The translations under genes were made by a program, and so were the position numbers. From Candidatus Magnetocorallium paracelense (GTDB taxonomy: Bacteria > Nitrospirota > Thermodesulfovibrionia > Thermodesulfovibrionales > Magnetobacteriaceae): a stretch of 64,000 nucleotides of DNA. The notes under the pieces were generated by a model. It made no database searches, was not told the DNA's origin, and saw only the letters and a program-made list of their open reading frames with translations. Numbering within the stretch: the stretch's first letter is position 1; the number at the start of each line of letters is the position of its first letter. Shown piece by piece: positions 1 through 64,000 of this stretch. The stretch spans positions 62,001 through 126,000 of the forward strand of contig JAREWP010000061.1 in NCBI GenBank assembly GCA_029001845.1. Direction: 5' to 3'.

Positions 1-43
1 CCTCACTATAAAGTGTGGTAACCTAATGCGCCGGGAGGCCTGG

Positions 44-1009
44 ATGAAAAAAAATTATTTCTTATTTTTCTTTGTTGTTATATCATTACTCTTTATCGGT
101 ACCGTTGCCTACGGATTGGAAGAAGGGGATTGCCCGCCTTCAGAGTACAACTCTCATAAAAGCGTTCTTTTTGTGCCTTGTATAGTGATGAACGGAGACG
201 AAGACGATATTTACAGGGCTGAACTAAAAGCTCCATTTAACATTGTAAGTCGCGGATTCGGAATGCCCGATTGCGAAGGCGGCTTTTCTTCTTACGAATC
301 GTCTGGTATGTCATTACACATGCCCTGTGTAGTTGTAGACGGAAAGGAGTATATACAAAATGTAAACCTGGCCGGCCCTTTTAATCTACTTGACTATGGC
401 CCTGTGGCAATGTGTGAAAATGAAACAGACGTTATGTGCGCAAACGGCAAGTGTGTAAGCGATCTCGACATGTGTGGAGATTCGGACGGAGATGATGACT
501 GTGATGATCCGGAATTCGGTTGCAACGACAACGATGGAGACGATGACTGTGACGATCCTGAGTTTGGTTGCAATGATGATGACGATGGAGACGACTGTCC
601 CTCTGACAAACCATTCATGTGCGATAACGGCAAATGTGAAAAAGACGAGTCCATGTGTAAAGATCATGGCGGCAAAGACGACTGCCCTTCCGACAAACCG
701 TTCATGTGCAACAATGGCAAATGCGAAAAAGACGAGTCCATGTGTAAGGATCATGGTGATAAAGACGACTGCCCTTCCGACAAACCATTCATGTGCGACA
801 ATGGCAAATGCGAAGCAGATGAGTCCATGTGCGGCGGCGACACAGGAGGTGGTGATACAGGCGGAGGCGACACAGGCGGCGGTGACACAGGAGGTGGTGA
901 TACAGGCGGCGGCGACACAGGCGGCGGTGACACAGGCGGAGGCGACACAGGCGGAGGTGATACAGGCGGAGGCGACACAGGCGGCGGTGATACAGGCGGT
1001 GGAAGATAA
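44..1009 (+). CDS. Secreted Cys/Asp-rich repeat protein with GGGDT tail
   Basis: I do not recognise a named family. The ATG at 44 follows a GGGAGG ribosome site and starts a clear signal peptide (MKKNYFLFFFVVIS, then a hydrophobic run ending near TVAYG). The mature part has two diverged copies of a roughly 50-residue segment with CPPSEY/CEGGFSSYE cysteines. Next come Asp-rich DPEFGCND modules, then three copies of a CPSDKPFMCDNGKC module spaced C-x7-C-x4-C-x6-C. The protein ends in 11 tandem GGGDT units. The Cys spacing resembles the first half of LDLa-like modules, but that is only similarity of pattern. It is probably exported and disulfide-bonded or calcium-binding (inference). The next gene is a paralog. 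Confidence 0.75.
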   Translation: MKKNYFLFFFVVISLLFIGTVAYGLEEGDCPPSEYNSHKSVLFVPCIVMNGDEDDIYRAELKAPFNIVSRGFGMPDCEGGFSSYESSGMSLHMPCVVVDGKEYIQNVNLAGPFNLLDYGPVAMCENETDVMCANGKCVSDLDMCGDSDGDDDCDDPEFGCNDNDGDDDCDDPEFGCNDDDDGDDCPSDKPFMCDNGKCEKDESMCKDHGGKDDCPSDKPFMCNNGKCEKDESMCKDHGDKDDCPSDKPFMCDNGKCEADESMCGGDTGGGDTGGGDTGGGDTGGGDTGGGDTGGGDTGGGDTGGGDTGGGDTGGGDTGGGR

Positions 1010-1152
1010 CAGTGGGCCTGAAGCAGAATGTTCAAAACTATAGATGTACATTAAGATTTGAGAGTTTTTAAAACTGCCCGAGCCTCAACCCGGGTTTTGG
1101 CGGATAAAACTTCACATATTATGTGAGGAAACCTATTAATCAGGAGGTATGG

Positions 1153-1839
1153 ATGAAGAAAAATTTATTAATCATCTTTTTGGTAACCCTTTCTTTCGTT
1201 TTTATCAATTCTGCGACCTATGGATTTGAGGGAGGCGGTTGTCCGCCGTCAGAGTACTTCAGTGGTGACGAAGTACTACATCTGCCCTGTGTTGCAGTAA
1301 ACGGTAACGAAATGAACAAGTATTGGGCGGAAGTCCATGTACCATTTTCAGACATTGAAGGTCTTGGTACGGAAGTTGATAACTGCATGGGCGGAACTTC
1401 CTTCTATGAAACTTCGTCAATGTTTTTAAAAATCCCCTGTCTTCTTATTGACGGTGTCGATTTTCTTGATGGCGTAAACCTGACGGGACCTTTTGAAGTT
1501 CTTGACAAGGGCCGTGTGGAAGACGATCACGGCGGAGGAGATCAGTGTCCACCTGACAGGCCCGTTAAGTGTGACAACGGCAGATGTGAAGCCGACGAAT
1601 CGATGTGCGGTGATACGGGCGGTGGAGACAAGTGTCCACCTGACAGACCCGTTAAATGTGACAACGGCAGATGTGAGGCTGACGAATCGATGTGCGGCGA
1701 TACAGGCGGCGGAGACCAGTGTCCTACAGACATGCCGGTTATGTGCGATGACGGTTCTTGCGTAAGTGACGCTTCAGAGTGTGCTACCGACGATACAGGC
1801 GGAGACGACAACTGCGATCCCGAATTTGGATGCACCTAA
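1153..1839 (+). CDS. Secreted Cys/Asp-rich repeat protein, paralog
   Basis: This is a paralog of the gene at 44-1009. The ATG at 1153 sits just after AGGAGG and opens a signal peptide (MKKNLLIIFLVTLSFVF). The N-terminal domain again has CPPSEY, a central CMGGTSFYET and a second Cys pair. It is followed by three CPPDRPVKCDNGRC-type modules separated by short GDTGGG linkers. The DPEFGC module, internal in the first gene, is here at the extreme C-terminus, so modules have been shuffled or lost between the two. The long GGGDT tail is absent. Function is unknown; export and a structural or adhesive role are inferred from signal peptide and repeats. Confidence 0.75.
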   Translation: MKKNLLIIFLVTLSFVFINSATYGFEGGGCPPSEYFSGDEVLHLPCVAVNGNEMNKYWAEVHVPFSDIEGLGTEVDNCMGGTSFYETSSMFLKIPCLLIDGVDFLDGVNLTGPFEVLDKGRVEDDHGGGDQCPPDRPVKCDNGRCEADESMCGDTGGGDKCPPDRPVKCDNGRCEADESMCGDTGGGDQCPTDMPVMCDDGSCVSDASECATDDTGGDDNCDPEFGCT

Positions 1840-1905
1840 GATAGTAACGTTTTCCGGTACAACGATCCGATAACCAGTTCTATTACACAATAGGATTTTA
1901 AAAGT

Positions 1906-1945
1906 AAGAGAGACACCCGACACAGAGGCGTCTCTCTTTTTTTTA
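1906..1945 (+). terminator. Intrinsic terminator after the secreted paralog pair
   Basis: A 9-bp perfect stem, AAGAGAGAC at 1906-1914 with GTCTCTCTT at 1930-1938, is followed by a T-rich run. It lies 66 bases after the stop of the second secreted-protein gene. The rest of 1946-2190 shows no gene or other clear structure. Confidence 0.85.
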
Positions 1946-2212
1946 TTTTTTACAATCTAAGAAACTGCGCCAACCTCGATTTGACCAAAAACAGCAGTTC
2001 ACTTTCAGACATTGGATGAAATCTTACTTTGGTTCCTGTTGCGCCTGTTATTTATTGAAAATTTACAAAAGCTTCCAAATTGTCCCCCCTTTTATTTATA
2101 ATATTGATGCTGCTTGTCAAGACTCATAATTACCTGAGGCAATAAAACAAAACATTATTTATCCTGAGCACTGCGAAGCGTTATAAAAACATTAAGCAAG
2201 GAGTTGTAAGAC

Positions 2213-5608
<3,396 letters not shown>

Positions 5609-5619
5609 CTAGTCAATAC

Positions 5620-5741
5620 CATTAACTTAAGGGGTGAAGCGACTTCCGACGGAAGCGGGTCATGTTTGAGAAGACGCAGCGAAGCGGAGCCTTCGAGTTT
5701 AGCCGCTGAAGGCGGAAGGTGCTTCACCCCTTAAGTTAATG
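5620..5741. repeat. Palindromic repeat family A, long copy 1
   Basis: Terminal inverted arms ATTAACTTAAGGGGTGAAGC (5621-5640) and its exact complement (5721-5740) enclose an imperfectly paired core with ACTTCCG and CGGAAGGT. The same sequence occurs in reverse orientation at 49916-50032, and arm-only versions lie at 33425 and 53477. It lies between treS and treZ, so it would be transcribed as a large hairpin inside the operon. Confidence 0.85.
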
Positions 5742-5769
5742 ACAGTGAGTGACCGGTTAGAGGTTAATC

Positions 5770-7644
5770 ATGAAAATTGGTGTGATATATCACGATAAGA
5801 GCACGTGCGAGTTTATTGTATGGGCTCCCCTTTTAGAGGATGTAAAGCTGAAACTCCTTGACCCGGATGAAGATCTTATTACCATGACAAAGGATTCAAT
5901 GGGGTACTGGAGAGCAACAGTCGAAGGAGTCTCTCCCAATGCAAGATATATGTACAAACTCGACGGAGATCGCGAGAGACCCGATCCTGCCTCTTTTTTC
6001 CAGCCTGAAGGTGTTCACAAAGCGTCTCAGGTATTTGACCACTCCGCCTTTAACTGGGGGGATGAGTGCTGGAAGGGGCTCGACCTTTCCGACATGATCA
6101 TATACGAACTCCATGTCGGAACTTTTACAGAGGAAGGCACATTTCAGGCAATCGAGGATAAACTCGATTACCTGGTCGATACGGGAATCAACGCCCTCGA
6201 AATCATGCCTGTAGCCCAGTTTCCGGGAGAGAGAAACTGGGGATATGACGGCGTTTATCCCTTTGCCCCGCAAAACTCCTATGGAGGTCCTCAGGGATTC
6301 AAATCTCTGGTAAACAGATGTCATGACAAAGGAATAGCCGTTATACTCGATGTCGTTTATAATCACCTTGGGCCCGAGGGTAATTATTTTTGGGACTACG
6401 GTCCCTACTTTACGTCCAAATATGTTACACCTTGGGGAGAGGCCATTAACTTTGACGATCCCTACAGTGACGGAGTGAGAAATTATTTTTTGGAAAACGC
6501 TCTGTACTGGCTGAGAGAGTTTCATCTGGACGGTCTCAGGCTTGATGCAATCCACTCGATATTCGATATCAGCGCAAAACATATTCTGGAAGAGATATCC
6601 GAAAAAGTAAGAGGTCTCTCTAAAAAACTGGGCAGACGTTTTTGCCTTATTGCAGAGAGCGATCTCAACGATTCAAAGGTGATCAGACCGAGGGCGCTTG
6701 GAGGTCTCGGTTTGGACGCCCAGTGGTGTGACGACTTTCACCACGCACTCCATACCCTGGTTACAGGCGAAGATATGGGGTATTACAAAGACTATGGAAG
6801 CATTGGCGATTTGGTTAAATCCTTTAAAAAAGGATTCGTATATACAGGAGAGTATTCTCCCTTCAGAAAGAGGAACTTCGGCCACACTCCAAAGGGCAGG
6901 ACTTCCGAGCAGTTCGTCGTATTCTCGCAAAACCACGATCAAATAGGAAACAGAATGACCGGCGATCGCCTTTCAACTCTGATCTCCTTTGAAGCCCTGA
7001 AACTCACAGCCGGAACCGTACTCCTTTCTCCATTCACTCCTTTTCTTTACATGGGGGAAGAGTATGGAGAAAATGCGCCGTTTCTCTATTTTGTAAGCCA
7101 CTCCGACAGCGGACTCATAGAGTCGGTCAGGGAAGGCAGAAAAGCGGAATTCAGCTCATTTAAATGGAAGGGCAAAGCAACCGATCCCCAGGCAGTCGAC
7201 TCTTTTGTGAACTCAAAACTGAGATGGGAAAAGATCAACTCCGGCAACTACAAAATTCTCAGGGATTTTTATAAATTCCTTATCTCACTGAGGAAAGATA
7301 TCCCCGCTCTGGCCAACCCCGATTTTGACACGATCGAGGTGTACGGCTATGAGGACAGGGGAATCGTCTTTTTAAGGAGATGGTGTAACGGGAGCCATAT
7401 TTTTACCATTTTGAATTTCAAAAAAAACGATGTAACCATTACCGTTCACCTTCCTGAACTTGTCCGACCCGAAACCGGAGGCCCGAACGTGGGAAAAGTC
7501 ACTTGGAAAAGAATGATGGATTCTTCCGACGAAAAATGGGGCGGCAAAGGAAGCGTACTTCCCGACAATTTAATTTCCGGTCACGATATAACGATAAGAG
7601 GCGAATGCATGGCCCTCTACTGCTTAACAAAGGATAAAGAATAG
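5770..7644 (+). CDS. treZ: Malto-oligosyltrehalose trehalohydrolase
   Basis: A 624-residue GH13 enzyme that releases trehalose from maltooligosyl-trehalose made by TreY. It has an N-terminal E-set/CBM48-like domain (about 1-95) and then the catalytic barrel. Active-site motifs are GLRLDAIHSIFD (Asp about 258), LIAESDLND (Glu about 295) and SQNHDQIGNR (Asp about 388). Length fits the family. Glycogen branching enzyme is the closest alternative, but the YMGEEYGENAPF segment and direct linkage to treY favour TreZ. It is preceded by a palindromic repeat and a GAGG ribosome site. Confidence 0.93.
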   Translation: MKIGVIYHDKSTCEFIVWAPLLEDVKLKLLDPDEDLITMTKDSMGYWRATVEGVSPNARYMYKLDGDRERPDPASFFQPEGVHKASQVFDHSAFNWGDECWKGLDLSDMIIYELHVGTFTEEGTFQAIEDKLDYLVDTGINALEIMPVAQFPGERNWGYDGVYPFAPQNSYGGPQGFKSLVNRCHDKGIAVILDVVYNHLGPEGNYFWDYGPYFTSKYVTPWGEAINFDDPYSDGVRNYFLENALYWLREFHLDGLRLDAIHSIFDISAKHILEEISEKVRGLSKKLGRRFCLIAESDLNDSKVIRPRALGGLGLDAQWCDDFHHALHTLVTGEDMGYYKDYGSIGDLVKSFKKGFVYTGEYSPFRKRNFGHTPKGRTSEQFVVFSQNHDQIGNRMTGDRLSTLISFEALKLTAGTVLLSPFTPFLYMGEEYGENAPFLYFVSHSDSGLIESVREGRKAEFSSFKWKGKATDPQAVDSFVNSKLRWEKINSGNYKILRDFYKFLISLRKDIPALANPDFDTIEVYGYEDRGIVFLRRWCNGSHIFTILNFKKNDVTITVHLPELVRPETGGPNVGKVTWKRMMDSSDEKWGGKGSVLPDNLISGHDITIRGECMALYCLTKDKE

Positions 7645-7646
7645 AT

Positions 7647-10445
7647 ATGAGAATACCTTCTTCTACATACAGGATTCAGTTCAATACAACCTTTGGATTT
7701 GATAAAGCTTCCGCTATCGTTGATTATCTCCACGAGCTTGGAATTACATTTCTCTATGCCTCACCTGTTTTCAAAGCAAAAAAAGGCAGCCCCCACGGGT
7801 ACGATGTCGTAGATCAAAACCAGTTAAATCCCGAACTTGGCGGGAACGAAGGTTTCGACTCTCTTATCAATGCACTCAAAAAACATGACATGGGCTGGCT
7901 ACAGGATGTCGTACCGAACCATATGGCCTTTGACGGAGAGAACGAGAAGCTCATGGACGTCCTTGAAAACGGTGCTAACTCACAATATTTCGATTTCTTT
8001 GACATTGAATGGAACCATCCCTATGAGAGTATTAAAGGAAGAGTTCTGGCCCCTTTTCTCGGGAGACTCTATGGCGTCTCTCTGGAAGATGGAGAAATCA
8101 CCCTGAAGTACGACAGCGAGGGATTTACAATCAATTACTATGACCATAAATTCCCCTTAAAGATAGAATCCTATATAAACGTGATAACCCACCGCCTGAA
8201 GCAATTAAAGTGCAGACTCGATAAAGAACATCCCGATTTTATAAAACTCCTGGGCATACTCTATTCATTGAAAAACATGCCCGATACAGGCGAAGGTTTG
8301 GTGAATATAAACGATCATGTACGGTTTATCAAGAGAATATTCTGGGAACTCTACTCCAGAAGCGCTGTCGTTAAGAACTTCATAGACGAAAACATAAAAA
8401 TCTTCAACGGAGAAAAAGGCAATCCCGAAAGTCTCAATCTCCTGGATACACTGCTTTCTGAACAAAATTTTAACCTCTCCTTTTGGAAGATGGCGACTGA
8501 AGAGCTTAACTACAGAAGATTTTTTAATATAAACGGTCTAATTTCTCTGAAGATGGAAGAGGAGGGAGTCTTCGATCAGACTCATTCTCTAATATTGGAC
8601 CTGATAAAGAAAGACAAATTCAACGGGTTGAGAATCGACCATATAGACGGTCTCTATGACCCGACAAATTATCTGAAAAGAGTAAAGGAGACAGCCGGAG
8701 ATGTGTATGTTGTGGTTGAAAAAATTCTGGAATTCGACGAAACCCTTCCTCATTACTGGCTCACGGAAGGTACTACCGGTTACGACTATATGAATATGGT
8801 GAACTTTCTCTTTTGTGACTCTCAAAACGAGGATAACCTGCAAAAGATATACTCCGGTTTCGCGGAATTCAGAACAAACTATGAAGACCTCTTATATGAA
8901 AAAAAGAAACTCATTATTGAAAAGGACATGACAGGGGATATAGATAACCTGGCCCATCAGCTAAAGGGGATTTCGAGCAGGGACAGACATGGAAGTGATA
9001 TCACTCTCTACGGTTTAAAGGAGGCTTTAATCGAAGTCTTTGCCTTTTTCCCTGTCTACAGAACCTATATAAATCAGAAAATATTCGGAGAGACTGATTG
9101 TCACTATATCAGAGAGGCCTTGTATAAGGCCAGAAAGCGCAATCCAAGTCTCCTTTACGAGCTGAAATTCATAGAGAGATTTATGCGTCTCGATTTCGCC
9201 GACTATTTACCGGTGGACGAAGTCAACGACTGGATCCGATTTGTCATGCGCCTTCAACAGTTTACAGGCCCTTTAATGGCAAAGGGATTTGAAGACACGA
9301 CACTGTACATATACAACAGGCTGATTTCTCTCAATGACGTCGGAGGCAATCCCAGGCAGTTCGGGATTTCATTAAATGAATTCCACGATTATATTATCGA
9401 TAGAAAGCGGTCATGGCCTTATGCTATGAATACGACATCCACCCATGATACAAAGAGGGGAGAAGATGTCAGAGCCAGGATAAATGTCCTTTCCGAGATA
9501 CCAAAGGAGTGGCAGACAAAGATCAAGGAGTGGGACAGAATAAACAGGAAAAATAAAACCATGGCAAACGATATTGAGATCCCTGACAGAAATGACGAGT
9601 ATTTTCTCTACCAGACACTGATCGGCACATTTCCTTTTAACTGGGAAGACTACTCCGGTTATATAGACAGAATAAAAGATTACATAATCAAGGCAGTAAG
9701 AGAGGCGAAAGTACACACGGCATGGCTTACGCCCGATGACGAGTACGAGAGCGCCTTTCTGGATTTTGTAGAGCAACTCCTCGATACGACGGAAAGGAAC
9801 AAATTTCTCAGGTCATTCCATCCTTTTATGAAAAAGGTGGCCGCTTACGGAATCTATAACACACTATCTCAAACGCTGATCAAGATAACCTCCCCCGGTG
9901 TGGCCGATTTTTACCAGGGGTCCGAACTGTGGGACCTCAGTCTCGTCGATCCTGACAACCGGAGACCTGTAGATTTTGAACTGAGAGGAGAAATTCTCCG
10001 GGATATAAAAGAGAGGGAGAAAGAAGATATTATTTCCCTTCTCAATAAGCTCGTATCGGCCAGAGAGGACGGAAGAATCAAATTCTACCTCACATACAAG
10101 GGGTTGAATATCAGAAGAGAGAAGCAGGAAATTTTTTTGAAGGGAGATTACCTGCCATTAAAGGTGGAAGGTAGATTCAAAGACAATATACTTGCCTATG
10201 CAAGGATATTCAACAACGAATGGGCAATTACAATAGCACCCAGATTCCTGACAGATGTAATCGATGAAAACGAGCTCCCCTTTGGAATGGATATCTGGCG
10301 GGACACCTGTATAAACCTCCCTGACAATGCCCCTTCAAAGTGGGTGAATGCACTAACAGAGGAGAGCATCTCCGGAGAAAAGACAATATATATTGGAAAA
10401 TGCTTCCTCCATTTTCCGGTAGCCTGGTTATTTAACGAAGCATAG
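7647..10445 (+). CDS. treY: Malto-oligosyltrehalose synthase
   Basis: A 932-residue GH13 enzyme that isomerises the reducing-end alpha-1,4 bond of maltodextrin to alpha-1,1. The N-terminal STYRIQFNTTFGFDKA and the NHMAFDGEN stretch are typical of TreY. Catalytic residues lie in GLRIDHIDGLYDP (Asp about 330) and VVVEKILEF (Glu about 357), and TSTHDTKRGEDVRAR is a family hallmark. The start ATG is two bases after the treZ stop, so the two are translated together. With TreS-Mak the operon gives two independent links between maltose/maltodextrin and trehalose. Confidence 0.95.
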   Translation: MRIPSSTYRIQFNTTFGFDKASAIVDYLHELGITFLYASPVFKAKKGSPHGYDVVDQNQLNPELGGNEGFDSLINALKKHDMGWLQDVVPNHMAFDGENEKLMDVLENGANSQYFDFFDIEWNHPYESIKGRVLAPFLGRLYGVSLEDGEITLKYDSEGFTINYYDHKFPLKIESYINVITHRLKQLKCRLDKEHPDFIKLLGILYSLKNMPDTGEGLVNINDHVRFIKRIFWELYSRSAVVKNFIDENIKIFNGEKGNPESLNLLDTLLSEQNFNLSFWKMATEELNYRRFFNINGLISLKMEEEGVFDQTHSLILDLIKKDKFNGLRIDHIDGLYDPTNYLKRVKETAGDVYVVVEKILEFDETLPHYWLTEGTTGYDYMNMVNFLFCDSQNEDNLQKIYSGFAEFRTNYEDLLYEKKKLIIEKDMTGDIDNLAHQLKGISSRDRHGSDITLYGLKEALIEVFAFFPVYRTYINQKIFGETDCHYIREALYKARKRNPSLLYELKFIERFMRLDFADYLPVDEVNDWIRFVMRLQQFTGPLMAKGFEDTTLYIYNRLISLNDVGGNPRQFGISLNEFHDYIIDRKRSWPYAMNTTSTHDTKRGEDVRARINVLSEIPKEWQTKIKEWDRINRKNKTMANDIEIPDRNDEYFLYQTLIGTFPFNWEDYSGYIDRIKDYIIKAVREAKVHTAWLTPDDEYESAFLDFVEQLLDTTERNKFLRSFHPFMKKVAAYGIYNTLSQTLIKITSPGVADFYQGSELWDLSLVDPDNRRPVDFELRGEILRDIKEREKEDIISLLNKLVSAREDGRIKFYLTYKGLNIRREKQEIFLKGDYLPLKVEGRFKDNILAYARIFNNEWAITIAPRFLTDVIDENELPFGMDIWRDTCINLPDNAPSKWVNALTEESISGEKTIYIGKCFLHFPVAWLFNEA

Positions 10446-10596
10446 CTCCCTTCCGCTCCTTCGATTCATCCATATCACTTTTTACTTACCCACCAACTTA
10501 TTGTAAGGCAATACGTTGAAGACAGAGAGCTGAATGCTGATGAATGACAACTGTTTTCAGGATTTTTTATTCGGTCGGCTCTGAAGTCAGGGGGGG

Positions 10597-10625
10597 AAAG
10601 GGGGTAGAAATTATCTACCCCTTTT
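10597..10625. terminator. Bidirectional terminator between treY and the dsrJ-like gene
   Basis: A perfect stem, GGGGTAGA (10601-10608) with TCTACCCC (10614-10621), is flanked by AAA upstream and TTTT downstream. It sits between convergent genes and can terminate in both directions. Confidence 0.8.
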
Positions 10626-10650
10626 ATTAAATTTTCTCGATACGAGAGAA

Positions 10651-11181
10651 TTAATTGCCGGATATCTTTCTTATTCCGGCACCGACATGACATTTGTTGC
10701 AGAAATTGTCAGGTTCGTAGTGGCAACCAAGACACTCTTCAAGAGAACTTTTCGCAGTGATTATATCGTTGTCATGAGAAAGTCTCCACATATCCAAAGG
10801 CGTATGGTCGTTCGGTTTCTCCATACCCTCCTCTGTTACAAGGCCGAGAACCTGTTTACCATTCTTACCTTCAAATACATTTTGAGCGCCTACATACTTA
10901 TGGCATTTGTTGCAGAAGTTATCCGGCTCATAATGACAGGCAAGGCAGCTCTCTTGCGTAACTTTTCCCGAGCTGATGACGTTCATATGAGAGGCCCTCC
11001 AACTCTCGACAGGAGTGTGGTAGACAGGAGAAATATCTGCATCTCCTGCTATTTTTAACGCCAACTCACCTTCCCCTCCGATGACCGGCTTCTCGACTCT
11101 GCCGCAACCTGTAAGGGCTAATACTGAAACTAAAGTTAAAAGCAGCATAAGTTTTGAAATATGATTCAGCTTTACCATCAT
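10651..11181 (-). CDS. Tetraheme cytochrome c lipoprotein, DsrJ-like
   Basis: A 176-residue protein with a lipoprotein signal (LTLVSVLALTGC), so it should be anchored in a membrane facing the periplasm. It has four CxxCH haem sites in two near-identical modules: CLACH...CNKCH and CLGCH...CNKCH, each with the spacer HYEPDNF. Authentic DsrJ is a triheme protein with one related FC-x-x-CH pair, so this looks like a duplicated DsrJ-type module. It overlaps the dsrK-like stop codon by four bases and closes the dsrM-dsrK-dsrJ unit. The likely role is electron exchange between periplasm and DsrMK. TmcA-type cytochromes are an alternative. Confidence 0.7.
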   Translation of the reverse strand: MMVKLNHISKLMLLLTLVSVLALTGCGRVEKPVIGGEGELALKIAGDADISPVYHTPVESWRASHMNVISSGKVTQESCLACHYEPDNFCNKCHKYVGAQNVFEGKNGKQVLGLVTEEGMEKPNDHTPLDMWRLSHDNDIITAKSSLEECLGCHYEPDNFCNKCHVGAGIRKISGN

Positions 11182-12752
11182 ACCCCCTCCTTTGCACCGA
11201 GAACTATAGCTTTTGCAACAAGCTGATGTACGCCACCGGCCTCTTCCATTGCAAAGCCATAGGTTGGAAGCATTTTGCTTAACTGAGCTTTACAGATAGC
11301 GCATATAAGAGCCAGGAAATTCACTCCGTCACTCTTTTTGACGGCGCTGTATGCCTGCATTCTGGGCATTGCGCCTTTAACCCTTATAGGCATCATATCG
11401 TCGCCAAGAAGACCCTGACCGGCGCCGCAGCAGTACGTTCTCTCTTTTATCGTTTCCTGTGGCATATCGACAAATCTGTTACATACTCCCTTGATAACGC
11501 CTCTGGGAATATCGTATTGTCCTTCCGGGTGACCGCCCATTTCCATACCTCTTGCAACCTGACAGGAGTCATGCATAGTGACAACGACATCGTCATTTGC
11601 ACTCTTGTCGATTTTTAAGGCTCCCCTATTGAGCAGGTCGAGCGTAAACTCGCAAATATGTTGAGGTCTCGGGTATTTGGGATCGAGATGATCGAATGGC
11701 CCGAACATGGTGTTACTGTATGAAGAAAGCACTCTCCACATATGGCCGCACTCTCCGCCAATAACACGCTTAACTTTGAGTTCCTTTGCAGCCTCCCAGA
11801 TACGAGAGTTAATTTTCTTCATATGTTCGTAGTTATGAATAAAGAGACCGAAGTTACCGCCTTCCGATGCCTTGGTGCTCATTGTCCAACTGATGCCTGC
11901 CTGGTAAAATACCTTTGCATATCCGTAAAGAGACTCGATGTGAGGCGAAGCAAAAAAGTCGGCCGAAGGAGTGACAAACAGAACCTCTGCACCCTCTTCG
12001 TCGATCGGTATTCTTATATCTTCTATTTCGAGTTCTTCCTGGAGATCGTCCTGAACGAACTCGAGAGCGTTTACTACGGCGTCGGGGATCATACCGAGAT
12101 TGTTGCCTATCGTCTGAGCTTTGAATACAATCTCGTGGAGATATTTCTGTACTAATCCCACGCTGTTCAATATTTCCCTGGCAGCCATTGTAATCTCGGC
12201 AGTATCTATACCGTAGGGGCAGAAAACGGAGCAGCGTCTGCATTCGGTACACTGATAATAGTAGGTATGCCATAAAGCGAGGACTTCTTCTGTAAGATCG
12301 ACACCGTCAACAAGCTTACTGCCAAACAGTTTGCCCGGCCAGGTAAAGTATCTTCTGTATACCTTTCTCATTAATTCGGCTCTTGCAACGGGCATATTGT
12401 AAGGATCTCCCGTTCCAAGAAAATTATGACACTTATCCGTACATGCCCCGCACCTGACGCAAATGTCCATAAAGAGTCTGACAGATCTGTATTTATTCAA
12501 CATCTCGTCCATCTTTTTCAGAAAGACCTCTTTCCAGTTCGGTATCAGCCCGTCAGCAGGATAGCCGAGATGATTCAATTGATCTTTATCGGCGAGAAGC
12601 TGGACTTTCCAGTCAAAGGAAGCGTTTTTTGAGATACAGGGAGTATTTATTTCCCCTGTCAGCTCGGCGGGTTTTGGTTTGATTTTTTCAAAATGAACGA
12701 GTTTCTGTACTACATCGTTCGGGCTATCGGTGGTTGTTTTTTCATCAGCCAT
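11178..12752 (-). CDS. dsrK: DsrK-like HdrD-type iron-sulfur oxidoreductase
   Basis: A cytoplasmic membrane-associated heterodisulfide-reductase-like subunit of 524 residues. Two [4Fe-4S] motifs are visible: CVRCGACTDKCHNF (about 97-110) and CTECRRCSVFCPYG (about 168-181). The C-terminal half has the catalytic CCG cluster ligands HDSCQVARG, YCCGAGQG and CAICKAQ. In characterised systems DsrK acts on the DsrC trisulfide/disulfide and passes electrons to DsrM. It overlaps the dsrM-like gene by 8 bases, which fits a stoichiometric complex. TmcB or HdrD would look similar; the DsrC gene immediately upstream favours DsrK. Confidence 0.85.
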   Translation of the reverse strand: MADEKTTTDSPNDVVQKLVHFEKIKPKPAELTGEINTPCISKNASFDWKVQLLADKDQLNHLGYPADGLIPNWKEVFLKKMDEMLNKYRSVRLFMDICVRCGACTDKCHNFLGTGDPYNMPVARAELMRKVYRRYFTWPGKLFGSKLVDGVDLTEEVLALWHTYYYQCTECRRCSVFCPYGIDTAEITMAAREILNSVGLVQKYLHEIVFKAQTIGNNLGMIPDAVVNALEFVQDDLQEELEIEDIRIPIDEEGAEVLFVTPSADFFASPHIESLYGYAKVFYQAGISWTMSTKASEGGNFGLFIHNYEHMKKINSRIWEAAKELKVKRVIGGECGHMWRVLSSYSNTMFGPFDHLDPKYPRPQHICEFTLDLLNRGALKIDKSANDDVVVTMHDSCQVARGMEMGGHPEGQYDIPRGVIKGVCNRFVDMPQETIKERTYCCGAGQGLLGDDMMPIRVKGAMPRMQAYSAVKKSDGVNFLALICAICKAQLSKMLPTYGFAMEEAGGVHQLVAKAIVLGAKEGV

Positions 12753-13527
12753 TATTCCCCTCCTCGGTAGCAGTATCCCATGGATTAATATGCCTTACAT
12801 CACGTGGATTGTTAACCATATTTCTGGTCGGGCTAAAGAAATATCCGCCTGCGTGCATCAGCTTACTGAAGGGAAAATAGACAAGCAGTGTTAAAACAAG
12901 GAACAGATGTGTAAGGAAAACCAGGTTCGCCGGAACATGAACGGGATGGAAAATAAGGGCTCCGAACATTCCGTGTAGTGTGAAGAGTTCATAAAAAAAA
13001 GCTTTTACTGCAACGATGTCCGGTCTGAAAGGTTCGAACTTCATCATAATACCGGTTACGGTTATACCGATAATTAACAGAAGCGCGAAGTAGTCGGCCG
13101 GATTTGTCACAAATGCCACTCTTTCGTTTGTAAACCTGCGCAACGTCAGTACAATCAAGGCGATTAACATAAGCACGCCCAAAGGAAGAGCGATGTCGCC
13201 AAGAGAAACAATCCATCCCGGCACCGGATAAACAAAATATCTCAAATGCCTTAGTATTAGTATTAAAAAAGTGAAGTGAAACACCCATCCGGTTATCCAC
13301 AGAACTTTGGTTCCCTTTGACAGGCTTCTGAAAATCAACACATCTCCGGCCATTCTGGCAAATACGCCCGATGCTGTTGTGGCCTGTGGAGTTTGAGGTA
13401 TTTTTAAAGGTTGCGGAGTGTTTTTAAATTCATAAAGTCTGTAAAGAAATCCGGCGACAAAGACAAGAAGGGCGGTATGGGTGAATGCATTGAATAACAT
13501 ATCGACAAATATACCAAGATTCGCCAT
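12745..13527 (-). CDS. dsrM: DsrM-like membrane cytochrome b subunit
   Basis: A 260-residue polytopic membrane protein of the nitrate-reductase gamma/DsrM family, with about six hydrophobic segments. Several candidate haem-ligand His lie in the helices (FTHTALL, FHFTFLILILRHLRY, FTLHGMFGALIFHPVHV). It would exchange electrons between the menaquinone pool and DsrK. It is shorter than DsrM of many sulfate reducers (roughly 300 or more residues) and so resembles the compact NarI-like form. Its stop overlaps dsrK and it is preceded by a terminator hairpin after dsrC. DsrO and DsrP are absent from the locus. Confidence 0.8.
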   Translation of the reverse strand: MANLGIFVDMLFNAFTHTALLVFVAGFLYRLYEFKNTPQPLKIPQTPQATTASGVFARMAGDVLIFRSLSKGTKVLWITGWVFHFTFLILILRHLRYFVYPVPGWIVSLGDIALPLGVLMLIALIVLTLRRFTNERVAFVTNPADYFALLLIIGITVTGIMMKFEPFRPDIVAVKAFFYELFTLHGMFGALIFHPVHVPANLVFLTHLFLVLTLLVYFPFSKLMHAGGYFFSPTRNMVNNPRDVRHINPWDTATEEGNNG

Positions 13528-13567
13528 CTTATAATCCCCTTTACTATCATAATGTGGTTTTAAAAAA

Positions 13568-13604
13568 GATGTAGGGTCTGACAGAATCTATCAGACCCTA
13601 CATG
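13568..13604 (-). terminator. Hairpin terminator between dsrC and dsrM
   Basis: A perfect 12-bp stem, TGTAGGGTCTGA (13570-13581) with TCAGACCCTACA (13591-13602), reads into TCTTTTTTA on the minus strand. This suits partial termination after dsrC, giving more dsrC than dsrMKJ transcript (inference). Confidence 0.8.
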
Positions 13605-13628
13605 GAAAAAACATAAAATTAATTCATA

Positions 13629-13964
13629 TTATACGCAACCGGTCGGTTTTGGAAGGCCGGCATATCGACATGCCTGTTTTGCAGGGCCATCGGGGAAAAG
13701 CTGGTAGAGATATTTGGTGTTACCCTTGTCTGCGCCCATTTTCTTTTTAATTTCCTTAACAAGAATTTTAATCATCGGAGCAATCTGATACTGCTGATAG
13801 TAATCTCTCAAAAATCTGATTACCTCCCAGTGCGAGTCCTCAAGATTTAATCCGTCCTGTTCGGCGAGAGTACTTGCGACACCTTCTGACCAGTCGTCAA
13901 GATTTGTAAGATAACCGTCCTCGTCAAGATCAACCTGCTTACCGTCAAATTCTAATGTTGGCAT
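13629..13964 (-). CDS. dsrC: DsrC/TusE-family sulfur carrier protein
   Basis: A 111-residue protein with the complete DsrC fold signature: an acidic N-terminus (DLDEDGYLTNLDDWSEGVA), the HWEVIRFLRDYY helix and a C-terminal arm CRYAGLPKPTGCV. Both redox cysteines are present (Cys99 and penultimate Cys110, spaced C-x10-C), which separates DsrC from TusE, where only the last is kept. In known systems it carries sulfite-derived sulfur as a trisulfide that DsrMK turns over. A strong AAGGAGGT ribosome site precedes the ATG. A perfect 9-bp inverted repeat, AAGTTTCTT-A-AAGAAACTT, lies at 14028-14046 upstream and could be an operator or the end of the upstream transcript. Confidence 0.93.
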   Translation of the reverse strand: MPTLEFDGKQVDLDEDGYLTNLDDWSEGVASTLAEQDGLNLEDSHWEVIRFLRDYYQQYQIAPMIKILVKEIKKKMGADKGNTKYLYQLFPDGPAKQACRYAGLPKPTGCV

Positions 13965-14103
13965 TTTGTGAAACCTCCTTAGTTTTAATTTTTTATAAGG
14001 GGAAGATTAGACTTCCTTTTATTTTATAAGTTTCTTAAAGAAACTTAAATGACTTCCGCTGTTATGGTTTTAATAGTCCACAGAATAAATGTGGCTGATG
14101 TGC

Positions 14104-14514
14104 TTAATCGCCTCCGGGATTGTCAGACACAGGCGATTGTCTGTTAATTTTTATAAATATCAGATCCGAATACCTGGAAAAAGGATTTCTGTTTCTGACT
14201 CCGCTGGCTATCGTATGATGATGAAAGTCATAACTTATTGAAGCCTGTTCATAATCTGTGTCAGGTTCAAGGCTTAAGGCCATATCCCAGTCTTCACCAC
14301 AGGCGTAAACCAATGCATCCATAAATGCCTCACCCTGATTCTTCCCGGAAGGATCATATGAATAGACAGCTTTGCATACGCATATACCACCGGTAAAAAA
14401 GCCAAGTTCAGTAGATATCTCACGGGGTGGTGAAAATTTTTCTCTGCAAAAAGGACATCTGGGTTCGGTTAGTACGCTTTTGTCTTCCCTGATCTTATTT
14501 CCATACTTACCCAT
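14104..14514 (-). CDS. Unrecognised protein with N-terminal zinc-ribbon-like cysteines
   Basis: A 136-residue soluble protein. Residues about 18-48 hold a CPFC pair and a CVC pair (GGICVCKAVYSYD), a plausible zinc ribbon or metal knuckle. The rest has acidic and aromatic patches (GEDWDMAL, SYDFHHHTI) and no known domain I can name. It lies immediately upstream of dsrC on the same strand with about 140 bases between, and divergently from a methyltransferase gene. Its position suggests a link to the Dsr module, but no function can be assigned from sequence. Confidence 0.7.
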   Translation of the reverse strand: MGKYGNKIREDKSVLTEPRCPFCREKFSPPREISTELGFFTGGICVCKAVYSYDPSGKNQGEAFMDALVYACGEDWDMALSLEPDTDYEQASISYDFHHHTIASGVRNRNPFSRYSDLIFIKINRQSPVSDNPGGD

Positions 14515-14661
14515 CTGTAATAATTAAAAAAAAGCTTTTATATTATACAAATTAAGAAAATTTATGTCAATTAATATGGCGCGTTAATTTTTTTCCTTAT
14601 TTATATGACAAATAGGAGGGTAAAGATGTAAAATTATGGTAAATTAGGGATTGAGGAATTT

Positions 14662-15330
14662 ATGAAACGTATTGCAGAACGGGAAATAATGGATGACGAA
14701 GCTCAAGCCAGGGCTTATGCAGAGGCGGATTTTGAAGACGCCCATGGCAGGTATATCGATTTGTTTAACGAGTTGTCATGTCCTTCAGAAGGTATGGCAG
14801 GCTTTGTTCTGGACTTGGGTTGCGGTCCCGGTGACATTACCATGAAATTTGCCCATTCTTTTAAAAAGTGCGTTATTCACGGGGTAGACGCCTCCGAGCC
14901 TATGCTTGATTATGGTAAAAAAATACTTGTCAGAGAGAAAAAGTTGAAAAATCGTGTTGCCTTTTTGTTAGGGAGATTACCGGGAGCAATGCTTCCGATT
15001 GAAAAATACGATGCCGTTATATCCAACACTCTCCTTCACCATCTGGCCTCACCTGAGATATTATGGAATTCCCTGAGACTCTATGCCAAAAAAAGAGCAC
15101 CTCTCTTTATAGTAGATATTTTCAGGCCCGACACTGTCGATGAAGCACAAAAACTTGTAGATAAATACGCTGCAAACGAACCCGAAGTGCTCAGGTGCGA
15201 TTTTTACAACTCCCTCCTTGCAGCTTATTCCATGGATGAGATAAAAGAACAACTGAAACAGACCGGGCTGGAACACTTAACGGTCAAGATCGTAAGCGAC
15301 CGTCATATTGCAGTATTTGGACGACTATAG
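14662..15330 (+). CDS. Class I SAM-dependent methyltransferase
   Basis: A 222-residue protein with the Rossmann-type SAM-binding motif I VLDLGCGPGDITMKFA (about 50-65), motif II VHGVDASEPML and the post-motif segment YDAVISNTLLHHLASPE. This matches the Methyltransf_11/25 group, whose substrates range from quinones to small molecules, so the target is not assignable. The start ATG follows GAGG inside a GGGATTGAGGAATT sequence that is repeated at 18090-18150. It is a single gene, divergent from the dsrC unit. Confidence 0.8.
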   Translation: MKRIAEREIMDDEAQARAYAEADFEDAHGRYIDLFNELSCPSEGMAGFVLDLGCGPGDITMKFAHSFKKCVIHGVDASEPMLDYGKKILVREKKLKNRVAFLLGRLPGAMLPIEKYDAVISNTLLHHLASPEILWNSLRLYAKKRAPLFIVDIFRPDTVDEAQKLVDKYAANEPEVLRCDFYNSLLAAYSMDEIKEQLKQTGLEHLTVKIVSDRHIAVFGRL

Positions 15331-15488
15331 CACCGAAGTACCGTGCTTATCGACTGCCAGGTAATTTAGCAAATCCACATAAAGGTAACGGGATTCAGTT
15401 TTACAAAAAATTTACCGCCCTTCACACCGCCCTAAATTCTTAAAAACTTCGTCCCCTTCGCGACCTTCCGTGGTTAATCCTAAAAACT

Positions 15489-15745
15489 GCCGTCAGCTAT
15501 CAGCGGTCAGCCTTCAGTTAAAGAAAGAATTGATGTTATAGCAATAATGAGCTTCACCTTACGAGTGAATCTGTTTTGAACCATAAACTAAAAACATCAT
15601 TCAGCCATCAGCATTCAGCTTTCTGTTTTCCTCATATTGCCTGACAACAGGCGCATCACTTTTGGGTGAACCTTGTTTTTAACGTAAGGCATTGATTTTT
15701 TTTAGCTGACTGCTGATCGCTGACAGCTAAATGCTGTTTTTAGTT
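15489..15745. repeat. Dispersed repeat family B, two adjoining copies in a gene-free stretch
   Basis: The 434-base gap 15331-15764 has no gene. It holds GTCAGCTATCAGCGGTCAGC and the core GAGCTTCACCTTACGAGTGAA (15489-15625), then a second related block, GGCGCATCACTTTTGGGTGAAC to GCTGATCGCTGACAGCT (15640-15740). The first block matches, in reverse orientation, the repeat at 55083-55230. Confidence 0.7.
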
Positions 15746-15764
15746 AATGCCAAATGCAGCAGGA

Positions 15765-17192
15765 TTACTTTTTTTTCAATTCATTCAGTATATCAGGGAG
15801 GTATTTGAAGAGATAATCGAGGTCCTCTTTTGTGGTCTTTAATCCTGTGCTGAAGCGAATGATCCCGTATCGGTCGGTATCGACACCTAAGGCTCTTATA
15901 ACATGCGACGCCTCTCTGCTCCCTGCGCTGCATGCGGACCCGGCGGATACATAAACGCCTATGTGATTCAAGCTTAATAGCAGCGATCCGCTGTCAACGC
16001 CGGGGAAGCCTATGTTTAAATTATTGGGCAGTCGTTTGCTGCTGGAGCCGTTCACTATACATTCAGGTTCGATCTTTCTTAAATTATCCATGAAGTAGCC
16101 CCTTAATTCTAAAAGACGTTCGTTTTCTTTGTCCATCTCTCTATTGATTAAAACAGCGGCCTCTCCGAATGCGACTATCGAACCCACATTTTCAGTGCCG
16201 GCTCGATATCCGAATTCCTGTTCGCCTCCGTGCAATAGGGGAACAACAGGAAGATTCTCATTAATATACAGGCATGCCACCCCCTTGGGCGCGTATATTT
16301 TATGTCCTGAAACGGAAAGCAGGGATATGCCCATCTCTTTGGGATGAAACCTCATCTTTCCGAATGCCTGAACGGCATCCACCATGAACGGTACATTGCG
16401 GGCTTTGCATATTTCACCGATCCTGCAGATGGGATTTATGGTTCCAATTTCATTGTTGGCCGCTATTATAGTAACAAGTATCGTGTCGTCGCGGATATTG
16501 TCCGCTACCTGCTTGGGAGACACAACACCTTCGACTCCGGCGTCCAAATAAGTAACTTCAAATCCCTTTTCTTCTAGGTAGCGTAAAGTGCGCATTACTG
16601 AAAGATGTTCTATGTTGGTAGATAGTATATGCCCACATTGATCGCTTCTATTTAAAGCGATACCCTTTATGGCCATATTATTGGCCTCGGAACCGCTTCC
16701 GGTAAAAATTATCTCCTTGGATTTCACACCAAAAATATCGGCTATTTTAACTCTGGCCTCGTGGACACGGTCGTATGCCTTCTTTCCAAGGATTGTGCTG
16801 CTGCTGGGATTACCGAAGCTTGAACTATCTCCGTAAAAATCCTGTAGAATACCGATCACCTCTTGCCTTAAATAAGTAGTGGCGTTATGATCGAGATAGA
16901 CATCTCTGAAGTCGTCAATAGTAAGGGCGGCCATCTTTTTACAACCATGACCTGCTGTATGTATCGGAATGCCTACCCACGTGTAAACGGAGTTCAAACC
17001 GTAGGGAAACATGCTTTCAAGGTTCTCCTTATTTACACCTGTGTGTTTAAGCAGATTTCTGTAAAGAGGCCCCACTTTATGCTTTTCATAATATGAATAT
17101 ACGTACTCAAGAACTTCGATATGCTTCATTGTGAGGACAACATTGGTCAGTCTCGACATAGTGTTTATCTGAGTTCTTACAAGATTATTCAT
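15765..17192 (-). CDS. TusE/DsrC-like domain fused to cysteine desulfurase
   Basis: A two-domain protein of 475 residues. Residues about 20-84 match the C-terminal half of DsrC/TusE: HIEVLEYVYSYYEKHKVGPL aligns with HWEVIRFLRDYYQQYQIAPM of the dsrC product at 13629, MFPYGLNSVYTWVGIP aligns with LFPDGPAKQACRYAGLP, and Cys84 (TAGHGCKK) sits where the terminal DsrC Cys lies. The other DsrC Cys is Tyr, as expected for a TusE-like single-Cys relay. From Tyr99 it is a NifS/IscS PLP enzyme: YLDHNATT, SGHKIYAPKG (PLP Lys), and SGSAC-type catalytic Cys421. Its start is 11 bases after the stop of the DUF169 gene. It probably passes cysteine sulfur directly to the fused carrier. Confidence 0.88.
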   Translation of the reverse strand: MNNLVRTQINTMSRLTNVVLTMKHIEVLEYVYSYYEKHKVGPLYRNLLKHTGVNKENLESMFPYGLNSVYTWVGIPIHTAGHGCKKMAALTIDDFRDVYLDHNATTYLRQEVIGILQDFYGDSSSFGNPSSSTILGKKAYDRVHEARVKIADIFGVKSKEIIFTGSGSEANNMAIKGIALNRSDQCGHILSTNIEHLSVMRTLRYLEEKGFEVTYLDAGVEGVVSPKQVADNIRDDTILVTIIAANNEIGTINPICRIGEICKARNVPFMVDAVQAFGKMRFHPKEMGISLLSVSGHKIYAPKGVACLYINENLPVVPLLHGGEQEFGYRAGTENVGSIVAFGEAAVLINREMDKENERLLELRGYFMDNLRKIEPECIVNGSSSKRLPNNLNIGFPGVDSGSLLLSLNHIGVYVSAGSACSAGSREASHVIRALGVDTDRYGIIRFSTGLKTTKEDLDYLFKYLPDILNELKKK

Positions 17193-17203
17193 TTGAATTT
17201 TCT

Positions 17204-18067
17204 CTATGTCCCGGGATAGAGATGGAATGGAAATCCTGTGGCTGACTCTTCCATGCCCTTTGCAATGATCTCGAAATCTTTAAAGGGGACTCCGATTCCC
17301 AGTTTATCGGCCTCATACTGAGCTATCAATCTGGCGCCCAGGCAATAGGTGGAAATATTTATCTCTCCTGTAAGATAGGGGCGCACAATAAGGTCGGAAT
17401 TCACCACTCTGAGCCCCCCCATACTGGCGGTGACTCTCTTGCCTGTATTATATTGATATGCCTGAATGATCCTGGTCAGTTCAACCGGTCTGACAGTCAT
17501 TACTACGACATCGGGAATTAAATCCATACTGTCAAAGTCCGTGGAATAAAAAAAAACGCCTTTTGTCGTCGGTGGCTGAATAGCAATCATATCCGCTATC
17601 GCTTTTCTTGCAGTTTCGGCGTCCCTATACCTGCCGCTATCGTCCTTTCCAAAGAGACAAAAATCATATCGTTTTTCAGATGCACAGGCATAAACCGTCC
17701 CGTTTGTAAATTCCTCAGGAGAAGGAGGAACGAAACGGTCGTCGTTATGGGACCGGTTTTTCATCAAATCGGTATACACTCTTGAACCGGCAAGGGGTTT
17801 GTCCCGGTGCATATCGACAAGGCCGAAAGTTATGGCAGCGGCTACACATCCTATATTTTCCGATGTGAGCAAAACGGCATCTCCCAGAGATGCCTGTTTT
17901 TTTGCCTGGCAACTTGTAAGAGTGATTTCCGATGGGTGGTGATAATAAACCTCTTCCGGTATTTGTTCTTTATGGGAATAAAACTTAATTGCCGCCGTAG
18001 GAATCGTAAGGCCCTCAACAGCCATAGCCCATATGATTCGTTGGTATAATGCCTTAATTGTTGTCAT
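17204..18067 (-). CDS. DUF169 family protein
   Basis: A 287-residue soluble protein of the DUF169 family (function unknown). Recognisable family segments include AIKFY, TSCQAKKQA (Cys at about 53), ENIGCVAAAITFGL (Cys about 73), DLIPDVVVMTVRPVELTRIIQAY and ASMGGLRVVNSD. The conserved Cys residues in small-residue settings hint at metal or cofactor binding, but this is inference. It is co-transcribed with the TusE-like/desulfurase fusion 11 bases downstream, so a role in sulfur or Fe-S handling is plausible. The upstream leader contains the TTGAGGAATT repeats. Confidence 0.8.
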   Translation of the reverse strand: MTTIKALYQRIIWAMAVEGLTIPTAAIKFYSHKEQIPEEVYYHHPSEITLTSCQAKKQASLGDAVLLTSENIGCVAAAITFGLVDMHRDKPLAGSRVYTDLMKNRSHNDDRFVPPSPEEFTNGTVYACASEKRYDFCLFGKDDSGRYRDAETARKAIADMIAIQPPTTKGVFFYSTDFDSMDLIPDVVVMTVRPVELTRIIQAYQYNTGKRVTASMGGLRVVNSDLIVRPYLTGEINISTYCLGARLIAQYEADKLGIGVPFKDFEIIAKGMEESATGFPFHLYPGT

Positions 18068-18084
18068 AACAGCCCCCGGTTTGT

Positions 18085-18200
18085 TTTTGGGATTGAGGAA
18101 TTCAATAATTTAGGAATTAAGGGATTGAGGAATTTCGGAATTCAAAATTGAGGAATTAAAGAGATCCGGAAATTATCTCAATCTTTTAATCCATAAATTC
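18085..18200. repeat. TTGAGGAATT repeat cluster
   Basis: GGATTGAGGAATT occurs at about 18091 and 18121, with a further ATTGAGGAATTAA near 18148 and the complement AATTCCTCAATTATTGAATT near 18195, giving an imperfect hairpin. The motif also occurs immediately before the methyltransferase start at 14648. It lies in the leader of the DUF169 operon. Confidence 0.6.
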
Positions 18201-18214
18201 CTCAATTATTGAAT

Positions 18215-19981
18215 TTATTTATTATAATGCGCCTTTACAGCTCGTCTCAAAGCCTTTACATTCAACTGCACCATTCTGTTCCCCTCCCATTCATTAATTA
18301 CAGGAGTATAAACGGCGTCGACATTTTCGGAAGTCGATACCATATATAAGCTGTCAGCCTGATCGAATGCGATGGCGTCTACATAGGAGCCGTTGCGACC
18401 GATTTTCATCTTAAGATGATTCTTTCCAACTACTCTTGGAGAGCGCACGGTTAATCCTTTTGAACCCATCAGAGGTTCGGGATTTCCGAATCCGTGAGGA
18501 GAAAGAGAGGACAACTCTTTTAGAAGATCAAAATTAATTGACTCAACCTTTACATTTGCATCTATATTGATGGTGCGGATAAAGTCGGAGTTTCCATAAA
18601 TGCTTTTAACATAGGTATTGAGTTTTTTTTCGAAGAGAGGCAAATCACCTGAATCGAGCTTTAAACCGGCAGCCTGTTTATGCCCCCCGAATCGTATGAG
18701 AAAATCTGAACAACAGGCAATTGCTTTGCAAATATCGAATCCCTGAACACTCCTTGCGGAACCGGTGGCTTCACCGTTTTTTATTGTAAATACAAAGGCG
18801 GGAACATTATATTTTTCAACAATACGTGAGGCGACGATACCAAGTACGCCTTCATGCCACTTTTCTTCGGAGACAACAATGACCCTGTCGAATCCGTTTC
18901 GTTTTATTTTTGTGTAAGCTGAGTTCAAAACCCTCTCCTCTACTCGCTGCCTCTCGGAATTGAGTTTGTTAAGCCATGTGGCTATCATTTCGGTTTCCGA
19001 GTCGGATTCGGAGACCAGGAGTTTAACCACATCAGAGGCGTTATCCATCCTGCCTGCCGCATTAATCCTCGGGATTATGGTAAATGGAAGCATATCTGTG
19101 GAAAGGTGTTTATTGTGCAGCCCTAAAACGTTTATCATAGCCTTTATTCCGGTTTTATTGTATAATTGTTTTATTCCTTCTCTTACAATTATTCTGTTTT
19201 CTCCTGTCAGAGGCACCATATCGGCCAGTGTGCCAATCGAAGCAGCCCCGAGAAGAGCGGTTATGTCGCCGGAAAGAAGGGCTGATGAAAGCTTTAAAGA
19301 GATTCCTGCGCCAGATAGATTTTTTACGTCGAAATCGGAGGAGACGATTTCCTTTTCGCCTTCTGAAGGGGCTGCGTCAACTTTGGGATTTATTATGACA
19401 TAAGCTTCCGGCAGTACGTAGTTGTTATGGAATTTTAGCGGAACATCTCCTGAATAAGAGTGAGAATCCGTTACTGTCCTGGGTTCGTGGTGGTCCGTGA
19501 TAATCACGTCTATTCCCTTTTTTACGGCGCTGCCTACAGTAGAAAACGAGGTTATGCCGCAGTCCACGGTAATTATTAATGAAATCTTTTTTCCCGTCGC
19601 CATCTCAACGGCATTTTCATGAAAACCGTAACCATGCTCGAACCTGCTGGGTATAAAGTAGTCGACATTGGCATGTAATTTTAGTAGAGTTTCATACAAA
19701 ATGGCAGTGGCTGTGACTCCGTCTGCATCGTAGTCGCCGTGTATAAGGATGGATTCCCCTTTTTCGATTGCCAGCATAATCCTCTTTACGGCTTTACCCA
19801 TTCCTGACAATTCATAGGGGTCGGAGAGAGAATTAATTCCGGCTGTCAGGAAAGTCCTGACAGCTTCGGGAGTTCTGATGTTTCTATTGATAAGAATCTG
19901 AGCGGTAACAGGCGAAACCTTCGCCTTTACAGAGAGGTAGTTGACATATTCCTCATTTGTCCTTGCAATGAGCCATCTCAT
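18215..19981 (-). CDS. recJ: Single-stranded-DNA-specific exonuclease RecJ
   Basis: A 588-residue 5'-3' ssDNA exonuclease of recombination and mismatch repair. DHH-family motifs are visible: ILIHGDYDADGVTATAILY (about 78-96), ITVDCGIT, VIITDHHEPR (about 158-167), and the DHHA1 part with RFGGHKQAAGL and SGSAR-like ATGSARSV. An OB-type C-terminal domain follows. Length is normal. It starts 8 bases after the secF stop, so it is in the yajC-secD-secF transcript. Confidence 0.95.
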   Translation of the reverse strand: MRWLIARTNEEYVNYLSVKAKVSPVTAQILINRNIRTPEAVRTFLTAGINSLSDPYELSGMGKAVKRIMLAIEKGESILIHGDYDADGVTATAILYETLLKLHANVDYFIPSRFEHGYGFHENAVEMATGKKISLIITVDCGITSFSTVGSAVKKGIDVIITDHHEPRTVTDSHSYSGDVPLKFHNNYVLPEAYVIINPKVDAAPSEGEKEIVSSDFDVKNLSGAGISLKLSSALLSGDITALLGAASIGTLADMVPLTGENRIIVREGIKQLYNKTGIKAMINVLGLHNKHLSTDMLPFTIIPRINAAGRMDNASDVVKLLVSESDSETEMIATWLNKLNSERQRVEERVLNSAYTKIKRNGFDRVIVVSEEKWHEGVLGIVASRIVEKYNVPAFVFTIKNGEATGSARSVQGFDICKAIACCSDFLIRFGGHKQAAGLKLDSGDLPLFEKKLNTYVKSIYGNSDFIRTINIDANVKVESINFDLLKELSSLSPHGFGNPEPLMGSKGLTVRSPRVVGKNHLKMKIGRNGSYVDAIAFDQADSLYMVSTSENVDAVYTPVINEWEGNRMVQLNVKALRRAVKAHYNK

Positions 19982-19989
19982 ATAATGAT

Positions 19990-20904
19990 TTATGATTTTC
20001 TGACGAGCGGTCTGTTTTTACCCCACATAAGAACCACGGGGCTGGCGACGTACATGGACGAATAGGTTCCGATTATGACACCCAAGATTATTGCCAGGGC
20101 GAAATTATGCAGCACCTCGCCTCCAAAAATAAAAAGAGCACCTGCTGCAAGCAGAGTTGTGATCGACGTAATCAGGGTTCTTGAAAGCACTTCATTCAGG
20201 CTCTTATTGATGACCTTTTCCACCGAATCTTTCAAAATAAAGCCCAGGTTTTCTCTGATTCTGTCAAAGACCACAACTGTATCTGTAAGCGAATATCCGG
20301 CTATTGTCAAAAGCGCACTCAATAGTATGAGGTTTATTTCAATACCAAGAATATTAAATATGCCAAGTACGGCCAGGACATCGTGAAATGTGGCGACAGT
20401 TGCTCCCACACTGAAACGAAACTGGAATCTCCATCCCACGTATATCAATATTCCGATAGTAGCGGCAATGACGGCCCACATGGCATCGACCCTCAGCCGT
20501 TTTCCGACTTTTGGTCCGATCTCGGAAACAGAATAATCTACAATGCTGTTATCCTTTAACCCTCTTGACAGGGAATCTCTGATACTCTTTGAAAAAACGC
20601 CAAGTTTTTCTTCCTCCCTTTTGATTGTAACCAGTACATTATTAACACTGGGAAGATCCTGAAGATCGAAGTCCTCGATATTACTTTCAATAAGGATGCT
20701 TCTTACGTCCTGGAGCTTAACGGGGTTTTCGAATTTAATCTGAACGGTTGTGCCTCCGGCGAAATCTATTCCAAGATTCGCCGTGCCGTTAATTATTTGA
20801 ACCACTGCAATGGCTCCAAGGAGTATCAATATTCCCGAGATGACAAAGGTATATTTTCTCATCCCCATAAAATCTATATTTGTCTTTTTAATTATCTCTA
20901 TCAT
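19990..20904 (-). CDS. secF: Protein translocase subunit SecF
   Basis: A 304-residue inner-membrane RND-family subunit that uses proton motive force to pull exported proteins through SecYEG. The start segment IDFMGMRKYTF and the periplasmic GIDFAGGTTVQIKF match SecF. The transmembrane block contains AGYSLTDTVVVFDRIREN, the family signature. It overlaps the secD stop by four bases. Confidence 0.96.
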   Translation of the reverse strand: MIEIIKKTNIDFMGMRKYTFVISGILILLGAIAVVQIINGTANLGIDFAGGTTVQIKFENPVKLQDVRSILIESNIEDFDLQDLPSVNNVLVTIKREEEKLGVFSKSIRDSLSRGLKDNSIVDYSVSEIGPKVGKRLRVDAMWAVIAATIGILIYVGWRFQFRFSVGATVATFHDVLAVLGIFNILGIEINLILLSALLTIAGYSLTDTVVVFDRIRENLGFILKDSVEKVINKSLNEVLSRTLITSITTLLAAGALFIFGGEVLHNFALAIILGVIIGTYSSMYVASPVVLMWGKNRPLVRKS

Positions 20905-22523
20905 ATGCTTAGCCTGCTGACCTCCTTCCTGGAGTTAATATAATCGAACACCGATTTGGTACCGACAAGGGCCGTAAAGAGATTGATCGCCACGCCGAGA
21001 CTCAATGTTACGGCAAACCCTTTAATGGGCCCCGTTCCGAACTGAAACAGAACCGCAGCCGTTATCAAAGTCGTAACATGAGAATCGACTATTGTCAGAA
21101 ATGCTTTATCATAACCTGAGTCCACTGCCGCTCTGGGCGTTTTTCCCAGTCTGAGTTCCTCTCTCATACGCTCAAACATAAGCACATTTGTGTCTACAGC
21201 CATTCCTATGGCCAGAATTATTCCGGCGATACCCGGTAGAGTAAGCGTGGCGTTCAGCATTGCCATCGCACCCAGCAGCAGTACGACATTAAGGAAAAGA
21301 GCGAAATTGGCTATGATTCCGGATAATCTGTAATATAAAATCATAAAAAAGATTACAAGGAGTATTGCCAGTGCGCCGGCTATCTTTCCGGCCTCTATGG
21401 AATCCCTTCCCAGAGACGGCCCGACTGTCATATTTTGAAGCATTTCGATAGGAGCCGGCAGTGCGCCTGCTCTAAGAATAATCGCCAGATCGCTTGCCTC
21501 GGTCGTAGTAAAAAGGCCTGAAATCTGGGCGCTTCCTCCTGAGATTCTCTCCCTGATAACCGGAGCGGAATAGACATTATTGTCAAGTATTATCGCCAGT
21601 CTCTTATTTACATTATTTCCCGTTATCTCTTCGAATAATTGGGAACCCTCGGAATTAAAGGCAATGGAAACGTAAGGTTCGTTAAACCTCGAGTCGATAT
21701 TCACATTCGCCTCTTCCAAAAGTTCGCCGCTTAAAAGGGTATCTTTCTTTATAAGGAATACTCTTTTCGAAATCTCTCCTGTATCGTGGTTAATGTTTCT
21801 TTGAAAAAGAATTTCGGAGTCAGCAGGTATTTTATCGGCAAAACTCTCTATAAGAGATTCTTCGTCCCCGCCTTTTATGGCCGGAGGGAGCTCTGCTGCA
21901 ACGGAAGAGTCCTCGTTTACCAGTTTAAATTCCAGTTGCGCCGTCTTTCCTATAAGCTCTATTGCTCTTTGCGGGTCCTTTACACCGGGAAGCTGAATGA
22001 CTATATCCTTCTCCCCCTGTCTCTGAATTACCGGCTCGGCTACTCCGAACTGGTCTATCCTGTTTCGTATGGTTTCAAGAGCCTGATCTGTGGCATTATC
22101 TTTTATGCGCTTTATCTCTCTTTCAGGTAAAAAATAAACAAGACCTTTTTCTGTTTCTTCCCTCTTCAAGTATGCATAATTATCGGAAATCAGGGATTTG
22201 ATTTCAGGGGCGCTTACCGAGATGACAATATTCTCTCCCTCAGTACTGACCTCGGCGCCGATATTTTTTTTCTCAATCAGTTTCTTTATGTTACCGGCCA
22301 TCCTGGTAACAGTAAGATCAACGGCTCTGTTTCCCTTAACCTCAAAAACAAGGTATATGCCTCCCTGAAGATCCAGACCCAGAGTAATTCCCCTGTCAGG
22401 CATGGAGCTTTTGTAAAAGTCAGGCATATACTTATACACAGGAGTATTGGGAAGGAGAAAAACCAGCGAGAAAATAAAGGTTAGTAATATTATTGTGAAC
22501 TTCCATCCGACTTTTTTCTGCAT
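20901..22523 (-). CDS. secD: Protein translocase subunit SecD
   Basis: A 540-residue inner-membrane partner of SecF. GITLGLDLQGGIYLVFEV is the SecD N-terminal signature, followed by the P1 domain with IRNRIDQFGVAEPVIQRQG and by AIILDNNVYSAPVIRERISGG. Six transmembrane segments end with GMAVDTNVLMFERMREE. Order yajC-secD-secF is the standard arrangement. Confidence 0.96.
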   Translation of the reverse strand: MQKKVGWKFTIILLTFIFSLVFLLPNTPVYKYMPDFYKSSMPDRGITLGLDLQGGIYLVFEVKGNRAVDLTVTRMAGNIKKLIEKKNIGAEVSTEGENIVISVSAPEIKSLISDNYAYLKREETEKGLVYFLPEREIKRIKDNATDQALETIRNRIDQFGVAEPVIQRQGEKDIVIQLPGVKDPQRAIELIGKTAQLEFKLVNEDSSVAAELPPAIKGGDEESLIESFADKIPADSEILFQRNINHDTGEISKRVFLIKKDTLLSGELLEEANVNIDSRFNEPYVSIAFNSEGSQLFEEITGNNVNKRLAIILDNNVYSAPVIRERISGGSAQISGLFTTTEASDLAIILRAGALPAPIEMLQNMTVGPSLGRDSIEAGKIAGALAILLVIFFMILYYRLSGIIANFALFLNVVLLLGAMAMLNATLTLPGIAGIILAIGMAVDTNVLMFERMREELRLGKTPRAAVDSGYDKAFLTIVDSHVTTLITAAVLFQFGTGPIKGFAVTLSLGVAINLFTALVGTKSVFDYINSRKEVSRLSI

Positions 22524-22545
22524 CTACCCCCCTTAAACTGTTTTA

Positions 22546-22878
22546 TCAATCCTCTTCGGCTGATGTGCGAATTGTGGCTATATAATTTCTGCCGAACTTT
22601 ACTTTGGTGTTTTCGGCTACCTTCAAAACAACGGTTTTTTCTCCTACAGTTTCGATAAGGCCGTAAATCCCTCCGTTTGTTATTACTTTATCACCCTTCT
22701 TTAATGAGGCGAGCATCTCTCTGTGTTCTTTATTCTTTTTTTGCTGTGGTCTTATGAGCAGAAAATAGAATATCGCGAATATGATAATGAGCGGTAAGAA
22801 GCTCGCGAAAATATCACCGCCTCCGGGCTGTGCTCCTCCGGGCGGAGGGGCCATTGCCCATGCTATGGAATAGAACAT
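22546..22878 (-). CDS. yajC: Preprotein translocase subunit YajC
   Basis: A single-span membrane protein associated with SecDF. The start is taken as the ATG at 22878, directly behind the GGAGGT ribosome site, giving about 110 residues beginning MFYSIAWAMA. The upstream in-frame extension lacks a ribosome site and is not typical. One transmembrane helix (LPLIIIFAIFYFLLIRPQQKK) is followed by the soluble LASLKKGDKVITNGGIYGLI domain, the family hallmark. Confidence 0.93.
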   Translation of the reverse strand: MFYSIAWAMAPPPGGAQPGGGDIFASFLPLIIIFAIFYFLLIRPQQKKNKEHREMLASLKKGDKVITNGGIYGLIETVGEKTVVLKVAENTKVKFGRNYIATIRTSAEED

Positions 22879-23014
22879 GTTATTACCTCCGAATTTTTTG
22901 ACATATATATTACCTGTTTCATACCATTTAATCAAGGGGTGGAGTTTATATAGAGCTTATATTGGCGCAATGCAACAGGCATAAGATAAGCTGCTTCAGC
23001 AGCGACTTTTTCTT

Positions 23015-24646
23015 TTACTCCCTTCCTTTCCTTTCCATCACCTTTAAACGTTGTGACAAATGAATCTCTTTTTGAGATGGTTTAAAGGCATGAATAAATA
23101 ATTCAGGTCTGGATTCATCGACACCTTTAATTTTCAAATCATGATTTATATAGTTCGATAGATCAATACTGTTTGTAAATCGTATTGTGTGAGGCTCATA
23201 CAAGTAAGGGCCGAATCTTACGATCCAGTGAGGTATCGTTTTGGTTGAATAGACATATTCCGGCAAGATTGCACCGTTTTTTAGGAGGTTTTTGTTGTCT
23301 TCACCGATTATATTACAAAAGAGGAGTCTCTTTCCAAAATAATACTGCATTGGGGGATTCATATAGTTTGGTGTTACCAATATTATTTCGCCATCTTTCA
23401 CTCGTTCTTCAATGAATTCAACAGCTGCCTTGACTGAGTTGTCAAAGGGAGTGGTAATCTCCAGGGAGTATTCATAAAAAAAGGACCTGAATTTTGTAAA
23501 GGTAAATATGTTTGTAGAAATCATGACGAATAGCAGGGAAATACCTATATATCTGCGCCACCGAAATACGACATCCGCCAGAAATGCCTGTATAAGAAGA
23601 AGGCATGGAAAGATGGCGGTAGCATACCGGATATCGGAAAACTTTATATCGCTGCTTTGAGGAGAAAGGATTGAGATTAGGAGTGTGTAGAGAGATATAA
23701 AAAAGAATATAGATATCTCTCGTCTTCTCTCTGACGATGACTTCCGTTTTTTGATGTAATCATTAAATATCCAAAAAAAAATTAAAACAACCAAAACACC
23801 GACAGGGAGAAGTTGTGTGTAGTTATAGTCCCTGAAATAGAGCCATAATATTCGCAGGAAATCATAGGGGTGAATATTTCTGAATACATGAGAATATGCC
23901 GGAGAACCATTACTATAAAGCCATAGCAGGAAGGGAATCGTGATTGCAGCGTTTATCCAAAGCGGTTTTAAAAAGAAATGGAGTGATTTTTTTTTTTCGT
24001 CAAAGATAAAAAGAGAGATCGCCAATGCTGTCAGTGAAGTGGCTGCGATGAGATGATTGGCAAAAAAAAATGTCTGAAACAAGATGGCAGTGTATATTGT
24101 TTCCCTGAGTCGTCTCCTATATACTGCATACATATACATTACAGAAGGCAGCAAAAGCATGACAAGCGAGTAGTATCTGCACTGGCGGGAAAAGAGAATA
24201 AATGAGACTGAGGAAGCCATTAGAAGTGCATTGATTAAGGCGAGCCTGTCGTTATGAAAGTACCGTCGTACAAAAAGAAATTGTACGAAAACAGCGGCAA
24301 GGCCCGCCATTATAAATAGAATTCTACACCCACCCGCGCTGAGTCCGAAGAAGCTCATTGATGCAGCGGCAATGTAAAACTGAAGCCACGGCATAGTGAC
24401 ATTGAGGAAGTCTCTGTTCAGCTCGTATCCGTTTCGAAACTCAGTGAGATTTCGCCCGTCATAACCAAAGGGTAAGCCATATGATAATACGTTCTTACCG
24501 AACATGGCGGTTCCTCCTTCATCACTCCAGAAATAGTAGTTCCCGGAATTATAAAAAAACAGAAAAGAGGCGAATAAAAAGATGAGAAAGATTAATTTGG
24601 AGTTATAGGAAAGAGGTTTCTTATCAATTCCTGTTTTCAGAGCCAC
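23015..24646 (-). CDS. GT-C (GT39/ArnT-like) membrane glycosyltransferase
   Basis: A 543-residue polytopic membrane protein with about ten hydrophobic segments. An acidic YYFWSDEGGTAMFG motif follows TM1, the position of the catalytic Asp/Glu in GT39/ArnT/PMT-type enzymes that use polyprenyl-phosphate sugars. A C-terminal soluble region contains the ILVTPNYMNPPMQYYFGKR segment. The acceptor (lipid A, protein or polysaccharide) cannot be told. It stands alone after yajC with a 136-base gap. Confidence 0.75.
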   Translation of the reverse strand: MALKTGIDKKPLSYNSKLIFLIFLFASFLFFYNSGNYYFWSDEGGTAMFGKNVLSYGLPFGYDGRNLTEFRNGYELNRDFLNVTMPWLQFYIAAASMSFFGLSAGGCRILFIMAGLAAVFVQFLFVRRYFHNDRLALINALLMASSVSFILFSRQCRYYSLVMLLLPSVMYMYAVYRRRLRETIYTAILFQTFFFANHLIAATSLTALAISLFIFDEKKKSLHFFLKPLWINAAITIPFLLWLYSNGSPAYSHVFRNIHPYDFLRILWLYFRDYNYTQLLPVGVLVVLIFFWIFNDYIKKRKSSSERRREISIFFFISLYTLLISILSPQSSDIKFSDIRYATAIFPCLLLIQAFLADVVFRWRRYIGISLLFVMISTNIFTFTKFRSFFYEYSLEITTPFDNSVKAAVEFIEERVKDGEIILVTPNYMNPPMQYYFGKRLLFCNIIGEDNKNLLKNGAILPEYVYSTKTIPHWIVRFGPYLYEPHTIRFTNSIDLSNYINHDLKIKGVDESRPELFIHAFKPSQKEIHLSQRLKVMERKGRE

Positions 24647-24692
24647 GACAATAAAAAAGAATACATAAAAAACATCTGTCAGATTTCTCTAA

Positions 24693-24766
24693 TGTAGCCG
24701 CAGGCTTCAGCCTGCGGCCGGGTACGGCTGAGCAACGGTTCGCGCAGGCTAAAGCCTGCGGCTACA
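24693..24766. repeat. REP-like nested hairpin (GTAGCCGCAGGCT type)
   Basis: Outer arms TGTAGCCGCAGGCT (24693-24706) and AGCCTGCGGCTACA (24753-24766) each contain a local palindrome (GCAGGCTTCAGCCTGC and CGCAGGCTAAAGCCTGCG). This is a widespread bacterial extragenic repeat type. It lies in the 319-base gene-free gap 24647-24965. Confidence 0.8.
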
Positions 24767-24890
24767 TTTTTTGCTTATGCCGCAAACCTGCATAAAAAAA
24801 ATGAAGATTCCTTGCAATGAAATTATGTCATAGAGGGTGCAATAGGAGTAGTCGGAATTATAAACATTAGAACGTCTATTTGATATACCC

Positions 24891-24918
24891 CTGGATTCCG
24901 GTTTTCACCGGAATGACT
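24891..24918. repeat. Short ATTCCGG/CCGGAAT hairpin repeat
   Basis: CTGGATTCCGGTTTTCACCG and the following GAATGAC form a 7-bp stem (24895-24901 with 24908-24914). This sequence type is common as a dispersed extragenic hairpin. It lies downstream of cheB on the minus strand and may also act in 3' end formation. Confidence 0.6.
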
Positions 24919-24965
24919 CTTTTGAGCATAATGAGGCTTAGGGACTGTAGTTTTTAATAATTTTA

Positions 24966-26042
24966 TTACGATTCCGCCATTTTCAGTGCGTCTGCTGCGA
25001 TTTTTTCCAGGGGCAACACTTTATTGACAGCGCCTCTTTTAATGGCCTCGTTGGGCATTCCGAATACAACTGACGTAACTTCATCTTGTGCTATATTATA
25101 AGCTCCCGCTTCTTTCATTTCAAGCATTCCTCTTGCTCCGTCGTCTCCCATACCGGTCATTATAACACCTACGGCATTGCTGCCTGCATACCGTGCAGCC
25201 GATCGAAACAAAACATCGACCGATGGTCTGTGTCTGCTTACCAGCGGGCCGTCCTTAATCTCGACAAAATATCTTGCTCCGCTTCTCTTTAGCAGGGCAT
25301 GATGGCTCCCCGGTGCTATTAAGGCGCGGCCTCTGACAACGGTATCGTCATTTGCGGCTTCCTTAACGGTTACACGACAGAGACCGTCAAGTCGTTTGGC
25401 AAAGGCGGCGGTAAAATGCTCGGGCATATGCTGAACAATTACTATGCCAGGAGAATCGGCAGGCAGGGATTCCAAAAACACTCTCAGCGCCTCGGTGCCG
25501 CCTGTAGACGCACCTACGACAATGATCTTTTCCGTTGTTTTGATCATTGCCTTGGATGTTCCTTTGGCCAGAATCACATCGGCAGTCAGCTTTGGCGCCA
25601 CTTCACGGGGTTTTGGAGTTACTTTCCGTACCTTTGACATGGCAGCTGCTTTTACTGCATCGCAAATAACGACCTTCGATTCCTCGATAAAACCTTTTAC
25701 GCCCATTTTTGGTTTTTGAATAATTTCAGCGGCGCCATATTCCAGAGCCCTGAGAGCAGTCTCGGATCCCCTCTCCGTGAGGCTGGATATCATAACAACA
25801 GGAATGGGGTGCTGACTCATGATCTTTTGGAGAAAAGTAATACCATCCATCTTCGGCATCTCTACATCCAAAGTGATGACATCAGGTACCTGCTCTTTGA
25901 TTTTTTTGGCCGCCACATATGGGTCAGAAGCGCTTCCGAGTATCTCTATCTGCGGGTCCGAGGTAAGAATATCACTCAAAGTCTGACGTACAACAGCAGA
26001 GTCATCTACTATAAGAACTCGAATTTTTTTACTCCTCATCAT
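24966..26042 (-). CDS. cheB: Chemotaxis protein-glutamate methylesterase CheB
   Basis: A 358-residue response regulator/methylesterase that removes receptor methyl groups. The receiver domain has [12 protein letters not shown] and the phospho-acceptor Asp in [13 protein letters not shown]. The esterase domain has [16 protein letters not shown] (Ser nucleophile), IVQHMPEHF (His), and [11 protein letters not shown] (Asp), the complete catalytic triad. It is last in the chemotaxis operon. The linker between the domains is rich in Pro/Lys ([12 protein letters not shown]). Confidence 0.96.
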
Positions 26043-26099
26043 AGGCTTACTTTGTCTTTTTATGGAATTTTCTAACTACTCCATTAAAAATCGTTAATA

Positions 26100-26990
26100 C
26101 TATATCGGCTTGCGATAAACCGTAGGAGCCACAGGTATAAGCGGCACATCAAGTCCGCTCAATGTTTCGGAGTGCCCCATAAAAACATAACCACCGGGAA
26201 TCAGATAATTACAGAACTTATTCAATAAAGTTTCCTGTGTCGGTCTGTCAAAATAAATTATAACATTTCTACAAAAAATTATATCCATCTGTTCTCTGAA
26301 ACCGAAGTTTCCATCCATAAAATTCAGCCGTCTGAATCTGATCTTAGATCTGAGTTCAGGTACAATTCTTACAACGCCCTTTTTTCTGTCTTTACTTCTT
26401 AAAAGGTACTTTTTCTTAAGTTCCATTGGCACAGGTTCTACTCTGCTCTCTTCATATATCGCGGTTTTGGCATGGTCCAACACCCTTGTGGATATATCGG
26501 TGGCGATGATAGAGAAATCGAACTTGGGCGGAATCAGCTTTTTACCGAATTCGCTCAATACGATCGTAAGCGTATAAGGTTCCTCTCCTGTGGAACATCC
26601 TGCGCTCCATAGCATAAACGGTCTTTTTATTCCAACATGATACATATCTATTAGCTCGGGAAGAGCGGTTTTCGCAAGGTACTCAAAGTGAGCAGGTTCC
26701 CTGAAAAAATCCGTTTTGTTCGTTGTCACGACATTTATCAAATGAACCAGCTCGTTTTCAAAACCATTGGGGCTGAAGACATATTGACAGTATTCTGTAT
26801 AGTTTTTCATACCAAGGCTGCGAAGCCTTTTTTGAAGCCGCGACTCAAGCATCGTCTTTTTAACGGGCGGCATCTTTATCCCGATCTCTTTGTGTATAAA
26901 ATCGCTGAATTGGTTGAAATCCTTGTCGGACATGGACGCTCGATGGAGATTTAAATCGTTGGAGTCGGAATTTTTTATATTATCCGCCAT
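26100..26990 (-). CDS. cheR: Chemotaxis protein methyltransferase CheR
   Basis: A 296-residue SAM-dependent methyltransferase that methylates receptor glutamates. It has the all-helical N-terminal domain (FSDFIHKEIGIKMPPVKK), then the catalytic part with WSAGCSTGEEPYT (SAM motif) and IIFCRNVIIYFDRP. The beta-subdomain loop RSKDRKKGVVRI appears as long as that of pentapeptide-dependent enterobacterial CheR, which would fit the NIELF-bearing receptor in the same operon (inference from remembered homologs). It starts two bases after cheA stops. Confidence 0.95.
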   Translation of the reverse strand: MADNIKNSDSNDLNLHRASMSDKDFNQFSDFIHKEIGIKMPPVKKTMLESRLQKRLRSLGMKNYTEYCQYVFSPNGFENELVHLINVVTTNKTDFFREPAHFEYLAKTALPELIDMYHVGIKRPFMLWSAGCSTGEEPYTLTIVLSEFGKKLIPPKFDFSIIATDISTRVLDHAKTAIYEESRVEPVPMELKKKYLLRSKDRKKGVVRIVPELRSKIRFRRLNFMDGNFGFREQMDIIFCRNVIIYFDRPTQETLLNKFCNYLIPGGYVFMGHSETLSGLDVPLIPVAPTVYRKPI

Positions 26991-26992
26991 TA

Positions 26993-29122
26993 TTAAACTT
27001 CAGCCTCCTCTTTTTCCACAAAATGCACAAGCTTCTGAATGTCCAGTATAAGAGCTACCGTACCGTCTCCCAATATGGTGGCTCCTGACAGACCATCCAC
27101 ATTTTTGTAAACAGAGCCGAGAGACTTTATGACTGTTTGATGTTCGCCAACTACATAATCAACGACAAATCCCACTCTGCACCCTTCCTGTTCGGTAATC
27201 ACTATCTGTTCGATATCGATTGTGTCGCTGTATATCATAAAAATATCTCGTAATTTTATATAGGGTATGATCTCGTCACGTACATTGATTATCCTCCGTC
27301 CATGAGAACGGACTACGTCTTCTTTGGTAAGCTCAATACACTCTTCTACTGAAGCCAGGGGCAGTACAAAATTCTCGTCGCCTGTCTTTACGAGAAGGCC
27401 GTCTATTATCGCCAGAGTCAGTGGCAGTTTAAGCGTTATTGTTGTCCCCTGTCCCGGCGTACTGTCAATATCGACCGTTCCTCTGAGGGCGTCTATGTTT
27501 TTCTTTACAACATCCATCCCTACTCCTCGACCGGATACACTTGTGACCTTTTCTGCTGTGGAAAATCCGGGGGCGAAAATGAGAGAGAATACCTCCTTGT
27601 CAGTAAGATCGGCGTCTGAAGAAATCAAACCGTTATGAACGGCCTTGTCCCTGATCTTATCGGCGATAAGCCCCTTACCGTCATCTGCAATGCGAATCAG
27701 GACATTCGCACCGGAATGTAATGCTGAAAGATGTACGGTGCCGTGTCTAGGTTTACCCAATTTTTCTCTATCTTCCGGTGACTCTATTCCGTGATCTATA
27801 CTGTTTCTGATAATATGCACAAGGGGGTCATTCAATTTTTCAATAACCGTTTTATCGAGCTCCGTCTCTGCTCCATCGGTAAGCATTACCACTTCTCGTC
27901 CCAAGTCATTCGAAAGGTCGCGAACAAGTCGTTTAAACTTACTGAAGGTCGAGCCGATAGGGAGCATTCTAATACTCATCGTATCATCCCGGAGCTCGCC
28001 GGTAAGTCTCTCCACTTCTTCCGATATGAGAATTATCTCTGGGTCGTCTTTCTGAATCGCAGTCTGGCTCAGGCGCGCCTGTACTGTCACAAGTTCGCCT
28101 ACCAGATTCACCAGAGTGTCCAGTTTCTCTGAAGGAACGCGGATGCTTGAAGCCGATTCCGTTTTTTGCCGTTTCTCTCTGACCTGCCTTACATGCTTTT
28201 GCTCGGCAAGTGCTGCCTGTACTTCATCAGGTTTGGCGAGACCGGCGTCTACGATCAACTCTCCCAGGCGTTTTTGCTCTCCCAGCAGTTTTCTCAAGTC
28301 TTCCTTTGTTACGTCTCCCCTTTCGATAAGAATTTCTCCCAGCTTTTTATAATCGGCCTCTCCTTCAAGGACGGCACCGATATCTATCGATTTAATATCG
28401 ATATCGCAGACATCGTCAACAAAAATAAAAACATCGTTTATCGCTTCTTTCCCATGACCGGTTGTAAGAATTATATCCCACCAGGTATAACAGGAATCAG
28501 ATTCAATATCATTCAGCAAAGGTAAATCGCTAAAGTGGGCTATTATTTCGCATTCTCCTAGAGTTCTGATTTCGTTCAATAACAGAATAGGGTTGGTCCC
28601 GTTTCCAAATATATCTGCATGTGGTTTGAATCTGACTCTGTAAGTAATATTACCGGAATTTTGACTCCTCTCTTCCACTGCCCTTTCGATTGTATCCGTG
28701 TTGCCTGATGTCGTATCTTCATGAGAGCCGATATCCGGCAACAGCTTGCGCAAAGATGCCGTAATTTCATTCGCCCTTGCCTCATCAACAGCCTCTCCGG
28801 TTTCAGAGGACTCAATTAATGCACGAATATGATCTCTGGCTGCAAGAGTAAGATCGACAAGCTCCCTGGTAACAGATATTTTTCCGTTTCTTACTTCATC
28901 GAATACGGTTTCTACATCATGGGTAAAGGCGGCCACTTCGTTGAAACCAAACATGGCACCGGATCCTTTAATAGTATGCATCGCGCGAAAGACGCGTCCT
29001 ATAATATCTTCGTCGGCAGGTCTCTCTTCCAGTTCGAGCAGCGAGGTCTCCAGTTCTGTAAGAAGCTCGTTAGCCTCCTCTTTAAACGCCTCTTTTCCTT
29101 TATCCAGTTCGCTCCCGTTCAT
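26993..29122 (-). CDS. cheA: Chemotaxis histidine kinase CheA
   Basis: A 709-residue chemotaxis kinase. The P1/Hpt domain carries the phosphorylated His49 in MHTIKGSGAMFGF. A middle region (about 250-310) has a duplicated LGEILIERGDVTKEDL / LGELIVDAGLAKPDEV segment that resembles the MshEN-like motif of type II/IV ATPases. The dimerisation domain, the ATPase (HIIRNSIDHGIESPEDREK, DDGKGL, GRGVGMDVV) and a C-terminal CheW-like P5 domain follow. No separate cheW lies in the cluster. It overlaps the cheY stop by four bases. Confidence 0.96.
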   Translation of the reverse strand: MNGSELDKGKEAFKEEANELLTELETSLLELEERPADEDIIGRVFRAMHTIKGSGAMFGFNEVAAFTHDVETVFDEVRNGKISVTRELVDLTLAARDHIRALIESSETGEAVDEARANEITASLRKLLPDIGSHEDTTSGNTDTIERAVEERSQNSGNITYRVRFKPHADIFGNGTNPILLLNEIRTLGECEIIAHFSDLPLLNDIESDSCYTWWDIILTTGHGKEAINDVFIFVDDVCDIDIKSIDIGAVLEGEADYKKLGEILIERGDVTKEDLRKLLGEQKRLGELIVDAGLAKPDEVQAALAEQKHVRQVREKRQKTESASSIRVPSEKLDTLVNLVGELVTVQARLSQTAIQKDDPEIILISEEVERLTGELRDDTMSIRMLPIGSTFSKFKRLVRDLSNDLGREVVMLTDGAETELDKTVIEKLNDPLVHIIRNSIDHGIESPEDREKLGKPRHGTVHLSALHSGANVLIRIADDGKGLIADKIRDKAVHNGLISSDADLTDKEVFSLIFAPGFSTAEKVTSVSGRGVGMDVVKKNIDALRGTVDIDSTPGQGTTITLKLPLTLAIIDGLLVKTGDENFVLPLASVEECIELTKEDVVRSHGRRIINVRDEIIPYIKLRDIFMIYSDTIDIEQIVITEQEGCRVGFVVDYVVGEHQTVIKSLGSVYKNVDGLSGATILGDGTVALILDIQKLVHFVEKEEAEV

Positions 29123-29484
29123 CCAAGAACCTTTTTAACGACTGCCAATAATTGATCGGGTTTAAAGGGTTTCACTATCCATCCGGTAGCCCCCGCAGAT
29201 TTACCTTCCTGTTTCTTTGAGTCCTGGGACTCTGTCGTCAGCATTATTATAGGGACAAATTTGTAGGAAGCATTGGTTCTGACTTCTTTTATAAGTCCTA
29301 TGCCGTCAAGATTAGGCATATTTAAATCTGTAATAATCATCTGGACAGGCGAACCTCCCAGTTTCGATAATGCGTCTTTTCCGTCGACGGCTTCCACTAC
29401 TTCATAGCCTGCGCCCTTTAAAGTAAAGCTTACCATCTGTCGGACACTGGCGGAGTCGTCTACTGTCATAATAGTTTTACCCAT
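29119..29484 (-). CDS. cheY: Single-domain response regulator CheY
   Basis: A 121-residue receiver with the acidic pair TVDDSAS, phospho-acceptor Asp in MIITDLNMPNLDG, the switch Thr in MLTTES and Lys in IVKPFKPDQL. It has no output domain, so it would carry the signal to the flagellar switch or another target. Four-base overlap with cheA shows coupled translation. Confidence 0.95.
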   Translation of the reverse strand: MGKTIMTVDDSASVRQMVSFTLKGAGYEVVEAVDGKDALSKLGGSPVQMIITDLNMPNLDGIGLIKEVRTNASYKFVPIIMLTTESQDSKKQEGKSAGATGWIVKPFKPDQLLAVVKKVLG

Positions 29485-29656
29485 CTGACCTCCATTGAAA
29501 TTATTTAAAAATTATTTTTTTAGCAGGACTTGATTGTTCCGGTATAATTTTGATAAAAACGGCTTCCTGTCTGGTTTCTGTGAGGTTTTATAAATATGCT
29601 CTGTGACGTTATTACATAAATATAAAAATCGGCAATCAAAAAATCAATAATCTCTT

Positions 29657-29968
29657 TTACTTCTGTTTTGCAAAATCAAAATGTCTCTCAAACCCCGTTT
29701 CACTAAGGAGAGTCATGAATGTATCGGGAATATTGTCATTAAAAGTAAGTTTCCTGTTTGAGTTAACGGAGGTTCGATAAGCGGAATAGAGGAGCTGCAA
29801 GCAGGAGATGTCTATAGATTCGAGCTTTTCAATATTAATCGTTACGTCATTGGATTCCAATAATTGAATTAAAGATTTTTTCAGGTCCTCTGCAAATTGA
29901 ATATTCAGTTCGCCTCCGATTTTCAGTTCGCTTTTTTCCCCGGATTTCTCGATTTTTAGATCGGCCAT
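29657..29968 (-). CDS. STAS-domain protein (anti-sigma factor antagonist-like)
   Basis: A 103-residue single STAS domain, of the type that is switched by phosphorylation of a Ser. The candidate Ser lies in LESIDISCLQLLYSA, aligned with the DSSGLQ segment of SpoIIAA-like proteins. STAS proteins of this kind are often encoded inside chemosensory operons and may serve as an accessory output. It lies between the MCP-like gene and cheY; a 172-base gap to cheY shows no other gene. Confidence 0.85.
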   Translation of the reverse strand: MADLKIEKSGEKSELKIGGELNIQFAEDLKKSLIQLLESNDVTINIEKLESIDISCLQLLYSAYRTSVNSNRKLTFNDNIPDTFMTLLSETGFERHFDFAKQK

Positions 29969-30052
29969 TCGTCCCTCCCTTTAATATTTAATAAAGATTC
30001 TGTATGCTTTGTTTGAGGATTAATATAGTTGCAAAATAAAATATGACATTTG

Positions 30053-32191
30053 CTAAAAGAGTTCAATATTGTCTCCGAGATTTTCTTCTTCCTTTTTCTT
30101 TTCCCTTTCAACTGTCTTTACCGTCTCCTCTTCGGGCTGATTACTTTCGTCTCCGTCCGAACCGAAAAGTTCGATGTTATCGCCGGCTCCGGAGATATCT
30201 TCCGATCCAAAAAGCTCGATGTTGTCTCCTCCACCAGATGATTCATCAGAACCAAAAAGTTCGATGTTATCTCCCCCCTCTGAAGCTTCACCTGCTCCAA
30301 ACAGCTCGATACCGTCATCTCCGCCGGACGATCCGTCGGACCCGAAGAGATCGATGTCTCCATCATCTGCGCTTTCACCGGTCAAAGCTGAGGCATGTAC
30401 TGTACGTTCGCTCTGCATCGTATATCTCTGAAGGAGTTTCTCGAGATCGGGTGTGAAACGATTATACTCATCCATTTCTAAATTCGGTGTATAGCCTTTC
30501 AGTTCTTCTTTCATGTCATGAAGCTCATCCAGAATCGACGTTAAACGATTTCTGATGACACCTTCAAAAGTAATGCTCGAAATCAGAGAGGTTATCTCAT
30601 TCTCCAATCTCTTTGTTTCAGAAGATATTTCATTCATCGACTGCATTAAGGTTTCGTCATCTTTTAATAATTTTGCAATTGCTTCGCGAGTCTGATTACT
30701 TATATCCTCTGTTGAAGCAAGCTGATCGTTTAGATTCGCCGTTAAAGTACCTCTCAGGTCCTCCGAGTTCGAAAGGATTGCATTAATTACCGATGCTCCC
30801 GTTGTTATACCGTCCTTTGCATTATTGGAAAGACGTCTTATCTCCTCGGCAAGCACTCCAAGTCCCCTGCCGGAGTCTCCGACACTTGCTACTTTTATAA
30901 TTGCGTTCAGTGCGAGGATGTCTATATTGTCGCTTATGTCTTCGATATCTTCCACCATTGTCGACATTCGCCCTATCTTCTCATTTACATCGGTAAGTCC
31001 TGCAATCATATTGTCAGTCATTTCCTTAACATACTCCAATATTCCGGAAAGCGATTCGAGCGCTCCTCCTATCATCCCTATCCTGTCTCTGCCTGTCTCT
31101 TCCTCTTCCAGAATGCTGCCGGCGTCGTCGGCCTGGGCTTCAGCCAGGTCCGATACTCTGGTGAGATGCCCGGAAATACCCTCGGCGGCTTTGTTTGTTT
31201 CACTTATTACATATTCCAGTTGAGCTATCTGAATTTCGAGCGCCTTTAATATCCATCGATTGAGCATAGCCTTTTCGGAGTCGTCAAAATTCTCGACTTC
31301 TTCTATTTTTTTATTGATATCTTCAAAAGCCTCGGCGACATGTTCCATCTGCTGACGGCTGATATCGTGAAACTGTATGGCTGAAACGACTTCTCCTATT
31401 TCAGGTGTTATCTGCCCGGCTCTTCCGCCTATACGATTACACAATAATTTCGCCTGAGTCGATACAGAGTCGATCTCATCGAGAATCTTATTTACAAGCC
31501 CTCTGGTTTTTGTGAGTTCTCCGGTAAAAACTTCCAGGCATGGTCCGATCTTATCATATGTATCGATTATACTCTCATTCGCTTCTTTTGCAGACACTTC
31601 GATCTCGGTAGTGTCCTTTGCAATTTTCTCTGCAAGTTCATCCACGACATTTGTCATAACATTAAATTCAGACTTCTCCACTCTGGCCGATTCTATTCTT
31701 ATTAATGTCCCCAAAATAGTAATTGATCGAGAAAGTTTCTTTAAAAAGAGCCTGAGCTCTATTATTTCCTCTATCTTCGGCATCAGGTCTGTCATACCGG
31801 TCATGCCGTCGGATATGATGGTTGCACAGGTTTCTATTTCATTGTATATTTTTTCAAAAAGCTCCTTAAACACAGAAACGTTGAGACCTCCGCCGGACTC
31901 TATCATCTCCGCTGCCGAGTGCGCCCTGGAGGAGCTGTCGGAACAACCTGATGAAAACGCATAAAGACTGCCGCCCACGTTCAGGAACTCATCCTCTGTC
32001 TCTTTTGACACAGTGGTAAGTATATCTATCATTCCAAGAAATTTTTTTCTCCACAAAGCATAATCAGGCGTGCCTTGAAAGGAAAAAACAGGACTTTCTG
32101 CACCATCCCGATCTGAATCAACTTCAGTTTGGAAGATGGAGTTGTCTGTGTCTCGGTTGATTACAGGAATAAACCCAAATATTTTTTTCAT
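30053..32191 (-). CDS. Cytoplasmic MCP-like chemoreceptor with repeated NIELF tail
   Basis: A 712-residue protein with no transmembrane segment. The central coiled-coil region has the receptor tip-like DNIDILALNAIIKVASVGDSG, followed by GRGLGVLAEEIRRLSNNAK, so it should bind CheA/CheW-like partners and be a methylation substrate. The last about 105 residues are Asp/Gly/Ser-rich and repeat GDNIELFGS: one IDLF and five IELF copies, four of them NIELF, the final one being the exact C-terminus. This resembles the C-terminal NWETF pentapeptide that tethers CheR and CheB to receptors. It heads the STAS-cheY-cheA-cheR-cheB series. Confidence 0.85.
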   Translation of the reverse strand: MKKIFGFIPVINRDTDNSIFQTEVDSDRDGAESPVFSFQGTPDYALWRKKFLGMIDILTTVSKETEDEFLNVGGSLYAFSSGCSDSSSRAHSAAEMIESGGGLNVSVFKELFEKIYNEIETCATIISDGMTGMTDLMPKIEEIIELRLFLKKLSRSITILGTLIRIESARVEKSEFNVMTNVVDELAEKIAKDTTEIEVSAKEANESIIDTYDKIGPCLEVFTGELTKTRGLVNKILDEIDSVSTQAKLLCNRIGGRAGQITPEIGEVVSAIQFHDISRQQMEHVAEAFEDINKKIEEVENFDDSEKAMLNRWILKALEIQIAQLEYVISETNKAAEGISGHLTRVSDLAEAQADDAGSILEEEETGRDRIGMIGGALESLSGILEYVKEMTDNMIAGLTDVNEKIGRMSTMVEDIEDISDNIDILALNAIIKVASVGDSGRGLGVLAEEIRRLSNNAKDGITTGASVINAILSNSEDLRGTLTANLNDQLASTEDISNQTREAIAKLLKDDETLMQSMNEISSETKRLENEITSLISSITFEGVIRNRLTSILDELHDMKEELKGYTPNLEMDEYNRFTPDLEKLLQRYTMQSERTVHASALTGESADDGDIDLFGSDGSSGGDDGIELFGAGEASEGGDNIELFGSDESSGGGDNIELFGSEDISGAGDNIELFGSDGDESNQPEEETVKTVEREKKKEEENLGDNIELF

Positions 32192-32263
32192 GGAATAGAC
32201 TGTGTCAATCAGATAAGAAGCAATAATCCGGCTAAAGGAATTAAGGCAATGCGATTCAAGCGC

Positions 32264-32578
32264 TTAAATTACTCCCTGTTTAACTTTAATGTAAAAATCG
32301 CACTCTTTGCAACTGGAATATTTTTTCGCCTTTTCGCATATCGGCTCTCCTCCGCTGAGCGTTCCTGCAACAAGCCAGCAGCGTCTGCCTGCAGATTGGG
32401 AAATTGCAACACACGAAGACCTGGCTTTGTCACTGCATTTCATGTGATCCCAGCATTGGATTTTTTCGACTTTTGCAGCGTCCAGGTTATCAAGCGCCTT
32501 GGAGAATGCCTCAAAGGCCATTTTGGCCGGGCAGGGCTTCTTTTTTCTGACTGTGCCTATGATACTCCCTCCATCCAA
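32264..32578 (-). CDS. Two-CW domain protein
   Basis: A 104-residue Cys-rich protein with the pattern CWDHMKC ... RRCWLVAGTLSGGEPIC ... CKECDFY, matching the two-CW domain found beside or inside chemotaxis and sensory proteins. The seven or eight cysteines suggest metal or Fe-S binding, not proven. It is upstream of the MCP-like gene with a 72-base gap on the same strand, so it is probably the first gene of the chemosensory operon. Confidence 0.8.
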   Translation of the reverse strand: MDGGSIIGTVRKKKPCPAKMAFEAFSKALDNLDAAKVEKIQCWDHMKCSDKARSSCVAISQSAGRRCWLVAGTLSGGEPICEKAKKYSSCKECDFYIKVKQGVI

Positions 32579-32703
32579 ATATATTTGTTTTTTTACAACT
32601 GGACTACTTGTTCAGCATAATCATTGCAAGATTATGCAAAGACGCCTACAAATGATTTAATATCATATTTTAAATTAATTAGTATAGCATATTTTGTCCG
32701 GAA

Positions 32704-33369
32704 CTATGCAATCAACTCATAATGAATTTTTACGGTGATTTGTTTCCTCAACCCGGAAATATATGCTCTGATAAGCCTTTCTCTCTGATTCATAATAATA
32801 CTCTGCTTTATAATGTCATAAGATTCATTGTCATCGCCTATGTTTTCAGGCATTTCCACATCCGATTCCGAAGCAAGAGCGAGCAGCCTCCTGACTTTTT
32901 GAGTCATGAGATCCTGTCGTCTCTGCGTCTCAAAAAACTGAGGCGTCATCCTGTTAAACTCAAGAACTCTGAGATAAATATCCTTTCTAAAAGAGCCGTT
33001 GCGCTGAAAGGTCGGTTCATTTATGATGGATTCCTGTATCTCATCGTCAGAAACAGCGATCCCCAATCGTGAAGAAGCCGCCAAAAGCAGTTCATTGGTA
33101 ACTATTCTGTTAATAGCAATCTCCTTCAGGTTCAGGGTCTTTTCTATCTCAGCATCGAATTTGTCTTTATAAATCTCCCTATAGTACTCTCTTATGTTCT
33201 CATAGGCTTTCCAATATTCGTCCATATATATCTTTTTTTCACCAACCTCCACGATAATCGGCGAATTTCCTTCATCCATAGGCCCTACATAGAAAAAAAT
33301 AAAGGAAATAATGATAAGAAACAAAAACACATAAAAGAATTTAGCATGTTGACGCATAAACTGCAGCAT
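32704..33369 (-). CDS. SurA/PpiD N-terminal-type periplasmic chaperone
   Basis: A 221-residue protein with an N-terminal membrane anchor (FFYVFLFLIIISFIFFYVG) and a SurA_N/PpiD-type helical chaperone domain (IVEVGEKKIYMDEYWKAYEN, NRIVTNELLLAASSRLGIAVSDDEI). It ends before a parvulin peptidyl-prolyl isomerase domain, so it is a shortened, isomerase-less form. It probably assists folding of exported proteins in the periplasm. It is transcribed on the minus strand and separated from recG by a short palindromic repeat. Confidence 0.82.
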   Translation of the reverse strand: MLQFMRQHAKFFYVFLFLIIISFIFFYVGPMDEGNSPIIVEVGEKKIYMDEYWKAYENIREYYREIYKDKFDAEIEKTLNLKEIAINRIVTNELLLAASSRLGIAVSDDEIQESIINEPTFQRNGSFRKDIYLRVLEFNRMTPQFFETQRRQDLMTQKVRRLLALASESDVEMPENIGDDNESYDIIKQSIIMNQRERLIRAYISGLRKQITVKIHYELIA

Positions 33370-33424
33370 TTAAAACCTCCGTTATTAATAAAGTCAGTTA
33401 ATGGCGGAAATATAGTATAAACCT

Positions 33425-33471
33425 CAATACCATTAACTTAAGGTGCTTTGCTCCTTAAGTTAATGGTATTG
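33425..33471. repeat. Palindromic repeat family A, short copy
   Basis: Perfect arms CAATACCATTAACTTAAGG (33425-33443) and CCTTAAGTTAATGGTATTG (33453-33471) enclose a 9-base loop TGCTTTGCT. It is the arm-only version of the 120-base elements at 5620 and 49916. It lies downstream of recG and could also end the recG transcript. Confidence 0.88.
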
Positions 33472-33550
33472 GGATAAACCTCTCACAGTTTTTATTATAG
33501 CAGATATCCGTTCTTGTACTCAAAATTTTTGTATCTAATAGGATTCCTTT

Positions 33551-35686
33551 TTATCCGTGAAACAACTCTATCGATCCCCGCCAGAAGTTATTGAGTTCTT
33601 CTTTTAGGAGAGGGTAACTTTTAAGATCAGGGTCTTTCGATAATATTCTCTCAGCCTCGGATTTAGCAATTTCAAGCCATTTTGAGTCTCTGATAATATG
33701 AGCAGTCTTAAGGTCAGGCATGCCCGACTGTCTTGCGCCAAGGAATTCACCGGGGCCCCGTATATTAAGATCCTCTTCCGATATCCTGAAACCATCGCTT
33801 GTTTCAGCCATTATACTCAATCTTCTTTCAGCAATCTCGTTTAAAGGAGTATAGGCAAGGAGTATACACCTGGACTTTCTAACGCCTCTTCCGACTCTGC
33901 CCCTTAACTGATGGAGCTGGGAAAGCCCGAATCTCTCGGCATGTACAATGATCATGAGAGACGCCTCAGGCACATCGATCCCCACTTCTATTACAGTTGT
34001 ACTGACAAGAATGGTTGTTTTACGGCTCTTGAAGTCCTCCATTGCCTCCTCTCTTTCCGCAGTTTTCATTTTGCCGTGCAAAAGCCCGATTTTAACGTTG
34101 GTAAACATCCTTTCAAGCCCCTCCTTACCCTTCAGTGCGGAATGGAGGGAAGACTCTTCATTTTCGTCTATAGCAGGATAAACAACATAAACCTGCCCGC
34201 CCGATAAGATTTCCTTACCGATTTCGTCATAAACACTCTTTTTTTGGGTGTCATTAACAATTATTGTCTCCACAGGTGTTCTGTTTGGAGGCAATTCGTC
34301 GATAACCGAATAATGAAGATCGCCGTAAAGAGTCATGGCGAGCGTTCTTGGTATGGGAGTCGCTGTCATCACAAGGACATCGGGATTTGCCCCCTTTTGT
34401 CTTAATTCCGCCCTTTGCATAACTCCGAATCTGTGCTGCTCGTCAATGACGATAAGGCCGAGATTGCTAAAGGTAACGGATTCCTGTATTAACGAATGAG
34501 TGCCTATCGTGAACATTATACCGCCCTTCGATATCGATTGCTTTAAATCCGGAATCGACACCACGCCTTGAGAATCGGAGTTAATTTCGGCTCTCTTTCC
34601 TGTGAGAAGACAAAATTCCATGCCCTCATCAAAACCCGCCCCTTTCAATATATCTTTTATGTTATAAAAATGCTGCTCAGCCAGTAACTCGGTAGGCGCC
34701 ATTAATGCCGTCTGTCGGCCATTATCGATCGCATTCAAAATGGCCGGCAGCGCTACTATGGTTTTCCCCGAACCGACATCTCCCTGGATAAGCCTGTGCA
34801 TGGGAGCGGAAGATTTCATGTCCTTTAGAATTTCATTCAATACTCTCTTCTGCGAGTTTGTAAGAGAAAAGGGGAGTCCTCTCATCAATTTACTAAAATA
34901 CTTCCCTCCTTCAACAAAAGATATACCCCTGTCAAGGGTTCTGTTGTCTTTGATCTTTGTCAGGCCGAGTTCAAGGTAAAAGAGTTCATCGAATGAGAGT
35001 CTGTTGTGGTATATGGAAGTCCCGTTGTTCAGCTTGTTAACATCGATCTCTCCTTCGGGAAAGTGGAGATTACATATACTCTCTTTCAGACCGGGCAATT
35101 TGTAATAGTCGATTATTTCATGGGGAACGGGATCGTGCATATGTGCGACAATGCGTTCAATTAAAGTGAACATAATATTTCTCAGCAGTTTCACTCCAAG
35201 CCCGGAAGTGGTTCTGTAAATCGGTGTAATCCTTGAAGTGTGTATTAATTCATCTTTCCCGGTGTCGATTAACTCAAATTCGGGATTATGAAGCTCAAGC
35301 ATGGCAGGTGAGTATGGATTCAATTTTGTTGTACCTGTAATTACAATATTCTGCCCCTTCTTGAAGAGTTTTTTCATAAAAGGCTGATTAAACCATTTCG
35401 CCTTAATTGCAGAGGAACTGTCTGAAATGGTTAACTCGAAAATAGAAGTGCGGCTTTTCGGTGTCTTAATTGAATTTATGGAGAGAATCTTTCCGGACAA
35501 GGTCACACCGGAGTCAGGGCGGAGAGTGTCGATTTTTTTTATATTTTTTCGGTCTTCGTATCTGAAAGGAAGGTAGTAAGCAGCATCTTTAAGAGAATCT
35601 ATTCCCAGCTTTTGAAGGAGGGTCGCTCTTCGAGGTCCAATGCCTTTTACAAACTGAACACCCGCATTTGCGAGTCTGTCGGCCAT
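33551..35686 (-). CDS. recG: ATP-dependent DNA helicase RecG
   Basis: A 711-residue helicase that regresses stalled replication forks and branch-migrates junctions. The N-terminal wedge/OB domain contains DAAYYLPFRYEDR. The helicase motifs are QGDVGSGKTIVALPA (Walker A), VIDEQHRFG (DEQH box), MTATPIPRTL, and QLRGRVGRG. Length is normal. It lies 27 bases downstream of nusA, and a 16-base tandem duplication (35694-35725) repeats the GAGGAG-containing junction before its start. Confidence 0.96.
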   Translation of the reverse strand: MADRLANAGVQFVKGIGPRRATLLQKLGIDSLKDAAYYLPFRYEDRKNIKKIDTLRPDSGVTLSGKILSINSIKTPKSRTSIFELTISDSSSAIKAKWFNQPFMKKLFKKGQNIVITGTTKLNPYSPAMLELHNPEFELIDTGKDELIHTSRITPIYRTTSGLGVKLLRNIMFTLIERIVAHMHDPVPHEIIDYYKLPGLKESICNLHFPEGEIDVNKLNNGTSIYHNRLSFDELFYLELGLTKIKDNRTLDRGISFVEGGKYFSKLMRGLPFSLTNSQKRVLNEILKDMKSSAPMHRLIQGDVGSGKTIVALPAILNAIDNGRQTALMAPTELLAEQHFYNIKDILKGAGFDEGMEFCLLTGKRAEINSDSQGVVSIPDLKQSISKGGIMFTIGTHSLIQESVTFSNLGLIVIDEQHRFGVMQRAELRQKGANPDVLVMTATPIPRTLAMTLYGDLHYSVIDELPPNRTPVETIIVNDTQKKSVYDEIGKEILSGGQVYVVYPAIDENEESSLHSALKGKEGLERMFTNVKIGLLHGKMKTAEREEAMEDFKSRKTTILVSTTVIEVGIDVPEASLMIIVHAERFGLSQLHQLRGRVGRGVRKSRCILLAYTPLNEIAERRLSIMAETSDGFRISEEDLNIRGPGEFLGARQSGMPDLKTAHIIRDSKWLEIAKSEAERILSKDPDLKSYPLLKEELNNFWRGSIELFHG

Positions 35687-35713
35687 GTCCGGACGAATTA
35701 CTCCTCAGACGAA

Positions 35714-36805
35714 TTACTCCTCATCAGAGGATGTTTGATCTAAAGAGATATCGATATTCTCCTGTCTGATCTCCGAGTATCTGGTTTCGCTGATTATATC
35801 GATCTCCCAGCCTGTCAGTTTCATGGCGAGTCTTACGTTCTGCCCTTTTTTCCCAATTGCGATTGAAAGTTGCTGATCGTCTGCAACGACCATTGCAGTC
35901 CTGTCTTCTTCATTAATTCCGAGCTTATCTATAGTGGCCGGCGTCAAAGCCGCGGCTATATAATGCCTCGGATCGTCTGACCAGTGTATTATGTCTATTC
36001 TCTCTCCCCGTAACTCTCTTACTATTGACTGGACTCTAGTACCTTTCATTCCTACGCAGGCCCCGACAGGGTCTATAGAGGAGTCATTGGATATTACGGA
36101 CATCTTTGTTCTGTCACCGGCTTCGCGCACAATATTCCTTATCTCCACAATACCGTCATTTATTTCCGGCACTTCCATCTTAAAGAGGGCTGCCACAAAA
36201 CTGGTGTTGGCTCTGGTAAGCAGGATTTGAGGCCCCTTAGATGTGGTATTTACTGATTCAATATAAGCTCTTACTGTATCTCCGGTTTTCAGATGCTCTC
36301 CATGTATGGTCTCTTTTATCGGAAGACAGGCTTCGGCCTTTCCGATTCCGACAATATAAGCTCCCCTCTCCTTCCTTTGAACTGTGCCGCTTATTATTGT
36401 ATCAACTTTACTTATAAACTCATCATATATAACTTCTCTCTCGGCCTCGCGAACTTTCTGAAAAAGAACCTGTTTAGCTGTCTGAGCCGCTATCCTGCCG
36501 AATTCCTTTATATCGATAGGGATATTAAGTTCCTCTCCGACCTGAGCCTCTTTGGAAATTTCCACGGCATCTTTTAAAGATATCTCATTGCCATCGTCCT
36601 GTACTTTCTCGACAACCGATTTTATCCTGCATGCCGTGATTTCATAATTATCGGGGGAGACGCTCAGGGTGATGTTGTCACTGTCGGAAAATCTTTTTTT
36701 AACAGCCGACAAAATGGCCGATTCGAGATTGCTCCTTAATGTTTCTTTGGAAATCCCCTTTTCAAAACTTAACTGGTCTATTAAATAACGAAGCTCTTTA
36801 CTCAC
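35714..36805 (-). CDS. nusA: Transcription termination/antitermination factor NusA
   Basis: A 363-residue NusA: N-terminal RNA polymerase-binding domain, S1 domain (GTVQRKERGAYIVGIGKAEACLP), then KH domains with DPVGACVGMKGTRVQSIVRELRGERIDII and AIGKKGQNVRLAMKLTGWEIDI. It lacks the C-terminal acidic repeats of enterobacterial NusA, as is normal in many phyla. It overlaps rimP by four bases. Confidence 0.96.
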   Translation of the reverse strand: MSKELRYLIDQLSFEKGISKETLRSNLESAILSAVKKRFSDSDNITLSVSPDNYEITACRIKSVVEKVQDDGNEISLKDAVEISKEAQVGEELNIPIDIKEFGRIAAQTAKQVLFQKVREAEREVIYDEFISKVDTIISGTVQRKERGAYIVGIGKAEACLPIKETIHGEHLKTGDTVRAYIESVNTTSKGPQILLTRANTSFVAALFKMEVPEINDGIVEIRNIVREAGDRTKMSVISNDSSIDPVGACVGMKGTRVQSIVRELRGERIDIIHWSDDPRHYIAAALTPATIDKLGINEEDRTAMVVADDQQLSIAIGKKGQNVRLAMKLTGWEIDIISETRYSEIRQENIDISLDQTSSDEE

Positions 36806-37257
36806 TTTATCTCTATCTCCAATCTGGCTTTTGAGATATCCTGAAAGTCTATATTCATCTCTCCGTCCTCAGTTTCAAGGATTATAAGAGTCTCGGACAC
36901 GCCTTTTATTCTTCCGATAAAACGATTTTTACCTTTAAGCGCTTTTTTCATTACGACTTTCACCAGTTTACCGCCATATCTCTTAAAGTCATCAATGGTT
37001 TTTAAAGGTCTGTCAGCTCCCGGCGATGTTACTTCCAGTGTATAAGACCCATGAACTATGTCCTCAATATCCAGTATTGCGCTAAATTGTCTGCTAACTT
37101 CCTCACAGTCGCTTAAAGTTGCACCCGTTTCCTTGTCGATCGTTACTCTGAGGATTTTTCTTCTGCCCTCTCCCTTTAATTCAATGTTAACCAATTCAGT
37201 ATCAAACTGTCTTGCAACCTCTTCTGCTATTACATGCAAACGTTGCTGTGTATCCAT
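36802..37257 (-). CDS. rimP: Ribosome maturation factor RimP
   Basis: A 151-residue RimP (YhbC/P15a), needed for 30S subunit maturation. Family segments are LVNIELKGEGRRKILRVTID, CEEVSRQFSAILD and the signature YTLEVTSPGADRPLKTIDDFKRY. It starts the rimP-nusA-recG transcript. A hairpin with a minus-strand T run lies 75 bases upstream of its start (37333-37356). Confidence 0.95.
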   Translation of the reverse strand: MDTQQRLHVIAEEVARQFDTELVNIELKGEGRRKILRVTIDKETGATLSDCEEVSRQFSAILDIEDIVHGSYTLEVTSPGADRPLKTIDDFKRYGGKLVKVVMKKALKGKNRFIGRIKGVSETLIILETEDGEMNIDFQDISKARLEIEIK

Positions 37258-37330
37258 AATGAGTTGCTGTCACCCTTTTATGCTCAATCGAGTATTTATA
37301 ATAAAAATGACTCTCTGTATTAATTAAAAA

Positions 37331-37360
37331 CAAAAGAGTGGGAAAACCCACTCTTTACAT
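37331..37360 (-). terminator. Terminator-like hairpin upstream of rimP
   Basis: A perfect stem, AAAGAGTGGG (37333-37342) with CCCACTCTTT (37347-37356), reads on the minus strand into TTGTTTTTAA. It lies between the divergent rimP and greA starts, so there is no upstream minus-strand gene nearby to end. It may be an attenuator in the rimP leader. Confidence 0.6.
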
Positions 37361-37512
37361 ATTGTGTCGCCTGCCTGGTTTAATGTCCCTTTTAAAATGC
37401 TTTATTTATGAAACAGACATTATAATTTATCAGTTTTAGACATAAATGTCAAATTTGCCCTCTTTTTTAAGAAAATGATAGAATAAGGCTTAAAAACCTT
37501 CAGGAGGAACGA

Positions 37513-37986
37513 ATGGAAAGAGTACCGATGACGCCCGATGGATACAGTAAGCTTAAAGATGAGCTGGACAGACTTCTAAAAGTAGAGAGACCTCAGAATA
37601 TTAAAGATATAGCCACTGCAAGAGCGCACGGGGATCTCTCCGAAAACGCTGAATACCATGCAGCAAAGGAGAAACAATCCTTTCTCGAAGGTCGTATACA
37701 GGAATTGCAAACAAAAATCGCTAAGGCTGAAGTTATAGATCCCTCGAAATTGAACACCAAAAAAGTTGTTTTCGGAGCCAGAGTTAAAGTTTTTGACCTC
37801 GAAACCGACGAAGAGAAAGAGTTTATACTGGTTGGAGCCGATGAGGCCGATATCAAAGAAGGTAAAATTTCCATTACATCCCCTGTAGGTAAAGCCCTGA
37901 TAGGCAGAGAAGTGGGTGATGAGGTTACAATTAAAGCGCCATCCAGAACAATAGAGTACGAAGTGATGGATATAAAGTTTGAGTAA
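37513..37986 (+). CDS. greA: Transcription elongation factor GreA
   Basis: A 157-residue factor that restarts backtracked RNA polymerase. The N-terminal coiled coil begins MTPDGYSKLKDELDRLLKVERP, with the conserved tip acidic residues in ARAHGDLSENAEYHAAKEKQ. The C-terminal FKBP-like domain has ISITSPVGKALIGREVGDEV. The AGGAGG ribosome site is at 37502. It overlaps the next gene by 8 bases. Confidence 0.96.
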   Translation: MERVPMTPDGYSKLKDELDRLLKVERPQNIKDIATARAHGDLSENAEYHAAKEKQSFLEGRIQELQTKIAKAEVIDPSKLNTKKVVFGARVKVFDLETDEEKEFILVGADEADIKEGKISITSPVGKALIGREVGDEVTIKAPSRTIEYEVMDIKFE

Positions 37987-38800
37987 CGAGCACAACGCTT
38001 CTATAATAACTCTCCTTACGGACTTCGGGTATAACGACTCCTTCGTCGCTCAGATGAAGGGAGTTATTTACGGGATAAACGCCCACGTCGCAATTATCGA
38101 TATCACCCACTCGGCTGATCCCTTTAATATCGTTAAAGCAGCCCTTTTACTGGGAACATGCTATAAGAGCTTTCCCGGTGAGACTATTCATGTTGCTGTT
38201 GTCGATCCGGGTGTCGGTTCCGGACGCAGACCGATTGTCGTTAAAACAGACAAATATTGCTTTGTCGGTCCGGACAACGGAATATTCAGCTTTATTTATC
38301 GTGACAACCCCAAAAGCCTGGAAGTCCGCCATATTACGGCATCGGACTATTTTCTGAAACAACAGAGCAATACCTTTCAGGGAAGAGACCTCTTTGCACC
38401 GATAGCGGCCCATCTGTCTGCAGGGCTGTCGACAGAAAAACTCGGTAACAGAATAAACGACCATAACTGCCTTCTCCTGCCGGAACCTGTGCTGCTTCCG
38501 GGCAATATCATTGAAGGAGAGGTGTTCTATATAGACCATTTTGGAAACGCCATCACCAATATAAATGCAGATATTATTGAAAGGGTTTATAAAAAGATCG
38601 ATCCGGAGGTTATAGTCATAAAACTTTCAGGCAAACCGATACCATGCAGGGAATACTACTCTCAGTCGGAAAGTCGTCAGTTATCTTGTCTGATAAACAG
38701 CAGCGGTTATCTGGAGCTGTTTGTAAATCAAGGAAATGCTTCCAAATCATACAAAATAAAAACCGGAGACAGAGTGAGAATCTACAAAAAAACAGAGTAA
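37979..38800 (+). CDS. S-adenosyl-L-methionine hydroxide adenosyltransferase (DUF62)
   Basis: A 273-residue enzyme of the SAM hydrolase/halogenase fold that splits SAM to adenosine and methionine. Family motifs are LLTDFGYNDSFVAQMKGVI, HVAVVDPGVGSGRRPIVV, FVGPDNGIFSFI and VFYIDHFGNAITNI. The proposed start is TTG at 37979, inside the greA end, giving translational coupling. The physiological role of the family is not settled. Confidence 0.88.
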   Translation: MSNEHNASIITLLTDFGYNDSFVAQMKGVIYGINAHVAIIDITHSADPFNIVKAALLLGTCYKSFPGETIHVAVVDPGVGSGRRPIVVKTDKYCFVGPDNGIFSFIYRDNPKSLEVRHITASDYFLKQQSNTFQGRDLFAPIAAHLSAGLSTEKLGNRINDHNCLLLPEPVLLPGNIIEGEVFYIDHFGNAITNINADIIERVYKKIDPEVIVIKLSGKPIPCREYYSQSESRQLSCLINSSGYLELFVNQGNASKSYKIKTGDRVRIYKKTE

Positions 38801-38907
38801 AGTCAATGACCCTCCGGGTCACCACAAAGCATGAAAATGGATAGAAGCAGCATTAGTCTATTTTTTGGACAACCGTTTATGATTATTATGTAAATAAAAA
38901 ATTCTCA

Positions 38908-38932
38908 ATACTTGACAAAATTGGTAAGGTAT
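38908..38932. promoter_or_regulatory. Candidate IscR/Rrf2-type operator
   Basis: ATACTTGAC, six bases, then GGTAAGGTAT forms an imperfect 25-bp palindrome. It has the length and ATAC/GTAT ends of type 1 IscR sites. It overlaps TTGACA at 38912, a plausible -35 box, and lies just upstream of the Rrf2 gene, as expected for self-repression. Confidence 0.5.
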
Positions 38933-38949
38933 TATTAGTATTGATAAGA

Positions 38950-39417
38950 ATGTTAAGGTTATCGACCAAATGTCAATATGGTGTGAGGGCTATGTATGAA
39001 ATTGCAAAGGGATATCCATACAACAAGACATCCATAAAGTCGATATCCGAGAAACAGGATGTATCGGCGCCTTTTTTGGAGCAGATACTGTCGAGACTGA
39101 GAAAGGCAGGTATCATTAATAGTGTAAAAGGCCCCGGAGGCGGATACATGTTGAGCAGGACTCCCGAAGAAATCACCATCGCTTCGATTGTCAATGAGCT
39201 GGAAGGGCCGCTAGCCATTACATCATGCCTGAATCCCGAAGAAGGATGCGTGAGAGTGGATTCCTGTGTTATTCACCTGTTATGGAAATCCCTGGGAAAC
39301 CAGATCGAAGCTTTCCTCAATACAATAACACTGGGAGATCTTATAAACGGAAACCCCATTGACGAATACTTTCCCATGGGAAATACAGGAGCAAATCACG
39401 AGGTAGCAGACGCGTGA
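38950..39417 (+). CDS. Rrf2-family (IscR-like) Fe-S regulator
   Basis: A regulator of about 155 residues. The ATG at 38950 is preferred over the TTG at 38941 because it starts the usual MLRLSTKCQYGVRAM. It has the winged-helix reader KTSIKSISEKQDVSAPFLEQILSRLRKAGI and wing KGPGGGYMLSR. Three cysteines, SCLNPEEGCVRVDSC, are suitable [2Fe-2S] ligands with spacing C-x6-C-x5-C, one residue longer than E. coli IscR. It heads the tusA-nifS-iscU operon and probably represses it according to Fe-S status. Confidence 0.88.
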   Translation: MLRLSTKCQYGVRAMYEIAKGYPYNKTSIKSISEKQDVSAPFLEQILSRLRKAGIINSVKGPGGGYMLSRTPEEITIASIVNELEGPLAITSCLNPEEGCVRVDSCVIHLLWKSLGNQIEAFLNTITLGDLINGNPIDEYFPMGNTGANHEVADA

Positions 39418-39668
39418 GTCTAAAGTTCGTAGAAAACGTGAAGCCTGATGTAACAACCGACATTGTTTATATGATGTGTCCCATGCATCTCCTTAAACTT
39501 GAGGAAATGATAAAGGAGCTTGAAATCGAACAGATTTTAGAGATAATGACGGATTATGACGGCGCGCTTGAAGACATACCCGGATGGTGTGAGAAAACGG
39601 GTAATGAGTTCCTTGGTATAGAGGAAACGGAAGAATTCTATAAGTTTTATATAAAAAAGAAAGTTTGA
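39414..39668 (+). CDS. TusA/SirA-like sulfur carrier
   Basis: A short protein of 84 residues with the TusA fold. The carrier Cys22 is in MMCPMHLLKLEEMIKEL, where the usual CPxP is CPMH, then the DYDGALEDIPGWCEKTGNEFLGIEE segment that corresponds to the TusA C-terminal half. It would accept persulfide sulfur from the desulfurase encoded next. It starts with GTG overlapping the regulator stop by four bases. Assignment to the TusA superfamily is fairly sure; the delivery target is not. Confidence 0.78.
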   Translation: MSLKFVENVKPDVTTDIVYMMCPMHLLKLEEMIKELEIEQILEIMTDYDGALEDIPGWCEKTGNEFLGIEETEEFYKFYIKKKV

Positions 39669-39720
39669 TCCAAAAATCGTCAATCAAAACAGACTCTTAT
39701 AAACCTGCTGTGAGGTGATT

Positions 39721-40899
39721 ATGAAACAGAGATATTTCGACCATATTGCAACCAATCCTCTCCATCCAAAAGTGCTTGACTCGATGATGCCTTATTTTAA
39801 AGAGGAGTTTGGAAATCCCCTCAGTGTATATGACCTTGGGGCCAACGCAAAGACAGCAATAGAAGAGGCGAGGGGAAAGGTGGCAAAATTAATAAATGCC
39901 AAACCTTCGGAAATAGTATTTACCGCCAGCGGCGCAGAGGCCAATAATTTTGCTTTAAAAGGCATTGCTTTGGCAAAGCAAAACGAGGGAAACCATATCC
40001 TTATATCTAAAGTCGAACATCATTCCGTGCTTAATCCGGCAAGGGCTCTGGAAAAACAAGGATTTGTAGTAACATACATGCCTGTTGACAACTACGGTGT
40101 CGTTGATCCCGATACAGTAAAAAAAATGATAACCGATAAGACCATACTTATATCTGTTACTACTGCCAGCAGTGAAATAGGTACAATAGAACCTGTAAAG
40201 GAGATTGCAGCCATAGCAAACGAGAAAAACATTCCCTTTCACACGGATGCAGTAGCTGCTGTGGGAAATATCCCCATCGATGTAAAGGCTCTCGGCGTTA
40301 ATCTTATGAGCATGTCGGCTCATCAGTTTTATGGACCCAAAGGGGCGTCAGCTCTCTATTTAAAACAAGGCCAGCGTATAAACCCACTGATATACGGAGG
40401 CATACAGGAAGGCGGCAGAAGAGCAGGAACTGAAAATGTACCGGCCATCGTCGGCATGGGAACTGCCGCCGAAATGGCCGGAAACGAGCTTATGGAGAGA
40501 TATAACCATGTAAAAAGGCTCAAAGACAGGCTGATTAAGGAGTGCCTTAAAATAGATAATGTTCATCTTACCGGACATCCGGACAACAGACTTCCCGGAC
40601 ACGCCAGTTTTGTAGTGGAATTTATAGAAGGTGAGGGAATGCTTTTGATGCTCCAGGCAAAGGGGATGTATGCTGCCAGCGGCTCAGCCTGTACCTCAAA
40701 GGCATTAAAAGCGTCTCCGGTTTTAACGGCTACGGGAATCTCAACAAGTATGTCTCACGGATCGATGGTATTTAGTCTGGGAATGGACAACAGGGACGAA
40801 GATATGGATGTTCTTCTTGAAGAATTTCCTCAGATTGTAAACAGATTAAGAGAGATATCCCCATTTTCCAAAGGATGGGATGCAAAGGAGGGTGATTAA
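39721..40899 (+). CDS. Cysteine desulfurase (NifS/IscS group)
   Basis: A PLP enzyme of 392 residues that converts cysteine to alanine and an enzyme persulfide. The ATG at 39721 follows GAGGTG. Motifs: FTASGAEANNFALKG, HHSVLNPARALEKQG, SAHQFYGPKGASALYL (PLP Lys) and the catalytic Cys in YAASGSACTSKALKASPVL. The N-terminus has YFDHIATNPLHP in place of the usual YLDNNATT. Flanked by TusA-like and IscU genes, it should feed Fe-S assembly. Confidence 0.93.
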   Translation: MKQRYFDHIATNPLHPKVLDSMMPYFKEEFGNPLSVYDLGANAKTAIEEARGKVAKLINAKPSEIVFTASGAEANNFALKGIALAKQNEGNHILISKVEHHSVLNPARALEKQGFVVTYMPVDNYGVVDPDTVKKMITDKTILISVTTASSEIGTIEPVKEIAAIANEKNIPFHTDAVAAVGNIPIDVKALGVNLMSMSAHQFYGPKGASALYLKQGQRINPLIYGGIQEGGRRAGTENVPAIVGMGTAAEMAGNELMERYNHVKRLKDRLIKECLKIDNVHLTGHPDNRLPGHASFVVEFIEGEGMLLMLQAKGMYAASGSACTSKALKASPVLTATGISTSMSHGSMVFSLGMDNRDEDMDVLLEEFPQIVNRLREISPFSKGWDAKEGD

Positions 40900-40900
40900 T

Positions 40901-41266
40901 ATGTATAGCAAAAAATTAATGGATCACTTTACAAATCCCAGGAACGTAGGAGAAATAGAAGATGCTGACGGTGTTGGCATGGAAGGTAATCCAACTTGTG
41001 GAGACGCCATGAAGCTCTTTATAAAAGTAAAGGACGACAAGATAGCAGAGGCAAAATTTCAAACTTTTGGCTGTGGGGCGGCAATTGCTGTCAGCAGTAT
41101 GATAACCGAGATGGCGAAGGATAAGACCCTTGACGAGGCAATGGCCATTACTAAAGAATCCGTTGCAGAAGCTCTTGACGGTCTCCCTCCTCAGAAAATG
41201 CATTGCTCGAATTTGGGAGCGGACGCACTTCGCAAAGCGATTGAAGACTATAGAAGTAAAAATTAA
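40901..41266 (+). CDS. iscU: Fe-S cluster scaffold IscU/NifU-N
   Basis: A 121-residue scaffold on which [2Fe-2S]/[4Fe-4S] clusters form. The ATG at 40901 follows GGAGGG. The three ligand cysteines are present in GNPTCGDAM, TFGCGAAIAVSS and KMHCSNLGADAL, with the conserved Asp after the first Cys. The MYSKKLMDHFTNPRNVGEI start is typical. No HscAB or ferredoxin follows, so the operon is minimal. Confidence 0.94.
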   Translation: MYSKKLMDHFTNPRNVGEIEDADGVGMEGNPTCGDAMKLFIKVKDDKIAEAKFQTFGCGAAIAVSSMITEMAKDKTLDEAMAITKESVAEALDGLPPQKMHCSNLGADALRKAIEDYRSKN

Positions 41267-41331
41267 TTATTTCTGTTGAAACTTCCCCGGAACTATTGTT
41301 AATATAACACTCTACACATCAAACCTGCCCC

Positions 41332-41423
41332 GGAGAGGTGGCCGAGTGGTTGAAGGCAGCCGCCTGCTAAGCGGTTGTGGGGGTAATTCTCCACCCAGGG
41401 TTCGAATCCCTGCCTCTCCGCCA
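41332..41423 (+). tRNA. tRNA-Ser (anticodon GCT)
   Basis: The acceptor stem GGAGAGG pairs with CCTCTCC, the discriminator is G and CCA is encoded. The D-arm is GCCGAGTGGTTGAAGGC, the anticodon stem-loop CCGCCTGCTAAGCGG carries GCT, the long variable arm is class II, and the T-arm is CAGGGTTCGAATCCCTG. At 92 bases it is a complete tRNA-Ser reading AGC/AGU. Confidence 0.97.
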
Positions 41424-41462
41424 GAAAAATCATTTAAAATCAACGACTTAGCTCACCAAAAG

Positions 41463-41564
41463 GTAAGTTCTCAATAAGCTGAGGTAACAACCCCTGTTTC
41501 CCCTCTCAAGAGGGGACTTATGGTATAAGATTATTTATAAAACCTTAGCTTATTGAGAACTTAC
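41463..41564. mobile_element. IS66-type MITE with 8-bp target duplication
   Basis: Terminal inverted repeats GTAAGTTCTCAATAAGCT (left, 41463) and AGCTTATTGAGAACTTAC (right, ends 41564) bound a 102-base element. Direct repeats ACCAAAAG at 41455-41462 and 41565-41572 flank it. GTAA ends and 8-bp duplications are the hallmarks of IS66-family insertions. There is no transposase inside, so it would need one supplied in trans. Confidence 0.85.
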
Positions 41565-41604
41565 ACCAAAAGGGCTAAAAAAACCGTCATCACTTCTGAT
41601 TTTA

Positions 41605-41963
41605 GTGCTTTTTCATTTGATACCAATCAAAAAAGACACAATAGGCAATGAGTCGGTGCAAACAATCAATGCGCAGGAGCTTTGGGCGTTTTTGGAGGTG
41701 ACCGGTAATTTTGCAGATTGGATTCAAAACAGGATTTTAGAATATAGTTTTATTGAAGGTCAAGACTTTATAGTTTTTCTAAAAATTTAGAAAAACCCCA
41801 GGGTGGTCGTCCATCCAAAGACTGCTACCTAACCCTCGACATGGCCAAAGAACTCGCCATGGTAGAACGTAACGACAAAGGCAAGCAGGCCCGGCAGTAT
41901 TTCATCGAGTGCGAGAAGTGACTGAGGGCTAAACTGAGCCAGGCCGTAAGCGCCATTGATTGA
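41605..41963 (+). pseudogene. Broken phage antirepressor (AntA/AntB-like)
   Basis: The first frame, ending at 41790, encodes INAQELWAFLEVTGNFADWI and [13 protein letters not shown], a recognisable AntA/AntB N-terminus. A frameshift near 41778 (A/T-rich CTAAAAATTTAG) moves the rest to another frame: [20 protein letters not shown], then RQYFIECEK. An in-frame TGA at 41919 interrupts the usual continuation LRAKLSQAV. It is a decayed phage gene with at least two lesions. Confidence 0.8.
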
Positions 41964-42033
41964 GATTTTTTTTGTGGAGGATGGAGAGCCATTGGGGGAT
42001 TAGTTTGGTGCCTATTGTGGCGTTTTTGCGGGA

Positions 42034-42300
42034 TTATTCTCTTTTTATTCCGACCTCTTTTGAGATATCATCAACATCCCCACTGAGTGTGGAAGTTAAA
42101 TCACCTCTGCTCCCCTGCTTAATCCCCTTCAACTCATACAACCTTGCAGTCGCCTTCGTCATCTCAGCCGGAGATAAATTCCGTCTTCGAATATTGTCCT
42201 CTATCAATATTACGGTAGCCTGATTGTCGTTATCGGTCAGATCGTCCCGGATTATGCAGGGGGCTTTCACCGGAATCACCTTGTGTTTGAAATTATAAGC
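42034..42300 (-). pseudogene. ParB-like nuclease-domain fragment
   Basis: This short minus-strand fragment encodes CIIRDDLTDNDNQATVILIE and EDNIRRRNLSPAEMTKATAR, which matches the end of the ParB/Noc N-terminal domain, then a degraded EVGIKRE where the helix-turn-helix would begin. Both ends are missing, so it is a remnant of a plasmid, ICE or phage partition-like gene. Confidence 0.65.
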
Positions 42301-42315
42301 CGTGTATAATAAACC

Positions 42316-42552
42316 ATGGCAGCAGCAGTCGATACACTTAAGATATATGAACGTCTCAAGAATGCAGAACTTAACGATAAGGCTGCCAAAGAGATAGCTG
42401 AAGTCTTTAGTGATGTTATAGAGAAAGAATTAGCGACTAAAAGCGATATTAAAGAGCTTGAATCGCGCCTTAAAGCCGATATCATCAAGTGGGTAGCAGG
42501 TATGTTGGTAGCCCAGGCCGCTATAGTTGCCACCTTGGTTAAACTCCTTTAA
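42316..42552 (+). CDS. DUF1640/CCDC90-like small coiled-coil membrane protein
   Basis: A 78-residue protein with a charged coiled coil (ELATKSDIKELESRLKADII) and a C-terminal hydrophobic helix (WVAGMLVAQAAIVATLVKLL), matching small DUF1640-type proteins found widely near mobile DNA. A perfect TATAAT lies at 42304-42309, six bases before the ATG, with no ribosome site, so the mRNA could be leaderless. Function is unknown. It appears intact among the surrounding remnants. Confidence 0.7.
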   Translation: MAAAVDTLKIYERLKNAELNDKAAKEIAEVFSDVIEKELATKSDIKELESRLKADIIKWVAGMLVAQAAIVATLVKLL

Positions 42553-42978
42553 TCCTCACTTCCCCAACACCTCTTCCACTTTTTTTAGCTGACCGCTAAA
42601 TGCTTTTTTAAGGTTTAAATATCCCTGGCAACAATCTTACTGAAAAGCTTTTTCTTTCTCCCATTGCTTCAGCCTCATACGTTTATGTTATTGTATACTT
42701 TTTTTATAAAAAAGCAAATGATTATATTGAATAGCAGCGATTCTCGATGGCTATCGAAATTAACCTGAAAAGGTGGGGCAGTTTTTTTTACAAGGCAAAT
42801 ATTATAAAAAGATCATGAAACCGGCTAAAACTCCCCTCCTTTAGATAGAAATTATTTGATTTCGAGTAAAGAATTCCAAAGAAACCGGGACAAATCGGCA
42901 AACCTTCCCCTGTAAAACTCGCAGAGTTTTTAAAACAATGCTTCCGACTTTCAATACAAACATTCACAATAAATCTCC

Positions 42979-43260
42979 TCACAAAAACTCCTCAGGCTTT
43001 AGCACCCGCATTAGCAATGTTTCCCAATCGGGAAAGATCAGTACGCGAATAACATTTCTTAAGCAGTTCCATAATTCATCTCTTCTGCCTATTGCCTTTC
43101 TGCATTGTTGATACAACCTGTCAGTTAACTGAAATATCTCATGCATGAAAAAGGCTAATACATTGAGTAAAAAGAAGTTCATGCTCAGGTGCTTCTTCCC
43201 GTGGCCATAGTTATGCTCTATGTGGTAACTCTGATTCTTCAAGGTATTGAATTCTTTCAA
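42979..43260 (-). pseudogene. DDE transposase C-terminal fragment
   Basis: FNTLKNQSYHIEHNYGHGKK followed by a hydrophobic LNVLAFFMHEIFQLTD segment is the C-terminus of a DDE transposase (the FNTLKNQ-x-EHN-x-GHGK group). The N-terminal catalytic part is missing and no terminal repeats are obvious. Its start abuts the oppositely oriented transposase remnant, so one element probably inserted into or recombined with the other. Confidence 0.65.
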
Positions 43261-43329
43261 AAGGTTATCTTATTTACATCATATTCCATTTATTCCTTGC
43301 TTTTCAGTCTCGTCGATAACAATAAAATT

Positions 43330-43548
43330 CAAGATCCGATACTTCCTGAAAAATCGCCAGCGTTGCGGGAAGCGATACATATGACAGCAAGCCTTGGTGG
43401 TTTCTTGGGCAGAAAATGTGATGGAGAGCCGGGCACACGTACCTTGTGGCTTGGACTGCAAAGATTAGATGATATTACTGAAATGTGGAAAATCACCATG
43501 TCCAAACTTGCCCCTCATCTGCTTCGACCGCCCTCCGGTACTCAGTAA
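43330..43548 (+). pseudogene. IS4/Tn5-like transposase C-terminal fragment
   Basis: In frame from about 43330: SPALREAIHMTASLGGFLGR, DGEPGTRTLWLGLQRL and DDITEMWKI, the characteristic Tn5/IS4-family transposase C-terminus. Everything N-terminal is missing; upstream in the same frame the sequence is unrelated. It is an inactive remnant. Confidence 0.75.
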
Positions 43549-44147
43549 TAATTGTGGGTAAAGATCAGTTCAAAGGGGGAGAGGGAGTAAAAGATAAATT
43601 GCTGCTTCCGCAGCTTTAACTACATAGTCGGAGCACATTTATATATTCTCTAAATCCTTTTAAATTAAGGCTAAAATAGTGCTAATAAAGCGCTATGTTT
43701 AAAACCCGGTATAGATAAAACAGCAGGTCCGATGTGAATTGCCCGGTCTGTGAAAAAGGCGGAAGATCAGTCACGGACCTCTGCAAACGAACATATCATA
43801 TATAGTCATATTTGATTTAAACTGTTAATTACCTGTAAACAATGGACAGGAAGAATGATTATAAATTAAAATAATTATAATATTTTACCTGCAATCTCTA
43901 TTGCCGTCAGATAAAAGCACTTCAGAATAAAAGTTAAGATTTCAAGAATAGTTGCAAATGCCCTATCAATAGAGAAATTGGATAAATTCATATCTTCGCA
44001 CGTTGAGTGTTTTTATCTGAGTTGTTTTTGCTTGTTATACTTTGGTTTTGTAATGAACGATTACCGTACTTTTTTTACTCTTCACATCCTTTGCAATCAA
44101 TCTCTTAACCGGTTTTGAAATTATTTTAAATATCGATGAGGTGACGA
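43549..44147. other. Gene-free stretch with a long inverted pair
   Basis: These 599 A/T-rich bases show no convincing gene. They hold an inverted pair, TCAGATAAAAGCACT (43907) and AGTGTTTTTATCTGA (ending 44020), about 114 bases overall, resembling a MITE or IS-end pair without a visible target duplication. A tiny GTG-started frame at 43734-43805 with NCPVCEKG is noted but unsupported. A GAGGTG ribosome site before the molybdoenzyme gene ends the stretch. Confidence 0.5.
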
Positions 44148-47030
44148 ATGCCTGAAGCTAAAAGACATAAAGACGGCCATATGCTTTCCGATGGGGAGGA
44201 CATAAAATATACTACCTGCTATATGTGCGCATGCAGGTGCGGAGTTAAAGTCACTATTAAAGACGGTAATATCCGGTATATCCAGGGAAATCCCGATCAC
44301 CCTACAAATCAGGGGGTCATATGCGCCAAAGGTTCGTCGGGGATTATGAAGCAATTCAGTCCGGCGCGTATAACGAAACCCCTTTTACGTAAGCAGAACT
44401 CGGAACGGGGAGATGCTGAATTTGAGGAGATTTCCTGGAAAGAGGCAATGGATATTCTTGTAAAACGATTAAAAAAAATCAGGTCCGAAGATCCCAAGAA
44501 ACTGGCTTTTTTCACGGGAAGAGATCAGATGCAGGCATTAACCTCATATTGGGCGAAGCAGTTCGGCACACCGAACTTTGCAGCTCACGGCGGGTTTTGT
44601 TCCGTTAACATGGCGACTGGTCTGATTTATTCCATCGGAGGTACTTGTTGGGAATTCGGAGGCGCGGATTTTGATCGTACAAAGTATATGTTGTTGATGG
44701 GAGTTGCCGAAGACCATGACTCTAACCCCCTTAAACTCGGTATTTCCAGGATGAGGGATCGCGGCGGAAAACTTGTTGTCGTCAATCCTGTACGCTCCGG
44801 TTACGGCGCTATCGCCGACGAATGGGTTCCCATAAGACCTGGAACGGACGGTCTTTTTCTTATGGCGATCATTAATGTTTTACTTAAACACGGACTTTAT
44901 GACAGCGATTTTTTGATTAATTATACAAATGCCGCTTATTTAATCAACATTGAGGAAGGCAACGAAGAGGAAGGAATGCCTTACCTGATTCCCGAATGGG
45001 AGATGGATGAGACTCAGAACACGATATGGGACCAAAAGAGTAATTCCGTTAAAGAGGCTCATTCCGACGGAGTTAAGCCTGCTCTTGTGGGAACGTATAA
45101 AGACAAAGAACTCAATAAATTAAAACCGGCAATGCAACTCCTGATCGAAAGGGTCATGGAAGAATACACTCCGGAAAAAGCCTCTGTAATTTGCGGCATA
45201 CCTGCAGACCAAATAGAACGTATAGCCATCGAAATCGGAATGACGGCAAGAAACGAGACCATTTCACTTCCGATCCCGTGGACTGACGCCTGGGGCAGGG
45301 AGCACAAAACGACTACCGGTAACCCTGTTTCGATCCACGCCATGCGCGGCCTGGCCGCTCATTCCAACGGATTCCAGACAGTAAGGTCCCTTGGAGTGCT
45401 TATGATGCTTCTTGGTATTGTTGACAGACCGGGCGGATTCAGATATAAACCGCCTTTTCCGAGACCGGTCCCTCCCTGCCCTAAGCCGATTAACTCTCCG
45501 GACCAGATCAAACCCAATACACCTCTTCCTGCCCCTGAGCTCGGTTTTCCTTCCATGCCTGAGCATCTGATGGTAGATGAAGAGGGCAATCCCTTACGTA
45601 TAGATAAAGCATTTAGCTGGGAGTTTCCATTTACGGCTCACGGCATGCTCCAAAACGTAATAACCAATGCTTACAAGGGAGACCCCTATTTCATTGATAC
45701 ACTTATCCTGTTTATGGCCAATATGAGCTGGAATTCCACTATGAATACGAGCGGCGTGATGGAGATGCTCAAGGAGAGAGATAAAAACGGCTTATACAGG
45801 ATACCCTTTATTGTCGTAAGCGACGCCTTTTTCAGCGAACAGGTCGCCTTTGCCGATCTCGTACTGCCGGATACAACATACCTGGAGCGTTATGATGTTA
45901 TTTCACTCCTCGATCGTCCTATTTGTGATTACGATAAACCGGCAGACGCTATAAGGCAGCCCATAATAGAGCCTAAAGGCGAGTGCCGCCCCTTTCAGCA
46001 GACTCTTTTAGACTTGGCCAATGCTCTCTCTTTACAGGGATTTTGCGGAGACGACGGAGTACCTTTATATAGAACATATGAGGAGTTTATCACACAGTGG
46101 GAGCCGACTCCCGGTGCGGGAATCGGATTTCTTTCTGGCTGGCGCGGAAAAGACGGAATGAGTCATATGGTGGGCGAGCCTAATCCCGATCAATGGGAAG
46201 CATATAAGAAAAATAAATCATTTTTCGAATTCGAACTGGAAGACTCCATTAAATATAATCGCACCATAAATCAGGGATATTTGAACTGGGCTCAGGCCAA
46301 CAGACTGAAACGGTTAAACGAGCCTGTTATCATGCAGTTTTACTCGGAAGTTATGCAGCGTTTCAGGCTTGCAGCCAAGGGACTCAGAAAGGGACGTCAA
46401 CCGGATACGGAAGCGCGCAGGCAGAGAATACTGAAATATTTCGATCCCCTGCCTTTCTGGTACGAGCCTATCGAGCATGCTCAAACGGATAAACAGAAGT
46501 ATCCCTTACATGCCATAACGCAGAGACCCATGCCGATGTACCACTCCTGGGACAGTCAGAATGCCTGGCTCAGGCAGATTATCGGTCAAAATTTTCTTTA
46601 TATAAACCCTGACACTGCCGCTGCCTTGGGTGTTAACGATCTCGACTGGATATGGGTGGAATCCAAACTGAATAAAATCAGGGTTCAGGCAAAGTTTTCT
46701 CAGGCCCTGCAACCTGATACTGTCTGGACCTGGAACGGCATAGGTAAGATGGCGGGTGCATGGAATCTCGATCCGGAAGCTGACGAAGCGAAAAAGGCGT
46801 TTTTACTTAACCACTGTATTACAGAGGAACTTGATTATGTCGATGGTAAAAAGATATCGAACAGCGACCCCATAAGCGGTCAGGCAGCATGGTTCGATTT
46901 GAGAGTTCGCATAACTAAGGCTAACGAAGAGGGGCACTGGCCGGAGTTTAAACCTCTTAATCCGCTGCCTCATATGGAACCCCGCCCTGAGGTACTGCGT
47001 TACGGTTTTATCAGAGGAGAAAAATCATGA
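44148..47030 (+). CDS. soeA: SoeA-like molybdopterin oxidoreductase catalytic subunit
   Basis: A 960-residue member of the DMSO-reductase superfamily. No Tat signal precedes the first cluster, so it should work in the cytoplasm. An N-terminal [4Fe-4S] site (TCYMCACRCGVKV...GVICAKG) is followed by the bis-MGD domains, with FCSVNMATGLIYSIGGTCWEF, the MGVAEDHDSNP stretch and VVNPVRSGYGAIADEWVPIR. These and the missing signal fit SoeA, which oxidises sulfite to sulfate and passes electrons to SoeB/SoeC and quinone. Polysulfide or other CISM reductases cannot be excluded by sequence reading alone. It overlaps soeB by four bases. Confidence 0.72.
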   Translation: MPEAKRHKDGHMLSDGEDIKYTTCYMCACRCGVKVTIKDGNIRYIQGNPDHPTNQGVICAKGSSGIMKQFSPARITKPLLRKQNSERGDAEFEEISWKEAMDILVKRLKKIRSEDPKKLAFFTGRDQMQALTSYWAKQFGTPNFAAHGGFCSVNMATGLIYSIGGTCWEFGGADFDRTKYMLLMGVAEDHDSNPLKLGISRMRDRGGKLVVVNPVRSGYGAIADEWVPIRPGTDGLFLMAIINVLLKHGLYDSDFLINYTNAAYLINIEEGNEEEGMPYLIPEWEMDETQNTIWDQKSNSVKEAHSDGVKPALVGTYKDKELNKLKPAMQLLIERVMEEYTPEKASVICGIPADQIERIAIEIGMTARNETISLPIPWTDAWGREHKTTTGNPVSIHAMRGLAAHSNGFQTVRSLGVLMMLLGIVDRPGGFRYKPPFPRPVPPCPKPINSPDQIKPNTPLPAPELGFPSMPEHLMVDEEGNPLRIDKAFSWEFPFTAHGMLQNVITNAYKGDPYFIDTLILFMANMSWNSTMNTSGVMEMLKERDKNGLYRIPFIVVSDAFFSEQVAFADLVLPDTTYLERYDVISLLDRPICDYDKPADAIRQPIIEPKGECRPFQQTLLDLANALSLQGFCGDDGVPLYRTYEEFITQWEPTPGAGIGFLSGWRGKDGMSHMVGEPNPDQWEAYKKNKSFFEFELEDSIKYNRTINQGYLNWAQANRLKRLNEPVIMQFYSEVMQRFRLAAKGLRKGRQPDTEARRQRILKYFDPLPFWYEPIEHAQTDKQKYPLHAITQRPMPMYHSWDSQNAWLRQIIGQNFLYINPDTAAALGVNDLDWIWVESKLNKIRVQAKFSQALQPDTVWTWNGIGKMAGAWNLDPEADEAKKAFLLNHCITEELDYVDGKKISNSDPISGQAAWFDLRVRITKANEEGHWPEFKPLNPLPHMEPRPEVLRYGFIRGEKS

Positions 47031-47755
47031 GTCAATATGCATTGGTAATCGATCTGGATAAATGTGTCGGCTGCCACGCCTGTGCAGTAAACTGCAAGGC
47101 ATGGAATACAGGCGGTCAATACGGTCCTTTAACTGACAAAGCTCCATACGGCGCCCGCCCCGAAGGAGTTTGGTTTAATCGTGTACAGACCTATGAAGTC
47201 GGAAAGTTTCCCAACACCGAGGTTGTTTATCTGCCAAAGTCATGTATGCACTGCAAAGACGCTCCCTGTGTAAAGGTCTGTCCCACATCGGCGTCCTATA
47301 AACGCAGGGAAGACGGTATCGTTCTGATTAATTATGATGACTGTATCGGCTGTAAATACTGTTCCTGGGCCTGTCCATACGGTGTAAGGGAATTCGACAC
47401 CTATGACGGAGTGATGAAAAAATGCACTTTGTGCGTTGATCGTATTTACAATGACAATCTTCCGGCAGATGAGAGAAAACCTGCCTGCGTACTTGCCTGT
47501 CCCACAAAGGCCAGAATATTCGGAGATATAGACGATCCCTCTACAGACGCTTTTAAGCTGATAAGAGAGAGAATGGGATACAAGCTTCTCCCGGAGGCTG
47601 CAACAGAGCCTTCAAACTATTATCTGCCAAAGAGAAAATACAAAATTCAGTTGAATATGGACGATATTCTTGTAAGAAAACACCTTAAAGTAGAGACGGA
47701 GGTAAAGGTATTGCCCTTTACCGGAACGATTGCAGAAGATATCGCCTCACCTTAA
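47027..47755 (+). CDS. soeB: SoeB-like four-cluster ferredoxin subunit
   Basis: A 242-residue electron-transfer subunit with four Cys clusters: CVGCHACAVNCKAWN, CMHCKDAPCVKVCPTSAS, CIGCKYCSWACPYGV with CTLCVDRI, and CVLACPTKARIFGD. This DmsB/PsrB-type set wires the molybdenum subunit to the membrane anchor. The start overlaps soeA by four bases. No signal peptide, as expected for a cytoplasmic complex. Confidence 0.85.
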   Translation: MSQYALVIDLDKCVGCHACAVNCKAWNTGGQYGPLTDKAPYGARPEGVWFNRVQTYEVGKFPNTEVVYLPKSCMHCKDAPCVKVCPTSASYKRREDGIVLINYDDCIGCKYCSWACPYGVREFDTYDGVMKKCTLCVDRIYNDNLPADERKPACVLACPTKARIFGDIDDPSTDAFKLIRERMGYKLLPEAATEPSNYYLPKRKYKIQLNMDDILVRKHLKVETEVKVLPFTGTIAEDIASP

Positions 47756-47785
47756 AGGTCAGATTTATAAAGGAGGAAACTTATT

Positions 47786-48772
47786 ATGCATCCTGAAATG
47801 TCACTTGTAATACTCACTGTCTTTTCAACTGCAGGGCAGGGAATTTTCATTTTCCTCGTTGTTATGAACTCCATCGTCCCGGAGTCCCTGTCAGGGAGCT
47901 ATATTATTACGGCAGCCCTTGCTTCCATACTCTTTCAGTTTATAGGAATGGGAGCTTCTTTTTTTCATCTCGGTAACCCTATGAAAGGTTGGAAAGCCAT
48001 AATGATGTGGAGAAACTCATGGCTCTCAAGAGAAGTCATCTCGCTCTCAGCCTTTGTTGGTGCAGCGTCTCTTTATCTGATTATTTATATTACCGAAATG
48101 AACAAGTCGATTTTGGATATCGTCGGATATGCAGGCATAATAATGAGTATCGGATTCCTGATAGCCTCCTCCATGGTTTATGCTTCCATCGGATACATTA
48201 AAGAGTGGGCCAATGCTTTTACACCGGCGACATTTATTTCACTTGGTCTGACCTGCGGAGCCGCCTTTGCTTTGGCCGGTTTTTATTTGTCCTGTCACCA
48301 TTCGGAAATCTACCCGAAAATTAATTTACTTCTTATTGCAATGACGATTTTTTCCTTTATTTTAAAAGCCATGGCGTACCGATTTAACGCAAATGTATAC
48401 ACCTCCTTAAGCGTATCCAACGCCATAGGAATAAATGACAAGCACATCAAACTGATGGACAGGGGCACGCCTTATGCTCACTACAACACAAAGGAGTATT
48501 TCCATCCCATTACCGAAGATCAAAGTTCGATTCAAAAAAATCTGATCATGATAGTAACGTTTTTAATACCGCTTCTGATTTGGATGTTAATAGGATTGCT
48601 GCTTAATATTAACAGTCATGGGGCGGCCTTTCTTGCCATATCCGGCGCCTGTGTGATGTTATTGGGTTTACTAATGGAACGAAGATTCTTTTTTATTCAG
48701 GGAAATCACTTCCAGAATCTCTATTATGGTAATTACAAAAAGTCGAGTATTGACAACCCCCTTGTCAGGTAA
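47786..48772 (+). CDS. soeC: SoeC-like DMSO-reductase-type membrane anchor
   Basis: A 328-residue polytopic membrane protein with about eight hydrophobic helices, of the DmsC/SoeC anchor family. The family pattern SFFHLGNPMKGWKAIMMWRN and SWLSREVISL is clear. It would hold the quinone site. It is preceded by AGGAGG with a 30-base gap from soeB and followed by a strong hairpin. Confidence 0.85.
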   Translation: MHPEMSLVILTVFSTAGQGIFIFLVVMNSIVPESLSGSYIITAALASILFQFIGMGASFFHLGNPMKGWKAIMMWRNSWLSREVISLSAFVGAASLYLIIYITEMNKSILDIVGYAGIIMSIGFLIASSMVYASIGYIKEWANAFTPATFISLGLTCGAAFALAGFYLSCHHSEIYPKINLLLIAMTIFSFILKAMAYRFNANVYTSLSVSNAIGINDKHIKLMDRGTPYAHYNTKEYFHPITEDQSSIQKNLIMIVTFLIPLLIWMLIGLLLNINSHGAAFLAISGACVMLLGLLMERRFFFIQGNHFQNLYYGNYKKSSIDNPLVR

Positions 48773-48802
48773 TTGTCAATATCGATCTAAATAATGATAA
48801 AA

Positions 48803-48838
48803 TAAGGTAGGGGCAGAAGATTTTTTGCCCCTACCTTA
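48803..48838. terminator. Hairpin after soeC
   Basis: A perfect stem, AAGGTAGGGGCA (48804-48815) with TGCCCCTACCTT (48826-48837). It lies between soeC and the rubrerythrin-like gene. The downstream side has no T run, so it may be a repeat hairpin or a leader structure instead of a classical terminator. Confidence 0.55.
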
Positions 48839-48857
48839 CTATAAATAAGGAGATATT

Positions 48858-49355
48858 ATGGCAATAAGTAAAGCTATTGAAATCGCCGTAAAGATGGAGA
48901 AAGATGCGATCGACTTTTACAGAGAGGCCCTTAGCAGAACAGAGCATCCGACAGCTATTAAAATGTTCGACCATTTTGTAAAAGTGGAGCTAAAGCATTT
49001 GAGAATGCTAAAAGATTTGGTCCAAAAAATCGATCCAAAAGCTAAACTGACATTTCCCGATGGCGACATCGAGACTGTTTTTTCAAAAGGAAAGCAGGAG
49101 ATGATTAACAGAATGGATGTCACTACCGACGAACTGGAAGCAATAAGACTGGCTGCCGACATGGAAAGAGAGGGATACGATTTTTATAAAGATCATACTG
49201 AAAAGAGCGAATCCGACGATGAGAGAGAGCTGTTCAAGATTCTTGCTGCTCAGGAAGAGGCCCATTTCAATCTCCTTGAAAAGGGTTATCGACATATGAA
49301 GGACACCGGTAAATGGTTTACCTGGGAAGATATAGGACTTTCCGAGAACTTTTAA
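48858..49355 (+). CDS. Rubrerythrin/ferritin-like diiron protein
   Basis: A 165-residue four-helix protein with two ExxH pairs (VELKHLRML about 46-54; AQEEAHFNLL about 136-145) and further Glu ligands (MEKDAIDFYREAL, MEREGYDFYKDH), the diiron site of rubrerythrin-like proteins. It lacks a rubredoxin domain. The likely role is peroxide or iron handling. AAGGAG precedes the ATG. It stands just after the SoeABC-like operon, separated by a hairpin. Confidence 0.85.
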   Translation: MAISKAIEIAVKMEKDAIDFYREALSRTEHPTAIKMFDHFVKVELKHLRMLKDLVQKIDPKAKLTFPDGDIETVFSKGKQEMINRMDVTTDELEAIRLAADMEREGYDFYKDHTEKSESDDERELFKILAAQEEAHFNLLEKGYRHMKDTGKWFTWEDIGLSENF

Positions 49356-49360
49356 AAAAT

Positions 49361-49395
49361 GGTTCAAAGGTTCAGGTTTCCTGAACCTTTGAACC
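49361..49395. terminator. Bidirectional terminator, 16-bp perfect stem
   Basis: GGTTCAAAGGTTCAGG (49361-49376) pairs fully with CCTGAACCTTTGAACC (49380-49395) over a TTT loop. It lies between the convergent rubrerythrin-like and lipoprotein genes. Confidence 0.8.
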
Positions 49396-49405
49396 TCTTA
49401 ACTAT

Positions 49406-49801
49406 TTATTTCTTATCGTTAACAGTATAGTAATATGTCAACGGTATAGAATCCTCGCCGTAATTCGTCCACATCAAACAGTATATCTGCTTTTTTTCCG
49501 GTGTGTAAACGCCTTTATATCGATTGATATCTTCTTCTTTAACCGGGTAATAGATATCCCTGCCTACATGGTAATGGAGGTTAAAATCAACATCTCCGTC
49601 TGTGATAAAAGCGAAGTCGATTTCCTGATTAGCCTGAACTGCAAAGCACTCCTCATGGGGAGTGTGTCTTAATGTCATTTCGATTTTATCTTCATTGTCT
49701 ATGACAAAGGGAGGCTGCTTTGGTTTGCCTCCGGTACCGATACACGATGCAATAGATAATGTGATTAACAAAAAGAAACTTAAACGATAAAACTTTTTCA
49801 T
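49406..49801 (-). CDS. Lipoprotein of unknown function
   Basis: A 131-residue protein with a lipobox signal (LLITLSIASC), so it is lipid-anchored outside the inner membrane. Two further Cys (HEECFAVQA and QIYCLMWTN) are probably exposed to the periplasm. The mature part is short and beta-rich, with no domain I recognise. It is transcribed alone and converges on the rubrerythrin-like gene. Confidence 0.7.
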   Translation of the reverse strand: MKKFYRLSFFLLITLSIASCIGTGGKPKQPPFVIDNEDKIEMTLRHTPHEECFAVQANQEIDFAFITDGDVDFNLHYHVGRDIYYPVKEEDINRYKGVYTPEKKQIYCLMWTNYGEDSIPLTYYYTVNDKK

Positions 49802-49915
49802 AATAAAATACCTCCTGATTATTTATTTAGTAGACTTATTCTCTTTAACTTCATTATAAGGCGGGTGTTACTTTAACTATCGGGAATTTCAAAGTTATGG
49901 TTCGTCGTTTAATGT

Positions 49916-50032
49916 CATTAACATAAAGAGCAAAGCACCTTCCGCCTTCAGCGGCTAAACTCGAAGGCTCCGCTTCGCCTTCTCAAACATGATCCGCTTC
50001 TGTCGGAAGGTGCTTCACCCCTTAAGTTAATG
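49916..50032. repeat. Palindromic repeat family A, long copy 2 (reverse orientation)
   Basis: The reverse complement matches the element at 5620-5741 through nearly its whole length, including CGGAGCCTTCGAGTTTAGCC. Its right arm GCTTCACCCCTTAAGTTAAT is intact; the left arm is altered (ATTAACATAAAGAGC). It sits in the divergent promoter region between the lipoprotein and the GGDEF-like gene, a 470-base gene-free gap. Confidence 0.85.
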
Positions 50033-50176
50033 ATATTGGTTTGTCGTTGTCAATCTGTCTTAACTTTCTTTCGCTCGTTAAATTTTAGCATAACAGGCCT
50101 TTATTTACAATAAAAATAGTAGCAAAACAGCACCTCTTGTTTAAAACATGATACTTTGATACAATATGGAATGTAT

Positions 50177-50218
50177 TTAATACGGGACCGACACTTATTA
50201 ATACGACAGCGACACTTT
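50177..50218. promoter_or_regulatory. Two adjacent 21-bp direct repeats upstream of the GGDEF-like gene
   Basis: TTAATACGGGACCGACACTTA (50177) is followed directly by a second unit that differs at four of 21 positions (TTAATACGACAGCGACACTT). They lie about 55-95 bases upstream of the ATG at 50272. A tandem operator is possible; a relic of mobile DNA is the alternative. Confidence 0.45.
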
Positions 50219-50271
50219 ATTATATACAGTGAACAGGTTAGGCATAAGATTTAAGGGAGGAGGTGACTGCT

Positions 50272-51165
50272 ATGATAGATTACGGCACTTCGATGCAGGA
50301 GATATTAAATGAACTCTTTGACGGCGTTTATATAGTTGACAGCAAAAAGAGAATTGTGTTTTGGAATAAAAGCGCTGAGTCCGTTACGGGATATCGGGCA
50401 TCGGAAGTGTTAGGAAAATCCTGCGCCGATAATATTCTCGGACATTTGGATGTATTTGGAAGGAGTCTTTGCGATGATCGCTGCCCGCTTGAGAGGACTC
50501 TACATGACGGAGGGTGCTACAGCGAGAACTGTTTTATACAGCACAGAGAGGGGCACAGGTTTTTTGTTTCGCTCCGTACGGTTCCCATTTTCGGGAAGGA
50601 TGGAGCTACAATAGGCGCTGCCGAGTTATTCAATGACTTTTCCACTAAAGGCGAACGTGTGCAAAGGAGAGAAGACTTTGTCGATACAGATCCTATTACA
50701 GGCGCAAAGAGCAGGAGCTTTGTTGAAATGGCATTACATTCCAAACTGGAAGATATGAAACGTTACGGTTGGGGGTTTGGAATCATATTTATAGACATTG
50801 ATAATATCGAAGATATCAGAGAAAATTTTGGAAACAAAACAGGGGACAGATTGGTTAAAATGGTGCTCCAGACTCTTTCCAGGTGCGCCCGTTCATATGA
50901 CGTTGTCGGTAGATGGGGGGAGATGGAGATGCTAATGATCGTGTCCAATATAAAAGAGGAACAGTTAACGTTTGTCTCGGACAGACTGAGAGCGCTCGTT
51001 GGAAATTCAAAGCTTCACACAGGATCGGAGACTATAAAAGCCACCATATCTCTGGGTGCGACTTTCGTTCATACAGCAGACACGGCGACATCGATTCTAA
51101 AAAGAGCGGACGCGCTTTTAAATGAGAGCAAGTTATCGGGTGGCAACAAAACGACATGCAGATAA
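50272..51165 (+). CDS. PAS domain / degenerate GGDEF protein
   Basis: A protein of about 297 residues; the ATG at 50272 sits after GGGAGGAGG. Residues about 5-120 are a PAS domain with a Cys set (GKSCADN, LCDDRCPL, GCYSENC) suited to a metal, haem or redox sensor. The rest is GGDEF-like, but the signature reads GRWGEMEMLMIV where WGGDEF is expected, so the metal-binding Asp is lost and diguanylate cyclase activity is unlikely. The inhibitory-site RxxD is kept (RSYD), which fits a c-di-GMP receptor. It converges on gspE with 11 bases between. Confidence 0.85.
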   Translation: MIDYGTSMQEILNELFDGVYIVDSKKRIVFWNKSAESVTGYRASEVLGKSCADNILGHLDVFGRSLCDDRCPLERTLHDGGCYSENCFIQHREGHRFFVSLRTVPIFGKDGATIGAAELFNDFSTKGERVQRREDFVDTDPITGAKSRSFVEMALHSKLEDMKRYGWGFGIIFIDIDNIEDIRENFGNKTGDRLVKMVLQTLSRCARSYDVVGRWGEMEMLMIVSNIKEEQLTFVSDRLRALVGNSKLHTGSETIKATISLGATFVHTADTATSILKRADALLNESKLSGGNKTTCR

Positions 51166-51176
51166 AAACCTTCCGG

Positions 51177-53441
51177 CTATACGATACAGACTCTTCTTAC
51201 CTGAGTTATATCGGTGATTCCCTGTAAAATTTTAGCGATTCCGTCCTGATAGAGGGTTCTCATTCCGTTTTGAATAGCGACTTTTCTGATTTCTTCCACA
51301 GTTGACCGCTTTTGTACAATTTCCTTAATTTCGTCGGTTCCGGCCAGAAGTTCATGGAGGCCGGTTCTGCCTCTGTAACCGGTTTCATTGCAGATGTCGC
51401 AGCCCTTTGCCTTATATAAAATCAGTTTATCGCTAAGCTCTATTCCCAGTTCCGGAAAATACTCCGTTCCATACTCTGAGACAAGATTATCGAACTCCTC
51501 TCTGGACGGGCGGTATGGTTCTTTACAGGATTTGCAGAGTGTTCGTACCAGGCGTTGGGCCAATACACCCAAAAGGGCGTCTGCGAAATTAAAGGGATCG
51601 ATATTCATGTCTATTAACCTTGTAATCGTTTCCGGCGCGCTGTTTGTATGGAGCGTGGACATTACGAGGTGACCGGTAAGGGAGGCTTCTATTCCTGTTG
51701 AAGCTGTTTCGTGATCTCTCATTTCGCCTACCATGATTACATCGGGGTCTGCTCTCAGAAAGGATCTCATGGCCCTGGCGAAATCGAAGTTTATTTTTGG
51801 CTTTACTTCAACTTGTCTTAAACCATACTGGGTTATTTCGACCGGATCCTCGGCGGTCCAAATCTTTCTGTCAGGCGTATTTATATAGCCCATTGCAGAA
51901 TGGAGGGTCGTTGTCTTACCAGACCCGGTTGGTCCTACAACCAAAAAAATGCCATAGGGAACGGAGATTATTCGTTTGAACTCATTATAATTTCGCTCCG
52001 ACAAATTAAGCGCCTCTACAGGCATCGGCTCGCTCGAGGCAAGCACTCTCATGACAACGTCTTCTCCTCCTACAGTGGGGAGCGTTGCCACACGCAGCTC
52101 TATCGGTCTTCCTTTAAAGAGGAATTTAATTTTGCCGTCCTGGGGGAGTCTTTTCTCTGAGATATCAAGATTCGACATAATCTTGATTCTGGATACAAGG
52201 GCGCTGCTGTGGCTGTATGGCACTTCCTGGTATTTGGCGCAGACACCGTCTGTTCTGATTCGTATGTCCACCGATTTTCTCGATTTGTTTGGTTCTATGT
52301 GGATATCGGAGGCGCCCTTATTGTATGCGTCTATGATGATTTGATTGACGAGCCTGACAATAGCGCCCGTGTTTTCGTCCAGGTCTCCCTCTCCGATTTC
52401 GTTGTCCGAGGCTTCCTCCTTAATGTCAAGTTCGCCTAGAATATCGGAGATGGAAGCGCCTTTATCTTCTTCCTCTCTGTCGAGAGACTGAATATATTTC
52501 AATATGTCTTCCCTGAGAGCAACTCTGAACTCATAGTCTTTCGCCTTAATCAGGCTCTTGATTTCAGCAGTCTTTAAATCGTTTGGGTTGTCAATTAATA
52601 TAATGATTTTATCTTCTGACATACCGACGGGCACCCAGAACATTCTCTTTAAATATGTAAGGTTGATCCCCTTGCACAGCTCTTTGGGGATGATATGTCT
52701 TTCATTATATTCCATAAATCGGCAACCGTAAAAATGAGCCAGAGCTGCGCCAATATCTCGTTTTTTAACTTTTAACTCTTTCATCAAAATCGTTTCAATA
52801 TCTTTCTTTTTGTCCCTTGCAATGGTCATGGCCTTCTTTAACTCGCCCATAGATATAAGATTATGGCTTATAAGGTAGTTGAATCTGGTATTGAGCACTC
52901 TCGACTGATTACGGAAGGCGATCCCCAAAACTCTCGATATCTCCTGAACGTTTTTCAGATCTCTTTCGTGGAAGGGTTGGTCGTCTTTTGTGTTAATAAG
53001 CTGGATTACTCCGAAAAGACGGTTTTCGAATCGGATGGGAGAAGCCAACACTTGTTTTGTGCGAAAGCCGGACTGTTTATCCCATCTTACATCGAATTTG
53101 AGATTGTGGTTAATTTTTTTTAGTTCCATTTCATCATAAACGTCATGGATATTTATGCTTTCCAAGGAGTAAGCGGCATATCCCGCAAGACTTGCCGGAG
53201 ATACAGGCACCCGTATCTCTTTTATATCGGGACCTATCATATGCCTAGAGTAAAGCTCGTTCTTAAGAGGATCCACACCATAAATTGTAATATTCACCGC
53301 TTCGAATAAAAGCAGAATTTCATCTTTCAGCTTTAATAATATCTCATCGCAATTATTGGCTGCGTTGATAATATTTGTAACGTAATTGAGCCGTTCCTGA
53401 TATTGGAGCTTTTGCTGAAGTTCATTATAATCCGTTGTCAC
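51177..53441 (-). CDS. GAF-MshEN-PilB/GspE-type secretion ATPase
   Basis: A 754-residue protein. Residues about 20-165 form a GAF domain (DEILLKLKDEIL..., FGVIQLINTKDDQPFHERDL). About 185-325 form the MshEN/T2SSE-N domain. The hexameric ATPase follows, with DIHIEPNK, Walker A VVGPTGSGKTTTLHSAMGYI, the Asp/His boxes and the zinc motif CKSCKEP...GCDICNETGYRGRTG. It would power type IV pilus or type II secretion assembly. The N-terminal GAF is an unusual addition to PilB-like enzymes. No pil/gsp neighbours lie in the window. Confidence 0.85.
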   Translation of the reverse strand: MTTDYNELQQKLQYQERLNYVTNIINAANNCDEILLKLKDEILLLFEAVNITIYGVDPLKNELYSRHMIGPDIKEIRVPVSPASLAGYAAYSLESINIHDVYDEMELKKINHNLKFDVRWDKQSGFRTKQVLASPIRFENRLFGVIQLINTKDDQPFHERDLKNVQEISRVLGIAFRNQSRVLNTRFNYLISHNLISMGELKKAMTIARDKKKDIETILMKELKVKKRDIGAALAHFYGCRFMEYNERHIIPKELCKGINLTYLKRMFWVPVGMSEDKIIILIDNPNDLKTAEIKSLIKAKDYEFRVALREDILKYIQSLDREEEDKGASISDILGELDIKEEASDNEIGEGDLDENTGAIVRLVNQIIIDAYNKGASDIHIEPNKSRKSVDIRIRTDGVCAKYQEVPYSHSSALVSRIKIMSNLDISEKRLPQDGKIKFLFKGRPIELRVATLPTVGGEDVVMRVLASSEPMPVEALNLSERNYNEFKRIISVPYGIFLVVGPTGSGKTTTLHSAMGYINTPDRKIWTAEDPVEITQYGLRQVEVKPKINFDFARAMRSFLRADPDVIMVGEMRDHETASTGIEASLTGHLVMSTLHTNSAPETITRLIDMNIDPFNFADALLGVLAQRLVRTLCKSCKEPYRPSREEFDNLVSEYGTEYFPELGIELSDKLILYKAKGCDICNETGYRGRTGLHELLAGTDEIKEIVQKRSTVEEIRKVAIQNGMRTLYQDGIAKILQGITDITQVRRVCIV

Positions 53442-53476
53442 GATTCTTTATGTATCTCCGGTTTAGATTTGCTTGT

Positions 53477-53523
53477 CAATGATATTAACTTAAGGAGCAA
53501 AGCCCCTTAAGTTAATATCATTG
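53477..53523. repeat. Palindromic repeat family A, short copy
   Basis: Arms CAATGATATTAACTTAAGG (53477-53495) and CCTTAAGTTAATATCATTG (53505-53523) pair perfectly over 19 bp. It lies just upstream of the PilB/GspE-type gene. The rest of the 509-base gap 53442-53950 shows no supported gene; a 74-codon minus-strand frame at 53708-53932 lacks a ribosome site and known motifs. Confidence 0.85.
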
Positions 53524-53950
53524 ATTTGCCGGTTTTAATGTGTCTGTCTGATTTTGAATGTAAAATAGTACAACAAAAAGAAGTGGGGAAAGTCAAGGGG
53601 CTTAGAGTTCGTAATTCAGACATCTAAATGATGAAGTAGAATCCTTTTACCGTATATAATTATTGTCTTTCCCTTACCTGAGCAACCGGTTTTATGATAA
53701 AAAATCATCAGATTGCCTGGTAGTTCTTTGTTATAGTATAATCAAGCAGAGAGAGGTCATCCATTGGATTTTGTGGCATTATTAAATTAATTGCAGAAAT
53801 ATCCGATGTTTGTACAATTGTCCCAAGCCAATGAGAAACTGTTTTCTGCCCTGCTAAATTAACCAAGTGTACAATGCGGTACAAAGCGGTGAGCCAATCG
53901 ATAAATAAGCAGGCATCATAGTTTAAAAACATTTTTATCGGGAGGAATTT

Positions 53951-55063
53951 ATGAATATTTCAAGGGCCTTATTTCTTTTTCTTATTTTTTTGTTCCCAAC
54001 AAATTTGTCAGCCGATCAAAATATTAGAATCGGCGCTGTTTTCGCCAGAACAGGTGTTGCCGCCATATCGAATACAAGTCATTTTCAGGGCGTTCGATTC
54101 GCAATTCATGAAATAAACGACAGAGGCGGTTTATTGGGCAGAAAAGTGGAACTTCTTGAATTTGATAACAGAAGTAAAAAAATCGGTTCTAAAGTAGCTG
54201 CCGACAGAGCGGTAAAAGAAGAGGTTGTCGCAGTAATAGGGGCCTCCTGGAGCTCGCACTCTTTAGGTATGGCTTCTGTTTTACAAAAGGCCGGTATACC
54301 CATGATTACTCCTGACTCGACGAATCCGGAAGTGACAAAAGTGGGTGACTATATTTTTCGCGCCTGTTTTACAGACCCTTCACAGGGTAAAGTAATGGCC
54401 TTATTTGCAACGAATGAGCTGAAAGCCGGGAGTGCGGCTGTTCTTAAGGACGTAAGAAGCGATTACAGTATGGGGCTTTCTAAGGTGTTTATCAACGATT
54501 TTACAAAACTGGGAGGTAGTGTTGTCTTGGACCTTCCTTATAAGCAGAAGCAGATAGATTTCAGCGGCCAGCTTATTCGTATAAAAGAGAAGACTCCGGA
54601 CGTCGTATACATTGCCGGTCACGATGAAAGCGGATTTATCGTTAAACAGGCAAGGAAACTGGGAATAAATTCGGTTTTGCTTGGAGGAGACGGTTGGGAT
54701 TATTTTGGTTTTATGTCCAAGGGAGGTAATATGATCAGTGGTGGTTACTATACAACACACTGGTCCGAATTAGCGGAATCCGATATTTCCCGTGACTTTG
54801 TAAAAAGATTCAGCAAGTATTACGAAGATGTCACCTCCTTAGCCGCTCTCTCTTATGATGCTACTATGCTTTTGGCGAGTGCGATCAGTGAAGCAGGAAC
54901 AACTGATCGAGTACAAATCCGTGAAGCTTTGGCACGCACGAAGAATTACCGCGGTGTTACGGGGTCCATTTCCTTCAATAAAAACGGAGACCCGATTAAA
55001 GATGTTGTGATTATGAAGCTTGAAAACGGTAAGCCTCATTACTTGAAAAGTATGATCCCTTAA
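53951..55063 (+). CDS. LivK-like periplasmic binding protein 1
   Basis: A 370-residue Peripla_BP_6 protein (branched-chain amino acid / amide binding type) with signal peptide MNISRALFLFLIFLFPTNLS. Family segments are IRIGAVFARTGVAA, GLLGRKVELLEFDNRSK, VVAVIGASWSSHSLGMA, ITPDSTNPEVT and VYIAGHDESGFIVKQAR. No permease or ATPase genes are near. A paralog follows, then a hybrid kinase. GGGAGG precedes the ATG. Confidence 0.9.
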   Translation: MNISRALFLFLIFLFPTNLSADQNIRIGAVFARTGVAAISNTSHFQGVRFAIHEINDRGGLLGRKVELLEFDNRSKKIGSKVAADRAVKEEVVAVIGASWSSHSLGMASVLQKAGIPMITPDSTNPEVTKVGDYIFRACFTDPSQGKVMALFATNELKAGSAAVLKDVRSDYSMGLSKVFINDFTKLGGSVVLDLPYKQKQIDFSGQLIRIKEKTPDVVYIAGHDESGFIVKQARKLGINSVLLGGDGWDYFGFMSKGGNMISGGYYTTHWSELAESDISRDFVKRFSKYYEDVTSLAALSYDATMLLASAISEAGTTDRVQIREALARTKNYRGVTGSISFNKNGDPIKDVVIMKLENGKPHYLKSMIP

Positions 55064-55082
55064 TCCTAAAAAAACATTAAGC

Positions 55083-55230
55083 TGTCAGCCCTCAGCTATC
55101 AACTTTTTATTTGCAACACTTTACAGTTCAAAACACATTCACCCATAAGGTGAAGCTTATTATTGGCAGAATATCAATACTGTCCTTGGCTGAAGGCTGA
55201 CCGCTGATAGCTGACTGCTTTTTTTAGGTT
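55083..55230. repeat. Dispersed repeat family B, one copy
   Basis: The reverse complement matches 15489-15625: GTCAGCTATCAGCGGTCAGC and the central AAGCTTCACCTTATGGGTGA are shared. The element lies between the two tandem LivK-like genes and separates them by a 263-base gap. Another small hairpin (CAGAGGG...CCTCTG) sits at about 55258-55285. Confidence 0.75.
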
Positions 55231-55326
55231 AAAAAGTTGTGACTCTTCAATAACAACAGAGGGTAGCAAAATTTGCCCCCCTCTGTCGGGAATTTTACAA
55301 AAAACGACCTTCCGTCAAGAGGCTGA

Positions 55327-56439
55327 ATGTTTTTTTTGAAGATTTTTTTATCCTTTATTTTTTGTCTGCTTCCTATGCATTTGTCTGCCGGCGAAAATAT
55401 TAAAATAGCAGCTGTTTTCTCTAGAACGGGAATTGCCGCGGATTATAATACCGGCCATTTCCATGGGGTCCGTTTTGCCATACATGAAATAAACAAAGGA
55501 GGCGGTCTGTTGGGAAAGAGAGTGGAGCTCCTGGAATTCGATAATATGAGCACAAAAATCGGTTCCAAAGTGGCTGCTGACAAAGCGATACAGGAAGGCG
55601 TCATTGCCGTAATAGGCGCTTCATGGAGTTCGCATTCCCTTGGAATGGCCCCTGTGCTACAAAAAGCCGGTATACCGATGATTACTCCCGATTCGACCAA
55701 CGCGGAAGTAACCAGAACAGGAGACTATATCTTCCGTGTCTGTTTTATAGATCCATTTCAGGCAAAAGTAATGTCTCAGTTTGCAATAAAAGAGCTAAAG
55801 GCCAAGAGAGTTGCCATCTTAAAGGATGTAAGAAGCGATTACAGCATGGGACTCTCTCAGGTCTTCCGTAAAGGTATCACGGAAATGGGAGGATCAGTAA
55901 TCCTCGACCTGTCATATATGCAGAAGCAGGTAGATTTTAGCAGTCAGCTTAGCTTAATTAAAAAGATGCAACTCGATGCTGTCTACATTGCCGGCCATGA
56001 CGAGAGCGGCTTTATTGTAAAGCAGGCAAGGAATATCGGAGTTGAGTCGTTTTTACTGGGGGGAGACGGCTGGGATACTGCAGCCTTCCTCTTAAACGGA
56101 GGTAATGAATTAAGCAAAGGTTATTATACGACACATTGGTCCGCATTGGCTGAAAGTGAAATCTCCCTTAACTTTACAAAGAAATTCGGAGAATTTTACA
56201 GTAAAGTGGAATCCTTCGCCGCACTTTCTTACGATGCCACGATGCTGCTTGCCAATGCCATAGACAGGGCAGGAACTACAAACCGAATAAAAATTCGTGA
56301 AGCCCTTGCGCGCACGGAAAACTATCCCGGAGTTACCGGATCGATTACATTTGACAAGCATGGAGACCCGATTAAAGAGGTTGTGATCATGAAGCTGGAA
56401 AAGGGCGAACCTCATTATGTTGAGAGCCTTTTCCCCTGA
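55327..56439 (+). CDS. LivK-like periplasmic binding protein 2
   Basis: A paralog of the preceding gene with equal length (370 residues) and much identical sequence (VIAVIGASWSSHSLGMAPVL, LKDVRSDYSMGLSQVF). The signal peptide is MFFLKIFLSFIFCLLPMHLS. They arose by tandem duplication. Differences are spread over the ligand-facing parts, so the two may bind different ligands. It is followed by the hybrid histidine kinase in the same direction, suggesting the pair senses ligands for it. Confidence 0.9.
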   Translation: MFFLKIFLSFIFCLLPMHLSAGENIKIAAVFSRTGIAADYNTGHFHGVRFAIHEINKGGGLLGKRVELLEFDNMSTKIGSKVAADKAIQEGVIAVIGASWSSHSLGMAPVLQKAGIPMITPDSTNAEVTRTGDYIFRVCFIDPFQAKVMSQFAIKELKAKRVAILKDVRSDYSMGLSQVFRKGITEMGGSVILDLSYMQKQVDFSSQLSLIKKMQLDAVYIAGHDESGFIVKQARNIGVESFLLGGDGWDTAAFLLNGGNELSKGYYTTHWSALAESEISLNFTKKFGEFYSKVESFAALSYDATMLLANAIDRAGTTNRIKIREALARTENYPGVTGSITFDKHGDPIKEVVIMKLEKGEPHYVESLFP

Positions 56440-56494
56440 AAAATCACATTCATCATTTGCTGTTATTAATTAAAAACAGGCAAACCCGCTTATT

Positions 56495-59400
56495 ATGAAA
56501 CTAAGATTAAAAATTAACCTGGCCATACTTTTAACATTCACGACGATTGCCGGAATTTATATTGCAATATACTACCCCATAGAAGTCCAAAGGCGACAAA
56601 CCGTCATCGAGCAGGTCAAACTCTCTTTAATCTCTATTATCGAACAAAGAAAGGAAGAAATCGCAGACGAAATTTACGGGCAACAAAAGGAGGCATTGAA
56701 ACTCACCCTTGATGATCTGTCAATTGTGAAAGGCATCATTTCCATAAGCACCTATACTTTGGATGGCCAACCTCTTTTCGCCACTGATACTTTTTCCTAT
56801 CCGCCAATGACTGAAGACGAAAGCGAGACTTTATCCCGAAGCAGCCCAGTTTTTGAAGTGGAAACCTGGCGTGACAGGCTTGTCCTTATATACGCCACCA
56901 AAATCGAAGTCATTGGCGAGAAGGTGGGGTATTTAAAAATTTTCTACAGCCTCGGAGAAGTTCAGCGGCAGTACAAATTAAGCATGATGATCATTATCGC
57001 CCTTCTGTTTACTATGTTATTTGTAATGTCCATCCTTTTAAACATCTTATTGTCAAGAATGGTTCTCCGTCCTGTTTATTCGATCAGAAATACGATGCGT
57101 CGTATTCAGGAAGGTTATCTCGGAGAACAGGTTGAGCTGGATATAAAAGACGAAATCGGCGAAATGGCCCATACCTTCAACAGGATGTCGGAAGACCTCA
57201 AGATAAAGAATAACGATCTGAAATACCTAAACGAAAACCTTGAGTCCTTAATTCAACAGAGAACTCGCGAACTGCAGGAGCGAACGACTACTCTTGAGGA
57301 AGTGAATAACCGAATGAATCGCCTGAATATAGAACTTAATGATGCAAAAGAGATGGCGGAATCGGCCAGTAAAAGCAAAAGCGATTTTCTCGCCAATATG
57401 AGTCATGAGATTCGCACTCCCATTAATGCGATTATGGGGATGACGTACCTCTGTCTCCAAACGGAAATCACATCGAAGCAAAAAGATTACCTTGACAAGG
57501 CATATTCGGCTTCACAGTCCCTCCTTCGGATTATTAATGATATACTGGATTTTTCGAAAATCGAAGCCGGCAAGCTGGAAATGGAATCGGTGGATTTTTT
57601 TCTAGACGACGTTTTTAAGAACCTTTCCAACATAATAACTTTAAAAGCCCAGGAAAAAGGAATAGAATTTCTTTTTTCCATAAAGGAGAATGTTCCGCAA
57701 TCGCTTGTGGGAGACCCTGTAAGATTGGGACAGATTTTCCTCAACCTTACCGGTAATGCAGTAAAATTTACCGACTCGGGAGAGGTGATCCTGATAGCGG
57801 AATGCATTAATGAAAATAATGATGAGATTACACTTAAATTCACAGTGCGCGACACCGGCATTGGTTTAACAAAAAAGCAGATTGACAAACTTTTCGATTC
57901 CTTTTCTCAGGCTGACACTTCTACGACAAGAAAATACGGAGGGACGGGCTTGGGGCTGACAATCAGTAAAAAACTGGTCGAGATGATGGGAGGCGAATTA
58001 AAAGTCGAGAGCATACCGGGCAGTGGGAGTACTTTTTTCTTTTCCGCCAACTTTGGCAGGCATTACCATGAGAAAATAAAACACGATTTATCTTCTCTCG
58101 AATTACATGGCATGCGAGTTTTGGTAGTTGACGATAACCAGACTTCCGCTGAGGTGTTGGAACAGACGTTGGAAAGTTTTTCTTTCGAGGTGACAGTTGT
58201 TAACTCAGGCAGCGAAGCTCTTGCGGAGCTGAGAAAAGCGCAGTCCGAGAACCCTTACAAAATGGTTTTCATGGATTGGAAGATGCCGGAAATGGACGGT
58301 ATCGAAGCGTCCAGGTTTATAAAAAACGAAGATGAGTTTACCAACATTCCCACAATCATAATGGTAACGGCCCATGCAAAGGAAGAGGTTATGGAAAAAG
58401 CCGACGATGTCAGTCTCGACGGATTTCTTGTCAAGCCTGTTATTCAATCTCAATTGTTTGACACGATTGTCAATGTTCTTGCTCCGACTCTTCCTGAGGA
58501 ATTTCAACCAAGAGATTCTTTTGACAACGATAATACCTTACAATTTCTTTCCGGTCTGCGAGTACTGCTTGTAGAGGACAATGAGGTGAATCGACAGCTT
58601 GCGGTTACATTACTGGAAAGCGTAGGCATAGAGACCGATGTGGCAGTTAACGGAAAGGAGAGTGTCGAAGCCGTCAGGAAATCTGACTACGATCTTGTAT
58701 TAATGGATATTCAAATGCCTGAGATGGATGGACTGGAAGCCACCAGACATATCAGAAAAAGCGAAAAGGAAGGGACAAAAGAGCTTCCAATTATAGCCAT
58801 GACAGCACATGCCATGAGGGGAGATAAAGAGAAGTGTCTGGAGGCAGGTATGAACGACCACATCTCCAAACCTATAGACCCTGCCCATCTTTTTGACACT
58901 TTGTTCAAGTATTCAGGTAGGGACAAAAAGAGTTTATACACTTCTGTTTTTGCTAATGAGACAGCCGGAAACATCGAAATCGAAGATTCTTCTTTTCCGG
59001 AACTTCCGGGGATATCCGTAGAATCGGGATTAAAAAGAATAGGCGGGAATCATGACGCCTATAAAAAACTCCTGCTCAAATTTAAGGAGAACCAGGCAGA
59101 CTCCATCGATAAAATCAGATATGCTCTGGAAAGGAGAGACTTAAAGGAGGCGAAAATCCTTATCCACACTCTCAAGGGAGTTTCCTGTAATATAGGTGCG
59201 GATGTTCTTTGTCAGGAAGCTGCGCTTATTGAAAAAACAGTGGACCGGGAAGAGGTTGAAAACATACAAGAGAGGCTTGATGAACTGGAGAGAACTTTAT
59301 ATCTGATACTGGAATCCATATCTTCACTGGAAGATAAAAAAGAGAATGAATCTCTCACCGGTGAAATAACCGAAACAAAAGAGTCGGTTAAAGCCGATTT

Positions 59401-59632
59401 GACGGAAGCAGCTCGTCACCTGCAAGAGATTGCCGTTTTTCTAAAAGACAATGACAGTGAGGCAGAGGATTATTTACATGAAGCGAAAGAGTCTTTAATA
59501 GAAGCGTACAATAAAGAGGGTGACATCGGTCTGCTGGAGCGACAACTATCGATGTACGATTTTAAAAGCGCACTGGAGACAGTATATAAAATTGCCGACA
59601 CGATGAATATCCCGTTACATATCGATGAATAG
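56495..59632 (+). CDS. Hybrid sensor histidine kinase with two receivers and Hpt
   Basis: A 1045-residue inner-membrane sensor. TM1 is near the N-terminus ([19 protein letters not shown]), a periplasmic domain follows to about 160, then TM2 ([19 protein letters not shown]), HAMP, a coiled coil, HisKA (His about 303 in [15 protein letters not shown]) and HATPase ([18 protein letters not shown]). Receiver 1 has Asp in [12 protein letters not shown], receiver 2 in [13 protein letters not shown], and a C-terminal Hpt has IHTLKGVSC. This is a BarA-like phosphorelay on one chain. It may receive signals from the two upstream binding proteins (inference). Confidence 0.93.
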
Positions 59633-59760
59633 GCAGGAAGTAATTGTTGAATCTGCACCTTCATCAAATTAAAACCATCAAATTGTTTTATTTGGGGTAT
59701 GTATTAAAAAAACGGCGATAATCCACGTCATCAGGAGATTGCACAAAAAAGAGGCAATGA

Positions 59761-60169
59761 TGCGTAGATTTCGTCTACAGGACCGCCGGATACAATAAGG
59801 CTTTGGAGCAGGCTGTAAGATATGGCAGGCTAATGGGGTTATCGGAGATATCTTTGGTCTTATTTGTCGAATCGATAGACGATGAAAACAGAAAGTATTG
59901 TGACCTATCGCGCCAGTTACAATTTAATCGGAGGGGCTAAAGAGGGGGAGGGAAATATTATCTCAGGCAACGAGGGTGATGGTATTATACTTTCTGAAAG
60001 TCAGATGAACGAAATAATCGGCAATTATATAGGTACAAACACAAAGGGAGATGATCTCGGCAATGGAGAGGTCGGTGTGGATATTTACGAAGGATTAAAT
60101 AACGACATAGGAGCGGCGGTCGAGGGAGAAGGCAACGTCATAGCATATAATTTAAAAAAATCAATATAA
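59761..60169 (+). pseudogene. Two joined gene remnants (nuclease-like tail and beta-helix repeat)
   Basis: One frame, 59761-59940, encodes YNKALEQAVRYGRLMGLSEI and LVLFVESIDDENRKYC, resembling the C-terminal tail of AAA/PD-(D/E)XK-type proteins. In another frame from about 59918, GGAKEGEGNIISGNEGDGI and IIGNYIGTNTKGDDLGNGEV match right-handed beta-helix repeats of secreted proteins. Neither is complete. They are joined fragments and unlikely to make a functional protein. Confidence 0.55.
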
Positions 60170-60425
60170 TTTGCCATTCTTATTTTCTGTTCGTAAAAGG
60201 GAGTAGAACACCTGAATATTACACCTTAAACATGACAGCTTGCCAAAGCGTTATATATACAGCTGTTTTAGACTCCCAGGCTTTACGTAAGGTGCTATCT
60301 TATGGAGGTTAAAAGAAAAACAAAGCAGTCCTGTGACGCATGGCATCGCTTGTATTAAGTGAATAGATTTTACTTTTAAGAAGCCTGTCATAGCCACTCT
60401 CTCTTGAAAAGATTTTTTACTCACT

Positions 60426-61331
60426 TTAACATTTATCATGGTTGTCCAGTTGAACCGTTGTATGAAAGATAAAAGAAAAATCAGTTCCAAATTCATCCTG
60501 TCCAAAAAATGTTATCTTAAGATCATAGAGATAAGGTGTTGAATCAGGATGATATAAACCACTTTCCACCATTTCAACAAACTCTGTCTTTGTTCCGTGT
60601 CCGAGAATAAAAAAGCTCTCTTCTATTGTTGTTTCAACTTTACCAATAGTTGTTCCGGCAGTCAGATCAAGTATGGGAATTGGTGGTAAGTCACTCTCAA
60701 AACGCTGTGGAGTATACTCAACAACGTAACGTTGGATATAAAGTGCGCCTGGTGGTGCTTCAGGATCAAAGGGGGTTACTTGTATAGTAAGAATTGCATA
60801 ATCATCTCCCCATGCCTCAAAGTATGAATCAGTATGGTCCTCCGGCGTGCAATCATTTTGCTCAAGATCTATTAACCAACCGTCGTCCTCACCGGCCGGG
60901 TCTTCATGTACAGAATCTATTACAGAGATAGTTGCACCAAAATCCTGGTAGTCTCCCGTAACAGGCGTACATTCCTCCCACACTATATCAGAAAAAAAAC
61001 TGCCACAATCCGTGGCAATTTCTCCGGCAGCTCTTATAGGAGCTGTTTCTTTCACTGTACCTTGCGCATAACCAATTTCGCAGCAATTACCATTTTCTAA
61101 ATTCAAATCAAATTTAAAGCTCTGATTACCACCCTCCACATCCCACTCACAACCTGATCTCGGATAAAAAAGAGAACCGTATATTTTATTTTTATCCTTT
61201 GTCAAGGTCCACTCTCCTCCCAGGTTGTCATAAAGACAGAGTTGCTTTTTTGCATGACACTCCTTGTTTATGTAAAGTGTAAAAACAAACAGTACAAGAA
61301 TTGCTATAATTTTTTCTTTTGATCCGATCAT
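60426..61331 (-). CDS. Secreted protein of unknown function
   Basis: A 301-residue protein with a signal peptide (KIIAILVLFVFTLYINKECHA). The mature part has nine or so Cys, mostly in the first half (NCCEIGYAQG, SGCEWDVEGG, ATDCGSFFSDIVWEECTP), and ends in a beta-rich region containing VVEYTPQRFESDLPPIPILD. I recognise no family. It is a single gene of locally lower GC, flanked by remnants, and may have been acquired. Confidence 0.65.
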   Translation of the reverse strand: MIGSKEKIIAILVLFVFTLYINKECHAKKQLCLYDNLGGEWTLTKDKNKIYGSLFYPRSGCEWDVEGGNQSFKFDLNLENGNCCEIGYAQGTVKETAPIRAAGEIATDCGSFFSDIVWEECTPVTGDYQDFGATISVIDSVHEDPAGEDDGWLIDLEQNDCTPEDHTDSYFEAWGDDYAILTIQVTPFDPEAPPGALYIQRYVVEYTPQRFESDLPPIPILDLTAGTTIGKVETTIEESFFILGHGTKTEFVEMVESGLYHPDSTPYLYDLKITFFGQDEFGTDFSFIFHTTVQLDNHDKC

Positions 61332-61512
61332 GATTCGTTACCTCTTTTTTAATTTTGAAAATCTGCCTACAACCCCCTTTTTTTCTTAATCTATCATTTT
61401 CGACCGGGAGTTTTTTGAAATGAATTTTTTCATCTTCTTAAAGATATTTGCTTAGTCCCGATAAAGAATTAGAATCATTAATATAAAAAAACTGTGGTGA
61501 GATCATATGACT

Positions 61513-62502
61513 TTAATTCATACCCTCAATTACGCGCTGAATCATCAAATCAGTATAAGCACTTGCCCCACAATATTCAGGAGCCCATCCTTTCATAAAA
61601 CGATAAAAGTCTACCCAAGCCCAGGGAAAAAGGTGACGCCATTCTTTCTCCAAAGACCTAAAATCAATCTGTTTGTTCTTCATGACACATTCCTGTTTTA
61701 AAACACTGAAGTAAAACTCTAAAACTTGAGACTCTACCTCAATATATTCACTCTCAGAAAAACAATCTCCCATAAGATAAGCCACGTCTTTCATGCCGCA
61801 ACCACGACCCACATATTGAAAATCCACCATGGCCACCGGTCCTTCTTTGGAAAAACAAAAATTAGCTAACTTTGCATCTCCATGCACAAAGGTTTGATAA
61901 GGGCATTTTTTTAACCTTTGATCAATCCGTCCCGCCATTTTTTTCAAAGAATCATCTTTTAAGGCTTTTAACTCATCCGGTCGTGTATCCAGATGCCAAT
62001 AGGTACCGACTTTCCATAAATGTGTGGGCCGTTCCCCTAAAAAAGTAGCGTGAAAACAGGCCAGCCATCTCAAACAAGCCTCTACATCGCGCCAATTTAC
62101 ATATCTTTTTCGCAGGAAAAATCCGCTATCATCTAAATCTTCTAAAACGATTAACACCTCATCCCCTTGATGCTCAATGCCAAAACACTTTGCTACCCGA
62201 CACCCCTTACCACATTGTTGACTCCAATTATTGTACCAGGCGGTTTCAACCTTATAAGATTTAACCTTACGTTTATGGGACAAATCCGTATTCCAGCCTG
62301 TTAAATGTTTTTGTTTGTTCACTAACCCAATATGTTTAGCTATAACAGAATCTATTTGGCCTCCATCAAGTTCATAACGCATGATGGACCCATAACCACT
62401 CCACAAATTCTGTATATATTCCACATCGTTGATTGAGTTAGCCGTTGTCATCTTAAGTATAATTTTTTCTATATTCATCATACTAATCATAAAGTCTAAC
62501 AC
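61513..62502 (-). CDS. EcKL/aminoglycoside-phosphotransferase-like kinase
   Basis: A 329-residue protein-kinase-fold enzyme. The catalytic loop is QTFVHGDAKLANFCF (about 213-227) and the metal-binding motif is VAMVDFQYVGRGCGMKD. This most resembles the ecdysteroid-kinase-like/CHK group, which phosphorylates small alcohols, and less the aminoglycoside kinases. The start could be internal (MMNIEKIIL). The substrate is unknown. It is isolated, in a low-GC stretch. Confidence 0.75.
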   Translation of the reverse strand: MLDFMISMMNIEKIILKMTTANSINDVEYIQNLWSGYGSIMRYELDGGQIDSVIAKHIGLVNKQKHLTGWNTDLSHKRKVKSYKVETAWYNNWSQQCGKGCRVAKCFGIEHQGDEVLIVLEDLDDSGFFLRKRYVNWRDVEACLRWLACFHATFLGERPTHLWKVGTYWHLDTRPDELKALKDDSLKKMAGRIDQRLKKCPYQTFVHGDAKLANFCFSKEGPVAMVDFQYVGRGCGMKDVAYLMGDCFSESEYIEVESQVLEFYFSVLKQECVMKNKQIDFRSLEKEWRHLFPWAWVDFYRFMKGWAPEYCGASAYTDLMIQRVIEGMN

Positions 62503-62544
62503 AATCCCAAGTAAAAAGGATAAACCGATAAGAGAAGATAAAGG

Positions 62545-62580
62545 GAGGTCGGCGGGAGGGTCACGACTCCCGCCTTTTTG
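62545..62580 (+). terminator. Rho-independent terminator-like hairpin
   Basis: GGCGGGAG and CTCCCGCC flank GGTCACGA and are followed by TTTTT at about 62572-62576. It reads on the plus strand, although no plus-strand gene lies immediately before. The surrounding 62503-62831 holds no other feature I can support. Confidence 0.6.
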
Positions 62581-62831
62581 GGTAACAGGGTTTTGGTTTA
62601 GGGGTTTACAAAAAAGGTAACCGGTATCAAAAGAGCATTAAAATCCTATCTGACAATCTATGTAATCTGTCTTGCTCTGTATGGGGCAGGACAAGGCAGC
62701 TTGCGTATATTGTATTTAAAAACGTCCCGGACGATTTTCAGGTTGTATTTTTATAGTTACAGAGAAGTCGGAAATTAAAGAAAAGATTAACGGAAAAACT
62801 TTTTGATATGACATAGTTTCATCACTGTCAA

Positions 62832-63014
62832 TTAATCTCTATCTAAGCTCTCAATGAGAAGCAAGCCTTTATCCTTCATAGCATTACCATACTCTTGTTC
62901 AGCCTGCAATATCTTTTTTAAGACATTTTCAGGGTCATGCCCGTGATTATCCAAGGCCTTCTTTACCTGTCTTGGTTTTAGTTTAAAATCAACAACCAAT
63001 CCATGACTAATCAA
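62832..63014 (-). CDS. Small hypothetical protein
   Basis: This 60-codon frame encodes GLVVDFKLKPRQVKKALDNH and then an Asp/Lys/Glu-rich helical sequence ending LLIESLDRD. Protein-like composition supports it, but it lacks a clear ribosome site and known domain and may be the tail of a larger lost gene. Confidence 0.35.
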   Translation of the reverse strand: MISHGLVVDFKLKPRQVKKALDNHGHDPENVLKKILQAEQEYGNAMKDKGLLLIESLDRD

Positions 63015-63202
63015 TTGATGTTGTTAAAGTTATCGTAAGTTGTTGTCGATAAATAAGCAGATAGCAGGGAAGCTGTCAAACAAAGCTTTTACAGGGAGGT
63101 AAAATATGCTAAATCTACTTATCATTGGATTAAAACTTTCAAACTATATAAAAACGGGCCTTCCACCATAGTCTGCCTTACAAACCCATTATGATATCCG
63201 CG

Positions 63203-63814
63203 TTATTCAGGATTCATTAAAAGGTTGATTTTTTTAATATAGCCGAATGTCTCTTTATAACGCCATCCCCTGACTTTAGGAGCAACGCTTTCAATATTTC
63301 TCCAGAGGTTTTCATTTAGACTGTACTTTTTACAGACTTTTTGACCTTTCAGTATTGTTTGAAATCCGGCATTATAGCTGGCGAATGTAAAATTCATACG
63401 GTCATTCATTGGTCTTTCCGCCTGCCATTTCTGATATAGTTCAGAATCGTAAAATATCCCTGCTGCTATATTCCAACGTGGCTCGTTTATATCACCAAAG
63501 AGAGCATTCTTCTTCCTTAGTTCATTATACGTCTTTGGCATTATCTGCATTATTCCCTTTGCATTGACCCAGCTTTTAGCATCTTTTTTCAGATTTGATT
63601 CGGCTATTGCCTGTGCTTTAAACCAGTGCCGGTTAAAACCTACTCCAAAATACCTCTTTGCATATTTTTTAAAGTAGACATCATACTTTTTCGTCCAATG
63701 CCTTGAGGTGACAGGTTCTATGTCCATCGCTTAAACTACATGAGGAGTGAGCATTAAAAGGGAAAGTAATAAAAGCACTCTTAAAATCAATATAGAAATG
63801 TATCTTGGTTTCAT
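63203..63814 (-). pseudogene. Lytic transglycosylase (SLT) with in-frame stop in its signal peptide
   Basis: The catalytic SLT domain is clear: IAESNLKKDAKSWVNAKGIM (catalytic Glu in AIAESN), QIMPKTYNELR and NAGFQTILKG. Downstream of the ATG at 63814, MKPRYISILILRVLLLLSLL is a signal peptide continuing to PHVV, then TAA at 63731-63733, then AMDIEPV. The stop falls at the expected cleavage region, and the domain is then open from 63727. The ATG overlaps the DUF350 stop (TGATG). Either the gene is broken, a cytosolic product starts at 63727, or there is a sequence error. An intact enzyme would cleave peptidoglycan. Confidence 0.7.
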
Positions 63815-63999
63815 CAATTAAGCCCCATTCCAATTACCAGGCCGATGGCAATACCTATCCCGATTAAAATTCCTAAAACAACCAGTTCTACTGCAATGTT
63901 GCCTTTTGAAAGTTCATCTGATGTATTAAAGTGGGTCAGTTTATCGAACATCTTATAGCCTATAACCATAAAGAATAAGGTTAGAAACCCACCTATCAC
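63814..63999 (-). CDS. DUF350 membrane protein, 3' part
   Basis: A hydrophobic fragment of 61 residues with two membrane helices around FFMVIGYKMFDKLTHFN and ELVVLGILIGIGIAIGLVIG, typical of a DUF350 repeat unit. The frame reaches the window edge with only a GTG there, so it is probably cut off at its N-terminus by the window. Its TGA overlaps the ATG of the lytic transglycosylase, showing translational coupling. Confidence 0.7.
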   Translation of the reverse strand: MIGGFLTLFFMVIGYKMFDKLTHFNTSDELSKGNIAVELVVLGILIGIGIAIGLVIGMGLN

Positions 64000-64000
64000 C

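Follow-up and report, generated by a model that had tools for sequence, protein, structure and literature searches.

The question raised by this locus is whether a sulfur carrier of the DsrC/TusE family and the enzyme that would load it can be parts of one polypeptide, and what such a protein would be for. In the 64,000-nucleotide stretch of DNA analyzed here (the window), an uninterrupted minus-strand reading frame from ATG to TAA encodes the candidate protein. The relevant features are the following.

15765–17192, minus strand: DsrC/TusE-like domain joined to a cysteine desulfurase in a single open reading frame of 475 amino acids, conserved in 12 further loci.
16962–17192, minus strand: residues 1–77, a truncated DsrC/TusE domain of five helices in which Tyr70 replaces the other DsrC cysteine.
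16905–16961, minus strand: residues 78–96, a flexible arm or linker with the invariant Cys84 (codon 16941–16943).
15765–16904, minus strand: residues 97–475, a NifS/IscS-type cysteine desulfurase by sequence, with the PLP lysine Lys298 (codon 16299–16301) and the catalytic Cys421 (codon 15930–15932).
17204–18067, minus strand: DUF169 gene (PF02596, COG2043) directly upstream of the fusion gene across an 11-bp gap, present at 13 of 13 fusion loci.

The N-terminal domain has the DsrC fold and a sequence similarity to DsrC that is far beyond chance. The DsrC profile PF04358 matches the whole protein at 30.8 bits and residues 1–96 at 33.3 bits (E 6.9e-8), which passes the gathering cut-off of 24.9 bits, and the other fusion members score 25.0–42.8 bits. 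TIGR03342, the model of full-length DsrC/TusE, remains below its cut-off (30.4 vs 53.5 bits) and is matched over profile positions 27–75 of 108 only. The fusion protein matches Allochromatium vinosum DsrC (1yx3) at E 2.2e-5 (phmmer), and a profile–profile comparison (hhalign) of the fusion family with 13 DsrC/TusE proteins returned a probability of 99.1% (E 9e-19). In an AlphaFold model of residues 1–96 alone (mean pLDDT 82, five helices), the eight best PDB matches are solved DsrC structures (Z 7.3–10.4), the topmost at 2.4–2.5 Å over 82 residues, and the next match is a TetR helix–turn–helix domain at Z 5.3; in the structure search with the full-length model, the matches were filled by desulfurases and carry no information on the N-terminal domain. 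The profile–profile result and the DsrC structural matches rule out a chance match, and a comparison of the N-terminal part with DsrC/TusE, as the initial annotation had suggested, gives the DsrC fold and not another.

The fused domain is shorter than DsrC. The match begins at profile position 25–26, so the N-terminal quarter of DsrC is absent from the fusion, and sequence alignments stop after GIPI (residue 77); the alignment with the C-terminal half of DsrC, originally drawn for residues 20–84, is right in its match but ends at residue 77. Cys84 lies 7 residues past the proline of GIP, a distance of 4 in nearly all DsrC/TusE-like proteins compared, and had been placed at the terminal DsrC cysteine: the position is near and the residue invariant, but it sits three residues beyond the exact register. 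Cys84 is retained in 13 of 13 fusion members and the arm is variable immediately ahead of it, and residues 78–84 have a pLDDT below 50 in the full-length model. The place of the second redox cysteine of the DsrC arm is occupied by Tyr70, a tyrosine in all 13 members. This replacement had been likened to TusE; the tyrosine is indeed there, but family proteins from organisms without DsrAB almost always carry Ala, Ser or Thr at this place (PMC3397948). A tyrosine is found at the same position in single-cysteine DsrC paralogs (L008, L012, L013) of other genomes in the window's phylum, which differ from the fused domain in being stand-alone proteins of about 105 amino acids with a full N-terminus. 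The invariant core of the domain among 11 aligned members comprises V40 G41 P42, F62 P63, Y70 and W72–P76, together with Lys85. The domain thus shares with the DsrC/TusE family (PF04358, TIGR03342) its fold, the motifs YYxxxxxxP and FPxG...G(I/L)P and a cysteine on a flexible arm past the fold, and differs in its truncation, in its single, shifted cysteine and in running on into a 379-residue enzyme instead of ending at the cysteine.

Judged by sequence, residues 97–475 are a complete NifS/IscS-type cysteine desulfurase. Aminotran_5 matches residues 98–461 over profile positions 1–371, the whole class V aminotransferase profile, at E 8.6e-69. Among the NCBIfam models NifS scores best (410 bits of a 531-bit cut-off), ahead of IscS (338 of 643) and DndA (331 of 480), yet all remain below their equivalog cut-offs; the domain is related to NifS, IscS and DndA and is none of these equivalogs. 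The best structural matches of the full-length model are human NFS1 and E. coli IscS (Z 48–50, 34–40% identity). Lys298 and Cys421, both pointed out initially, are present and invariant in 11 aligned members, as are His196, Asn247, Asp272 and Gln275, and Cys421 lies on a loop (419–425) with a pLDDT below 50 in the full-length model. With the PF04358 score, the profile–profile comparison and the Aminotran_5 match, the central claim of the initial annotation, a DsrC/TusE-family domain fused to a complete cysteine desulfurase, is well founded. An internal start that would yield a free desulfurase was considered and rejected: past Cys84, the only methionine ahead of the desulfurase domain is Met87, which the aligned members do not conserve. 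What sets the domain apart from other NifS/IscS desulfurases is that the fused form makes a clade of its own, and its identity to the further desulfurases encoded alongside it in the genome is only about 40%. A row of IscR-like, IscS-type and IscU-like genes, judged by eye, lies at 38941–41266 of the window; the housekeeping Fe–S role is probably covered elsewhere in the genome by this row, and the fusion protein is therefore likely to be a dedicated enzyme.

A scan of 84,980 species genomes returned ten fusion loci, L019 among them, and a wider look in the phylum of genome G402 added two more, both of which retain the tyrosine and the cysteine. The fusion is thus found in 13 genomes, at the window locus and at 12 further independent loci, which rules out a sequencing or assembly artifact at the junction. 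The assemblies are labeled Thermodesulfobacteriota, Nitrospirota, Nitrospinota, Chloroflexota and Gemmatimonadota, five phyla in all, and as they are mostly MAGs, a label may be mistaken in individual cases. Over the ten full-length relatives that were aligned, identity to the window protein is 52–60%. In trees, the desulfurase domains and the N-terminal domains each form one clade (100/100 in both cases), and the single-cysteine DsrC paralogs mentioned above branch as sister to the fused domain (93/81); a single fusion event would be the simplest reading of these trees, in which the outgroup sample is small. Separate genes in close relatives had been named as a sign against the fusion, and in 791 genomes, 395 from the phylum of Desulforapulum and 396 from that of the window, each desulfurase match as close as E 1e-105 is itself a fusion. 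The architecture is rare, with three occurrences among the 395 genomes and one among the 396, plus one same-family relative, and the viral contigs, phages and plasmids searched contained no fusion.

The most constant neighbor, overlooked in the initial annotation, is the DUF169 gene, which precedes the fusion gene on the same strand at every locus. PF02596 matches it at E 3.9e-35 in the window and at E 1.8e-30 in L022, the other loci being read from gene neighborhoods, and in L015 the two reading frames overlap. An alignment of the window's DUF169 protein with eight relatives, 59–65% identical to it, shows Cys53, Cys74 and Cys242 to be invariant in all nine; by eye, cysteines at similar places occur in other DUF169 subfamilies too. 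A sequence search of the PDB with the DUF169 protein gave no match and no solved relative, and the literature on DUF169/COG2043 holds lists and operon mentions only, with no known biochemistry. In relatives without the fusion, the flanks of DUF169 genes contain no desulfurase or fused-domain homologue. In one such relative a DUF169 gene is followed by a YedF/TusA-like gene with a CPKP motif (L087:542-1894); by eye, this pair looks like another link of DUF169 to a sulfur or selenium relay.

It is fairly probable that the fusion protein is a self-loading sulfur relay, in which a persulfide on Cys421 is passed to Cys84 and from there to a client, most likely DUF169. The reading is based on the architecture and its conservation, on the invariant cysteines and catalytic residues and on the two-gene unit; the Cys421-to-Cys84 transfer, the carrier role and DUF169 as recipient are what we infer from them. 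The desulfurase domain would strip sulfur from L-cysteine with PLP and hold it as a persulfide on Cys421 of the mobile loop, which would hand it to Cys84 on the flexible arm, either within one chain or across to the other subunit of the dimer. Next, the DsrC/TusE domain would dock on the client and deliver the sulfur, and this client would most likely be the DUF169 protein encoded upstream or one presented with its help.

Several observations count for this relay. The fused N-terminal domain is DsrC in sequence and fold, Cys84 is invariant amid a varying arm, and both cysteines are on segments that AlphaFold leaves flexible. By alignment, the six invariant desulfurase residues are those needed in IscS/NifS, and their retention supports the reading. 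A single origin, no close unfused desulfurase and a DUF169 gene at all loci point in the same direction, as does a second, unfused pairing in genome G706 (L093:8862-10396). There a stand-alone DsrC-family gene (118 amino acids, Arg at the second-cysteine position) is followed directly by a desulfurase gene of the TIGR01977 (EF2568) type, and on its other side lies a gene resembling molybdenum hydroxylases (MoCoBD, Fer2_2). There is precedent for the chemistry: in donor tests with IscS and cysteine, or with sulfide, A. vinosum DsrC was persulfurated on its terminal cysteine, Cys111 (PMC3397948), which makes a first transfer without Tus intermediates chemically reasonable. The E. coli IscS–TusA–TusBCD–TusE pathway likewise draws its sulfur from a cysteine desulfurase and ends in a TusE-type carrier, but with separate proteins, two intermediates and MnmA as end target. 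Closest in architecture is the cysteine desulfurase–rhodanese fusion CD-Rhd of Pseudorhodoferax, likewise a desulfurase and a sulfur-acceptor domain in one bifunctional polypeptide, in which the acceptor cysteine of the fused carrier makes the desulfurase more active, about ten times so when GSH or beta-mercaptoethanol is present (PMC8931425); its carrier is a rhodanese and not DsrC/TusE, and no DUF169 partner is described for it. Desulfurase–carrier fusions are thus already known, and of the DsrC/TusE–desulfurase architecture no description was found in the open-access full texts searched. Weighing against the relay are the displacement of Cys84 from the exact DsrC position, the occurrence of other DUF169 subfamilies in relatives whose flanks lack the desulfurase and the fused domain, and the helix–turn–helix-like core that the DsrC fold contains (TetR matches, Z about 5), which may leave room for a nucleic-acid role.

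Given the off-register cysteine and the longer arm, the DsrC-fold domain might be expected to act as a module that recognizes or docks on DsrC-binding partners, such as DsrAB, DsrMK or MnmA, or on DUF169, with sulfur passing from Cys421 directly to the client and Cys84 retained for a disulfide, a metal or a structural reason. The natural partners of DsrC are usually present, as dsrA scores above its cut-off in 9 of the 11 fusion genomes tested (fusion genomes only), and dsrC with dsrM/K/J-like genes lies 3–6 kb from the fusion in the window (10651–13964), where the match of the DsrJ-like protein (40.8 bits) stays below its cut-off of 100. Such a module is nonetheless unlikely: an invariant cysteine on a flexible arm amid varying neighbors suits a chemical role better, and two fusion genomes, both MAGs, stand apart: G403 has neither a dsrA above cut-off nor another DsrC-family gene, and G410 has no dsrA match and only a DsrC paralog without the second cysteine. 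These two genomes also suggest that dissimilatory sulfur metabolism, usual in fusion genomes, may not necessarily be required. From the TetR-like core and from the distant DndA match of the desulfurase one could read a nucleic-acid-binding module by which the enzyme would be steered to a DNA or tRNA target, for instance in thiolation; it is very improbable, since DsrC structures take the top eight places among the structural matches and the helix–turn–helix proteins follow at a clear distance, and no Dnd or tRNA-thiolation gene appears in the ORF lists of those flanks that were inspected.

Another set of neighbors bears on a different role. Four of the 13 loci, which carry the labels of four phyla, have a gene for a cytosolic NMT1_2/SsuA-like binding protein close to the operon, alone in L022 and L023 and as a REC-SBP-CheW protein in L015 and L019. 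Of the 13 fusion genomes, 12 contain the subfamily (above 380 bits), but only 1 of the 12 control genomes does (Fisher p 3e-5); the controls are few and hand-picked, and lineage could account for part of the association. The fusion might on these grounds belong to a cytoplasmic sulfur- or cysteine-sensing chain with REC-NMT1_2(-CheW), in which the persulfide is a signal and not a biosynthetic intermediate. This is quite improbable: where NMT1_2 genes stand apart from the fusion, the flanks inspected show response regulators and other chemotaxis-like genes and no fusion, and no persulfide chemistry is known for NMT1_2 proteins. A double cysteine (HPCC) of the NMT1-like protein was considered as a special acceptor and set aside, because weaker-matching proteins of the family at large have this motif too. 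Only tentatively, and with the odds against it, can DUF169, the fusion and a cytosolic NMT1-type protein, often with REC and CheW, be seen as a mobile module that would form a dedicated sulfur-transfer or persulfide-signaling system, mostly in dissimilatory-sulfur bacteria; the DUF169 protein would then be the first of its large family to which the role of sulfur acceptor is assigned.

Other unusual proteins were encountered in these genomes. In the REC-NMT1_2-CheW proteins (L015:5205-7115, L019:10560-12479 and, in the window's own genome, L127:8724-10649, the domains of the last assigned by similarity), a cytoplasmic substrate-binding-protein domain is inserted between receiver and CheW, as in an extended CheV. 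The window's genome also encodes a second, divergent two-cysteine DsrC paralog with an insertion before the arm (L026:1498-1851), and its dsrA match (G000:C39:269611-270768) contains a single in-frame TAA, which may reflect a frameshift or just mark where the match ends. Tandem DsrC–DsrC proteins of 253–268 amino acids in which the usual terminal cysteines are partly lost occur in genome G406 (L039:1039-1845, L047:1483-2244), and a cysteine synthase-like PALP protein fused to a rhodanese (L095:1572-2906) is encoded about 1.3 kb upstream of the DUF169–fusion operon in G771.

Through the fusion, cysteine desulfuration is physically tied to a family of carriers at the heart of dissimilatory sulfur metabolism, and most of the organisms concerned bear dsrA. 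If the self-loading relay is true, it would be the shortest among sulfur relays of the DsrC/TusE kind, with source and end carrier in one chain and neither TusA nor TusBCD between them. For the widespread DUF169 family, which has no known function, it also provides a first hypothesis that can be tested.
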